From the NCBI GenBank assembly GCA_002011735.1, contig MTOQ01000050.1, positions 1 to 40,169 of the forward strand: a stretch of DNA of 40,169 nt. Reading direction: 5' to 3'. The translations under genes were made by a program, and so were the position numbers. The DNA comes from Nitrospirae bacterium JdFR-81 (lineage in GTDB: Bacteria; Nitrospirota; Thermodesulfovibrionia; UBA6902). Each line of letters begins with the position of its first letter. The first letter of the stretch is position 1. Positions 1 to 40,169 of this stretch are shown here, piece by piece. The notes below the pieces were generated by a model, which searched no databases, had not been told where the DNA came from, and was given only the letters and a program-made list of their open reading frames with translations.

Positions 1-102
1 TCTTTATCCCTGGGGACGAAGGGTCTGATATTCCTCCTCTTCCATGGTTTATTATTCGCAGGGTGGATACTATGTCCTAACCGGAAAGAGAATTGTGCTT
101 GA
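1..102 (+). CDS. Possible 3' end of an upstream gene (partial)
   Basis: Reading frame 1 is open from the window edge to a TGA at 100-102. It encodes about 33 residues with a hydrophobic stretch (GLIFLLFHGLLFAGWIL) and then a short polar tail, as expected for the end of a membrane protein. Frame 3 is also open over most of this stretch (to TAA at 78-80), so the assignment is weak. No family can be recognised from so short a piece. Confidence 0.2.
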   Translation, partial: SLSLGTKGLIFLLFHGLLFAGWILCPNRKENCA

Positions 103-127
103 CCACAATACCCTCCTTATGTTAGAA
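99..127 (+). promoter_or_regulatory. Sigma-70-like promoter of selA, abutting the start codon
   Basis: TTGACC at 99-104 and TTAGAA at 122-127 are separated by 17 bp. Only 7 nt lie between the -10 box and the selA ATG at 135, and there is no Shine-Dalgarno sequence. Transcription would start at or next to the ATG. This is one of several such arrangements in the window. Confidence 0.45.
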
Positions 128-134
128 AACACTG

Positions 135-1544
135 ATGGATATCAAACAGCAGCTCCTATCCAGGTTGCCGTCTGTTGATGAATGCCTCAAGAGTCCCTAC
201 GGGCAGGGCTGGGCAGGGTCTTATCCAAGGAGGATAGTCCTTCGTTCAATCAGGGAGGTCATCGAAGAGAAACGCAGAGAGATACTCAGTGGTAATGATC
301 CTGATCTCTCCATTGATGTCCTCGCGATGGAGATAGAGGAAAGGATCAGAAGGCACTCCTCCTTCAGACTCCAGCCTGTTATAAACGCAACAGGGGTGAT
401 CGTGCATACAAACCTTGGGAGGTCTATCCTCTCTGAGAGGGCCATAGAGAATATCGTGGATGTGGCACGGAGTTATTCAAATCTTGAATATAACATTGAA
501 CAGGGAAAGAGAGGAGAAAGGTATTCTCATCTCAGGGAGATCCTTGTTGAACTTACAGGCGCAGAGGATGGCATCGTCGTGAATAACAATGCCTCTGCAG
601 TGCTTCTCTGTCTTAACACATTTGCAAAGGACAGGGAGGTGATAGTCTCAAGGGGTGAACTCGTTGAGATAGGAGGCTCATTCAGAATTCCTGAGGTCAT
701 GAGGTCGAGCGGGGCAATCCTCAGAGAGGTTGGAACCACAAACAAGACACACTTAAGAGATTACAGGGATGCCTTCTGTGGTGATACAGCACTTCTACTA
801 AAGGTGCATCAGAGCAACTACAGGGTCGTCGGTTTTACAGAGGAGGTCTCTATAGATGAACTCGTGAGGCTTGCAGGTGAGTTTAAGGTGCCTGTTATGG
901 CTGACCTCGGAAGTGGCTGTATGATTGATCTCAAGAGGTATGGCATATATGGTGAGCCAACAGTCCAGGAGGTCATAAAGGCAGGTGTTGATATCGTATG
1001 CTTCAGTGGTGACAAGCTCCTTGGAGGGCCTCAGGCAGGAATAATACTCGGAAGAGGCTGGATGATCCAGAAGATAAGGAAGAACCCCTTGCTCAGGGCG
1101 TTGAGGGTCGATAAGATGACGATAGCTGCCCTTGAGGCAACATTCATGCAGTATCTTGATGAAGAAGGGGCGATCAAGGAGATACCAACCATGAGGATGC
1201 TCCTTCAGCCTGTTGGGTATATAAGAAGGAGGGCGAGGAGGCTGTATAGTTTATTGAAAAGGCATGAAGGATTAAAGGCGGATATACAGATAATCCAGGA
1301 GACATCCCGTGCAGGTGGTGGTGCATTGCCAGAGATAGAGGTCCCCACTTTTGCCGTATCTATAAAACCGCAGGGGCTCACGGTGAATGCCCTTGAGAAG
1401 AGGTTAAGACATGGCAGACCACCTGTTATAACAAGGATCAGGGGTGACAGGTTATTGCTTGATATGAGGACCGTCAATAACAATGAATTAAAGATCCTTG
1501 GTGAATGTATAGTCTCTGCCCTTACCAGACAGCAAGGTGCATAG
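135..1544 (+). CDS. selA: L-seryl-tRNA(Sec) selenium transferase
   Basis: SelA is the PLP-dependent enzyme that converts seryl-tRNA(Sec) to selenocysteinyl-tRNA(Sec) with selenophosphate, in the cytoplasm. The 469-residue product has the usual family length. It opens with the typical N-terminal segment (LPSVDECL near residues 11-18), carries the family motif INATGVIVHTNLGRS (83-97), and has the PLP-lysine loop FSGDKLLGGPQAG with Lys294 as the likely Schiff-base residue. The ATG at 135 fits the family N-terminus, although no ribosome-binding site precedes it. It is followed 58 bp later by selB, and tRNA-Sec lies 3 kb downstream, so the Sec pathway is clustered. No selD is present in the window. 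Confidence 0.96.
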   Translation: MDIKQQLLSRLPSVDECLKSPYGQGWAGSYPRRIVLRSIREVIEEKRREILSGNDPDLSIDVLAMEIEERIRRHSSFRLQPVINATGVIVHTNLGRSILSERAIENIVDVARSYSNLEYNIEQGKRGERYSHLREILVELTGAEDGIVVNNNASAVLLCLNTFAKDREVIVSRGELVEIGGSFRIPEVMRSSGAILREVGTTNKTHLRDYRDAFCGDTALLLKVHQSNYRVVGFTEEVSIDELVRLAGEFKVPVMADLGSGCMIDLKRYGIYGEPTVQEVIKAGVDIVCFSGDKLLGGPQAGIILGRGWMIQKIRKNPLLRALRVDKMTIAALEATFMQYLDEEGAIKEIPTMRMLLQPVGYIRRRARRLYSLLKRHEGLKADIQIIQETSRAGGGALPEIEVPTFAVSIKPQGLTVNALEKRLRHGRPPVITRIRGDRLLLDMRTVNNNELKILGECIVSALTRQQGA

Positions 1545-1602
1545 TGTCTCATGTTTACCATGATACTGAGCACTCATTGCTTATCGCGTGTCACCAGATA
1601 AG

Positions 1603-3495
1603 ATGAGATACGTAATCCTTGGTACAGCAGGCCATATCGATCATGGCAAGAGTGCCCTTGTCAGGGCCATGACAGGCACAGACCCTGACAGGCTGAAGGA
1701 GGAGAAGGAGAGGGGTATAACCATTGATCTTGGGTTTGCAAATATCACCTATCCCGATGGTCTCACAATAGGTATAGTTGATGTCCCTGGGCATGAGAGG
1801 CTTGTGAGGAACATGCTTGCCGGTGCGGGAGGTATAGATATTGTGCTCATGGTCATAGCCGCAGACGAAGGCGTCATGCCCCAGACCAGGGAGCACCTTG
1901 CAATATGTGATCTGCTCGGGGTGAAGAGGGGATTGATAGCAGTGACAAAGTCGGACCTCGTTGATCAGGAATGGCTTGAGCTTGTGATCGATGATGTCAG
2001 GAGGTTTGTGAAGGATACATTTCTTGAGGATGCCGAGGTAATCCCCGTCTCCTCAAAGACAGGTTATAACATCGAGACCCTGAAGGAGGCCCTGAGAGAG
2101 ATGGCGTTACTTGTTGAGCCAAAACCGGCGAATAGTATCTTCAGGCTATATGTTGACAGGGTCTTTACACTCAAGGGTTTTGGTACGGTTGTTACAGGCA
2201 CTGCCATCTCAGGCAGCATAGAGGTGGACTCAGTGGTCGAGATCCTTCCCATGGGGATAATGGCAAAGGTCAGGGGTCTTCAGAGTCACGGGAGGGGGAT
2301 CGAGAGGGCATTCGCAGGCCAGAGGGTGGCGATCAATCTTCAGGGTGTTGAGAAGGACGAGATAAAGAGGGGGGATGTGGTTGCCACACCCCAGAGGCTT
2401 GTGCCTTCATATGCGGTGGACACTTCTGTGAAGATACTGAAGGATGCCCCGATTACAGGGATCAAGAATGGCAGCCTCGTGCATTTCCATACAGGCTCGG
2501 CCGAGCTTACAGCAAGGGTCGTCCTTTATGAGAAGGACGAGCTACAGCCAGGGGACAGCACGTTCTGTCAGTTCAGGTTTAAAAGGCCTGTTGTGGTCAT
2601 GTCAGGAGACAGGTTTATTATAAGGAGATTTTCACCACTTACAACGGTTGGTGGTGGAGAGATACTCGATCCAACACCGATAAAGAGGAGGAGGCAAGAG
2701 GCCCTGGAAAAATTGAAGGGCCTTAATGACGGCGATATTGAACAGAGGTTGAGGATAAAGATCAGGGATTATGGCCTCAATGGTCTCGGTCGTTCAGAGG
2801 TCGAGGGATGGATTAAGGCAGAGTCAGACAGGATAGACAACGCCCTTGGTTCTCTCCTGGAGAAAGGGATGATCTTATCCATAGATGGGAGGCTTGTGTC
2901 AAAGGAGTCCTTTGATGATTTCTCAACAAAGGTGATCTCAATAGTTGAGGGATTTCACAAGGATAACCCGCTAAGGGAGGGGATGCAGAAGGACTCTATC
3001 AGGGCGTATTTTAAGGGGGTAGGGCAGAAATCCTTTGATTCCCTCATCTCACTTGTTGATGGCCTGGTTATTGAAAAGGATATCGTGAGGTTAAGGGATT
3101 TTCAGGTCTCTATTGCCGATGAGAAGAGACAGATTATGGATAGGATATTGAATCTTCTTGAGAAATCGGGGTTTCAACCACCCATGAAATCTGATCTTTC
3201 AAAGATGCTCTCCATTAATGAGAGTGAGCTCACAGAGCTATTGAGACTCATGACATCAGAGGGGAGGTTGGTGAGGATCAATGACGCACTCTATCTTCCA
3301 GGGTCAGCCTACAGGAAGATGCTCTCCCGGCTGAAGGACTTCTTCAGGAAGAAACAGGAGATGACCGTCTCGGAGTTCCGAGATATGCTCAATACAACAA
3401 GGAAGTATGCGCTCCCGTATCTTGAACATCTTGACAGCAATAAGATCACCCTTCGTGTCGGAGATGTGAGGAAGTTACTCCATTTAAAAGAATAG
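1603..3495 (+). CDS. selB: Selenocysteine-specific elongation factor SelB
   Basis: SelB is the GTPase that brings Sec-tRNA(Sec) to the ribosome at UGA codons marked by a SECIS hairpin. I start it at the ATG at 1603 because family members begin [16 protein letters not shown]; an in-frame GTG at 1588 would add five residues. Neither start has a clear ribosome-binding site. The GTPase domain shows G1 (GHIDHGKS), the switch segment ([11 protein letters not shown]), G3 (DVPGH) and G4 (TKSD). Translation-factor beta-barrel domains follow, then a long C-terminal half of winged-helix repeats that in this family bind the SECIS RNA. The 630-residue length is normal. It lies between selA and the unknown gene at 3498, with only 2 nt to the latter, so all three are probably one transcript. 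Confidence 0.95.
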
Positions 3496-3497
3496 AT

Positions 3498-4559
3498 ATG
3501 CTCGATATCGATCATATCGCCTCACAGGTAAAACACAACTGCAATATCTCAGACGCAAGATACTGGGGGCTTTATTCACCATGTGGGCTCCTCCTGAGGT
3601 TGAGGGATCTGTATAAGGCCGAAAGGGGCTTGATGCCATGGGACAGGGTGGACAATGAGGAGATAGGGGAGTGGATAGGCGAAAGGGAGGCCCTGTGGAT
3701 GAGGCTCAGTTCATCAGAGTTTCAGGATATCGAGGTCATGGGCAGGTATTACAGACCCTTTGATGTGAGGGGGATAAATTCCCAGATTTCCGGATACGGC
3801 TATCTGTATGCCGCTGGGTATGGGAACCTTCTAAAGCCATTCTTTATGCTTTCAGAGCTCTCAAAACAACTTAGATGTGGTAGATACACAATATACATAT
3901 GCGGCAGGGAGATCTCACGGGATCTCTCAACATCCCCTGCCATGCTCCAGGGAGATACCATTATTGCAAGGCAGGATGCAATGAGGTTCTTTCTCTGGGG
4001 TAAATTTGAAGAGATCTCAGGCAGTAGATGTGGGAGCGTCCTCTTCCGCGCCTTTAGAGAGTATGGCATCTCAAAAGACTTAGACCATGAGGATCTTGAG
4101 GGGGCCTTTGAGAGACTCACAGACGAGGAGCTTGCCACATATGTGCATCATGAGCTTGGAGAGGCCTCACAGAGGGGGGTGCTTGGAAGGTGGTGGAGGG
4201 AGGTGCTCATGAATATCCCGTATAGCAGGGCTGAGCTGTTTCTGAGGGCTGTTAAGGATGTGCTATCTGACACCTGTAAGAAGGGGATGCTTGCACATAT
4301 TATTCAGAACAAGAAGGAGGGGTCACTGGCCTTTTATGTTGCACTCCACAGTGGCTATAGAAGGGGGATATTCCCTGAGATAATAGAGGCGTATGAGGGC
4401 TTTATGGCCACAGGCGAGTGGGATATTATAGAGAAGGCCAGGGTTGAGGGATATAAAAGGGCAAGGTATTATGTGAAGATACTCAGGGAGTATTTTGATA
4501 GTGGAAGGCTCACACAGAGGGTGATAGAGGATGAATTGATGCCATGGATGGTCAGGTAA
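3498..4559 (+). CDS. Conserved protein of unknown function in the sel cluster
   Basis: The product is a 353-residue soluble protein with no signal peptide or membrane segment. The N-terminal half is rich in aromatic and glycine residues (for example YGYLYAAGYG near 95-104, PFDVRGINSQ), and the C-terminal half is mostly charged and helical. I see no nucleotide-binding or catalytic motif. From memory it resembles an uncharacterised family found beside selA/selB in sulfate-reducing deltaproteobacteria (a Sfum_1244-like family); that recollection needs a database check. It starts 2 nt after the selB stop, which argues for translational coupling, and tRNA-Sec begins 39 bp after its stop. Position alone suggests a role linked to selenium or tRNA-Sec; the function is unknown. 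Confidence 0.85.
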   Translation: MLDIDHIASQVKHNCNISDARYWGLYSPCGLLLRLRDLYKAERGLMPWDRVDNEEIGEWIGEREALWMRLSSSEFQDIEVMGRYYRPFDVRGINSQISGYGYLYAAGYGNLLKPFFMLSELSKQLRCGRYTIYICGREISRDLSTSPAMLQGDTIIARQDAMRFFLWGKFEEISGSRCGSVLFRAFREYGISKDLDHEDLEGAFERLTDEELATYVHHELGEASQRGVLGRWWREVLMNIPYSRAELFLRAVKDVLSDTCKKGMLAHIIQNKKEGSLAFYVALHSGYRRGIFPEIIEAYEGFMATGEWDIIEKARVEGYKRARYYVKILREYFDSGRLTQRVIEDELMPWMVR

Positions 4560-4562
4560 GTG

Positions 4563-4591
4563 TTGCCTTTCGTGGAGAGATTAATTATTAT
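4563..4591 (+). promoter_or_regulatory. Possible promoter of tRNA-Sec
   Basis: TTGCCT at 4563-4568 and TATTAT at 4586-4591 are 17 bp apart. The mature 5' end of tRNA-Sec lies 7 nt after the -10 box, so the primary transcript would have almost no 5' leader. Confidence 0.4.
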
Positions 4592-4598
4592 CAATTGT

Positions 4599-4696
4599 GG
4601 GAGTGTATAGGGTTCTGGTGTCCCTCCCGGACTTCAAATCCGGTGTTTCCCGCCACAAGCGGGAAGGGTGGGTTCGATTCCCACACACTCCCGCCA
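4599..4696 (+). tRNA. selC: tRNA-Sec (anticodon UCA)
   Basis: The acceptor stem has 8 bp (4599-4606 with 4685-4692), followed by discriminator G4693 and an encoded CCA (4694-4696). The anticodon stem is 4627-4631 with 4639-4643; its loop CTTCAAA places TCA at 4634-4636. The long variable arm is a 7-bp hairpin (4647-4653 with 4659-4665). The T arm is GTGGG/CCCAC around TTCGATT (4668-4684). An 8+5-bp acceptor/T-stem stack with a UCA anticodon is diagnostic of bacterial tRNA-Sec. It lies directly downstream of selA-selB-unknown, and its CCA ends one base before the stop codon of the convergent pilR gene. Confidence 0.98.
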
Positions 4697-4697
4697 C

Positions 4698-6098
4698 TCA
4701 TTGTTCAGGCACCTTTTTTATCTCTATACCGTATTTTTTCAGTTTGTGTCTGAATGACCTGAAGGAGAGGTTGAGCAACCTCGCAGCCTCTGTCTTTACG
4801 CCATTGGCCCTTTCAAGCGCCTCAATCAGATACGCCTTCTCCATATCCTCTATTACCCTCTCGAAGTCGATCCCCTCTGACGGGAGGCCTGTCGCTGGTG
4901 ATGGGAGTGGCTGGGCATATTTTGCGGTCTTTGTATATCTTATCTCCTCAGGGAGGTCCTTCACATCCACTATCTCATCCTCACAGAGGAGTGCTATCCT
5001 TTCTATAATGTTCTCCAGCTCCCTTACATTGCCCCTCCAAGGATAACTCTTCAATAGCTCCAGGGCCTCTTCGGTGAACCTCTTCTTGTTTGCGCTGAAT
5101 TTGCCCAGGAAGTGGTTTGCAAGCAGGGGGATGTCTTCCCTGCGTTCCCTTAACGGAGGGACATGTATGGAGAGGACATTAAGCCTGTAATATAGATCCT
5201 CACGGAAGTCACCCCCAGCCACAGCAGATCTGATGTCCCTGTTCGTTGCTGATATTATCCTTACATCAACCTTTATATCAGAGACACCCCCGACCCTTCT
5301 GATCGTCCTGTCCTCGATCACCCTCAATAATTTTGCCTGAAGGCCTGATGGCATCTCGCTTATCTCATCCAGAAAGATCGTTCCTTTGTCAGCTATCTCA
5401 AAGAGCCCCTTCTTGTTTGAGCTTGCCCCAGTGAATGCACCCTTCATATGGCCAAAGAGTTCACTTTCAAGCAGGCCCTCAGGGATGGCTGCACAGTTTA
5501 CAGCCACAAAATGGGAATCCTTTCTGACGCTCAGGTTATGTATCGCCCTTGCCACCAGTTCCTTGCCTGTGCCACTCTCACCGGTGATAAGGACATTTGC
5601 ATCGCTTGATGCGACCTTCCTTATTATGGAGAACAGTTCGAGCATGACAGGGCTCTGGCCTATTATGTTCTCGAGTGATGGAACCTCTACCTGCCTCTTA
5701 AGGATTGATACCTCTTCAGTGAGCCTCTGTCTTTCAAGGGCGTTATTCACCACAAGCCTTATGTCATTCATCCTGAAGGGTTTCTGTATATAATCGAATG
5801 CGCCCAATTTCATGGCCTCCACAGCAGACTCTGCAGTCCCAAAGGCAGTAATAATGACCACCACGGTATCAGGATATGTCTCCTTGATGGTCTTCAGGAG
5901 TTCGATGCCATCGATGTTTGGCATCTTCAGATCCGTGATGACGAGATCAAAGATGTCTTTCTTAAGGGCCTCAATCGCCGCCATGCCATCTCCAGCAGTG
6001 ACCACACTATAACCCTCATTCTTGAGGAAGATCTCGAGGACCTCCCTCATGCTCCTCTCATCATCTACAATGAGTATGTTGCCCTTTGATACCTTCAT
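4698..6098 (-). CDS. pilR: Sigma-54-dependent response regulator, PilR-like
   Basis: This is a 466-residue NtrC-family transcription activator. The receiver domain (about 1-120) has acidic residues Asp12/Asp13, phospho-acceptor Asp56 and Lys106. The AAA+ domain (about 145-380) has Walker A GESGTGKE (173-180), the sigma-54-contacting GAFTGA loop (220-225) and Walker B FLDE (242-245). A Fis-type helix-turn-helix lies at the C-terminus (about 425-460). Its ATG overlaps the stop of the upstream kinase gene by 4 bp (ATGA), so the pair is translationally coupled. Because it ends the pilB-pilT-pilC-kinase cluster, PilR is the best guess; in other species PilR activates pilA through sigma-54. No pilA is adjacent here, and control of other genes such as nitrogen genes cannot be excluded. 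Confidence 0.9.
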   Translation of the reverse strand: MKVSKGNILIVDDERSMREVLEIFLKNEGYSVVTAGDGMAAIEALKKDIFDLVITDLKMPNIDGIELLKTIKETYPDTVVVIITAFGTAESAVEAMKLGAFDYIQKPFRMNDIRLVVNNALERQRLTEEVSILKRQVEVPSLENIIGQSPVMLELFSIIRKVASSDANVLITGESGTGKELVARAIHNLSVRKDSHFVAVNCAAIPEGLLESELFGHMKGAFTGASSNKKGLFEIADKGTIFLDEISEMPSGLQAKLLRVIEDRTIRRVGGVSDIKVDVRIISATNRDIRSAVAGGDFREDLYYRLNVLSIHVPPLRERREDIPLLANHFLGKFSANKKRFTEEALELLKSYPWRGNVRELENIIERIALLCEDEIVDVKDLPEEIRYTKTAKYAQPLPSPATGLPSEGIDFERVIEDMEKAYLIEALERANGVKTEAARLLNLSFRSFRHKLKKYGIEIKKVPEQ

Positions 6099-7702
6099 GC
6101 TCTATAGGATGGTGGATTAACAGGGAGTATCACGGTGAAGGTGGCCCCTTTACCCTTACCCTCTGAGGTTACCGCTATCCTTCCACCATGCTCCTCTATG
6201 ATCCTCTGGGCAATAGAAAGCCCGAGGCCTGTACCCTTCTCCTTTGTTGTAAAGAATGGATAAAAGATCCTCTCCATATCGTTACTGTTAAGGCCAACCC
6301 CGTTGTCCCTGAAGACCACCTCCACGGTTGCATCCCTCTTGTTGGTATATATCTCAATTACCCCGCCTTCAGAGACCGCATCTATCGCATTTGTCCCGAG
6401 GTTCCAAAATACCTGCTGCAGCTGTCTGGAGTCCCCTGTAATGGTTAATTCGTCATCCAGCCTTGAGATTATTTTAACACTTTTGTCCTCTCTTTCTGTG
6501 CTCTGCAGGAGGGCCACTACATCCCTGAGGACCCTGTGGAGATCAAAGGTGGTTGAATTTAATTTTGGAGGACGGGCATAGATCAGGAAGTCCGTGACTA
6601 TGTTGTTGAGCCTTTCCATCTCGGACAGGGCGATGGTTGCAAGGCGCCTTGCATGGTAGCCTGGCATATTCTCGTTGAGGAGCATCTCGACAGAGGCCTT
6701 TAATGATGCGAGTGGATTCCTCAGTTCATGTGCGACAGATGCTGAGAGTTCTCCTATGAGTGCCCATTTCTCCTTCTTCTTGATCTCTGCCTCCATCGCC
6801 TTTAATTCCGTGAGATCCTGGAAGGTGCCTATCAGGCCTACCTCTTCTCCAAAGCTGTTCCTGAGCTTTGAGAAACCGATACCTATGATAATCCTTCTCC
6901 CATTACGGACTATCTCTCCCTCTGTCCTCCTCTGGAACCCTACACCTTTAAGAAAGGGGAATATATCCTCAGGTCTCCTCCCCATAACCTCTTCGGGTTT
7001 ATACCCCGTAATCTTCTGGGCGGATCTGTTGAAGGTGATGATCCTCCTGTCCAGGTCTGTGGTGAAGACCCCTCCTGGCATACTCTCGATGATGTCCCTG
7101 CTCAGGACCTTCAGGTCACTCAACACGGTCTCCTTCTCCTCAAGGGTCTTTGTCGTCCTGTAGAGTCTCTCGGAGAGATAGCCACTGAGAAAGGCGATGA
7201 GATAAAATGCAGTGATATTGGCAAAGGTGTTATAAAAATACTCCTTTGGTGTAAAGGGGATGTCGGTGGACAGGGGTATAATCTTATAGAACTGGAGGAT
7301 GAGCAAGAGGCCATAGAGGACGCTGCTGATGGTTGCGATTATATAGCATGCACGACTGGTTAAAAGGATGGTTGACGATAGAATGCTCAGGGGGTATAGA
7401 AAGGAGAACCAGCTTGCGATGCCACCTGTGAGGAACACGATCAAGGTCTCTGCAATAACATCTATTATTATCTGGATATATGCGAATACCGTTAGCCAGT
7501 TGGCCTTTTTTATCCATTCCAGTGCCAGGGCATAGATGATCGTCAGCAGATAGAGGGAGGCGATCAGGTATGAGAATGCCGTGTTGTTGTATATCCTGTC
7601 ATAGCCTATCTTCAGGATATAGAATGAGCCTAAAAGGAGGGTTACAACAAATAATCTGATAATGATAAAGAGGCGAATCTTCTTGAAGAGGGTGTCGGTC
7701 AT
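6095..7702 (-). CDS. pilS: Membrane sensor histidine kinase, PilS-like
   Basis: This 535-residue kinase has about six hydrophobic helices in residues 10-180, the PilS-like arrangement. A linker and a PAS domain (about 200-300, with SMPGGVFTTDLDRRI) follow. The HisKA dimerisation helix has phospho-acceptor His325 in SVAHELRNPL, and a C-terminal ATPase domain carries the N, G1 and G2 boxes (NLGTNAIDA, DNGVGL, GTGLGLS). It would phosphorylate the regulator encoded immediately downstream, with which it overlaps by 4 bp. In Pseudomonas, PilS senses pilin in the inner membrane; whether that holds here is inference. The gene follows pilC after a 68-bp gap. Confidence 0.9.
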   Translation of the reverse strand: MTDTLFKKIRLFIIIRLFVVTLLLGSFYILKIGYDRIYNNTAFSYLIASLYLLTIIYALALEWIKKANWLTVFAYIQIIIDVIAETLIVFLTGGIASWFSFLYPLSILSSTILLTSRACYIIATISSVLYGLLLILQFYKIIPLSTDIPFTPKEYFYNTFANITAFYLIAFLSGYLSERLYRTTKTLEEKETVLSDLKVLSRDIIESMPGGVFTTDLDRRIITFNRSAQKITGYKPEEVMGRRPEDIFPFLKGVGFQRRTEGEIVRNGRRIIIGIGFSKLRNSFGEEVGLIGTFQDLTELKAMEAEIKKKEKWALIGELSASVAHELRNPLASLKASVEMLLNENMPGYHARRLATIALSEMERLNNIVTDFLIYARPPKLNSTTFDLHRVLRDVVALLQSTEREDKSVKIISRLDDELTITGDSRQLQQVFWNLGTNAIDAVSEGGVIEIYTNKRDATVEVVFRDNGVGLNSNDMERIFYPFFTTKEKGTGLGLSIAQRIIEEHGGRIAVTSEGKGKGATFTVILPVNPPSYRA

Positions 7703-7770
7703 CTATTCAGAGGGATGAGGGACCATGGTTTTGTATATACTACCCTCTTGTCACATGCCCATCCTGTCGT

Positions 7771-8979
7771 CTATTTAATAAGGGTTATGAGTCTGAATAT
7801 GGGCAGATACATTGATACAACTATAAATCCAATGGTCACACCAAGGAATACTATCAGGAGTGGCTCCATGATGGCTGTAAGATTCGCTGTCGTGCTGTCC
7901 ACCTCCTCATCATAAAAATCAGCGATCTTGTTGAGCATCGTATCCACCGCGCCTGTAGTCTCTCCAACGGCGATCATCTGTGTAACCATTGGCGGAAACA
8001 CCTTTGATTCACGCATGGGCTCTGCAATGGTCTTACCCTCGGCCACGGCCTTCCCCACCTTCATGACCTCTTCCTCAACTACCTTGTTGCCCGATGTCTT
8101 TGCGGTTATGTTGAGGCCATCCAGTATGGGGACACCACTACTTATGAGTGTTCCCAGTGTCCTTGTGAATTTTGCTATTGCGACCTTCTTCAGCAGGACG
8201 CCAAAGATGGGGAGCTTGAGAAACATCGCGTCTGTTATCTTCCTTCCCCTTTCTGTCCTTCTGATCTGGATGATGAATATTATAAGGCCAATTATACCGC
8301 CTAATATAAGGAGTCCACCAGGGCCATTCATAAAGTTGCTGATCGCTATGACTATCCTCGTTGGCAGAGGCAGGACACCACCGAGGCGTTCGAACATCTT
8401 GGCAAAGACAGGGATGACATATGTCATGATGACTGCAATGACAAGGACCGCAACAGAGACTATCACCGATGGATAGATCAGGGCGCCCCTGACCCTCCTC
8501 TTGAGCTTCATGGCCTTCTCTATATAGTCGGCAAGCCGTGAGAGGATGATATCCAGTGTTCCACCAGCCTCTCCAGCAGCGACCATGTTGACATAGAGGT
8601 CTGAGAATATCCTCGGGTGTTTCTTGAGCGCGTCTGCATAGGTGGAACCACTCTCTACATCGACCCTCACCTCTCCTATGGCCTTGGCAAGGGTCTTGTT
8701 CTCTGTCTGCTCCTCCAGTATCTCAAGGGCCTGGACAAGGGGCAGTCCTGCATCTATCATGGTGGAGAACTGCTTTGTATAGATGACAAGATCCTTATCC
8801 TTCACCCTGCCCAGGAAGGGGAGGCTGAGTGCCCTCTTTGCCTTTGGGGTGATGGTGGTTGGTATGATGTTCTGCTTTCTTAAATAGGCGATGACCTCTT
8901 CTTTTGTGTTTACCGTCAACTCACCCTTTACTATCGTGCCCTTTGTTGTCTTACCTGCCCATTGGAATACCGTTGGCAT
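7771..8979 (-). CDS. pilC: Type IV pilus inner-membrane platform protein PilC
   Basis: A 402-residue member of the PilC/GspF family, the membrane platform on which the extension and retraction ATPases act. The N-terminal piece (about 1-60) is the short conserved start of pilus PilC proteins (FQWAGKTTKG). Two GspF domains follow (about 70-195 and 270-395), with hydrophobic helices near 170-195, 220-240 and at the C-terminus. LGVTIGFIVVSMYLPIF near the end is the typical last helix. It starts one base after the pilT stop, so the genes are almost certainly co-transcribed. Confidence 0.95.
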   Translation of the reverse strand: MPTVFQWAGKTTKGTIVKGELTVNTKEEVIAYLRKQNIIPTTITPKAKRALSLPFLGRVKDKDLVIYTKQFSTMIDAGLPLVQALEILEEQTENKTLAKAIGEVRVDVESGSTYADALKKHPRIFSDLYVNMVAAGEAGGTLDIILSRLADYIEKAMKLKRRVRGALIYPSVIVSVAVLVIAVIMTYVIPVFAKMFERLGGVLPLPTRIVIAISNFMNGPGGLLILGGIIGLIIFIIQIRRTERGRKITDAMFLKLPIFGVLLKKVAIAKFTRTLGTLISSGVPILDGLNITAKTSGNKVVEEEVMKVGKAVAEGKTIAEPMRESKVFPPMVTQMIAVGETTGAVDTMLNKIADFYDEEVDSTTANLTAIMEPLLIVFLGVTIGFIVVSMYLPIFRLITLIK

Positions 8980-8980
8980 C

Positions 8981-10072
8981 TTACCTCCTCTTCACACCCC
9001 CGACAGGTGTCCTTTCAGTCATCTTGATAAACTCCTCAGGTATGGGTGATTTGCTCAGGGCGACCTCATAACTGATGAGCCCCTTTGTATATAATTCATA
9101 GAGGGATTGGTTCATCGTCTGCATCCCCATCCTCTCCTGGCCTGTCTGCATCATGGAGTATATCTGATGCACCTTGTCCTCCCTTATGAGGTTTCTTATG
9201 GCGGGTGTTGGTATGAGTATCTCAAGGGCGAGCACCCTTCCATCGCCTGTCTTCTTTGGCAGTAGCTGCTGGGATATTATTCCTTCAAGGACAAAGGAGA
9301 GCTGTACCCTGATCTGTTCCTGCTGATGCGGTGGAAAGACATCTATTATTCGGTTTATCGTCTGTGCAGCGGTGTTTGTGTGGAGTGTTGCAAAGGTCAG
9401 GTGCCCTGTCTCAGAGACCGTTAGGGCTGCCTGGATGGTCTCAAGGTCCCTCATCTCCCCTATGAGCACGACATCGGGGTCCTGCCTGAGGACATACTTG
9501 AGTGCATCCTTGAATGATGCCGTGTCAGAGTTTACCTCTCTCTGGTTCACAAGGCACTTCTTGTGAGAGTGTAGATACTCTACAGGGTCCTCTATGGTGA
9601 TTATATGCTCCTCCCTCTCCCTGTTTATAAAATCTATTATGGTTGTTAAGGTTGTGGTCTTCCCGCACCCTGTGGGTCCTGTGACCAGCACAAGCCCCCT
9701 TGGTTTTCTTGCGAGCTCTTTCACTATATCAGGCAGGCCGAGCTCCTCAAACGATCTTATATGGAAGGGCACGGCCCTGAATGCACCTGCCACGGCCCCG
9801 CGCTGCATAAAGATATTTGCCCTGAATCTGCTCAGGCCCTTTATACCAAAGGAGAGGTCAAGTTCACTCTGCTCCTCGAACTTATGTTTCTGTCTGTCGG
9901 TGAGTATGCTGTAGCACAGGGCCTTTGTATCAGCAGGGGTAAGTACCGGCTGATCATCCATGGGAACCAGTCTGCCATGTATCCTGAGGCGGGGTGGCGA
10001 GCCAGTGGTTATATGGAGGTCTGACGCCCCCCTTTCAACCATGATCCTTAATAGATCGTATAAAGATGCCAT
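8981..10072 (-). CDS. pilT: Type IV pilus retraction ATPase PilT
   Basis: A 363-residue hexameric secretion ATPase that powers pilus disassembly and twitching. Seen are Walker A GPTGCGKT (132-139), Asp-box residues in IEDPVEY, Walker B in VVLIGEMRD, and the His-box segment GHLTFATLHTNTA. The C-terminal AIRNLIREDKVHQIYSMMQTG motif region (the AIRNLIRE retraction motif) separates PilT from PilB. No N-terminal MshE-type domain is present, as expected. It sits between pilB (47 bp upstream) and pilC (1 bp downstream). Confidence 0.96.
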   Translation of the reverse strand: MASLYDLLRIMVERGASDLHITTGSPPRLRIHGRLVPMDDQPVLTPADTKALCYSILTDRQKHKFEEQSELDLSFGIKGLSRFRANIFMQRGAVAGAFRAVPFHIRSFEELGLPDIVKELARKPRGLVLVTGPTGCGKTTTLTTIIDFINREREEHIITIEDPVEYLHSHKKCLVNQREVNSDTASFKDALKYVLRQDPDVVLIGEMRDLETIQAALTVSETGHLTFATLHTNTAAQTINRIIDVFPPHQQEQIRVQLSFVLEGIISQQLLPKKTGDGRVLALEILIPTPAIRNLIREDKVHQIYSMMQTGQERMGMQTMNQSLYELYTKGLISYEVALSKSPIPEEFIKMTERTPVGGVKRR

Positions 10073-10119
10073 ATCTTAATTTAATCTAACCTCTTATAAA
10101 TTATCAATCTATTTTTTAT

Positions 10120-11823
10120 TTAATCACCAAACGTTACCCTTAACACCTCCTCGAGGGATGTGACGCCCTCCTTCAGTTTCGTAAGCCCGCTCATACGGAG
10201 GGTCTTCATGCCAAGGCGTATCGCTGTCCTTTTTATCTCAGATGCCGAGGCACCTTCAAGGATAAGTTCCTTTATCTCCTCCCCCAATGGCATCACCTCA
10301 TACAGGGCTATCCTGCCCTTGTATCCGGTCCCATTGCATGCGGAGCAGCCCCTGCCTTTGAAACACTTGACCGTCCTTGCCTCCTCTTCGGAGAAGCCTA
10401 TATCCACAAGCGCAGGTATGGGGACGTTTTCCACCTCCTTGCACTGCTGACACACCTTCCTGCAAAGCCTCTGGGCCAGGATCAGGATCACTGAGGCAGC
10501 AACGAGGAAGGGTTCAACACCCATATTCAGCAACCTTGAGATAGTGCTGGGTGCATCATTTGTATGAAGGGTGCTGAGGACGAGGTGGCCCGTAAGCGCT
10601 GCCTTTACCGCTATCTCCGCTGTCTCAAAGTCTCGTATCTCGCCAACCATTATTATGTCAGGGTCCTGTCTGAGGAATGCCCTGAGTGCAGAGGCAAAGG
10701 TCAGTCCTATCTCCTCCTTGACCTGAACCTGGTTTATGCCAGGGAGGTTGTATTCAACAGGGTCCTCTACAGTCATTATATTAACCCCCACCTTGTTTAT
10801 CGTGCTCAGGGCAGAGTAGAGGGTTGTGGTCTTACCACTTCCTGTTGGACCCGTTACAAGCACCATTCCATATGGTGAATTTATGGCCTCTGTGAAGTCC
10901 TCCAGCTGTTTCTGTTCAAACCCAAGCTTTGTGAGGTCAAGGACGAGACTGCCCCTGTCCAGTATCCTCATGACGATCTTCTCACCGAATATGGTTGGCA
11001 GGGTGGAGACACGGAGGTCGATGGTCCTCCCCTTGACCTTTATCTTGATCCTTCCATCCTGAGGAAGCCTCCTCTCGGCTATATCGAGGTCTGCCATGAT
11101 CTTTATCCTTGATGTGAGCGCTGCCCGGAGTTTTGGAGGTGGCTGCATTATGTCATAGAGCACACCATCAATCCTGTATCTTATCCTCAACTGCTTCTCA
11201 TAAGGCTCGATATGTATATCACTGCTGCCCTTCTCGATTGCCTCGGTGAGTATGGCATTTACGAGCTTTACTACAGGTGCCTCCTCAACGGCCTGTCTCA
11301 ACTCGCTGATATCCACCTCTTCCTCGGTCTCTTGGACGAGGTCGAGGTCGGCACCTTCAGAGATATTAAGGCTGTCCATTACATTCTGGAGCGCATCCTG
11401 CTCGCCATAATATTCGGCTATCGCCTCCCTTATCGCAGACTCTGAGGCAACCACAGGTTCCACGTTATATCCTGTCATAAACTTTATGTCATCTATGGCA
11501 AAGATGTTTGATGGGTCGGCCATGGCTATTGTGAGGGTTGCACCGACCTTTGCAACAGGGAATATCAGATACTTCGATGCCACATCATGTGGTATGAATT
11601 TTGTTAGAGAGGGGTCAATCTTATATTCAGAGAGGTTTATGGCCGGCACATCATACTGCTTGCTCAGGAAGTTCAAAAGCTGTTCTTCACTTATAGCGCC
11701 CAGTTTCACGAGTGCCGAGCCAAGTCGCTCACCATTCTTTGCCTGGAGTTCGAGTGCCTTCTTCAGATCCTCCTCTGTGATGAGGTTGTTATTCAGAAGT
11801 AACTGACCTAACTTTGCGGCCAT
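10120..11823 (-). CDS. pilB: Type IV pilus assembly ATPase PilB
   Basis: A 567-residue extension ATPase. The N-terminal MshE-type domain (about 1-150) has the pattern KLGQLL...LITEEDL. The motor domain has Walker A GPTGSGKT (325-332), Asp-box EDPVEYNLPG, Walker B IIMVGEIRD and a His-box in GHLVLSTLHTNDA. Four cysteines in the C-terminal part (CRKVCQQC and CKGRGCSAC) form the zinc site typical of PilB/GspE. The ATG at 11823 matches the family start, yet no ribosome-binding site precedes it and a promoter-like pair abuts it. It is the first pil gene of the cluster; tRNA-Leu lies upstream on the same strand. Confidence 0.96.
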   Translation of the reverse strand: MAAKLGQLLLNNNLITEEDLKKALELQAKNGERLGSALVKLGAISEEQLLNFLSKQYDVPAINLSEYKIDPSLTKFIPHDVASKYLIFPVAKVGATLTIAMADPSNIFAIDDIKFMTGYNVEPVVASESAIREAIAEYYGEQDALQNVMDSLNISEGADLDLVQETEEEVDISELRQAVEEAPVVKLVNAILTEAIEKGSSDIHIEPYEKQLRIRYRIDGVLYDIMQPPPKLRAALTSRIKIMADLDIAERRLPQDGRIKIKVKGRTIDLRVSTLPTIFGEKIVMRILDRGSLVLDLTKLGFEQKQLEDFTEAINSPYGMVLVTGPTGSGKTTTLYSALSTINKVGVNIMTVEDPVEYNLPGINQVQVKEEIGLTFASALRAFLRQDPDIIMVGEIRDFETAEIAVKAALTGHLVLSTLHTNDAPSTISRLLNMGVEPFLVAASVILILAQRLCRKVCQQCKEVENVPIPALVDIGFSEEEARTVKCFKGRGCSACNGTGYKGRIALYEVMPLGEEIKELILEGASASEIKRTAIRLGMKTLRMSGLTKLKEGVTSLEEVLRVTFGD

Positions 11824-11829
11824 ATCTTA

Positions 11830-11858
11830 AAGTTAGCCCAAATCTCATCAAAAGTCAA
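11830..11858 (-). promoter_or_regulatory. Possible sigma-70-like promoter of pilB, abutting ATG
   Basis: On the minus strand, TTGACT (11858-11853) and TAACTT (11835-11830) are 17 bp apart. Six nucleotides separate the -10 box from the pilB ATG, so the message would be leaderless. The -10 box matches consensus at only three of six positions. Confidence 0.35.
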
Positions 11859-11956
11859 CAAATACATACCACTCTCTGGGGGACGATAGATCACAAAAAC
11901 CTTCTAAAATTATAGGATCTTTAACCACCATTGTTGTGTGATATGAATCACCATAA

Positions 11957-12038
11957 TGGGCGTGAGAGGACTCGAACCTCCACGGGTTATCCCACCAGAT
12001 CCTAAGTCTGGCGCGTCTGCCAGTTCCGCCACACGCCC
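11957..12038 (-). tRNA. tRNA-Leu (anticodon UAG)
   Basis: The acceptor stem is GGGCGTG/CACGCCC (12038-12032 with 11964-11958), followed by discriminator A; CCA is not encoded. The anticodon stem CCAGA/TCTGG encloses loop CTTAGGA, giving anticodon TAG. The variable arm is long (TGGG...CCCG), as in class II leucine tRNAs. The T arm GGAGG-TTCGAGT-CCTCT is intact. It lies alone between pilB and the divergent SDR gene. Confidence 0.97.
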
Positions 12039-12046
12039 ATATCTGT

Positions 12047-12076
12047 AATATAATACATATTCCCTTCAGGTGTAAA
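12047..12076 (-). promoter_or_regulatory. Promoter of tRNA-Leu
   Basis: On the minus strand, TTTACA (12076-12071) and TATATT (12052-12047) are 18 bp apart. The mature tRNA begins 8 nt after the -10 box, so its 5' leader would be 0-2 nt. Confidence 0.5.
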
Positions 12077-12096
12077 TTAATTTAAAATCTTCTCAC

Positions 12097-12125
12097 TTGA
12101 CAATCGGTAAGGCTCTGTTTATCCT
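12097..12125 (+). promoter_or_regulatory. Sigma-70-like promoter of the SDR-SPT-GNAT operon
   Basis: A perfect TTGACA (12097-12102) is followed after 17 bp by TATCCT (12120-12125). Predicted transcription would begin near 12132, about 60 nt before the ATG at 12195. The interval 11824-12194 otherwise holds only tRNA-Leu and its promoter, the pilB promoter, and no further gene that I can see. Confidence 0.55.
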
Positions 12126-12194
12126 ATTTTTGCAAATGCATTCATCCGTCCCCGTAATAAGAATTAATCCCCAGCACTCTTATTACAAGAGACC

Positions 12195-13172
12195 ATGAAG
12201 GCCCTCATCACAGGTGCGAGCGGGTTTATCGGGAGTCACCTTGCCCAGAGGCTCATAGATATGGGATACGAGGTTCACTGTCTGAGGCGTGAGGCCTCCG
12301 ATGTAAGATGGCTGAAGGGGCTCAATGTAAACTTCGTGTATGGGGACTGCCGTGACAGGGCCTCTCTGGAGGGCCGTGTGAGGGGTTATGATTATGTATT
12401 CCATCTTGCAGGCCTGATAAAGGCAAATGATGAGGCAGACTTCTATACGGTCAATGAGAAGGGCACACAGAACCTTATAGAAGCGGTTGACAGGAACAAT
12501 CATGATATTAAAAGATTTGTCTATCTCAGTAGCCTCTCGGCATATGGGCCTGCATCAGGGGTCGAGGATCTGCCATCAGAGGATGACAGGCCACACCCTG
12601 TCTCCCATTATGGCAGGAGCAAGCTGAAAGGGGAAGAGGTGGTCATCAATTATAGCTCAAGGATCCCTGTATCCATTCTGAGGCCCTCGGTGGTATATGG
12701 TCCAAGGGACAGGCAGTTCTGCCTCTTCTTCAGATTGATCAATAAGGGTGTTGTGCCCTACTGGGGGAAGGGTCATACATCACTTGTGTATATAGATGAT
12801 ATGATAGATGCGATAGTGCTGTCTGTTATAAAGGATGAGGCCATAGGAAAGGTCTATTTTATCTCTGATGGTATGGTATACTCTAATGACAGAATAATAG
12901 AGGAGATAGAGGAGGCCCTTGGGAGGAGGGCTATCAGGCTAAGGCTCCCAAGGATGCTGTTACGGTTGATTGGTATTTTTGGTGACAGGATTGGTAAAAT
13001 TACTGGTAAGACAAGCATGATAAACAGGGACAAGATTAGAGAAATCATGTATAATGATTGGGTGTGTGATATAACAAGGGCAAGAAGGGAGCTTGGATAT
13101 AATCCCAAGGTGGGTATAAGAGAAGGCATGAGATGGACAGCAGACTGGTACAGGATTCACGGATGGATATAA
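12195..13172 (+). CDS. cerR: NAD(P)-dependent SDR reductase, probable ketosphinganine/ceramide reductase (CerR-like)
   Basis: An extended short-chain dehydrogenase of 325 residues. It has a Rossmann motif GASGFIG (7-13) and catalytic Tyr139/Lys143 in YGRSK with SLS upstream at 112-115. The family is usually annotated as NAD-dependent epimerase. Two features point to sphingolipid reduction rather than sugar chemistry: the next gene is a serine-palmitoyltransferase homologue, and the C-terminal pattern ([11 protein letters not shown], then NDWVCDI, then a WYRIHGWI-like end) resembles, as I recall it, the Bacteroides 3-ketosphinganine reductase BT_0972. Such enzymes reduce the 3-keto group of the long-chain base or of ceramide. 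Its stop overlaps the next start by 10 bp. Enzyme family is certain; the specific substrate is inference. Confidence 0.75.
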
Positions 13173-14359
13173 AGAAGGCCCTGGACATATTTGAGAAGTG
13201 CAAGAAGTTCACTGCTGCCAAGGAAGCGATGGAGGCAGGTCTTTACCCATACTTCCGTGTGATAGAGAGTGCCCAGGAGCCAGAGGTGACGGTCAATGGT
13301 AAGAGGATGATAATGGTCGGCTCGAATAACTACCTCGGGCTTACAAATGATCCAAGGGTAAAGGATGCAGCCATTGAGGCCCTCAGAAGGTATGGCACTG
13401 GATGTGCAGGTTCCAGGTTCTTGAACGGCACACTTGATATACACGTCCAGCTTGAAGAGAAGCTTGCCCGTTTTATGCGTAAGGAGGCCGCCCTTGTATT
13501 CTCAACAGGCTATCAGACGAACCTTGGGGTGATCTCGGCCCTTGCAGGCAAAGATGATGTGGTGCTCATTGACAAGATGGATCATGCGAGCATAATCGAT
13601 GGATGCAGGCTCTCATTCAGTGAGATAAAGAAGTTCAGGCATAATGATATGGATGATCTCGAAAGGCTGCTCAGGCAGTATAACGACAGGGGGAAGTTGA
13701 TAGTGGTGGATGGCGTATTCAGTATGGAGGGTGATATTGTGAACCTGCCTGAGGTTATCGAACTTGCCAGAAAGTATAATGCAAGGGTGATGGTGGATGA
13801 TGCCCATGGTATAGGTGTGCTCGGAAAGACAGGAAGAGGCACTGCGGAACACTTCGGGCTTGAGGATGAGGTTGACCTGATAATGGGAACATATTCAAAA
13901 TCACTGGCCTCTATAGGTGGTTTTATAGCCGCATCCGAGGAGGTTATACATTATATTAAACACTTTGCCAGATCCCTTATATTCAGTGCGAGTCCCCCAC
14001 CTGCATCCATAGCCTCTGTAAGCGCAGCAGTGGACATCATCGAGAATGAACCCGAGAGAAGGGAGCGCCTCTGGAAGAATACAAGGAAGATGCTCGAGGG
14101 GTTCAAGGCCCTTGGTTTTGATACAGGTGATAGCGAGACACCGATAATACCCATTATCGTCGGGGATGATATGAAGGCATTCAGGATGGCAAGGATGCTC
14201 CATGACAGGGGGATATTTGCCAATGTTGCGGTGAGTCCTGCTGTCCCCAATGGAAGGGCACTGATAAGGACAAGCTATATGGCAACCCATACAGATGAAC
14301 AGCTTGACAGGGTGCTTGAGGCGTTCAGGGAGGTTGGTAAGGAACTGGGCATCATTTAG
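13163..14359 (+). CDS. spt: Serine palmitoyltransferase-like PLP enzyme (alpha-oxoamine synthase)
   Basis: Alpha-oxoamine synthases condense an amino acid with an acyl thioester; SPT joins serine and palmitoyl thioester to make 3-ketosphinganine. I use the ATG at 13163, giving 398 residues; an in-frame ATG at 13133 lies within the preceding gene. The PLP lysine is Lys246 (GTYSKS), with His141 (DHAS) stacking on the cofactor and VDDAHG at 211-216. Several segments match bacterial SPT better than Kbl or BioF as I remember them: GLYPYFR near the N-terminus, [21 protein letters not shown] around 78-98, [24 protein letters not shown] and [11 protein letters not shown]. The Bacteroidetes SPTs are closest. 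Flanking by a CerR-like reductase and a GNAT protein supports sphingolipid synthesis. Kbl-type activity remains the alternative. Confidence 0.78.
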
Positions 14360-14397
14360 AGACAGTAGTTGGCAGTTACGGGAAGGGACATACACAA

Positions 14398-15504
14398 TTG
14401 ATTCAGGTCTTACCTGCCCATGATAAAAAGAACTTCAAAGAATTTCTGAACCTTCCATTCAAGTTATATACTGATGACCCATACTGGGTCCCACCGCTTC
14501 TAAGGGAGATAAGGGAGCAGTTCTCACATAAAAACCCCTTCTTCAGGCACGCAGAGGTCATACCTTTTATAGCAAGGCGGGATGGGGAGGTGGTGGCCAG
14601 GATCGTGGCTATAAAGAACGATGCACATATTGACTTCACAGGCGAGAAGGCAGGATTTTTCGGCTTCTTCGAGTGTATCAATGACCCATCTGTATGCAAT
14701 GCCCTCATAGAGAGGGTAAAGGAATGGTTGAGGGATAAGGGCCTTCATACCATGAGGGGGCCTATGAACTTCTCCACCAATGAAGAGTGCGGACTGCTTA
14801 TCGATGGCTTTGATGAACCCCCAATGATAATGATGCCCTATAATCATCCTTATTATAAGACCCTCCTTGAAGGGTGCGGGCTCAGAAAGGCAAAGGACCT
14901 CTTCGCCTATATCATAGACATACCCGAGAGACTGCCCGAGAAGATATACAGGGTCGCTGAGGTTGCGCGAAGGAATGGCCTGAGGGCAAGACCGATCGAC
15001 ATGGGGCGCTTCCGCGAGGAATTGGCGGCGTTTAAGAGGATATATAACTCTGCATGGCAGGAGAACTGGGGTTTCGTCCCCATGACCGATGAGGAGATCG
15101 AATACATGGCTGGAAGGCTGAAACAGATAATAATACCAGAGCTTACCCTCATCGCAGAACACGGGGATGAACCTGTCGGTTTCATGATGATACTGCCTGA
15201 TATAAACTATGTCCTGAAGCGGCTCAATGGGAGGCTCTTCCCGTTCGGGATATTCAAGGCCTTATGGTATTCCAGGGGGATAAGGGATGTGAGGCTCCTG
15301 CTACTCGGTATAAAGGAGGGGTTCAGGAGGCGTGGTGTCGATGCCCTCCTCTTTACAGAGGCATTCAGACATGGGAGCAGAAGGGGTTACAGGAGGGTTG
15401 AGTTTTCCTGGATACTTGAGGATAATTATCCTGTGCAGAACCTCATCAGGATGGTTGATGGGAGGTTATATAAAAGATACAGGATATACGAGACAGATAT
15501 TTGA
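14398..15504 (+). CDS. GNAT-fold acyltransferase, candidate bacterial ceramide synthase (bCerS-like)
   Basis: The product has 368 residues starting at TTG 14398, with GGAAGGGA about 10 nt upstream. The N-terminus reads FLNLPFKLYTDDPYWVPPLL, a hallmark of a GNAT-related family common in diderms. The middle has RGPMNFSTNEECGLLIDGF and MPYNHPYY; the C-terminal GNAT acyl-binding loop is RRRGVDA (310-316). Members in Caulobacter were reported to N-acylate the sphingoid base (bCerS), an activity unrelated to eukaryotic ceramide synthase. Being third in an operon with reductase and SPT homologues makes that role plausible. The wider family also occurs without sphingolipid genes, so general N-acyltransferase is the safe call. 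The gap to the SPT gene is 38 bp. Confidence 0.72.
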   Translation: MIQVLPAHDKKNFKEFLNLPFKLYTDDPYWVPPLLREIREQFSHKNPFFRHAEVIPFIARRDGEVVARIVAIKNDAHIDFTGEKAGFFGFFECINDPSVCNALIERVKEWLRDKGLHTMRGPMNFSTNEECGLLIDGFDEPPMIMMPYNHPYYKTLLEGCGLRKAKDLFAYIIDIPERLPEKIYRVAEVARRNGLRARPIDMGRFREELAAFKRIYNSAWQENWGFVPMTDEEIEYMAGRLKQIIIPELTLIAEHGDEPVGFMMILPDINYVLKRLNGRLFPFGIFKALWYSRGIRDVRLLLLGIKEGFRRRGVDALLFTEAFRHGSRRGYRRVEFSWILEDNYPVQNLIRMVDGRLYKRYRIYETDI

Positions 15505-15539
15505 GATTTTTAGTATTATTTGGATAAAAGGGGTTCGAT

Positions 15540-16802
15540 ATGGGCAGGATAATAGCTGATCTACATGTCCATTCAAGGTACAGTCGCGCAACAAGCAGGG
15601 AGATGAATATCCACTCCATGGCCATGTGGGCAAAGAGAAAGGGGATAAGCCTCCTTGGTACAGGCGATTTCACCCATCCCCTGTATTTTGAAGACCTGAG
15701 GTCATCCCTTAAAGAGGCCGAGGATGGCCTTTACACAAGCCCCCTCGAGCCATCCGTCCGCTTTATGCTTACCACCGAGATAAGCAGTATATATTCATAC
15801 AAAGGAAGGATGAGAAGGATACACAACATAGTGATGGCGCCAAGCATCGAGGTTGCCGAGAGGATCAATAATATACTTGAGAAACACGGCAACCTCCTTT
15901 CTGATGGGAGACCGACCTTCGGCACACCTGCCAGAGACCTCATCAAGATGATCCTCGACATATCACCTGAGTGCCTCTTTGTCCCTGCCCATGCATGGAC
16001 ACCATGGTTCTCCATCTTTGGGAGCAATTCGGGGTTCGACTCCATAGAGGAGTGTTTTGGTGAATACTCAAGATATATCTACGCCATTGAGACCGGTTTG
16101 TCTTCGGATCCCGAGATGAACTGGCGGCTTTCTGCACTTGACAGGGTAACCCTGATCTCAAATTCTGATGCACATTCACCCAATAAGATAGGAAGGGAGG
16201 CGAATGTGTTTGACTGTGACATGAGCTACCATGAGATCATGGATGTTATAAGGAACAAGGATAGAGATCGTTTCCTCTATACCATTGAGTTCTTTCCAGA
16301 GGAGGGGAAGTATCATTTTGATGGTCACAGGATGTGTAATGTGCTGTTCTCGCCCTCGGAGACAAAGAGGCATAAGGGCATATGTCCTGTCTGTAAAAAG
16401 CCACTGACCGTTGGTGTGATGAACAGGGTTGAAGAGCTTGCAGACAGGGAGGAGGGCTTTGTGCCTCATGGGGCGATACCATCAAAACACCTGATCCCCC
16501 TTGAAGAGATAATAGCAGATGCCTTCAAGGCCGGTGTTAACACAGCCAAGGTAAGGAAGGAGTATGAAAGGCTTACATCATCATACACAGAGTTTGAGAT
16601 ACTGCTTGACCTCCCAGAGGATGACCTCTACAGGAGCATGGACAGGAGGATAGCAGAGGGCATCATCAGGGTGAGAAAGGGAGAGATAAGGATCACCCCT
16701 GGATATGACGGTGTATACGGGAAGATAGACATATTCCACGAAGCACCTGTAGAAGAGGACACATCCCCCACTGATGAACCACAGCAGACCAGCCTCTTCT
16801 AA
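15540..16802 (+). CDS. Endonuclease Q-like PHP-domain DNA repair nuclease with clamp-binding tail
   Basis: A 420-residue protein of the EndoQ family (PHP metallohydrolase plus zinc-finger domain). EndoQ cuts DNA 5' to deaminated bases such as uracil and hypoxanthine. The metal-binding start is DLHVHSRYSRAT (His9, His11), followed by GTGDFTHP, FVPAHAWTPWFS, GFDSIEE, ETGLSSDPEMNWRLS and SNSDAHSP, all in EndoQ order. A C-terminal segment FFPEEGKYHFDGHRMCN and ICPVCKKPLT forms the zinc-finger region, followed by RVEELADREEGF. The last five residues, QTSLF (416-420), fit the bacterial beta-clamp-binding pentapeptide (QxxLF type). The archaeal enzyme works with PCNA, so a clamp tail is functionally sensible. 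The start ATG follows AAAAGGGG, and the gene lies 35 bp after the GNAT gene. The stop overlaps the convergent fabF-like gene by a few bases. Confidence 0.85.
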   Translation: MGRIIADLHVHSRYSRATSREMNIHSMAMWAKRKGISLLGTGDFTHPLYFEDLRSSLKEAEDGLYTSPLEPSVRFMLTTEISSIYSYKGRMRRIHNIVMAPSIEVAERINNILEKHGNLLSDGRPTFGTPARDLIKMILDISPECLFVPAHAWTPWFSIFGSNSGFDSIEECFGEYSRYIYAIETGLSSDPEMNWRLSALDRVTLISNSDAHSPNKIGREANVFDCDMSYHEIMDVIRNKDRDRFLYTIEFFPEEGKYHFDGHRMCNVLFSPSETKRHKGICPVCKKPLTVGVMNRVEELADREEGFVPHGAIPSKHLIPLEEIIADAFKAGVNTAKVRKEYERLTSSYTEFEILLDLPEDDLYRSMDRRIAEGIIRVRKGEIRITPGYDGVYGKIDIFHEAPVEEDTSPTDEPQQTSLF

Positions 16803-18019
16803 CCCTCAAACCTCTTGAACACAAGCACGGTGTTGATGCCACCAAAGCCGAATGAATTGGAGATGGCAACCTCTATATCCTGGTTCATGGTTGATGTCAC
16901 ATGCCTCAGGTCACATTCGGGCTCATCAAGGTTTATGGTTGGTGGGATCATGCCTTTATAAATTGCAAGGGCAGTTATCGCCGCCTCGATGGCACCGGAT
17001 GCACCAAGCATATGGCCGAGCATGGACTTGCACGCACTGACAGGGATATCATCCCTCCTCTTACCAAAGACCCTGCTTATCGCATCTGCCTCCACCCTGT
17101 CTCCATATGGTGTTGATGTGGCATGGGCATTGATATAACCCACCTCATCAATGGCCACACCAGCGTCCCTCAGTGCATTCTCCATCGCCCTTGCCTCTCC
17201 ATTGACATCAGGCCTTGTCTGGTGAAATGCATCAGAAGACCTGCCATAGCCAGAGACCTCCGCGTAAATCCTTGCACCTCTGCTTAACGCATGATCCATC
17301 TCCTCAAGCACAAGCACACATGCGCCCTCGGCTATCACAAAGCCATCCCTCTGCCTGTCAAATGGTCTGCTTGCCCTCTTGGGCTCGCTGTTTCTCCTTG
17401 AGAGTGCACCAGATGAGGCATAACCACCTACCGCAACCCTGCATACTGGTGCCTCTGCACCACCTGCAAGGGCTATATCAACCTCACCATCCCTTATAAG
17501 CCTCATAGCCTCTCCAACGGCATTGGCACCGGATGCACAGGCAGTTGATATCCCCAGCACCTGCCCCCTTATCCCGAGTCTCATGGCTATGTATGATGAG
17601 GCCATGCTTATAGTGCTCTGGGACATGAGATATGCGGAGAAGAAGGGCCTCTTCCCTGATAGATAACCATCCATGGCCACCTCAATGCTCACTATCCCTC
17701 CCCTGCTTGAACCGATAATCACCGCTGCAGGGTCAAGTCCTGGATCATGCCCGAGCCCTGCATCCTCAACAGCCATCATGGCCGAGGCGGTGGCATAATG
17801 GATGAAGGGGTCAAGCCTGTTTATATCCTTTTGAGGTATGAATAACCCAGGGACAAAGCCCTTGAGCTCACCGGCAATCCTCACAGGGAGCCCGTCTGTA
17901 TCAAACCTGGTAATCTCATCGATCCCTGATACACCATCTATAAGGGCCTTCCATGTTGACTCAATGGTATTGCCAAGTGGTGTAACCGCCCCCAGACCTG
18001 TAATCACAACCCTCTTCAT
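16799..18019 (-). CDS. fabF: 3-oxoacyl-ACP synthase, FabF/KAS II type
   Basis: A 406-residue beta-ketoacyl-ACP synthase that elongates acyl-ACP with malonyl-ACP. The catalytic triad is complete: Cys161 (STACASG), His299 (NAHATST) and His336 (KSMLGHMLGASG), with Lys331. The start MKRVVITGLGAVTPLG is canonical, and length is normal. It lacks the usual neighbours acpP and fabG, so it may be an additional ketosynthase rather than the housekeeping one. It follows a zinc dehydrogenase gene by 12 bp on the same strand and is convergent with the EndoQ gene. A role in making acyl chains for the adjacent candidate sphingolipid genes is possible but unproven. Confidence 0.93.
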   Translation of the reverse strand: MKRVVITGLGAVTPLGNTIESTWKALIDGVSGIDEITRFDTDGLPVRIAGELKGFVPGLFIPQKDINRLDPFIHYATASAMMAVEDAGLGHDPGLDPAAVIIGSSRGGIVSIEVAMDGYLSGKRPFFSAYLMSQSTISMASSYIAMRLGIRGQVLGISTACASGANAVGEAMRLIRDGEVDIALAGGAEAPVCRVAVGGYASSGALSRRNSEPKRASRPFDRQRDGFVIAEGACVLVLEEMDHALSRGARIYAEVSGYGRSSDAFHQTRPDVNGEARAMENALRDAGVAIDEVGYINAHATSTPYGDRVEADAISRVFGKRRDDIPVSACKSMLGHMLGASGAIEAAITALAIYKGMIPPTINLDEPECDLRHVTSTMNQDIEVAISNSFGFGGINTVLVFKRFEG

Positions 18020-18031
18020 TGCCTGATATCC

Positions 18032-18997
18032 TCACCCCCTGAGGTTCAGGATGACCTTGAGTGAGTCTCCCTCTGTTGCCCTTTTGAAGGCCTCCTCAGC
18101 CTTGCTGAATGGGTATATGCCCGTTATCAAAGGCCATACATTGATGAGGCCCTTCTGCAATGCCTCGATGGCAGGCCTGAAGGGGCCACAGCGTGAGCCG
18201 ATCAGTGTAATCTCATTGATGACAAGGGGGGCGAGGTTCATATCCTTCCCCTCGGCAACTGTGCTTTTTAATACAATAGTCCCTCTTGGTCTGACGAGTC
18301 TCATTGCCATCTCAAGGGCATCTGCTGAACCTGTGGCATCGACGACGATATCATAATGTCCCTTTATATCAAGCTCACCGGCAAGCACTGCCTTTATGCC
18401 CATCTGGCCTGCTACCTTCAGCTTCTCTCTGTGTTTGCCCGAGAGTGTCACATCCTTGTTGATATTTCTGAGGACAGAGGATATGAGGAGTCCTAATTTG
18501 CCATCACCCATAACAAGCACCTTATGATCAGGTTCTATCCTGACCTGCTCGATTATCTCAAAGGCCGCTGCAAGCGGTTCAACAAAGACCGCTTCCTCAT
18601 CCCTGATCCCCTCTGGCACCTCGAAGAGATTGGACAGTGGCAGTGTGAGATACTCTGCCATTGCACCATCCCTGTCGCGGATACCGATTACCTGTCTCGA
18701 GGGGCAGTGATTCTTCAGTCCCTTTAAGCAGTATTCACACTCCCCGCACCCACAGTTGATCTCACCAACCACCCTCCTGCCCATCCACCCCTGATCACCC
18801 CCTCTTACCTCTTCTACCACACCAACAAACTCGTGCCCGATTATGCCCTTAAAGCCCATGTATCCCTTTGTGATCTCTATATCGGTATTGCATATCCCTG
18901 CCATCGACACCCTCACCAGTGCCTCTCCCCCTGAGGGCTCAGGCACAGGATAATCCTCAACAAACCTCAGTCCATCGTCAAACACTACGGCCTTCAT
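18032..18997 (-). CDS. Zinc-dependent medium-chain dehydrogenase (alcohol/threonine/sorbitol type)
   Basis: A medium-chain dehydrogenase/reductase of about 321 residues if started at MKAVVFDDG (ATG 18997; ATGs at 19000 and 19009 are alternatives). Catalytic zinc ligands appear as Cys in GICNTD, His-Glu in GHEFVG and Glu in VFVEPLAAAFE. The structural zinc lobe is CGCGECEYCLKGLKNHC. The cofactor fold is VLVMGDGKLGLLISS, where one usual glycine of GxGxxG is shifted, so the cofactor preference is unclear. The substrate cannot be read from the sequence. It is 12 bp upstream of the fabF-like gene, suggesting a shared pathway. No good ribosome-binding site precedes any candidate start. Confidence 0.85.
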   Translation of the reverse strand: MKAVVFDDGLRFVEDYPVPEPSGGEALVRVSMAGICNTDIEITKGYMGFKGIIGHEFVGVVEEVRGGDQGWMGRRVVGEINCGCGECEYCLKGLKNHCPSRQVIGIRDRDGAMAEYLTLPLSNLFEVPEGIRDEEAVFVEPLAAAFEIIEQVRIEPDHKVLVMGDGKLGLLISSVLRNINKDVTLSGKHREKLKVAGQMGIKAVLAGELDIKGHYDIVVDATGSADALEMAMRLVRPRGTIVLKSTVAEGKDMNLAPLVINEITLIGSRCGPFRPAIEALQKGLINVWPLITGIYPFSKAEEAFKRATEGDSLKVILNLRG

Positions 18998-19030
18998 CAT
19001 ATTGATCATATCATAAACATAAATCCCCTG

Positions 19031-19057
19031 CCATTACCACATCAGGGGTGGTGATGG
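19031..19057. promoter_or_regulatory. 27-bp inverted repeat between dehydrogenase and porin genes
   Basis: CCATTACCAC (19031-19040) and GTGGTGATGG (19048-19057) are inverted repeats matching at 9 of 10 positions around a 7-nt centre. The repeat lies 34 bp upstream of the dehydrogenase start and just before the enhancer palindromes of the porin promoter. It could be an operator for either gene or an RNA hairpin; no U-run follows. Confidence 0.4.
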
Positions 19058-19058
19058 A

Positions 19059-19088
19059 TACAAAAATGTATATATCTACAATTTCGTA
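19059..19088 (+). promoter_or_regulatory. Paired enhancer palindromes upstream of the porin-amtB promoter
   Basis: TACAAAAATGTA (19059-19070) and TACAATTTCGTA (19077-19088) are 18 bp apart, start to start. They lie 75 and 57 bp upstream of the first base of the -24 element, a typical position for a sigma-54 activator. The same palindrome recurs upstream of glnB at nearly the same distances. Confidence 0.6.
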
Positions 19089-19133
19089 TCCAGTGGTCAT
19101 ACCGAATATCTTTAAAAATTAATAAGTTAACCC

Positions 19134-19148
19134 TGGCACGATCTGTGC
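19134..19148 (+). promoter_or_regulatory. Sigma-54 (-24/-12) promoter of porin-amtB
   Basis: TGGCAC-GATCT-GTGC keeps the invariant GG (19135-19136) and GC (19147-19148) with correct spacing. Only one base of the TTGC half differs from consensus. Transcription would start near 19159, leaving a leader of about 35 nt that contains the Shine-Dalgarno sequence AAAGGAGGAG before the ATG at 19194. Confidence 0.75.
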
Positions 19149-19193
19149 ATTTAAATAACTTAAAAAGGAGTAATCCTGAAAGGAGGAGACCCA

Positions 19194-19820
19194 ATGAAAC
19201 GGTTTAAGGCCTTTGCAATGGCGGTATTCATAATGGCCCTGATCTCTGGCATCGCAGATGCAGGGGTGTCAGGCAGTGCGTCGGTCAGTGTTATGAGTAA
19301 CTATGTGTGGAGGGGCTTTAAGTTGAGTGATGGTGTTGTCATCCAGCCCTCTGTAGGGATTACCTATGGTGGTCTTGGTGCCAATCTCTGGGCCAATTAT
19401 GATACTGACCCTGGTGAGCATGATGAGACCGACCTGACTGTAAGTTACAGCTTCTCAGCGGAGAGGTTCAGTATTGATACAGGCTACATCTACTATGCCC
19501 TTGATGGTGTGGAGGACACACAGGAGTTTTATCTCTCCGTTGGATATGATACACTGCTCAGCCCTGCATTTGCCCTCTACTATGATTTTGACGAAGGTAG
19601 AGGTGCCTTTATTACAGCCTCAATAGGATATGACCTTGAGACCTCAGAAGGGATACAGGTGAGTATAGGTGCATCAGCAGGCTATAACCTTAAGAGTGAA
19701 TACAGCATCGGTGATTTCAGTAATCTCCACAATGGCGAGGTCTCTCTATCCATGAACCTCCCACTCAGCAAGGATGTTACCGTAGGGCCTGTGATGGCCT
19801 ACTCATTCCCCCCTGAGTGA
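19194..19820 (+). CDS. TorF-like outer-membrane porin, C-terminus lost by frameshift
   Basis: The protein has a signal peptide (about residues 1-23, ending in IADA) and then alternating beta-strand sequence beginning VSVMSNYVWRGFKLSDG, the signature of the TorF/Gcw_chp putative porin family. As written, the frame ends at TGA 19818-19820 after 208 residues. A run of six C at 19808-19813 precedes the stop; with one C fewer the frame continues for 27 codons to TAA at 19900-19902 and ends in a beta-barrel C-terminus (LYGGISLSLNF). The true gene is therefore probably 19194-19902. It sits 12 bp before amtB under a sigma-54 promoter, so it likely admits ammonium or another small nitrogen solute through the outer membrane; that role is inference. 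The sequence shows a sequencing error, a recent mutation or a phase-variable tract and cannot distinguish them. Confidence 0.8.
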   Translation: MKRFKAFAMAVFIMALISGIADAGVSGSASVSVMSNYVWRGFKLSDGVVIQPSVGITYGGLGANLWANYDTDPGEHDETDLTVSYSFSAERFSIDTGYIYYALDGVEDTQEFYLSVGYDTLLSPAFALYYDFDEGRGAFITASIGYDLETSEGIQVSIGASAGYNLKSEYSIGDFSNLHNGEVSLSMNLPLSKDVTVGPVMAYSFPPE

Positions 19821-19902
19821 TGATGCAGAGGATGCCATTGAGGCGATAAATGGTGATAGCCGTATCCTTTATGGTGGTATCAGTCTTTCTCTAAACTTTT
19901 AA
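19808..19902 (+). other. C6 tract and displaced C-terminal segment of the porin
   Basis: CCCCCC at 19808-19813 is followed by an out-of-frame segment reading SDDAEDAIEAINGDS and then ILYGGISLSLNF, stop at 19900-19902. A terminal Phe after alternating hydrophobic residues is the assembly signal of outer-membrane barrels, so this segment clearly belongs to the preceding gene. Confidence 0.75.
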
Positions 19903-19914
19903 TGGAGGTTTAAG

Positions 19915-21261
19915 ATGAAAAGGATCGCTGGATTGACGGTCTCGTTTTTAGTGTTACTGATTCCCTTGATGGCCTTTGCCGATGCGCCAGCTCCCACGGT
20001 CTCAGGCAATGCCGAGGCAGTCAAGACCGTGCAGAGACACGCGGATTTTCTCTGGACCCTGATCGCAGCCTTCCTGGTCTTCTTCATGCAGGCAGGTTTT
20101 GCGATGGTTGAGGCAGGCTTCACGAGGTCAAAGAATGCTGTAAACATAGTGATGAAAAACCTGATGGATATGTCAATGGGTGCCATCTCTTACTGGGCAG
20201 TTGGTTTTGCAATTATGTTTGGAATCACAAAGACCGGCTGGTTTGGAACCACCGGCTTCTTTCCGAGTGACTTCGCACAGGATAAGGACCCGTGGATACT
20301 TGCATTCTGGATGTTTCAGGTGGTCTTTGCTGCCACTGCCGCCACCATTGTCTCAGGTGCCATGGCAGAGCGGACAAAGTTTGTGGCCTATCTCCTGTAC
20401 TCCGTGGTGATAAGTGCCATCATTTATCCTGTCTTTGGTTCATGGGCATGGGGGAGTCTATACAGGGGCTCGGGCTGGCTTGAGAACCTTGGATTCATTG
20501 ACTTTGCAGGCTCAACGGTTGTGCACTCCGTTGGTGGATGGGCAGCCCTATCCGGAGCCATGGTATTGGGGCCCATGATAGGAAAATATGTGGATGGTAG
20601 GGTTCAGGCGATACCCGGACACAACATCACCCTTGCAGCACTTGGCGTATTTATACTCTGGTTTGGATGGTATGGATTCAATCCTGGCAGCACGACGGCT
20701 GCAACAACAGATATCGCCATTATCGCCGTTAATACCACACTTGCTGCCGCCTCAGGTGCAGTGGGTGCCATGCTCATGTCATGGTTCATGTTCAAAAAGC
20801 CTGATGCATCGATGACCCTTAATGGTGTGCTTGCAGGGCTGGTCGGTATCACCGCTGGCTGTGCCACTGTCCTTCCAGGAGGCTCTGTGATAATAGGGTT
20901 GATAGCCGGCGTCATCGTTGTGCTTTCTGTGGTCTTTATCGATCAGGTCCTCAGGGTGGATGATCCTGTTGGTGCTGTCTCTGTGCATGGTGTCTGTGGT
21001 GCATGGGGGACACTCGCAGCAGGACTCTTCAATGCGGAGGGCGTAACACTGAGGATCATAGGGGTCCAGCTGCTTGGGATATCGGCCTGTTTCCTCTGGG
21101 TGTTCCCTACCACCTACATACTCTTCAGGGTCATCAGGGCCACCATCGGCCTCAGGATCAGCAGAGAGGAGGAGCTCGAAGGGCTGGATGTGGGAGAGCA
21201 CGGTATAGAGGCATACCCTGATTTCCAGATCCATCCAGAGGCAAGAGGCATACAGGCTTGA
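19915..21261 (+). CDS. amtB: Ammonium transporter Amt (first copy)
   Basis: A 448-residue Amt/Rh channel protein of the inner membrane that conducts ammonium. A signal peptide (about 1-24) is followed by about eleven membrane helices. The twin histidines of the pore are His204 (STVVHSVGGW) and His358 (VSVHGVCGAWG); FMQAGFAMVEAGFTRSKN is the usual first-helix signature. A strong ribosome-binding site (TGGAGG) lies before the ATG at 19915. The C-terminal tail (GLDVGEHGIEAYPDF) is the P-II-interacting region. It is co-transcribed with the porin from the sigma-54 promoter at 19134. A second, distinct Amt gene follows 500 bp later. Confidence 0.96.
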   Translation: MKRIAGLTVSFLVLLIPLMAFADAPAPTVSGNAEAVKTVQRHADFLWTLIAAFLVFFMQAGFAMVEAGFTRSKNAVNIVMKNLMDMSMGAISYWAVGFAIMFGITKTGWFGTTGFFPSDFAQDKDPWILAFWMFQVVFAATAATIVSGAMAERTKFVAYLLYSVVISAIIYPVFGSWAWGSLYRGSGWLENLGFIDFAGSTVVHSVGGWAALSGAMVLGPMIGKYVDGRVQAIPGHNITLAALGVFILWFGWYGFNPGSTTAATTDIAIIAVNTTLAAASGAVGAMLMSWFMFKKPDASMTLNGVLAGLVGITAGCATVLPGGSVIIGLIAGVIVVLSVVFIDQVLRVDDPVGAVSVHGVCGAWGTLAAGLFNAEGVTLRIIGVQLLGISACFLWVFPTTYILFRVIRATIGLRISREEELEGLDVGEHGIEAYPDFQIHPEARGIQA

Positions 21262-21281
21262 GAGGGGGAAGGATATGATGC

Positions 21282-21323
21282 CACAAAATTGTCTGACAAT
21301 TTTGTATGTATTACGATTTTGTA
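21282..21323 (+). promoter_or_regulatory. Triple enhancer palindromes upstream of the glnB-amtB promoter
   Basis: CACAAAATTGTC (21282-21293), GACAATTTTGTA (21295-21306) and TACGATTTTGTA (21312-21323) are three copies of the palindrome TACAATTTTGTA. The first two together form a perfect 23-bp inverted repeat (21283-21305). The second and third lie 77 and 60 bp before the -24 element, matching the pair at the porin promoter. The first two copies could also fold as an RNA hairpin downstream of the preceding amtB. Confidence 0.62.
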
Positions 21324-21371
21324 GGTATGGCCTATGTCGGTTAACCCACTAAAAATAAAGGATTTTCATCT

Positions 21372-21386
21372 TGGCACGCTTCTTGA
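21372..21386 (+). promoter_or_regulatory. Sigma-54 (-24/-12) promoter of glnB-amtB-gatase-glnA
   Basis: TGGCAC-GCTTC-TTGA matches the -24/-12 consensus with correct spacing except for A in place of the final C. Transcription would start near 21397, 28 nt before the glnB ATG. Confidence 0.65.
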
Positions 21387-21424
21387 TTCTTTTTACCTAA
21401 AGTATCCTGTGGTGAGGTCAGGTC

Positions 21425-21763
21425 ATGAAGATGATATCAGCCGTGATCAAACACTTCCGCCTCGATGAAGTCAGGGAGGCCCTGACAGGCGCTGGGGTGC
21501 AGGGAATGACGATCATCGAGGTGAAGGGTTTTGGAAGGCAGAAGGGGCACCTTGAGGTCTACAGGGGTGTTGAATATGAGGTGAGGTTCCTGCCGAAGAT
21601 AAAGATAGAGGTTGCCGTGCCTGATGAGAAGGCCGACGAGGTGATAAATGCGATTCAGGAGAGCGCAAGGACGGGGGAGATAGGGGATGGCAAGATATTC
21701 GTCTATGAGCTTAAGGACGTGGTAAGGATAAGGACAGGTGAAAGGGGGAAGGAGGCGATATGA
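21425..21763 (+). CDS. glnB: Nitrogen regulatory protein P-II (first copy)
   Basis: A 112-residue P-II protein, the standard length. The uridylylation site Tyr51 is present in the T-loop ([13 protein letters not shown]), and the start MKMISAVIKHFRLDEVREAL and the C-terminal [13 protein letters not shown] segment are canonical. P-II proteins read 2-oxoglutarate and ATP/ADP and control Amt channels and GlnE. Its stop overlaps the start of the second Amt gene by 4 bp (ATGA), the arrangement usual for a GlnK-type partner of AmtB, so the name glnB or glnK is arbitrary. It is preceded by a sigma-54 promoter and three enhancer palindromes. Confidence 0.95.
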   Translation: MKMISAVIKHFRLDEVREALTGAGVQGMTIIEVKGFGRQKGHLEVYRGVEYEVRFLPKIKIEVAVPDEKADEVINAIQESARTGEIGDGKIFVYELKDVVRIRTGERGKEAI

Positions 21764-23082
21764 TAACCACATACAATAGGTACTGGACGCTCTGGGGCTG
21801 TGTTGGTGCCATCCTTGTCATGCTTTTTATGGCCACGCCTGCCTCTGCTGAAACCGCCTCGGCAGATCCTGGTGATACCGCGTGGGTACTCACCTCAACG
21901 GCACTGGTGCTCTTCATGACACTACCAGGGCTTGCACTCTTTTATGGTGGACTGGTAAGGAGCAAGAATGTCCTGTCCATCCTGATCCAGTGCTTTGCCA
22001 TTGCCGGTATCGTCACACTCCTGTGGCTTGTTGTTGGTTATAGCATAGCCTTCTCCAGCGGTAATGCCTTCTTCGGTGGCCTATCAAAGTTCCTCTTTGC
22101 CGGTATAAAGGAGGAGACCCTGAGCGGGGGTATCCCTGAATCGCTCTTTGCCATATTCCAGATGACCTTTGCAATCATAACTCCGGCACTCATTATCGGT
22201 GGTTTTGCGGAGAGGATGAAGTTTTCCGCCGTATGCCTGTTTTCTGTCATATGGCTGCTCTTGGTCTATGCGCCGATAACCCACTGGGTCTGGGGTGGTG
22301 GATGGCTCCAGGAGAAGGGCCTCCTTGATTTTGCAGGCGGGACGGTTGTCCATATAACAGCAGGGGTGGCCTCGCTTGTGGCCGCCCTGGTGATGGGGCC
22401 ACGCAGGAGCTTCCCTGACTCTCTCACCCCACCCCATAACATGACGCTCACCATTACAGGCGCGGGGATGCTCTGGGTGGGCTGGTTCGGTTTTAATGGT
22501 GGCAGTGCCCTTGCCGCCAATGGTGATGCTGCAATGGCTGTGCTTGTCACCCACATATCTGCCGCAGCAGGGGCAATGACATGGATGTTTTATGAATGGA
22601 TCAAGTTCGGCAAGCCCACGGTCCTTGGAACGGTCACAGGGATGGTTGCAGGCCTCGGGACCATTACACCGGCATCAGGCTTTGTAGGGCCTGCAGGTGC
22701 CCTTGTGATAGGGATCTCTGCTGGGTTCATCTGCCTTAACGCCGTGCAGTTTATCAAACAGGTACTCAGGATCGATGACTCACTGGACGTATTCCCTGTC
22801 CACGGTGTTGGAGGGATGCTCGGGACGATACTGACAGGTGTATTTGCATCAACAGGCCTTGGCATCTTCAGTGGTCAGGGATTTGCAGAGGGCATCAATA
22901 GCATATCAGGACAGGTCACTGTTCAGTTGATAGGTGTGGTGGCCACGGTGCTTTATACCGCCATTGCTACTTTCATTATCCTGAAGATTGTTGGTATAAT
23001 TGCTGGTCTCAGGGTCAGTCCGGAGGTGGAGACCACAGGTGTGGATATTGATCAGCACGGTGAGGAAGGCTACCTGATGTGA
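21760..23082 (+). CDS. amtB: Ammonium transporter Amt (second copy)
   Basis: A 440-residue Amt channel with a signal peptide cut near ASA-ET (residue 30). Pore histidines are His198 (GTVVHITAGV) and His348 (FPVHGVGGM). It differs clearly from the first Amt, for example MTLPGLALFYGGLVRSKN in the first helix in place of FMQAGFAMVEAGFTRSKN, so the two are not a recent duplication. The ribosome-binding site GAAGGAGG lies inside glnB, and the start overlaps the glnB stop. The C-terminal tail ends VDIDQHGEEGYLM. It probably forms the channel gated by the co-encoded P-II. Confidence 0.96.
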   Translation: MITTYNRYWTLWGCVGAILVMLFMATPASAETASADPGDTAWVLTSTALVLFMTLPGLALFYGGLVRSKNVLSILIQCFAIAGIVTLLWLVVGYSIAFSSGNAFFGGLSKFLFAGIKEETLSGGIPESLFAIFQMTFAIITPALIIGGFAERMKFSAVCLFSVIWLLLVYAPITHWVWGGGWLQEKGLLDFAGGTVVHITAGVASLVAALVMGPRRSFPDSLTPPHNMTLTITGAGMLWVGWFGFNGGSALAANGDAAMAVLVTHISAAAGAMTWMFYEWIKFGKPTVLGTVTGMVAGLGTITPASGFVGPAGALVIGISAGFICLNAVQFIKQVLRIDDSLDVFPVHGVGGMLGTILTGVFASTGLGIFSGQGFAEGINSISGQVTVQLIGVVATVLYTAIATFIILKIVGIIAGLRVSPEVETTGVDIDQHGEEGYLM

Positions 23083-23083
23083 T

Positions 23084-23767
23084 ATGAATGTCCTGATTAT
23101 AAAGAATATAGAGACCGAAGGTCCTGGTACTATAGAGGACTTCCTCAGGGAGAAGGGGATCACATATAGCATCCTTGAATTGTATGACTGTAAGGCAGAG
23201 GTGCCTGATGTCAGGCAGTATAGCCATCTTGTGATCATGGGTGGGCCGATGGCCGTATATGAGATGGAAGGCTATCCGTTCCTGAATTACGAGGTGGCGA
23301 TAATAAGGGCATTTATGGTCGCCAGGAAACCGCTCCTTGGTATATGCCTTGGTGCCCAGATGATCGCCCATGCACTTGGCGCAAGGGTCTATGCTGGCAG
23401 GACCAAGGAGATAGGCTGGTACACTGTTGACATAACAGATGAGGGTATGAAGGACCCCGTGTTCTCAAGCCTCTCCCTTGACGGGTCAGACTCTGCCCGT
23501 GTCTTTCAGTGGCACGGGGATACATTCGATCTACCCAGAGAGGCGGTGAGGCTTGCCTCGTCTGCCCTGTATGAGAATCAGGCGTTCAGGTATCGGGATA
23601 ATGTATATGCCCTGCAGTTCCATATAGAGGTTACACCCCAGATGATCAGGGAATGGTTTAAGGATGAGGAAGGCTTTGATGTTGACGAGATGCTCAGGCA
23701 GACCGAGGCCCTATACACAGAATATCATAGGAGGGCCTTCAGGTTTTACGAGGGGTTCTTCTCTTAA
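23084..23767 (+). CDS. Class I glutamine amidotransferase (GMP synthase-like), function unknown
   Basis: A 227-residue free-standing class I glutamine amidotransferase. The catalytic triad is complete: Cys88 in GICLGAQ, His180 and Glu182 in LQFHIEV. The oxyanion segment MGGPM (52-56) is present. Such stand-alone proteins can hydrolyse glutamine or gamma-glutamyl compounds such as gamma-glutamylamines or gamma-glutamylpolyamines. It begins one base after the second amtB and lies 31 bp before glnA, so it is part of the P-II-Amt-GlnA operon. A role in glutamine recycling or in freeing ammonia from gamma-glutamyl compounds is inference from position. No synthetase domain is attached. Confidence 0.85.
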   Translation: MNVLIIKNIETEGPGTIEDFLREKGITYSILELYDCKAEVPDVRQYSHLVIMGGPMAVYEMEGYPFLNYEVAIIRAFMVARKPLLGICLGAQMIAHALGARVYAGRTKEIGWYTVDITDEGMKDPVFSSLSLDGSDSARVFQWHGDTFDLPREAVRLASSALYENQAFRYRDNVYALQFHIEVTPQMIREWFKDEEGFDVDEMLRQTEALYTEYHRRAFRFYEGFFS

Positions 23768-23798
23768 TTACAGAACAAACCTAAAAAGGAGGTAGATT

Positions 23799-25211
23799 AT
23801 GACACCGAAGGAAGTCTTGGCCTTTGCCAAGGAGAACAATGTCGTGATGGTGGACTTCAAGTTCATCGACTTCCCTGGGGTCTGGCAGCACTTCTCGATC
23901 CCCATTGAGGAGCTCAAGGAAGAGACCTTTGAAGAGGGGGTAGGGTTTGACGGATCGTCCATAAGGGGATGGCAGGCGATCCATGCCTCTGATATGCTGA
24001 TCATCCCTGATCCAGAGACAGCAATCCTTGATCCGTTCAGGAAATATCCAACCCTGAGCCTGATATGCAACATCGTTGATCCCATCACAAAAGAACCCTA
24101 CACAAGGGACCCCCGGTACATAGCACAGAAGGCAGAGCAGTACCTGAAGTCAACAGGCATCGGAGATACGGCCTATTTCGGTCCTGAGGCAGAGTTCTTT
24201 ATCTTTGATGACATAAGGTTTGACCAGAACGCACACAGTGGTTATTACTTCATCGATTCCATCGAGGGCATATGGAACTCGGGCAGAGAGGAGAACCCGA
24301 ATCTTGGTTACAAACCAAGGCACAAAGAGGGTTATTTCCCGGTGCCACCAACCGATAGCCTCGAGGACATGAGGACCGAGATGGTCACCATCATGCAGAG
24401 GTGTGGCATCCAGGTGGAGGCACAGCATCATGAGGTGGCCACAGCAGGGCAGGGCGAGATCGACATGAGGTATTCCCCGCTTGTGAAGATGGCGGACAAC
24501 CTCATGCTCTTTAAGTATATAGTAAAGAATGTGGCACGCAGGCACGGAAAGACGGCCACATTTATGCCGAAGCCTGTATTTGAGGACAATGGCTCAGGGA
24601 TGCATACACACCAGAGCATCTGGAAGAATGGAGAGCCTGTCTTTGCAGGCAATGGCTATGCAGGCCTCAGCGAGACGGCCCTCTACTATATCGGTGGGAT
24701 ACTCAAACACGCAAGGGCACTCGCGGCACTGACGAATCCGACGACCAATTCATACAAGAGGCTTGTGCCAGGTTTTGAGGCGCCTGTGAACCTCGCATAT
24801 TCTGCAAGGAATCGCTCTGCAGCAGTAAGGATACCGATGTACTCACCATCCCCGAAGGCGAAGAGGGTGGAGGTGAGGTTCCCTGACCCCTCATGTAATC
24901 CATACCTTGCCTTTGCCGCTATGCTCATGGCAGGCCTTGATGGGATAGAGAACAAGATCGACCCAGGAGAGGCCATGGACAAGGATCTGTATGACCTTCC
25001 ACCAGAAGAGCTTGCAAAGATACCCCAGATAGTGGGCAGCCTTGATGAGGCCCTGGACAGCCTTGAGAAGGATCATGAGTTCCTGCTCAAGGGCAATGTG
25101 TTTACTGAGGATGCCCTCAGGACATGGATTGAGTACAAGAGGAGTAACGAGGTGGATGCGCTCAGGTTGAGGCCACATCCATACGAGTTCTTCCTGTATT
25201 TTGATATCTAA
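23799..25211 (+). CDS. glnA: Glutamine synthetase type I
   Basis: A 470-residue GSI that makes glutamine from glutamate, ammonia and ATP as a dodecamer. Seen are the N-terminal beta-grasp part ([23 protein letters not shown]), the metal-ligand segment [10 protein letters not shown], the ATP-binding [16 protein letters not shown] and the glutamate-binding [13 protein letters not shown] and [10 protein letters not shown]. The adenylylation site Tyr398 ([11 protein letters not shown]) is conserved, matching the presence of glnE nearby, so this is the covalently regulated beta subtype. A strong ribosome-binding site (AAAGGAGG) precedes the ATG. A hairpin terminator follows the stop. Confidence 0.98.
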
Positions 25212-25217
25212 AAGAGA

Positions 25218-25242
25218 GGGGGACAGGAATTACCTGTCCCCC
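25218..25242. terminator. Bidirectional hairpin terminator between glnA and glnK
   Basis: A perfect 10-bp stem, GGGGGACAGG (25218-25227) with CCTGTCCCCC (25233-25242), encloses a 5-nt loop. On the plus strand TTATTCTT follows; on the minus strand CTCTCTTTT follows. It would stop both convergent transcripts. Confidence 0.85.
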
Positions 25243-25270
25243 TTATTCTTAAATTAAAAAAAATTCAGGC

Positions 25271-28499
<3,229 letters not shown>

Positions 28500-28510
28500 C
28501 TCTTGCCTGA

Positions 28511-28539
28511 CTGATAAGTTATGATTATATGTCTATAAT
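28511..28539 (+). promoter_or_regulatory. Possible promoter of the LysR gene
   Basis: CTGATA (28511-28516) and a perfect TATAAT (28534-28539) are 17 bp apart. The ATG at 28554 is 14 nt further, which leaves a leader of only about 8 nt and no ribosome-binding site. Confidence 0.4.
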
Positions 28540-28553
28540 CCTATTGACCCTTT

Positions 28554-29468
28554 ATGATGGATGATCATAAACTAAAAGTCTTCTGTATAGTTGCGGAGAC
28601 CAAGAGTTTCTCCAGGGCCTCTGAGATTATTCGTCTTACCCAGCCTGCCGTAAGCCTCCAGATCCAGGCACTCGAGGAGATGTATGGCACAAAGCTCTTC
28701 AACCGCTCGGGCTGTGTCATCACCCTTACAAAGGCCGGGGAGATGTTGTATAAGTATGCGAAGGAGATAAACTCACTCTATGCAGCGGCAGAGAAGGAGA
28801 TAGGAGAATTCACGGGTCTCACAAAGGGGGTTATCTCTGTTGGTGCAAGCTCCACCATAGGTAACTACATATTGCCACACGTTGTTGCTGACTTCAGGAG
28901 GAAATATCCAAAGGTAGGGGTTCACCTCCATGTGGGTAATACAAAGAATGTGGTCGATTATCTGAACGCAGGCAACATAGACATCGGCCTTGTCGAGGGT
29001 GAGGTCAAAAAACAGAAACTTCTGGTCGAAAAACTCATACCCGATGAGATGGTCCTCATAATGTCGCCCCATCATCCATGGGCAAAGAGGTCGGTCGTCT
29101 CTGTTATGTCGCTTGCGAAAGAGCCGATGATCTTCAGGGAAGAGGGTTCAGGCACAAGGCAGATGATCGAGAAGTATTTCTCAAAGCACGGCATATCATC
29201 CCAGCAATTAAAGATAGTCCTTATAATGGGGAGCACCGAATCAATAAAGGGTGCCGTTGAAGAGGGCCTCGGCGTCTCCATTGTGTCAAGATGGGCGGCC
29301 AAGAAGGAGTCACGATACGGTATCCTCAAGACCGCCACATTCAAGGAGGACAAGTTTGTAAGGGACTTCTCCCTCATAAGGAGGAAGTCAAAGGAGTCAT
29401 CACACACGGTGGAGAGGTTTATCGACTTCCTGAAGAGGTATCCATTTGATAAGCTACTGAACGCTTAG
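28554..29468 (+). CDS. LysR-family transcriptional regulator
   Basis: A 304-residue LysR regulator. The N-terminal winged helix (about 1-60) has the family pattern VFCIVAETKSFSRASEIIRLTQPAVSLQIQALEE. The effector-binding domain (about 90-300) begins VISVGASSTIGNYILPHVVADFRRKYP and includes REEGSGTRQM and GSTESIKGAVEEGLGVSI, as in the CysB/CbbR-like branch. This branch also contains regulators annotated as selenium-metabolism-associated, which is worth checking because selA-selB is in the window. The inducer and targets are unknown. Its 3' end overlaps the convergent mgtC-like gene by four bases. The start could be either ATG of the initial pair (28554 or 28557). Confidence 0.9.
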   Translation: MMDDHKLKVFCIVAETKSFSRASEIIRLTQPAVSLQIQALEEMYGTKLFNRSGCVITLTKAGEMLYKYAKEINSLYAAAEKEIGEFTGLTKGVISVGASSTIGNYILPHVVADFRRKYPKVGVHLHVGNTKNVVDYLNAGNIDIGLVEGEVKKQKLLVEKLIPDEMVLIMSPHHPWAKRSVVSVMSLAKEPMIFREEGSGTRQMIEKYFSKHGISSQQLKIVLIMGSTESIKGAVEEGLGVSIVSRWAAKKESRYGILKTATFKEDKFVRDFSLIRRKSKESSHTVERFIDFLKRYPFDKLLNA

Positions 29469-30157
29469 ACAGAGAACCTGTCCTGACTGTCCACCTTCAG
29501 TCTCCTCACAAACCCCATGTCTCCAAGTCTCAAGAAGGCGTCTCTCACAGCCTCTTTCTTTTCTGTTGAGACCGTATAGATGAAGGTGGACTCTTCAGCT
29601 GACCTGTCCACCTCCATATCCATGGAGAGGATGTTTATGCCGTGCTCAGACAGGACAGAGGCAATCTCCTTATCGGCATCCTTCTGCCTGTCGGTTGTCA
29701 CGGTGATGACCTTGAAATGCAGGGTCCTCAGGTTCCTCTCAAGCCTCCTGAGTATGATCAGGGCGATGATGGTTATCAGGAAGGTGGAGATGCCCTCGAC
29801 GTAAAGGCCTGCCCCGATGGCGAGGCCGATGGCCGAGACAACCCATATGGCAGCAGCCGTGGTCAGCCCCCTTATTGTAAAACCACTCTTTATGATCACC
29901 CCCGCACCTATAAAACCAACACCGATGACAGCACCCGAGGCTATCCTTGCGGGATCGATCCTGAGTGCAGGGTTGATGTGCTCAAGATAGAGATGGTAAT
30001 TCTCTGAGACGATCATTATGAGGACCGCTGCAACACAGACTATCAGCTGGGTCCTGAGCCCTGCTGACCTCCCATGCACCTCTCGTTCAAGCCCGATAAT
30101 ACCACCAAGGAGGGCACCAAGGATCAGTCTGATGATTATCTCAAGGGATGTATCCAT
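29465..30157 (-). CDS. MgtC/SapB-family inner-membrane protein
   Basis: A protein of about 230 residues. The first half has four or five hydrophobic helices with the MgtC signatures LGALLGGIIGLEREVHGRSAGLRTQ and GVGFIGAGVIIKSGFTIRGLTTAAAIWV. The C-terminal part (about 150-230) is a soluble ACT-like domain. MgtC proteins are linked to magnesium limitation and to modulation of ATP synthase or transporters, and the exact biochemistry is unsettled. I use ATG 30157 (MDTSLEIIIRLILGALLGG); ATG 30181 would lie inside the promoter. A consensus promoter abuts this start. No Mg-transport ATPase gene is adjacent. Confidence 0.9.
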   Translation of the reverse strand: MDTSLEIIIRLILGALLGGIIGLEREVHGRSAGLRTQLIVCVAAVLIMIVSENYHLYLEHINPALRIDPARIASGAVIGVGFIGAGVIIKSGFTIRGLTTAAAIWVVSAIGLAIGAGLYVEGISTFLITIIALIILRRLERNLRTLHFKVITVTTDRQKDADKEIASVLSEHGINILSMDMEVDRSAEESTFIYTVSTEKKEAVRDAFLRLGDMGFVRRLKVDSQDRFSV

Positions 30158-30163
30158 AATATG

Positions 30164-30192
30164 ATTATAATTCAGGATCACCAGGGTGTCAA
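30164..30192 (-). promoter_or_regulatory. Perfect sigma-70 promoter of the mgtC-like gene, leaderless geometry
   Basis: On the minus strand, TTGACA (30192-30187) and TATAAT (30169-30164) are exactly 17 bp apart, a perfect consensus promoter. Six nucleotides follow before the ATG at 30157, so transcription would begin on the A of the start codon. No Shine-Dalgarno sequence could fit. Confidence 0.75.
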
Positions 30193-30231
30193 AAAAACGG
30201 TATCATCTGTGTTTTGTTTTGGGTCTTATTG

Positions 30232-30240
30232 TGGTAAACT
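30232..30240 (+). promoter_or_regulatory. Extended -10 promoter of the aspartase-like gene
   Basis: TGGTAAACT is an extended -10 element without a clear -35 box. Transcription would begin near 30247 and leave about 20 nt of leader that includes the ribosome-binding site GGAGG before the ATG at 30268. Confidence 0.4.
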
Positions 30241-30267
30241 AATCTTCGATATCCACGGAGGATCATT

Positions 30268-31659
30268 ATGAGGATAGAGAGAGATTCCCTCGGGACCCTA
30301 AGGCTGCCTGAGGATGTCTACTACGGCATCCAGACAGAGAGGGCAAGGCAGAACTTCCCTGTAAGTGGCCTGAGGCTTCCAAGGCGATTTATAAGGGCGC
30401 AGGGCATCGTCAAGCTCGCCTCTGCAAGGGCGAACAGGAGCCTCGGTATGCTCGATGGCAGGTTGTTCAGGGCGATCGAGAGGGCATGCAGAGAGGTGAT
30501 AGAGGGGAGGCATGATGAGGAGTTTGTTGTGGATGTCTATCAGGCAGGTGCAGGGACATCGCAGAATATGAACGCCAATGAGGTGATTGCAAACAGGGCG
30601 ATAGAGATACTTGGTGGCAGAAAGGGTGATTACAGTATTGTGCACCCAAACGACCATGTGAATATGGCACAATCAACAAATGACACCATTCCGACATCCC
30701 TGTATATCTCGGCCACCGAGGCGGTGAGGGAAGAACTTATACCTGCCCTCAGGGGCCTCCTGAAGGCGGTTGAGGACAAATCAAGGGAGTTCAGGGAGAT
30801 CGTCAAGTCAGGGAGGACCCATCTCCAGGATGCCGTCCCGATCACGCTCGGTCAGGAGTTCAGTGGTTATGCAGCATCATTGAGGAATGATATCACCCGC
30901 ATTGAGAACGCCCTGAGGTCACTGATCTATCTACCAATAGGTGGGAATGCAACAGGGACAGGGATAAATGCCCATCCAAGGTTCAGGCAGATGGTGATAA
31001 GGGAGATAAGGGAGATAACAGGTATAGGGTTTAAAGGCTCAAAGAACCTGTTTGAAGGGATACAGAATGTGTATCCCGCACTCGAGATGAGCGCATCATT
31101 GAGGGCGGTTGCCATCACGCTCACAAAGATAGCAAATGACCTCAGGCTGATGAGCTCAGGCCCGAGGACAGGCCTCGCAGAGATCACGCTTCCGGCCGTC
31201 CAGCCAGGCTCATCGATAATGCCAGGGAAGGTCAATCCCGTGATGGCAGAGATGCTCAATATGGTCTGTTATCAGGTGATCGGTAATGATACAACCATAT
31301 CCTGTGCCATGCAGGCATCACAGCTTGAGCTTAATGTCATGATGCCTGTTATTGCATATAACCTTCTCATGTCGATCCAGATACTGACCAATGGCGTAAA
31401 TACCTTCACCAAGAGGTGCATAGAGGGGATAAAGGCGAATGTCAGGAGGTGCAGGGAGTTTGCAGATGCAACCATCGCCATCGCCACCGCCCTGAACCCG
31501 ATCATTGGCTACGGTGCCGCTGCAGAGGTCGCAAAGGAGGCGATGAGGAGCGGAAGGGATGTCAGGGATGTGGTCGTGGAGAAGGGCATCCTGAGCAGGA
31601 AGGAGGCAGATAGACTCCTCGATCCAAAAAGACTCACAGGCAGTAAGAATCCCCGGTAG
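30268..31659 (+). CDS. aspA: Aspartate ammonia-lyase (aspartase/class II fumarase superfamily)
   Basis: A 463-residue lyase. The superfamily signature PGSSIMPGKVNP (313-324) carries the catalytic serine. Most discriminating positions lean to aspartase: GAGTSQNMNANEV (95-106), NDHVNMAQSTND, LRLMSSGPRTGL, and QLELNVMMPVI, where fumarases have GxFELNVF. The Gly in MPGKVNP, where E. coli aspartase has Ala, is fumarase-like, so class II fumarase is the alternative. Aspartase releases ammonia and fumarate from aspartate, which fits the nearby nitrogen genes. A good ribosome-binding site (CGGAGG) precedes the ATG. The gene diverges from the mgtC-like gene. Confidence 0.85.
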   Translation: MRIERDSLGTLRLPEDVYYGIQTERARQNFPVSGLRLPRRFIRAQGIVKLASARANRSLGMLDGRLFRAIERACREVIEGRHDEEFVVDVYQAGAGTSQNMNANEVIANRAIEILGGRKGDYSIVHPNDHVNMAQSTNDTIPTSLYISATEAVREELIPALRGLLKAVEDKSREFREIVKSGRTHLQDAVPITLGQEFSGYAASLRNDITRIENALRSLIYLPIGGNATGTGINAHPRFRQMVIREIREITGIGFKGSKNLFEGIQNVYPALEMSASLRAVAITLTKIANDLRLMSSGPRTGLAEITLPAVQPGSSIMPGKVNPVMAEMLNMVCYQVIGNDTTISCAMQASQLELNVMMPVIAYNLLMSIQILTNGVNTFTKRCIEGIKANVRRCREFADATIAIATALNPIIGYGAAAEVAKEAMRSGRDVRDVVVEKGILSRKEADRLLDPKRLTGSKNPR

Positions 31660-31663
31660 AGTA

Positions 31664-31693
31664 TTTACATCATCTCATCTCTTGTGATAGAAT
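31664..31693 (+). promoter_or_regulatory. Sigma-70-like promoter of rpsO-pnp
   Basis: TTTACA (31664-31669) and TAGAAT (31688-31693) are 18 bp apart. The start would be near 31700, leaving a short leader with GGAAAGAGG before the rpsO ATG at 31724. Confidence 0.55.
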
Positions 31694-31723
31694 TATTTAA
31701 ACCTCATTTCAAGGAAAGAGGCT

Positions 31724-31993
31724 ATGCCCCTAACAAAGGAAAAGAAAGAAGAGATCATCAAGCGTTTTGAACTCCACGAGAGAGATACAGGCTCTCCTGA
31801 GGTCCAGATTGCACTCTTGAGCGAGAGGCTTAACTCCCTTTCCGCCCACTTTCAGGTTCACAAGAAGGACTATAACTCACGGCGTGGACTCCTGAAACTG
31901 GTCGGGCAGAGAAGGAGGCTTCTTGAATATCTCAAGAGGAAGGACCGCGCTAGATACGAGAGGCTCATCAAGGAGCTCGGATTGAGAAAGTGA
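31724..31993 (+). CDS. rpsO: Small ribosomal subunit protein uS15
   Basis: The 89-residue product matches uS15 over its full length: the start [32 protein letters not shown], then [27 protein letters not shown]. uS15 binds the central domain of 16S rRNA early in assembly. It lies 6 bp before pnp, the classic rpsO-pnp operon. Confidence 0.98.
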
Positions 31994-31999
31994 TGCTGA

Positions 32000-34105
32000 A
32001 TGGCGAATGTCGTTGAGATTGACCTCAGAGGGAAACCCCTCATACTCGAGACAGGACGTTTTGCAAGACAGGCTGATGGTGCAGTTGTAGCGAGGTATGG
32101 CGATACCCTCGTCCTTGCGACTGTTGTCTCAAAGAAAGAGGCAAAGGAAGACACCGATTTCTTTCCCCTCACAATAGACTATCAGGAGAAGGCATACGCC
32201 GCCGGCAAGATACCAGGGGGGTTCTTTAAGAGGGAGGGGAAGCCATCGGAGAAAGAGGTCCTCACATCCCGCCTCATCGACCGCCCATTAAGACCCCTGT
32301 TCCCTGAAGGCTTCTATTCAGAGACCCAGGGGATAGTCTCTGTCCTCTCCTTTGGTGGCGAGAACATATCTGACATACTCGGCATCATCGGCACCTCGGC
32401 AGCCTTCTGTATATCTGACATCCCGTTCAATGGCCCCATAGGGGCGGTGAGGGTGGGTATAGTAGGTGATTCGTTCGTCCTCAATCCTGACCTTCAGGAG
32501 GCAGAGGAGTGTGACTTTACCCTTGTAGTTGCAGGGACTGAAGAGGCGGTGGTGATGGTGGAGGGATGGGGACTCGAGATACAGGAGGCCACGCTGCTTG
32601 AGGCCCTTGATTTCGCCCATAAGGAGATAAAACGGATAGTTGAGCTTCAGAAGGAGCTGGCCCGTATAGCCGGAAAACCCAAGAGGCCTGTTACCCCACC
32701 TGTGATTGACGAGGCCCTGATGGCGTCTGTATCTGACCTCTCGCTTGAGAGGATAAAGGAGGCCGTTAACATACCTGATAAGCTGAGGAGACAGGAGGCC
32801 CTTGACAACATCCTGAAGGATGTTATCGAGGCCCTTAACAGAGGAGAAGAGGACATCTCAAGGGATATATCCTTTATCTTTAATAAGCTTGAGAGGGATC
32901 ATGTGCGGAACATGATACTCCAGAAGGGCATAAGGGTTGATGGCCGCAGGCCTGATGAGATAAGGCCTATAGACTGTGAGGTCGGTATCCTCCCAAGGGC
33001 ACATGGATCTGCCCTGTTTGTGAGGGGTGAGACACAATGCCTTGCAGCCGTCACCCTTGGTACCTCCGAGGATGAACAACTCATTGATGCCCTTGAGGGA
33101 GAGTCGAAGAAGACATTCATGCTCCATTATAACTTCCCCCCCTTCAGTGTTGGAGAGGTGAAGCCACTCCGTGCACCAGGCCGTAGGGAGATAGGCCACG
33201 GGATGCTCGCAGAAAGGGCACTGAAGGCGATGTGCCCGAAGAAGGAGGACTTCCCCTACACCATAAGGGTGGTGTCGGACATACTGGAATCCAACGGTTC
33301 CTCCTCAATGGCAACGGTGTGTGGTGCCTCACTCGCCCTTATGGATGCAGGCGTTCCGATAAAGGCGCATGTGGCAGGCATCGCAATGGGACTGATAAAG
33401 GAGGCCCAGGGCACTGTAATACTGACGGATATCCTTGGCCTGGAGGACCACCTTGGTGACATGGATTTCAAGGTGACGGGCACAGAGAGGGGCATCACCG
33501 CATTCCAGATGGATGTGAAGATCAGTGGTGTCTCAAGGGAGGTGATGAGCAAGGCCCTTGAGCAGGCGAGGCAGGGAAGGCTCTACATCCTCAGGAAGAT
33601 GTCCGAGGTTATCGCCCAGCCAAGAAAGACCCTGGCAACACATGCCCCCAGGATATTCACGATGCAGATAAAACCTGAGAAGATCAGGGACATCATCGGG
33701 ACAGGTGGAAAGGTGATCAGGGGTATCATTGAGGAGACCGGTGTAAAGATTGATATAGAGGACACAGGGCTCATAAAGATCGCATCTGTTGATGAGGCGT
33801 CAGCAAAGAAGGCCATGAACATAATAAACGGGATCGTTGCAGAGCCAGAGGTTGGAAAGCTCTACATGGGTAAGGTCAAGAGGATTGTGGACTTTGGAGC
33901 CTTTGTGGAGATACTGCCAGGTGTTGAGGGACTCCTCCACATCTCGCAGATCGCCAACAGGAGGATCCTCAGGGTCTCTGACGAGCTGAAGGTGGGGCAG
34001 GAGATACTCGTTAAGGTTATAGAGATCGATAGCATGGGCAGGATACGCCTGAGCAAGAAAGAGGCGGCTGGCGGTGTAAGGAGAGAGACCTACCGGAGAC
34101 GTTGA
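32000..34105 (+). CDS. pnp: Polyribonucleotide nucleotidyltransferase (PNPase)
   Basis: A 701-residue phosphorolytic 3'-5' exoribonuclease. Two RNase PH-like domains (about 1-220 and 310-545) flank a helical linker. In the second, the segment FMLHYNFPPFSVGE and the GRREIGHG motif are clear. A KH domain (about 550-610, GTGGKVIRGI) and an S1 domain (about 620-690, GFVEI-type with EGLLHISQI) follow. Length and order are normal. Translation starts 6 bp after rpsO. In enterobacteria this operon is controlled by RNase III and PNPase autoregulation; whether that holds here cannot be seen. Confidence 0.97.
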   Translation: MANVVEIDLRGKPLILETGRFARQADGAVVARYGDTLVLATVVSKKEAKEDTDFFPLTIDYQEKAYAAGKIPGGFFKREGKPSEKEVLTSRLIDRPLRPLFPEGFYSETQGIVSVLSFGGENISDILGIIGTSAAFCISDIPFNGPIGAVRVGIVGDSFVLNPDLQEAEECDFTLVVAGTEEAVVMVEGWGLEIQEATLLEALDFAHKEIKRIVELQKELARIAGKPKRPVTPPVIDEALMASVSDLSLERIKEAVNIPDKLRRQEALDNILKDVIEALNRGEEDISRDISFIFNKLERDHVRNMILQKGIRVDGRRPDEIRPIDCEVGILPRAHGSALFVRGETQCLAAVTLGTSEDEQLIDALEGESKKTFMLHYNFPPFSVGEVKPLRAPGRREIGHGMLAERALKAMCPKKEDFPYTIRVVSDILESNGSSSMATVCGASLALMDAGVPIKAHVAGIAMGLIKEAQGTVILTDILGLEDHLGDMDFKVTGTERGITAFQMDVKISGVSREVMSKALEQARQGRLYILRKMSEVIAQPRKTLATHAPRIFTMQIKPEKIRDIIGTGGKVIRGIIEETGVKIDIEDTGLIKIASVDEASAKKAMNIINGIVAEPEVGKLYMGKVKRIVDFGAFVEILPGVEGLLHISQIANRRILRVSDELKVGQEILVKVIEIDSMGRIRLSKKEAAGGVRRETYRRR

Positions 34106-34148
34106 GGCCTTTTGATATCGCCCCTGACAGGGATTCTTTCCCAGAGGG

Positions 34149-34177
34149 TTGACCTCTTTTAATACTCAAGGTATCTT
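34149..34177 (+). promoter_or_regulatory. Sigma-70-like promoter of the M16 peptidase gene
   Basis: TTGACC (34149-34154) and TATCTT (34172-34177) are 17 bp apart. Nine nucleotides separate the -10 box from the ATG at 34187, so the leader would be about 3 nt, and there is no ribosome-binding site. Confidence 0.45.
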
Positions 34178-34186
34178 TTATCAATC

Positions 34187-35452
34187 ATGTATAAAAAGGT
34201 ACATCTTGAGAACAACATCCCTGTGGTGATAGAGAGGACAGAGGATACCTGTTCTGTGTGTATAGGTATATGGGTCAAGGTCGGCTCAAGGAATGAGTCC
34301 CCCAGTGAGAACGGCATCTCCCACTTCCTTGAACATATGTTTTTCAAGGGGACCCGTAGCAGGGATGCAAAGACCCTTGCCATGGAGATAGACTCGATGG
34401 GTGGAGAACTCAATGCATTCACATCTTCTGAAACCACCACCTTCTATGTAAAGGTCATAGATGAATATATAGACAGGGGGATCGATCTCCTGACCGACAT
34501 GTTCCTGAACTCCACATTCCCTGAGCCCGAGATACTGAAGGAGAAGCAGATTATTGCAGAGGAGATAAAGATGATCGAAGACACCCCGTCTGACTACATC
34601 CATGAACTATTCACCAGGAACATCTGGGGCGATAAGGGCCTCGGGCTTCCGGTGGTGGGAACCCTGGAGACCATAAAGGGCTTTACAAGGGAGTGCATAC
34701 TCAGGCATATAAGCCACTATTACAGACCTGACAACATTATAATAGCGTGTAGTGGCAGACTGGATGAGGAATCGGTGGTCAGGAGGCTGAACGATACCAT
34801 CGGAGGTATAGAGCAGGGTAAGACACCAGATACCCTCCTGCCTTCGGAGTTCAGGGGAGGGTTAAACATATTCTCAAAGAGACTCTCGGAGACACATATC
34901 TGTCTCGGTCTGGAGGGCATCCCTTACAGGAGCGAACATAGATATGCCATGCACCTGCTCAATACGATACTGGGTGCTGGCTACAGTTCAAGGCTCTTCC
35001 AGAAGATAAGGGAGGAGCGGGGGCTTGCGTATTCCATATACTCCTATCACCAATCGTTCTTCGATACAGGTCTCTGGGCCGTCTATGCCGGCACCAATGA
35101 GAAGAGCCTGAGGGAGGTGGTCGATATAGTGGTTTCGGAGCTGAGGGGGCTTCCGGTCACCATAACAGAGGCCGAATTGCAGAGGGCCAAGGGACAGCTC
35201 AAGGGTAATCTCATGCTTGCGCTCGAATCCACAAGCAGTAAGATGACGAACATAGCCAGGCAGGAGATATATCTCGGCAGATACCTCTCGCCTCAGGAGA
35301 TAATAAAGGCGGTAGAAGACGTCACGCTGGATGAGGTGCTGGAACTCTCAAGGACACTGGTGGACAACAGACCCTTTGCCCTCACCCTTTATGGTCCGGT
35401 AAGCGAGGCAGACACTGCCTATCTTGATGGTATCTTATGCAGTGGTGCATAA
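34187..35452 (+). CDS. M16-family zinc peptidase (processing-peptidase-like)
   Basis: A 421-residue M16B peptidase. The inverted zinc motif HFLEH (46-50) is intact, and EEIKMIEDTPSDY downstream supplies the third ligand region. The two halves show the usual M16 repeat; the second contains GAGYSSRLFQKIREERGLAYS, the glycine-rich lid motif. There is no signal peptide, so it is probably cytoplasmic. Bacterial homologues often follow pnp or rpsO-pnp, as here. The natural substrate is unknown. It ends 10 bp before the convergent rapZ gene. Confidence 0.92.
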   Translation: MYKKVHLENNIPVVIERTEDTCSVCIGIWVKVGSRNESPSENGISHFLEHMFFKGTRSRDAKTLAMEIDSMGGELNAFTSSETTTFYVKVIDEYIDRGIDLLTDMFLNSTFPEPEILKEKQIIAEEIKMIEDTPSDYIHELFTRNIWGDKGLGLPVVGTLETIKGFTRECILRHISHYYRPDNIIIACSGRLDEESVVRRLNDTIGGIEQGKTPDTLLPSEFRGGLNIFSKRLSETHICLGLEGIPYRSEHRYAMHLLNTILGAGYSSRLFQKIREERGLAYSIYSYHQSFFDTGLWAVYAGTNEKSLREVVDIVVSELRGLPVTITEAELQRAKGQLKGNLMLALESTSSKMTNIARQEIYLGRYLSPQEIIKAVEDVTLDEVLELSRTLVDNRPFALTLYGPVSEADTAYLDGILCSGA

Positions 35453-35462
35453 AGGATCATAC

Positions 35463-36326
35463 CTAACTCAGGTCTCTGTGCACCACAGAGACCCCGAAGC
35501 CCTTCTCCTTTAAGAAGCCCTTGACCTCCTCAACGATCGCTGGAGACCTGTGCCTTCCACCTGTACAGCCTATGCCGATGGTGAGATAGCTCCTTCCTTC
35601 CTGCACATAGAGGGGTATGAGATGTTCAAGGAGGGGATAGAGGTTATTCAGGAAGAGCCTGGTGTCTTTCTGTGAGAGGAGGAAGTCCCTTATCTGACGA
35701 GACGTCCCTGGGAAGTCCTTGAGGTGTTCTATAAAGTTTGGATTTGGCAGAAACCTCACATCAAAGAGCAGGTCGGTCTCGATAGGGATACCATATTTAT
35801 ACCCAAAAGAGATCAGGGTGATGTTCATACTCTTGCGTCCCTCTCCTGAATACAGCCGTGTTATAATCCTCCGCAGCTGATGGGGGTTGAGGGATGAGGT
35901 GTCTATGACCCTGTCAGCGATCTGCCTTATACCTGTCAGCAGTCTTGCCTCTTTCCTTATCGCCTTTTTTATGTCCTTCTCACCAAGGGGGTGTGGACGT
36001 CTGGTCTCCTTGAACCTCCTTATAAGCACATCGTCCTTGGCCTCAAGAAAGATGATCTCCACCCTGTGTGACTTCTTGATCCCAGATATTATATCTGGAA
36101 AGTTGCTCAGGAACTTCCTCTCCCGGATATCAACCCCGATGGCGACCTTCTTTATCGCAGGCGTGTTCTTGCACAGATCGATAAACTCTCCTATAAGGAT
36201 GGTCGGGAGGTTATCAACGCAGAAGAAACCACTATCCTCAAAGGCATTGAGAGCAACGGTCTTTCCAGAGCCTGACAGACCCGTAAGGATTATTGTGAGG
36301 ACCTCATTACCCTTTTTCCCTTTCAC
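35463..36326 (-). CDS. rapZ: RapZ/YvcJ-family nucleotide-binding protein
   Basis: A 287-residue P-loop protein. Walker A GLSGSGKT (16-23) and the C-terminal signature GCTGGRHRSPAIVE with HRDL at the end are typical of RapZ. In E. coli RapZ steers decay of the small RNA GlmZ and hence glucosamine-6-phosphate synthesis; in other bacteria the role is less clear. It starts at GTG 36326, overlapping the hpf stop by 4 bp. The order rpoN-hpf-rapZ is widely conserved, usually with PTS genes after it; none follows here. Confidence 0.94.
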   Translation of the reverse strand: MKGKKGNEVLTIILTGLSGSGKTVALNAFEDSGFFCVDNLPTILIGEFIDLCKNTPAIKKVAIGVDIRERKFLSNFPDIISGIKKSHRVEIIFLEAKDDVLIRRFKETRRPHPLGEKDIKKAIRKEARLLTGIRQIADRVIDTSSLNPHQLRRIITRLYSGEGRKSMNITLISFGYKYGIPIETDLLFDVRFLPNPNFIEHLKDFPGTSRQIRDFLLSQKDTRLFLNNLYPLLEHLIPLYVQEGRSYLTIGIGCTGGRHRSPAIVEEVKGFLKEKGFGVSVVHRDLS

Positions 36327-36841
36327 TGCTTTGGTTCGATCAGTCCAAGGTGGCCATCGCTCCTCTTATAGATAACATTCACATTGCCTGAATGGGCGTT
36401 TGTGAATACAAAGAAGTTCTTATCAGACATCTCTATATGCATTGCTGCCTCCTCCACACTCATTGGCTTTACATCGATGAATTTCCTCTTGATGGTTGTC
36501 ACAGGGGTGGTCTCTTCAGCCTCCCCAACGCCTGTGGCCCCCTTCTTATTCTTCCTGTGTGAGACCATCTTCTCCTTGTATTTCTTTATCTGCCTCTCCA
36601 GCTTCTCCACCACCTCGTCAATGGACGAATACATCTCCCCTGTGATACTCTCTGCCTGGATAAACGAGCCATCCACCTTAAGGAGGACCTCTGCCCTGTG
36701 TCTGTACTTCTCAACACTCAGGGTGACAGTGGCTTCTGAGATGTTGTTCAGATACCTCTTGAACTTCCCTATCTTCTCCTGGGCATACTTCTTGAGGTTC
36801 TCTGTTAACTCCATGTGTCTTCCGTGGATGATTATGTTCAT
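36323..36841 (-). CDS. hpf: Ribosome hibernation promoting factor, long form
   Basis: About 172 residues from ATG 36841, which is preceded by the strong ribosome-binding site AAGGAGGGAGAG; a further upstream in-frame ATG at 36889 is less likely. The N-terminal domain (about 1-100) is the S30AE fold that sits in the decoding channel. The C-terminal domain (about 115-172, KRKFIDVKPMSVEEAAM and FFVFTNAHSGNVNVIYKR) is the dimerisation part that lets long HPF form 100S ribosomes. It lies between rpoN and rapZ. Confidence 0.95.
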   Translation of the reverse strand: MNIIIHGRHMELTENLKKYAQEKIGKFKRYLNNISEATVTLSVEKYRHRAEVLLKVDGSFIQAESITGEMYSSIDEVVEKLERQIKKYKEKMVSHRKNKKGATGVGEAEETTPVTTIKRKFIDVKPMSVEEAAMHIEMSDKNFFVFTNAHSGNVNVIYKRSDGHLGLIEPKQ

Positions 36842-36904
36842 CTCTCCCTCCTTATTGTGTGTGATAATCTCTTCTTCAGACAAGGCCAAAAAGCCCTTGA
36901 TGGG

Positions 36905-38344
36905 TCATACCCATTTCTTCCTTTTGGTATGTGAAGGGATCTTCATCTCTTCCCTGTATTTTGCCACGGTCCTCCTTGCAACCTTTATTGAATGTTTCCT
37001 CAGGAGCTCAACTATCTCGTTGTCGTTTAATGGCCTTGTTGGATCCTCCTTTGATATTAACTCCTTTATGTAATTCTTTACTATCGTTGACGAGATATTC
37101 CCCTTTCCAGAGGAGAGTGTGTTGCTGAAGAAGAACCTGAAGCTGAAGAGGCCCTGGGGACACTGAAGATACTTGTTTGACGTGACCCTGCTGATGGTGC
37201 TCTCGTGCATCCCGAGGTCCTCTGCAACATCCCTGAGGTTGAGGGGTTTGAGGTGTTCGATGCCGTATCTGAAGAAATCCTCCTGAAACTTGAGGATGCT
37301 CTCTGTAACCCTGTATATCGTCCTGTTTCTCTGGTCGAGGCTCTTGAGGAGCCATATCGCGGAGCGCATCTTCTCTTCAAGGAATCGCCTCTCCTCAGGG
37401 CTCAGTTTGTCCTTGTTTGCGAGGAGCTTCTTGTAATAGTTTGAGAGCCTTATCCGGGGGATCCACTCATCATTCAGGGTTATGACAAACTTACCATCAG
37501 ACTCCGTAATATATACATCCGGCACGATATGGAGCACCTCTTCATCAGAGTAATTCCTTCCAGGCCTTGGCTCAAGCCCCTCTATGATATGGACTGCCTG
37601 CAGGACCTCTTCCAGGGGTACATTGAATTTATTGGCAATCTGCTTGTACTTCTTCTCCTCAAGCTCTTTAAAGGCCTCGGTAAGTATCCTCTCAACAAGC
37701 GTCCCCTGAAGGTTCAGTGGCCTGAGCTGTAGAAGGAGACATTCCTGGAGGCTCCTTGCACCAACGCCTGGAGGGTCCAAGTCCTGGATCACCCTGAGTG
37801 CCTCCTCTGCCGTCTCGGGATCAACCCTGGCAGTCTCTGCGATCTCATGGATGGTTGCCTCCAGATAACCGTCATCATTGAGGTTATTTATTATGACCTC
37901 TGCGGCACGGCCGACATCCCTTGAGACATTCGAGAGTCGTAACTGCCACAGGAGATGTTCATATAGGCTGGTCTTTTTTATCTTCCTCTCGAACGGGGCC
38001 TGGAGGTTCTTCTCGTCACCGGACTCATCAAAGTAGCCGAGGTCTCTGCCATCACTCCCCCTCTCTTCAAAATAATCATCAGTGGTGAATCCAAAAATCC
38101 TCTCAAGGGGTGCCTCTGTATCATCCATCTGGCCCTGGGGTATATCCTCTTCTAAAGAATCCCTGTTATCATCGGACTCCCTCTCCACGACCTCCTCAAG
38201 AAAGGGATTCTCTGTAAGCTCCTGTGTGATATTCTGTGACAGTTCAAGGATGGGCAGTTGCAGGAGTTTTATAGACTGCTGTAGCTGCGGTGTAAGTATC
38301 AGCTTCTGCGACAGTTTTAGCTCAAGGGTCTGTCTCTGATCCAT
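36905..38344 (-). CDS. rpoN: RNA polymerase sigma-54 factor
   Basis: A 479-residue sigma-54. Region I is glutamine- and leucine-rich (KLSQKLILTPQLQQSIKLLQLPILEL), followed by an acidic region II (about 45-120), the core-binding domain, a helix-turn-helix (LGMHESTISRVTSNKYLQ) and the RpoN box ARRTVAKYRE (456-465) that reads the -24 element. It begins with ATG sharing one base with the lptB stop. Its expected clients in this window are the porin-amtB and glnB promoters, and PilR is a cognate activator type. Confidence 0.98.
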   Translation of the reverse strand: MDQRQTLELKLSQKLILTPQLQQSIKLLQLPILELSQNITQELTENPFLEEVVERESDDNRDSLEEDIPQGQMDDTEAPLERIFGFTTDDYFEERGSDGRDLGYFDESGDEKNLQAPFERKIKKTSLYEHLLWQLRLSNVSRDVGRAAEVIINNLNDDGYLEATIHEIAETARVDPETAEEALRVIQDLDPPGVGARSLQECLLLQLRPLNLQGTLVERILTEAFKELEEKKYKQIANKFNVPLEEVLQAVHIIEGLEPRPGRNYSDEEVLHIVPDVYITESDGKFVITLNDEWIPRIRLSNYYKKLLANKDKLSPEERRFLEEKMRSAIWLLKSLDQRNRTIYRVTESILKFQEDFFRYGIEHLKPLNLRDVAEDLGMHESTISRVTSNKYLQCPQGLFSFRFFFSNTLSSGKGNISSTIVKNYIKELISKEDPTRPLNDNEIVELLRKHSIKVARRTVAKYREEMKIPSHTKRKKWV

Positions 38345-39066
38345 CAGAGTGTAAACTCCTCCCCTAAGTAACTCCTCCTGACGAGCTCATTGGAGACAAG
38401 CTCCTCAGGTGTACCATGCGCGAGTATCCTTCCATCACTTATTATATACGCCCTGTCTGTGATCGATAGGGTCTCACGGACATTATGATCTGTTATTATA
38501 AGGCCGATCCCCCTGTCCTTGAGCCTCTTCATGGTCTTCTTCAGCTCCACAACGGCGATGGGATCTATACCGGCAAATGGCTCATCAAGCAGCATAAAGA
38601 TCGGGTCAATAGCTATCGCCCGTGCTATCTCCACCCTCCTGCGCTCACCCCCTGAGAGCTGATATCCTGGCCTCTTGGCAAGCGCGGTGAGGTTAAACTC
38701 CTCAAGGATGTCCCTCAGCCTCTCTTCCCTCTCATCCCTACCATAGCCACATATCTCAAGCACAGCCATTATATTATCCTCAACGCTTAACTTCCTGAAG
38801 ATGGATGACTCCTGGGGGAGATAACCTATCCCCTTCCTCGCCCTCTTATACATGGGAGAGTTATTTAGATTCTCGCCGTCAAGATGGATGGTCCCGCCGT
38901 CAGGGGTGATGAGGCCAACTATGATATGAAAGGTCGTCGTCTTACCCGCCCCGTTTGGACCGAGCAGACCGATGACCTCTCCAGAGTTGAGGTCTATATT
39001 AATGTCTGATACAACCGTCTTCCCGTTGTAATTCTTTCTAATCCCTCTTATCTCTAAGTAATGCAT
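38344..39066 (-). CDS. lptB: LPS export ABC transporter ATP-binding protein
   Basis: About 240 residues from the internal ATG 39066 (MHYLEIRGIRKNY); an upstream ATG at 39078 is an alternative. Walker A GPNGAGKT, the signature LSGGERRR, Walker B FMLLDEP and the His switch TDHNVRE are intact. LptB drives LPS extraction from the inner membrane with LptF/LptG, which are not in the window. Its 5' end overlaps lptA by about 29 bp, and its stop overlaps rpoN. Confidence 0.96.
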   Translation of the reverse strand: MHYLEIRGIRKNYNGKTVVSDINIDLNSGEVIGLLGPNGAGKTTTFHIIVGLITPDGGTIHLDGENLNNSPMYKRARKGIGYLPQESSIFRKLSVEDNIMAVLEICGYGRDEREERLRDILEEFNLTALAKRPGYQLSGGERRRVEIARAIAIDPIFMLLDEPFAGIDPIAVVELKKTMKRLKDRGIGLIITDHNVRETLSITDRAYIISDGRILAHGTPEELVSNELVRRSYLGEEFTL

Positions 39067-39541
39067 TGCCCTTTTCACCCTTCAACTTAAGCACCACCCT
39101 GCTGCCTTCCACTATGGCACGGTCGTCCTTTAAAAAGTATATTATGCGTGTGCCTGTAACCACATTCTCTCCGTCAACGAGTTTTGGTTCTCCTGTAAAG
39201 ATGATCTTTTCCTCATCTCCCAGGTATGTGGCATCCCTGGAGAATATGACACTATCATCCCTGTGGACCTTCACACCCCCTGTTGCATGAATCCTCTTTA
39301 TACTGCCACTGGATCTATCGTAGTATATGGTCATCCTGTCCGAGTGTATGGTTATATCCTCCAGTGTGGCGACAACGGTGCCCTCAAACACAGCGGTGTT
39401 GGTCTTGTTGTCAGCGGTAAATGTCTCCGAGGTTATCACAACTCGCCTCTCCTCTTTTGTCTCTGTCGATGCCCTTACACATATGGATGAAGACAACAGG
39501 AGGATGAAGATTACACTATAGATAAAAAATGCCCTTGACAT
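39038..39541 (-). CDS. lptA: Lipopolysaccharide transport periplasmic protein LptA (OstA-like)
   Basis: A 167-residue periplasmic bridge protein. A signal sequence (about 1-24, ending near CVRA) precedes the OstA-type beta-jellyroll repeats (VVITSETFTADNKTNTAVFEGTV, then IHSDRMTIYYDR). It would bridge LptC to the outer-membrane LptD. The gene overlaps lptC by 26 bp and lptB by about 29 bp, a tightly packed order. Confidence 0.92.
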   Translation of the reverse strand: MSRAFFIYSVIFILLLSSSICVRASTETKEERRVVITSETFTADNKTNTAVFEGTVVATLEDITIHSDRMTIYYDRSSGSIKRIHATGGVKVHRDDSVIFSRDATYLGDEEKIIFTGEPKLVDGENVVTGTRIIYFLKDDRAIVEGSRVVLKLKGEKGNALLRDKRD

Positions 39542-40028
39542 TATTGAGTATCCTTATCCTCTCCTGCCTTATCTCAGCCTCAAGACCCCTCCCCTGAATA
39601 TGGAAATTTCTGCCGCTGAATGTAATCTCCTCATCGGTCTTTATCAGCCCCCTCTGACCATCCCATGTCAATCGATCGGTCAGGAGCGTGGCGTCCCTGA
39701 TATTTATCCGCACGGGCCTGTTGATCGTCAGTGTCTTCGTGTCGATATTATAGGTGCCGGTGCCGGCAAACAGCCTTATCCTGTGGTCATCATATATCTG
39801 CAGTTCCAGTGACTTGATGGTGATCTCTGTGGCGCCTTCAGGGAATATGGCGTCCTCGGCCTTCAGCTCCCACTTAACCTCATTCCCTGCCTTGTGGGTC
39901 AAATACAGACCATGCATGGAGGAGCTTTTATATGAAGGCGATATCCTTACCTCATCCTCCCTGTAACCGGTCAGAATCAACACCACAAGGATGACTATTG
40001 CAAACAGGGAGAAGATGATCCTTTTCAT
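39516..40028 (-). CDS. lptC: LPS export system protein LptC
   Basis: About 170 residues from ATG 40028 (MKRIIFSLFAIVILVVLILTGY), giving a single N-terminal membrane anchor and a periplasmic LptC domain (SSMHGLYLTHKAGNEVKWELKAEDAIF, then LTDRLTWDGQRGLIKTDEEI). A longer in-frame reading to 40145 would add 39 residues that include the repeated sequence upstream and put the anchor internally; it is unlikely. No ribosome-binding site precedes 40028 and a promoter abuts it. It heads lptC-lptA-lptB-rpoN-hpf-rapZ. Confidence 0.88.
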   Translation of the reverse strand: MKRIIFSLFAIVILVVLILTGYREDEVRISPSYKSSSMHGLYLTHKAGNEVKWELKAEDAIFPEGATEITIKSLELQIYDDHRIRLFAGTGTYNIDTKTLTINRPVRINIRDATLLTDRLTWDGQRGLIKTDEEITFSGRNFHIQGRGLEAEIRQERIRILNNVKGIFYL

Positions 40029-40035
40029 TAAAAAT

Positions 40036-40064
40036 AGTTTATCACACGACAGGCACCTTGTAAA
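40036..40064 (-). promoter_or_regulatory. Sigma-70-like promoter of lptC, abutting the start codon
   Basis: On the minus strand, TTTACA (40064-40059) and TAAACT (40041-40036) are 17 bp apart. Seven nucleotides separate the -10 box from the lptC ATG, so the transcript would be essentially leaderless. Confidence 0.5.
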
Positions 40065-40073
40065 GGATTCGAA

Positions 40074-40158
40074 TTGCCTCATCAAAAATCTATCCGAAAG
40101 GGGTATCGTTGCCTCATTTAAAAATCTATCCCAAAAATAAGACAATTGCCTCTCAGAA
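40074..40158. repeat. Imperfect tandem repeats of about 36 bp upstream of lptC
   Basis: TTGCCTCAT followed by an A-rich stretch and ATCTATCC occurs at 40074-40099 and 40109-40135. A decayed third copy begins TTGCCTCTCAGAAA at 40146. The period is 35-37 bp. The repeats lie just behind the lptC promoter, and no gene is evident at 40065-40169. Confidence 0.55.
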
Positions 40159-40169
40159 ACGAATAATGG

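Follow-up and report, generated by a model that had tools for sequence, protein, structure and literature searches.

Two enzyme families and one group of selenium genes are the closest described systems to the locus reported here. PolE (DUF6421) is an Fe/pterin-dependent L-isoleucine desaturase that is structurally homologous to dipeptidyl peptidase III (DPP III). Its iron motif is HE/DxxHx(21-23)E, implying a spacing of 22-24, and the zinc motif of DPP III is HExxGH (all as described in the available part of PMC12614342). On the selenium side, the available part of PMC2432076 describes the SirA-like, HP1 and HP2 genes as selenium accessory genes belonging to the third selenium trait, recognised via their adjacency to sel genes and their co-occurrence. 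The gene analysed here was recognised in the same way, with the difference that SirA-like, HP1 and HP2 are linked to selD and not to selA-selB-selC; the likeness is one of descriptions in PMC2432076 rather than of compared proteins.

A DUF6866 gene between selB and selC

The window (the whole stretch of 40,169 nucleotides that was analysed, contig MTOQ01000050.1 of Nitrospirae bacterium JdFR-81) carries the following sel block near its start:

135-1544, + strand, selA (469 aa): ORF, first gene of the sel block
1588-3495, + strand, selB (635 aa): Sec-specific elongation factor, TIGR00475
3498-4559, + strand, DUF6866/Sfum_1244 protein (353 aa), predicted metalloenzyme: ORF, family profiles, conservation, AlphaFold models
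4599-4696, + strand, selC: tRNA-Sec (anticodon tca), ARAGORN

All four genes lie on the + strand, with gaps of 43 bp between selA and selB, 2 bp between selB and the DUF6866 ORF (ATG at 3498, stop ending at 4559), and 39 bp between this ORF and selC. The TIGR00475 match to selB (G000:C16:1612-3474, E 4.9e-109) is above the cut-off, while selA was named from its sequence and context rather than from a family scan, and matches the SelA cluster found upstream of selB in related loci. An earlier note, made from the sequence alone, had placed an unknown gene of 353 codons at exactly this position with the same two gaps on either side, which our analysis confirms. The same note spoke of an otherwise complete Sec cluster: selA, selB and selC are indeed present, but "complete" is too loose a word, as the genes identified do not include selD. 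A promoter-like match occupies the gap before selC (4563-4591, 9/12; four such sites in the region versus 1.6 expected), so that selC may be transcribed separately. A GTG ORF of 149 aa (4597-5046) runs through the tRNA-Sec and is most likely spurious.

The 353-aa protein is a full-length match to the NCBIfam family NF045620 (Sfum_1244 family), scoring 358.3 bits where the cut-off is 150, with residues 5-334 aligned on positions 2-324 of the 339 in the profile. It also matches Pfam DUF6866_N (175.6 bits, 7e-52) and DUF6866_C (159.5 bits, 1e-46), for which the cut-off is 27. Given these matches, the ORF is real and not a chance reading frame. Sfum_1244 (NF045620) corresponds to DUF6866_N plus DUF6866_C, and the window protein is a member without any difference. 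In a Pfam scan at E <= 10, only the DUF6866 families matched the protein, and the family is single-copy in the 2.05-Mb genome that holds the window. Sfum_1244/DUF6866 is a known but uncharacterised family without an assigned function: a literature search found no paper naming either, and the available parts of the selenium papers PMC2432076 and PMC13188914 do not mention them. The gene should be seen as belonging to this family and not as a missing Sec factor.

Linkage to sel genes

The gene neighbourhood was compared among numbered genomes and among 80 named loci (L051-L130) plus the window. The two sets overlap (for example, L053 is G207 and L056 is G158) and their counts are kept separate. 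The window's order is represented by 47 genomes, of which 16 have a family match. In 14 of these 16, spread over two taxonomic families, the gene lies beside selB or selC: 12 have selB directly upstream and two have only selC nearby. The remaining positives are G619, whose neighbourhood is unreadable, and G610, which carries a truncated copy without selB in the 1.3 kb upstream. Between selB and the DUF6866 gene, the gap varies from -4 to 119 bp. What flanks the selA-selB-x block differs among these genomes, except for a CxxCxxCC gene found ahead of selA in several of them. As the block was kept while its surroundings changed, the arrangement speaks for co-expression of selA, selB and the DUF6866 gene within this taxonomic order. 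The CxxCxxCC gene (PF03692, putative zinc-/iron-chelating) was seen upstream of selA in L051, L055, L059, L126 and L035, the assignment coming from a scan of the L126 copy.

This linkage has to be weighed against a serious, if somewhat doubtful, explanation, namely that the gene encodes an enzyme from the ordinary metabolism of anaerobes, unrelated to selenium, and once landed behind selB and was inherited there, its nesting among Sec genomes reflecting shared lineages and habitat. Several observations fit such a history. Of the 80 named loci and the window, ten have selB as their upstream neighbour, and all ten fall within one clade of 12 loci; two other members of this clade (L056 and L058) have no selB upstream and carry selC 1.4 kb downstream. 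Ten of the 12 loci are long enough for the tree and form a single group (SH-aLRT 100), which means that the linkage arose once. Outside the clade, a sel gene was found in the flanks of only one of 69 loci (L067, with selA 2.2 kb upstream), the flanks of some named loci being cut by contig ends. In L057 and L116, selA is not readable.

The slot behind selB is not reserved for this gene either, although the earlier note had described it as locked between selB and tRNA-Sec. In two family-negative relatives, one from the same taxonomic family (L174) and one from a sister family of the same order (L179), selB runs directly into selC. In a third, also from the same taxonomic family (L175:6596-7690, genome G231), selB and tRNA-Sec are separated by a CorA transporter gene (1.5e-73), which shows that the slot accepts different genes; in other relatives it holds what we identified by eye as a glycosyltransferase-like or rpsB-like gene. 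What an ordinary enzyme inherited by accident explains less easily is that the gene has stayed next to selB or selC in nearly all positive genomes of the order while protein identity in the sel-linked clade fell to 48-89% and the outer flanks came to differ.

Outside the sel-linked clade, the family gene is found in contexts unrelated to selenium genes. Two recurrent neighbours there, a histidinol dehydrogenase gene (hisD) downstream (21 of 81 loci) and a truA-like gene, named by eye, upstream (18 of 81 loci), were rejected as functional clues, as the truA-like gene is divergent in most cases and hisD is often separated from the family gene by a convergent gene. A quick tree with midpoint rooting places the sel-linked clade on the Desulfobacterota side (SH-aLRT 98), apart from the other Nitrospirota, a placement that may reflect an old horizontal transfer. 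The same tree groups four bins labelled Euryarchaeota, Actinomycetota or Deferribacteres (L062, L068, L119 and L051) with Nitrospirota or Desulfobacterota, and it looks as though these labels are wrong or the contigs misbinned.

Distribution among Sec-decoding genomes

We then consider how the family is distributed relative to two Sec markers, SelB and tRNA-Sec. Only tRNA-Sec candidates of at least 59 bits were counted, and the ten of these checked by ARAGORN were all tRNA-Sec. We discarded the gathering score of the Rfam tRNA-Sec model as a marker, since at E <= 1e-8 it also gives hits in the control genomes of Caulobacter, Thermus and Thermotoga, in which Sec is not expected.

Sec markers (SelB and/or tRNA-Sec) are present in 108 of the 110 family-positive genomes examined. 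In the window's phylum (295 genomes), the family is found in 63 genomes, SelB in 127 and both in 57 (Fisher's exact p = 2e-18, in a test that ignores kinship). Five SelB-negative carriers (G142, G034, G041, G073 and G084) have an ARAGORN-confirmed tRNA-Sec of 61-76 bits, and one (G265, 89% complete, 1.3 Mb) has neither marker, its best tRNA-Sec candidate having been rejected as a tRNA-Ser. In the phylum of Desulfoferrobacter (297 genomes), 31 genomes carry the family, the cultured Desulfoferrobacter suflitae DRH4 among them; 29 are with SelB and the other two (G300 and G310) with tRNA-Sec. Both genomes of a two-genome phylum have a family match (one of them partial and below the cut-off) as well as tRNA-Sec. 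Finally, SelB or tRNA-Sec was found in 13 of 14 further positive genomes behind the named loci, G600 (a 1.1-Mb bin) carrying the family without either. Both marker-less carriers are small draft assemblies. The earlier note had held that a family common in genomes without Sec machinery would speak against its proposal; this did not occur, as such genomes are two of 110, albeit in lineages that nearly all use Sec.

This last point limits what the co-occurrence can say. In the window's class (117 of the 295 genomes), Sec markers are found in at least 114 genomes (109 with SelB, five via tRNA-Sec), and in the taxonomic family f23 the gene is present in 12 of 14 genomes, while Sec is present in all 14 (11 with SelB, three via tRNA-Sec). 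As almost all genomes in the carrier lineages use Sec, informative contrasts are few and co-occurrence supports a selenium link only modestly; an inherited enzyme with no selenium role would show much the same nesting. One contrast points the other way: in the other 164 genomes of the phylum, Sec was counted in at least eight, and the single family-positive genome (G034) is one with tRNA-Sec.

The reverse does not hold. Of the SelB-positive genomes, 57 of 127 in the window's phylum and 29 of 263 in the phylum of Desulfoferrobacter carry the family, which is thus absent from 70 and 234 of them, respectively; the E. coli control likewise has SelB and lacks the family. As SelB-positive genomes mostly lack it, Sec decoding does not require the gene. 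The family does not behave like core Sec machinery, being far from present in nearly all Sec genomes.

Conserved residues and predicted fold

Conservation was assessed on 116 non-identical sequences of the family, which came from Nitrospirota, Desulfobacterota and a small number of other bins, after removal of rows shorter than 320 aa and of rows identical over residues 30-300. N14, C15, C29, W59, W67, Y104, G107, H218, E219 and D254 never vary. E222, E64 and R250 are each conserved in 115 members, E138 in 114 and E246 in 107, and D258 in 114, the other two having Glu. Two helices carry conserved patterns, H-E-x-[GA]-E (H218-E219-x-[GA]-E222, 115/116) and K-D-x(3)-D. These patterns, along with the curated full-length family match, overturn the earlier statement that the protein has no recognisable motif. 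The distance from E222 to E246 is 21-25 residues, most commonly 24 (69/116), and thus near the 22-24 that follow from the PolE motif. The protein looks like an enzyme, as N14, C15, C29, H218, E219 and D254 are invariant and E222 varies once; judging from the alignment, the invariance of Cys, His, Glu and Asp residues around both helices would suggest an active site, for which a metal site is the simplest reading. An in-frame stop was found in the family only in G610 (one TGA); we rejected it as a Sec codon at C15 or C29, as this copy is truncated and rearranged.

Structure prediction, suggested in the earlier note as a check, gave two confident AlphaFold models: one for the window protein (30 rows; pLDDT 94.7, pTM 0.92) and one for a Desulfobacteraceae homologue, L110, which is 37% identical to it (33 rows; pLDDT 94.6, pTM 0.92). 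A Foldseek search of the PDB with the window-protein model returned no match at E <= 1e-3. With a second structural aligner, the only whole-chain matches of both models were DPP III and PolE. The DPP III matches were 5zum for the window model (Z 12.0, rmsd 5.2, 274 residues aligned) and 5yfd for the L110 model (Z 8.7, rmsd 5.2, 286 aligned), and the PolE matches 9j33 (Z 9.4, rmsd 5.1, 265 aligned) and 9j2r (Z 9.4, rmsd 5.9, 270 aligned), respectively; all four scores may be noise, as the protein is partly helical and, according to the aligner's own note, helical folds can give Z values of up to about 13 by noise. The first unrelated rows scored Z 6.3 (window model) and Z 6.2 (L110 model) and covered about 100 residues. 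Sequence searches of the PDB gave a best E of 0.99 with the single sequence and 0.3 with a profile, the latter a vinculin match that we judged to be due to chance. Neither the Pfam scan nor the PDB profile search produced a sequence-profile match of the family to DPP III or PolE. Taken from the models, the protein is probably a DPP III/PolE-like metalloenzyme with a peptidase-like fold.

The resemblance could instead reflect a generic helical arrangement, with invariant residues that are structural or bind another protein, and the Foldseek result and the low Z scores would agree with a non-enzymatic protein of this kind. We consider this improbable, as two separate models have whole-chain matches to two related enzyme families only, and the polar residues that never vary in 116 divergent members are typical of an active site.

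Likeness to PolE extends to length (353 versus about 370 residues), a possible end-to-end fold match (Z 9.0-9.4), and an HE pair followed by a putative ligand four residues past the His and a Glu 21-25 residues further on. H218, E222 and E246 may therefore correspond to the PolE ligands, by spacing and chain order. There are also differences: the second His of the PolE motif is Glu in the family (HExxE, with E222 in 115/116), which departs from HE/DxxHx(21-23)E; E246 is present in 107 of 116 members, whereas D254 is invariant; and the Pfam scan of the window protein shows no DUF6421 match. Moreover, PolE needs O2, while hosts of DUF6866 are, from their lineages, probably anaerobes; if so, O2- and pterin-dependent chemistry like that of PolE is unlikely. 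With DPP III (M49), the window protein may share the whole-chain structure, which its model resembles (Z 8-12), and it has a metal-type HE motif in the helical half, but it is half the size, has HExxE in place of HExxGH, and lacks a PF03571 (Peptidase_M49) match at E <= 10. PF03571 itself was found in none of the 297 genomes of one carrier phylum (E <= 1e-20). The DUF6866 family may thus work like DPP III/PolE enzymes, yet it carries the motif of neither.

Proposed role

The explanation that we favour, although we give it no better than an equal chance of being right, is that the gene is an optional, clade-specific member of the sel operon encoding an accessory metalloenzyme of the DPP III/PolE type, most plausibly one that handles selenium, and not a core Sec factor. 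The product would be a soluble, single-copy, metal-dependent enzyme, whose gene would have become, in the window's order, the third protein-coding member of a selA-selB-x(-selC) block. H218, E222 and D254 (or E246) would hold one metal ion, with E219 acting as the general base, and the substrate would be either an amino acid or a peptide bound at its amino end, by analogy with DPP III and PolE. The accessory role, lying outside Sec-tRNA synthesis and UGA decoding, would most plausibly be the handling of a selenium amino acid, or the maturation or turnover of selenoproteins in anaerobes. What the analysis shows is the family identity, the residue conservation, the resemblance of the predicted fold, the clade-level linkage and the nesting of nearly all carriers among Sec genomes; the metal, chemistry, substrate and selenium role are inferred. 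The protein may plausibly act in selenium biology, with perhaps an even chance that its role concerns selenium at all.

A more specific version can be put forward, namely a new selenium accessory enzyme with a DPP III/PolE fold, an HExxE...D site and two invariant cysteines, whose substrate would be a seleno-amino acid or a selenoprotein's amino end and which only Sec decoders would retain; in this detailed form the proposal is rather unlikely to be correct. That the gene is instead a component of Sec-tRNA synthesis, of selenium delivery to SelA or of Sec decoding, as the earlier note supposed from its place between selB and selC, is very improbable, as the family is missing from most SelB-positive genomes, from E. 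coli and from close relatives with selB directly before selC, and the enzymes that its predicted fold resembles are a peptidase and an amino-acid oxidase, neither of which acts on tRNA; what survives of that supposition is the Sec association itself, seen in the marker counts of the carriers and in the linkage within the order.

What makes the DUF6866 gene a testable candidate of interest is that nearly all of its carriers decode Sec. If the selenium link is true, the optional enzyme that we favour would add to bacterial Sec usage an accessory protein whose fold is not known to us from that pathway. It would also be, after PolE, the second case that departs from the peptidase plan of DPP III. 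If the link is false, the locus would provide a clean example that a position between selB and selC is insufficient to assign a gene to the Sec machinery.

Elsewhere in the window, an ORF of 420 aa (15540-16802) has no Pfam match at E <= 1e-5. Two neighbouring ammonium transporter genes (19915-21261 and 21760-23082) lie ahead of a glutamine synthetase gene (23799-25211) and, together with a GlnE/GlnD-type gene (25692-28499), make up a nitrogen-assimilation block.
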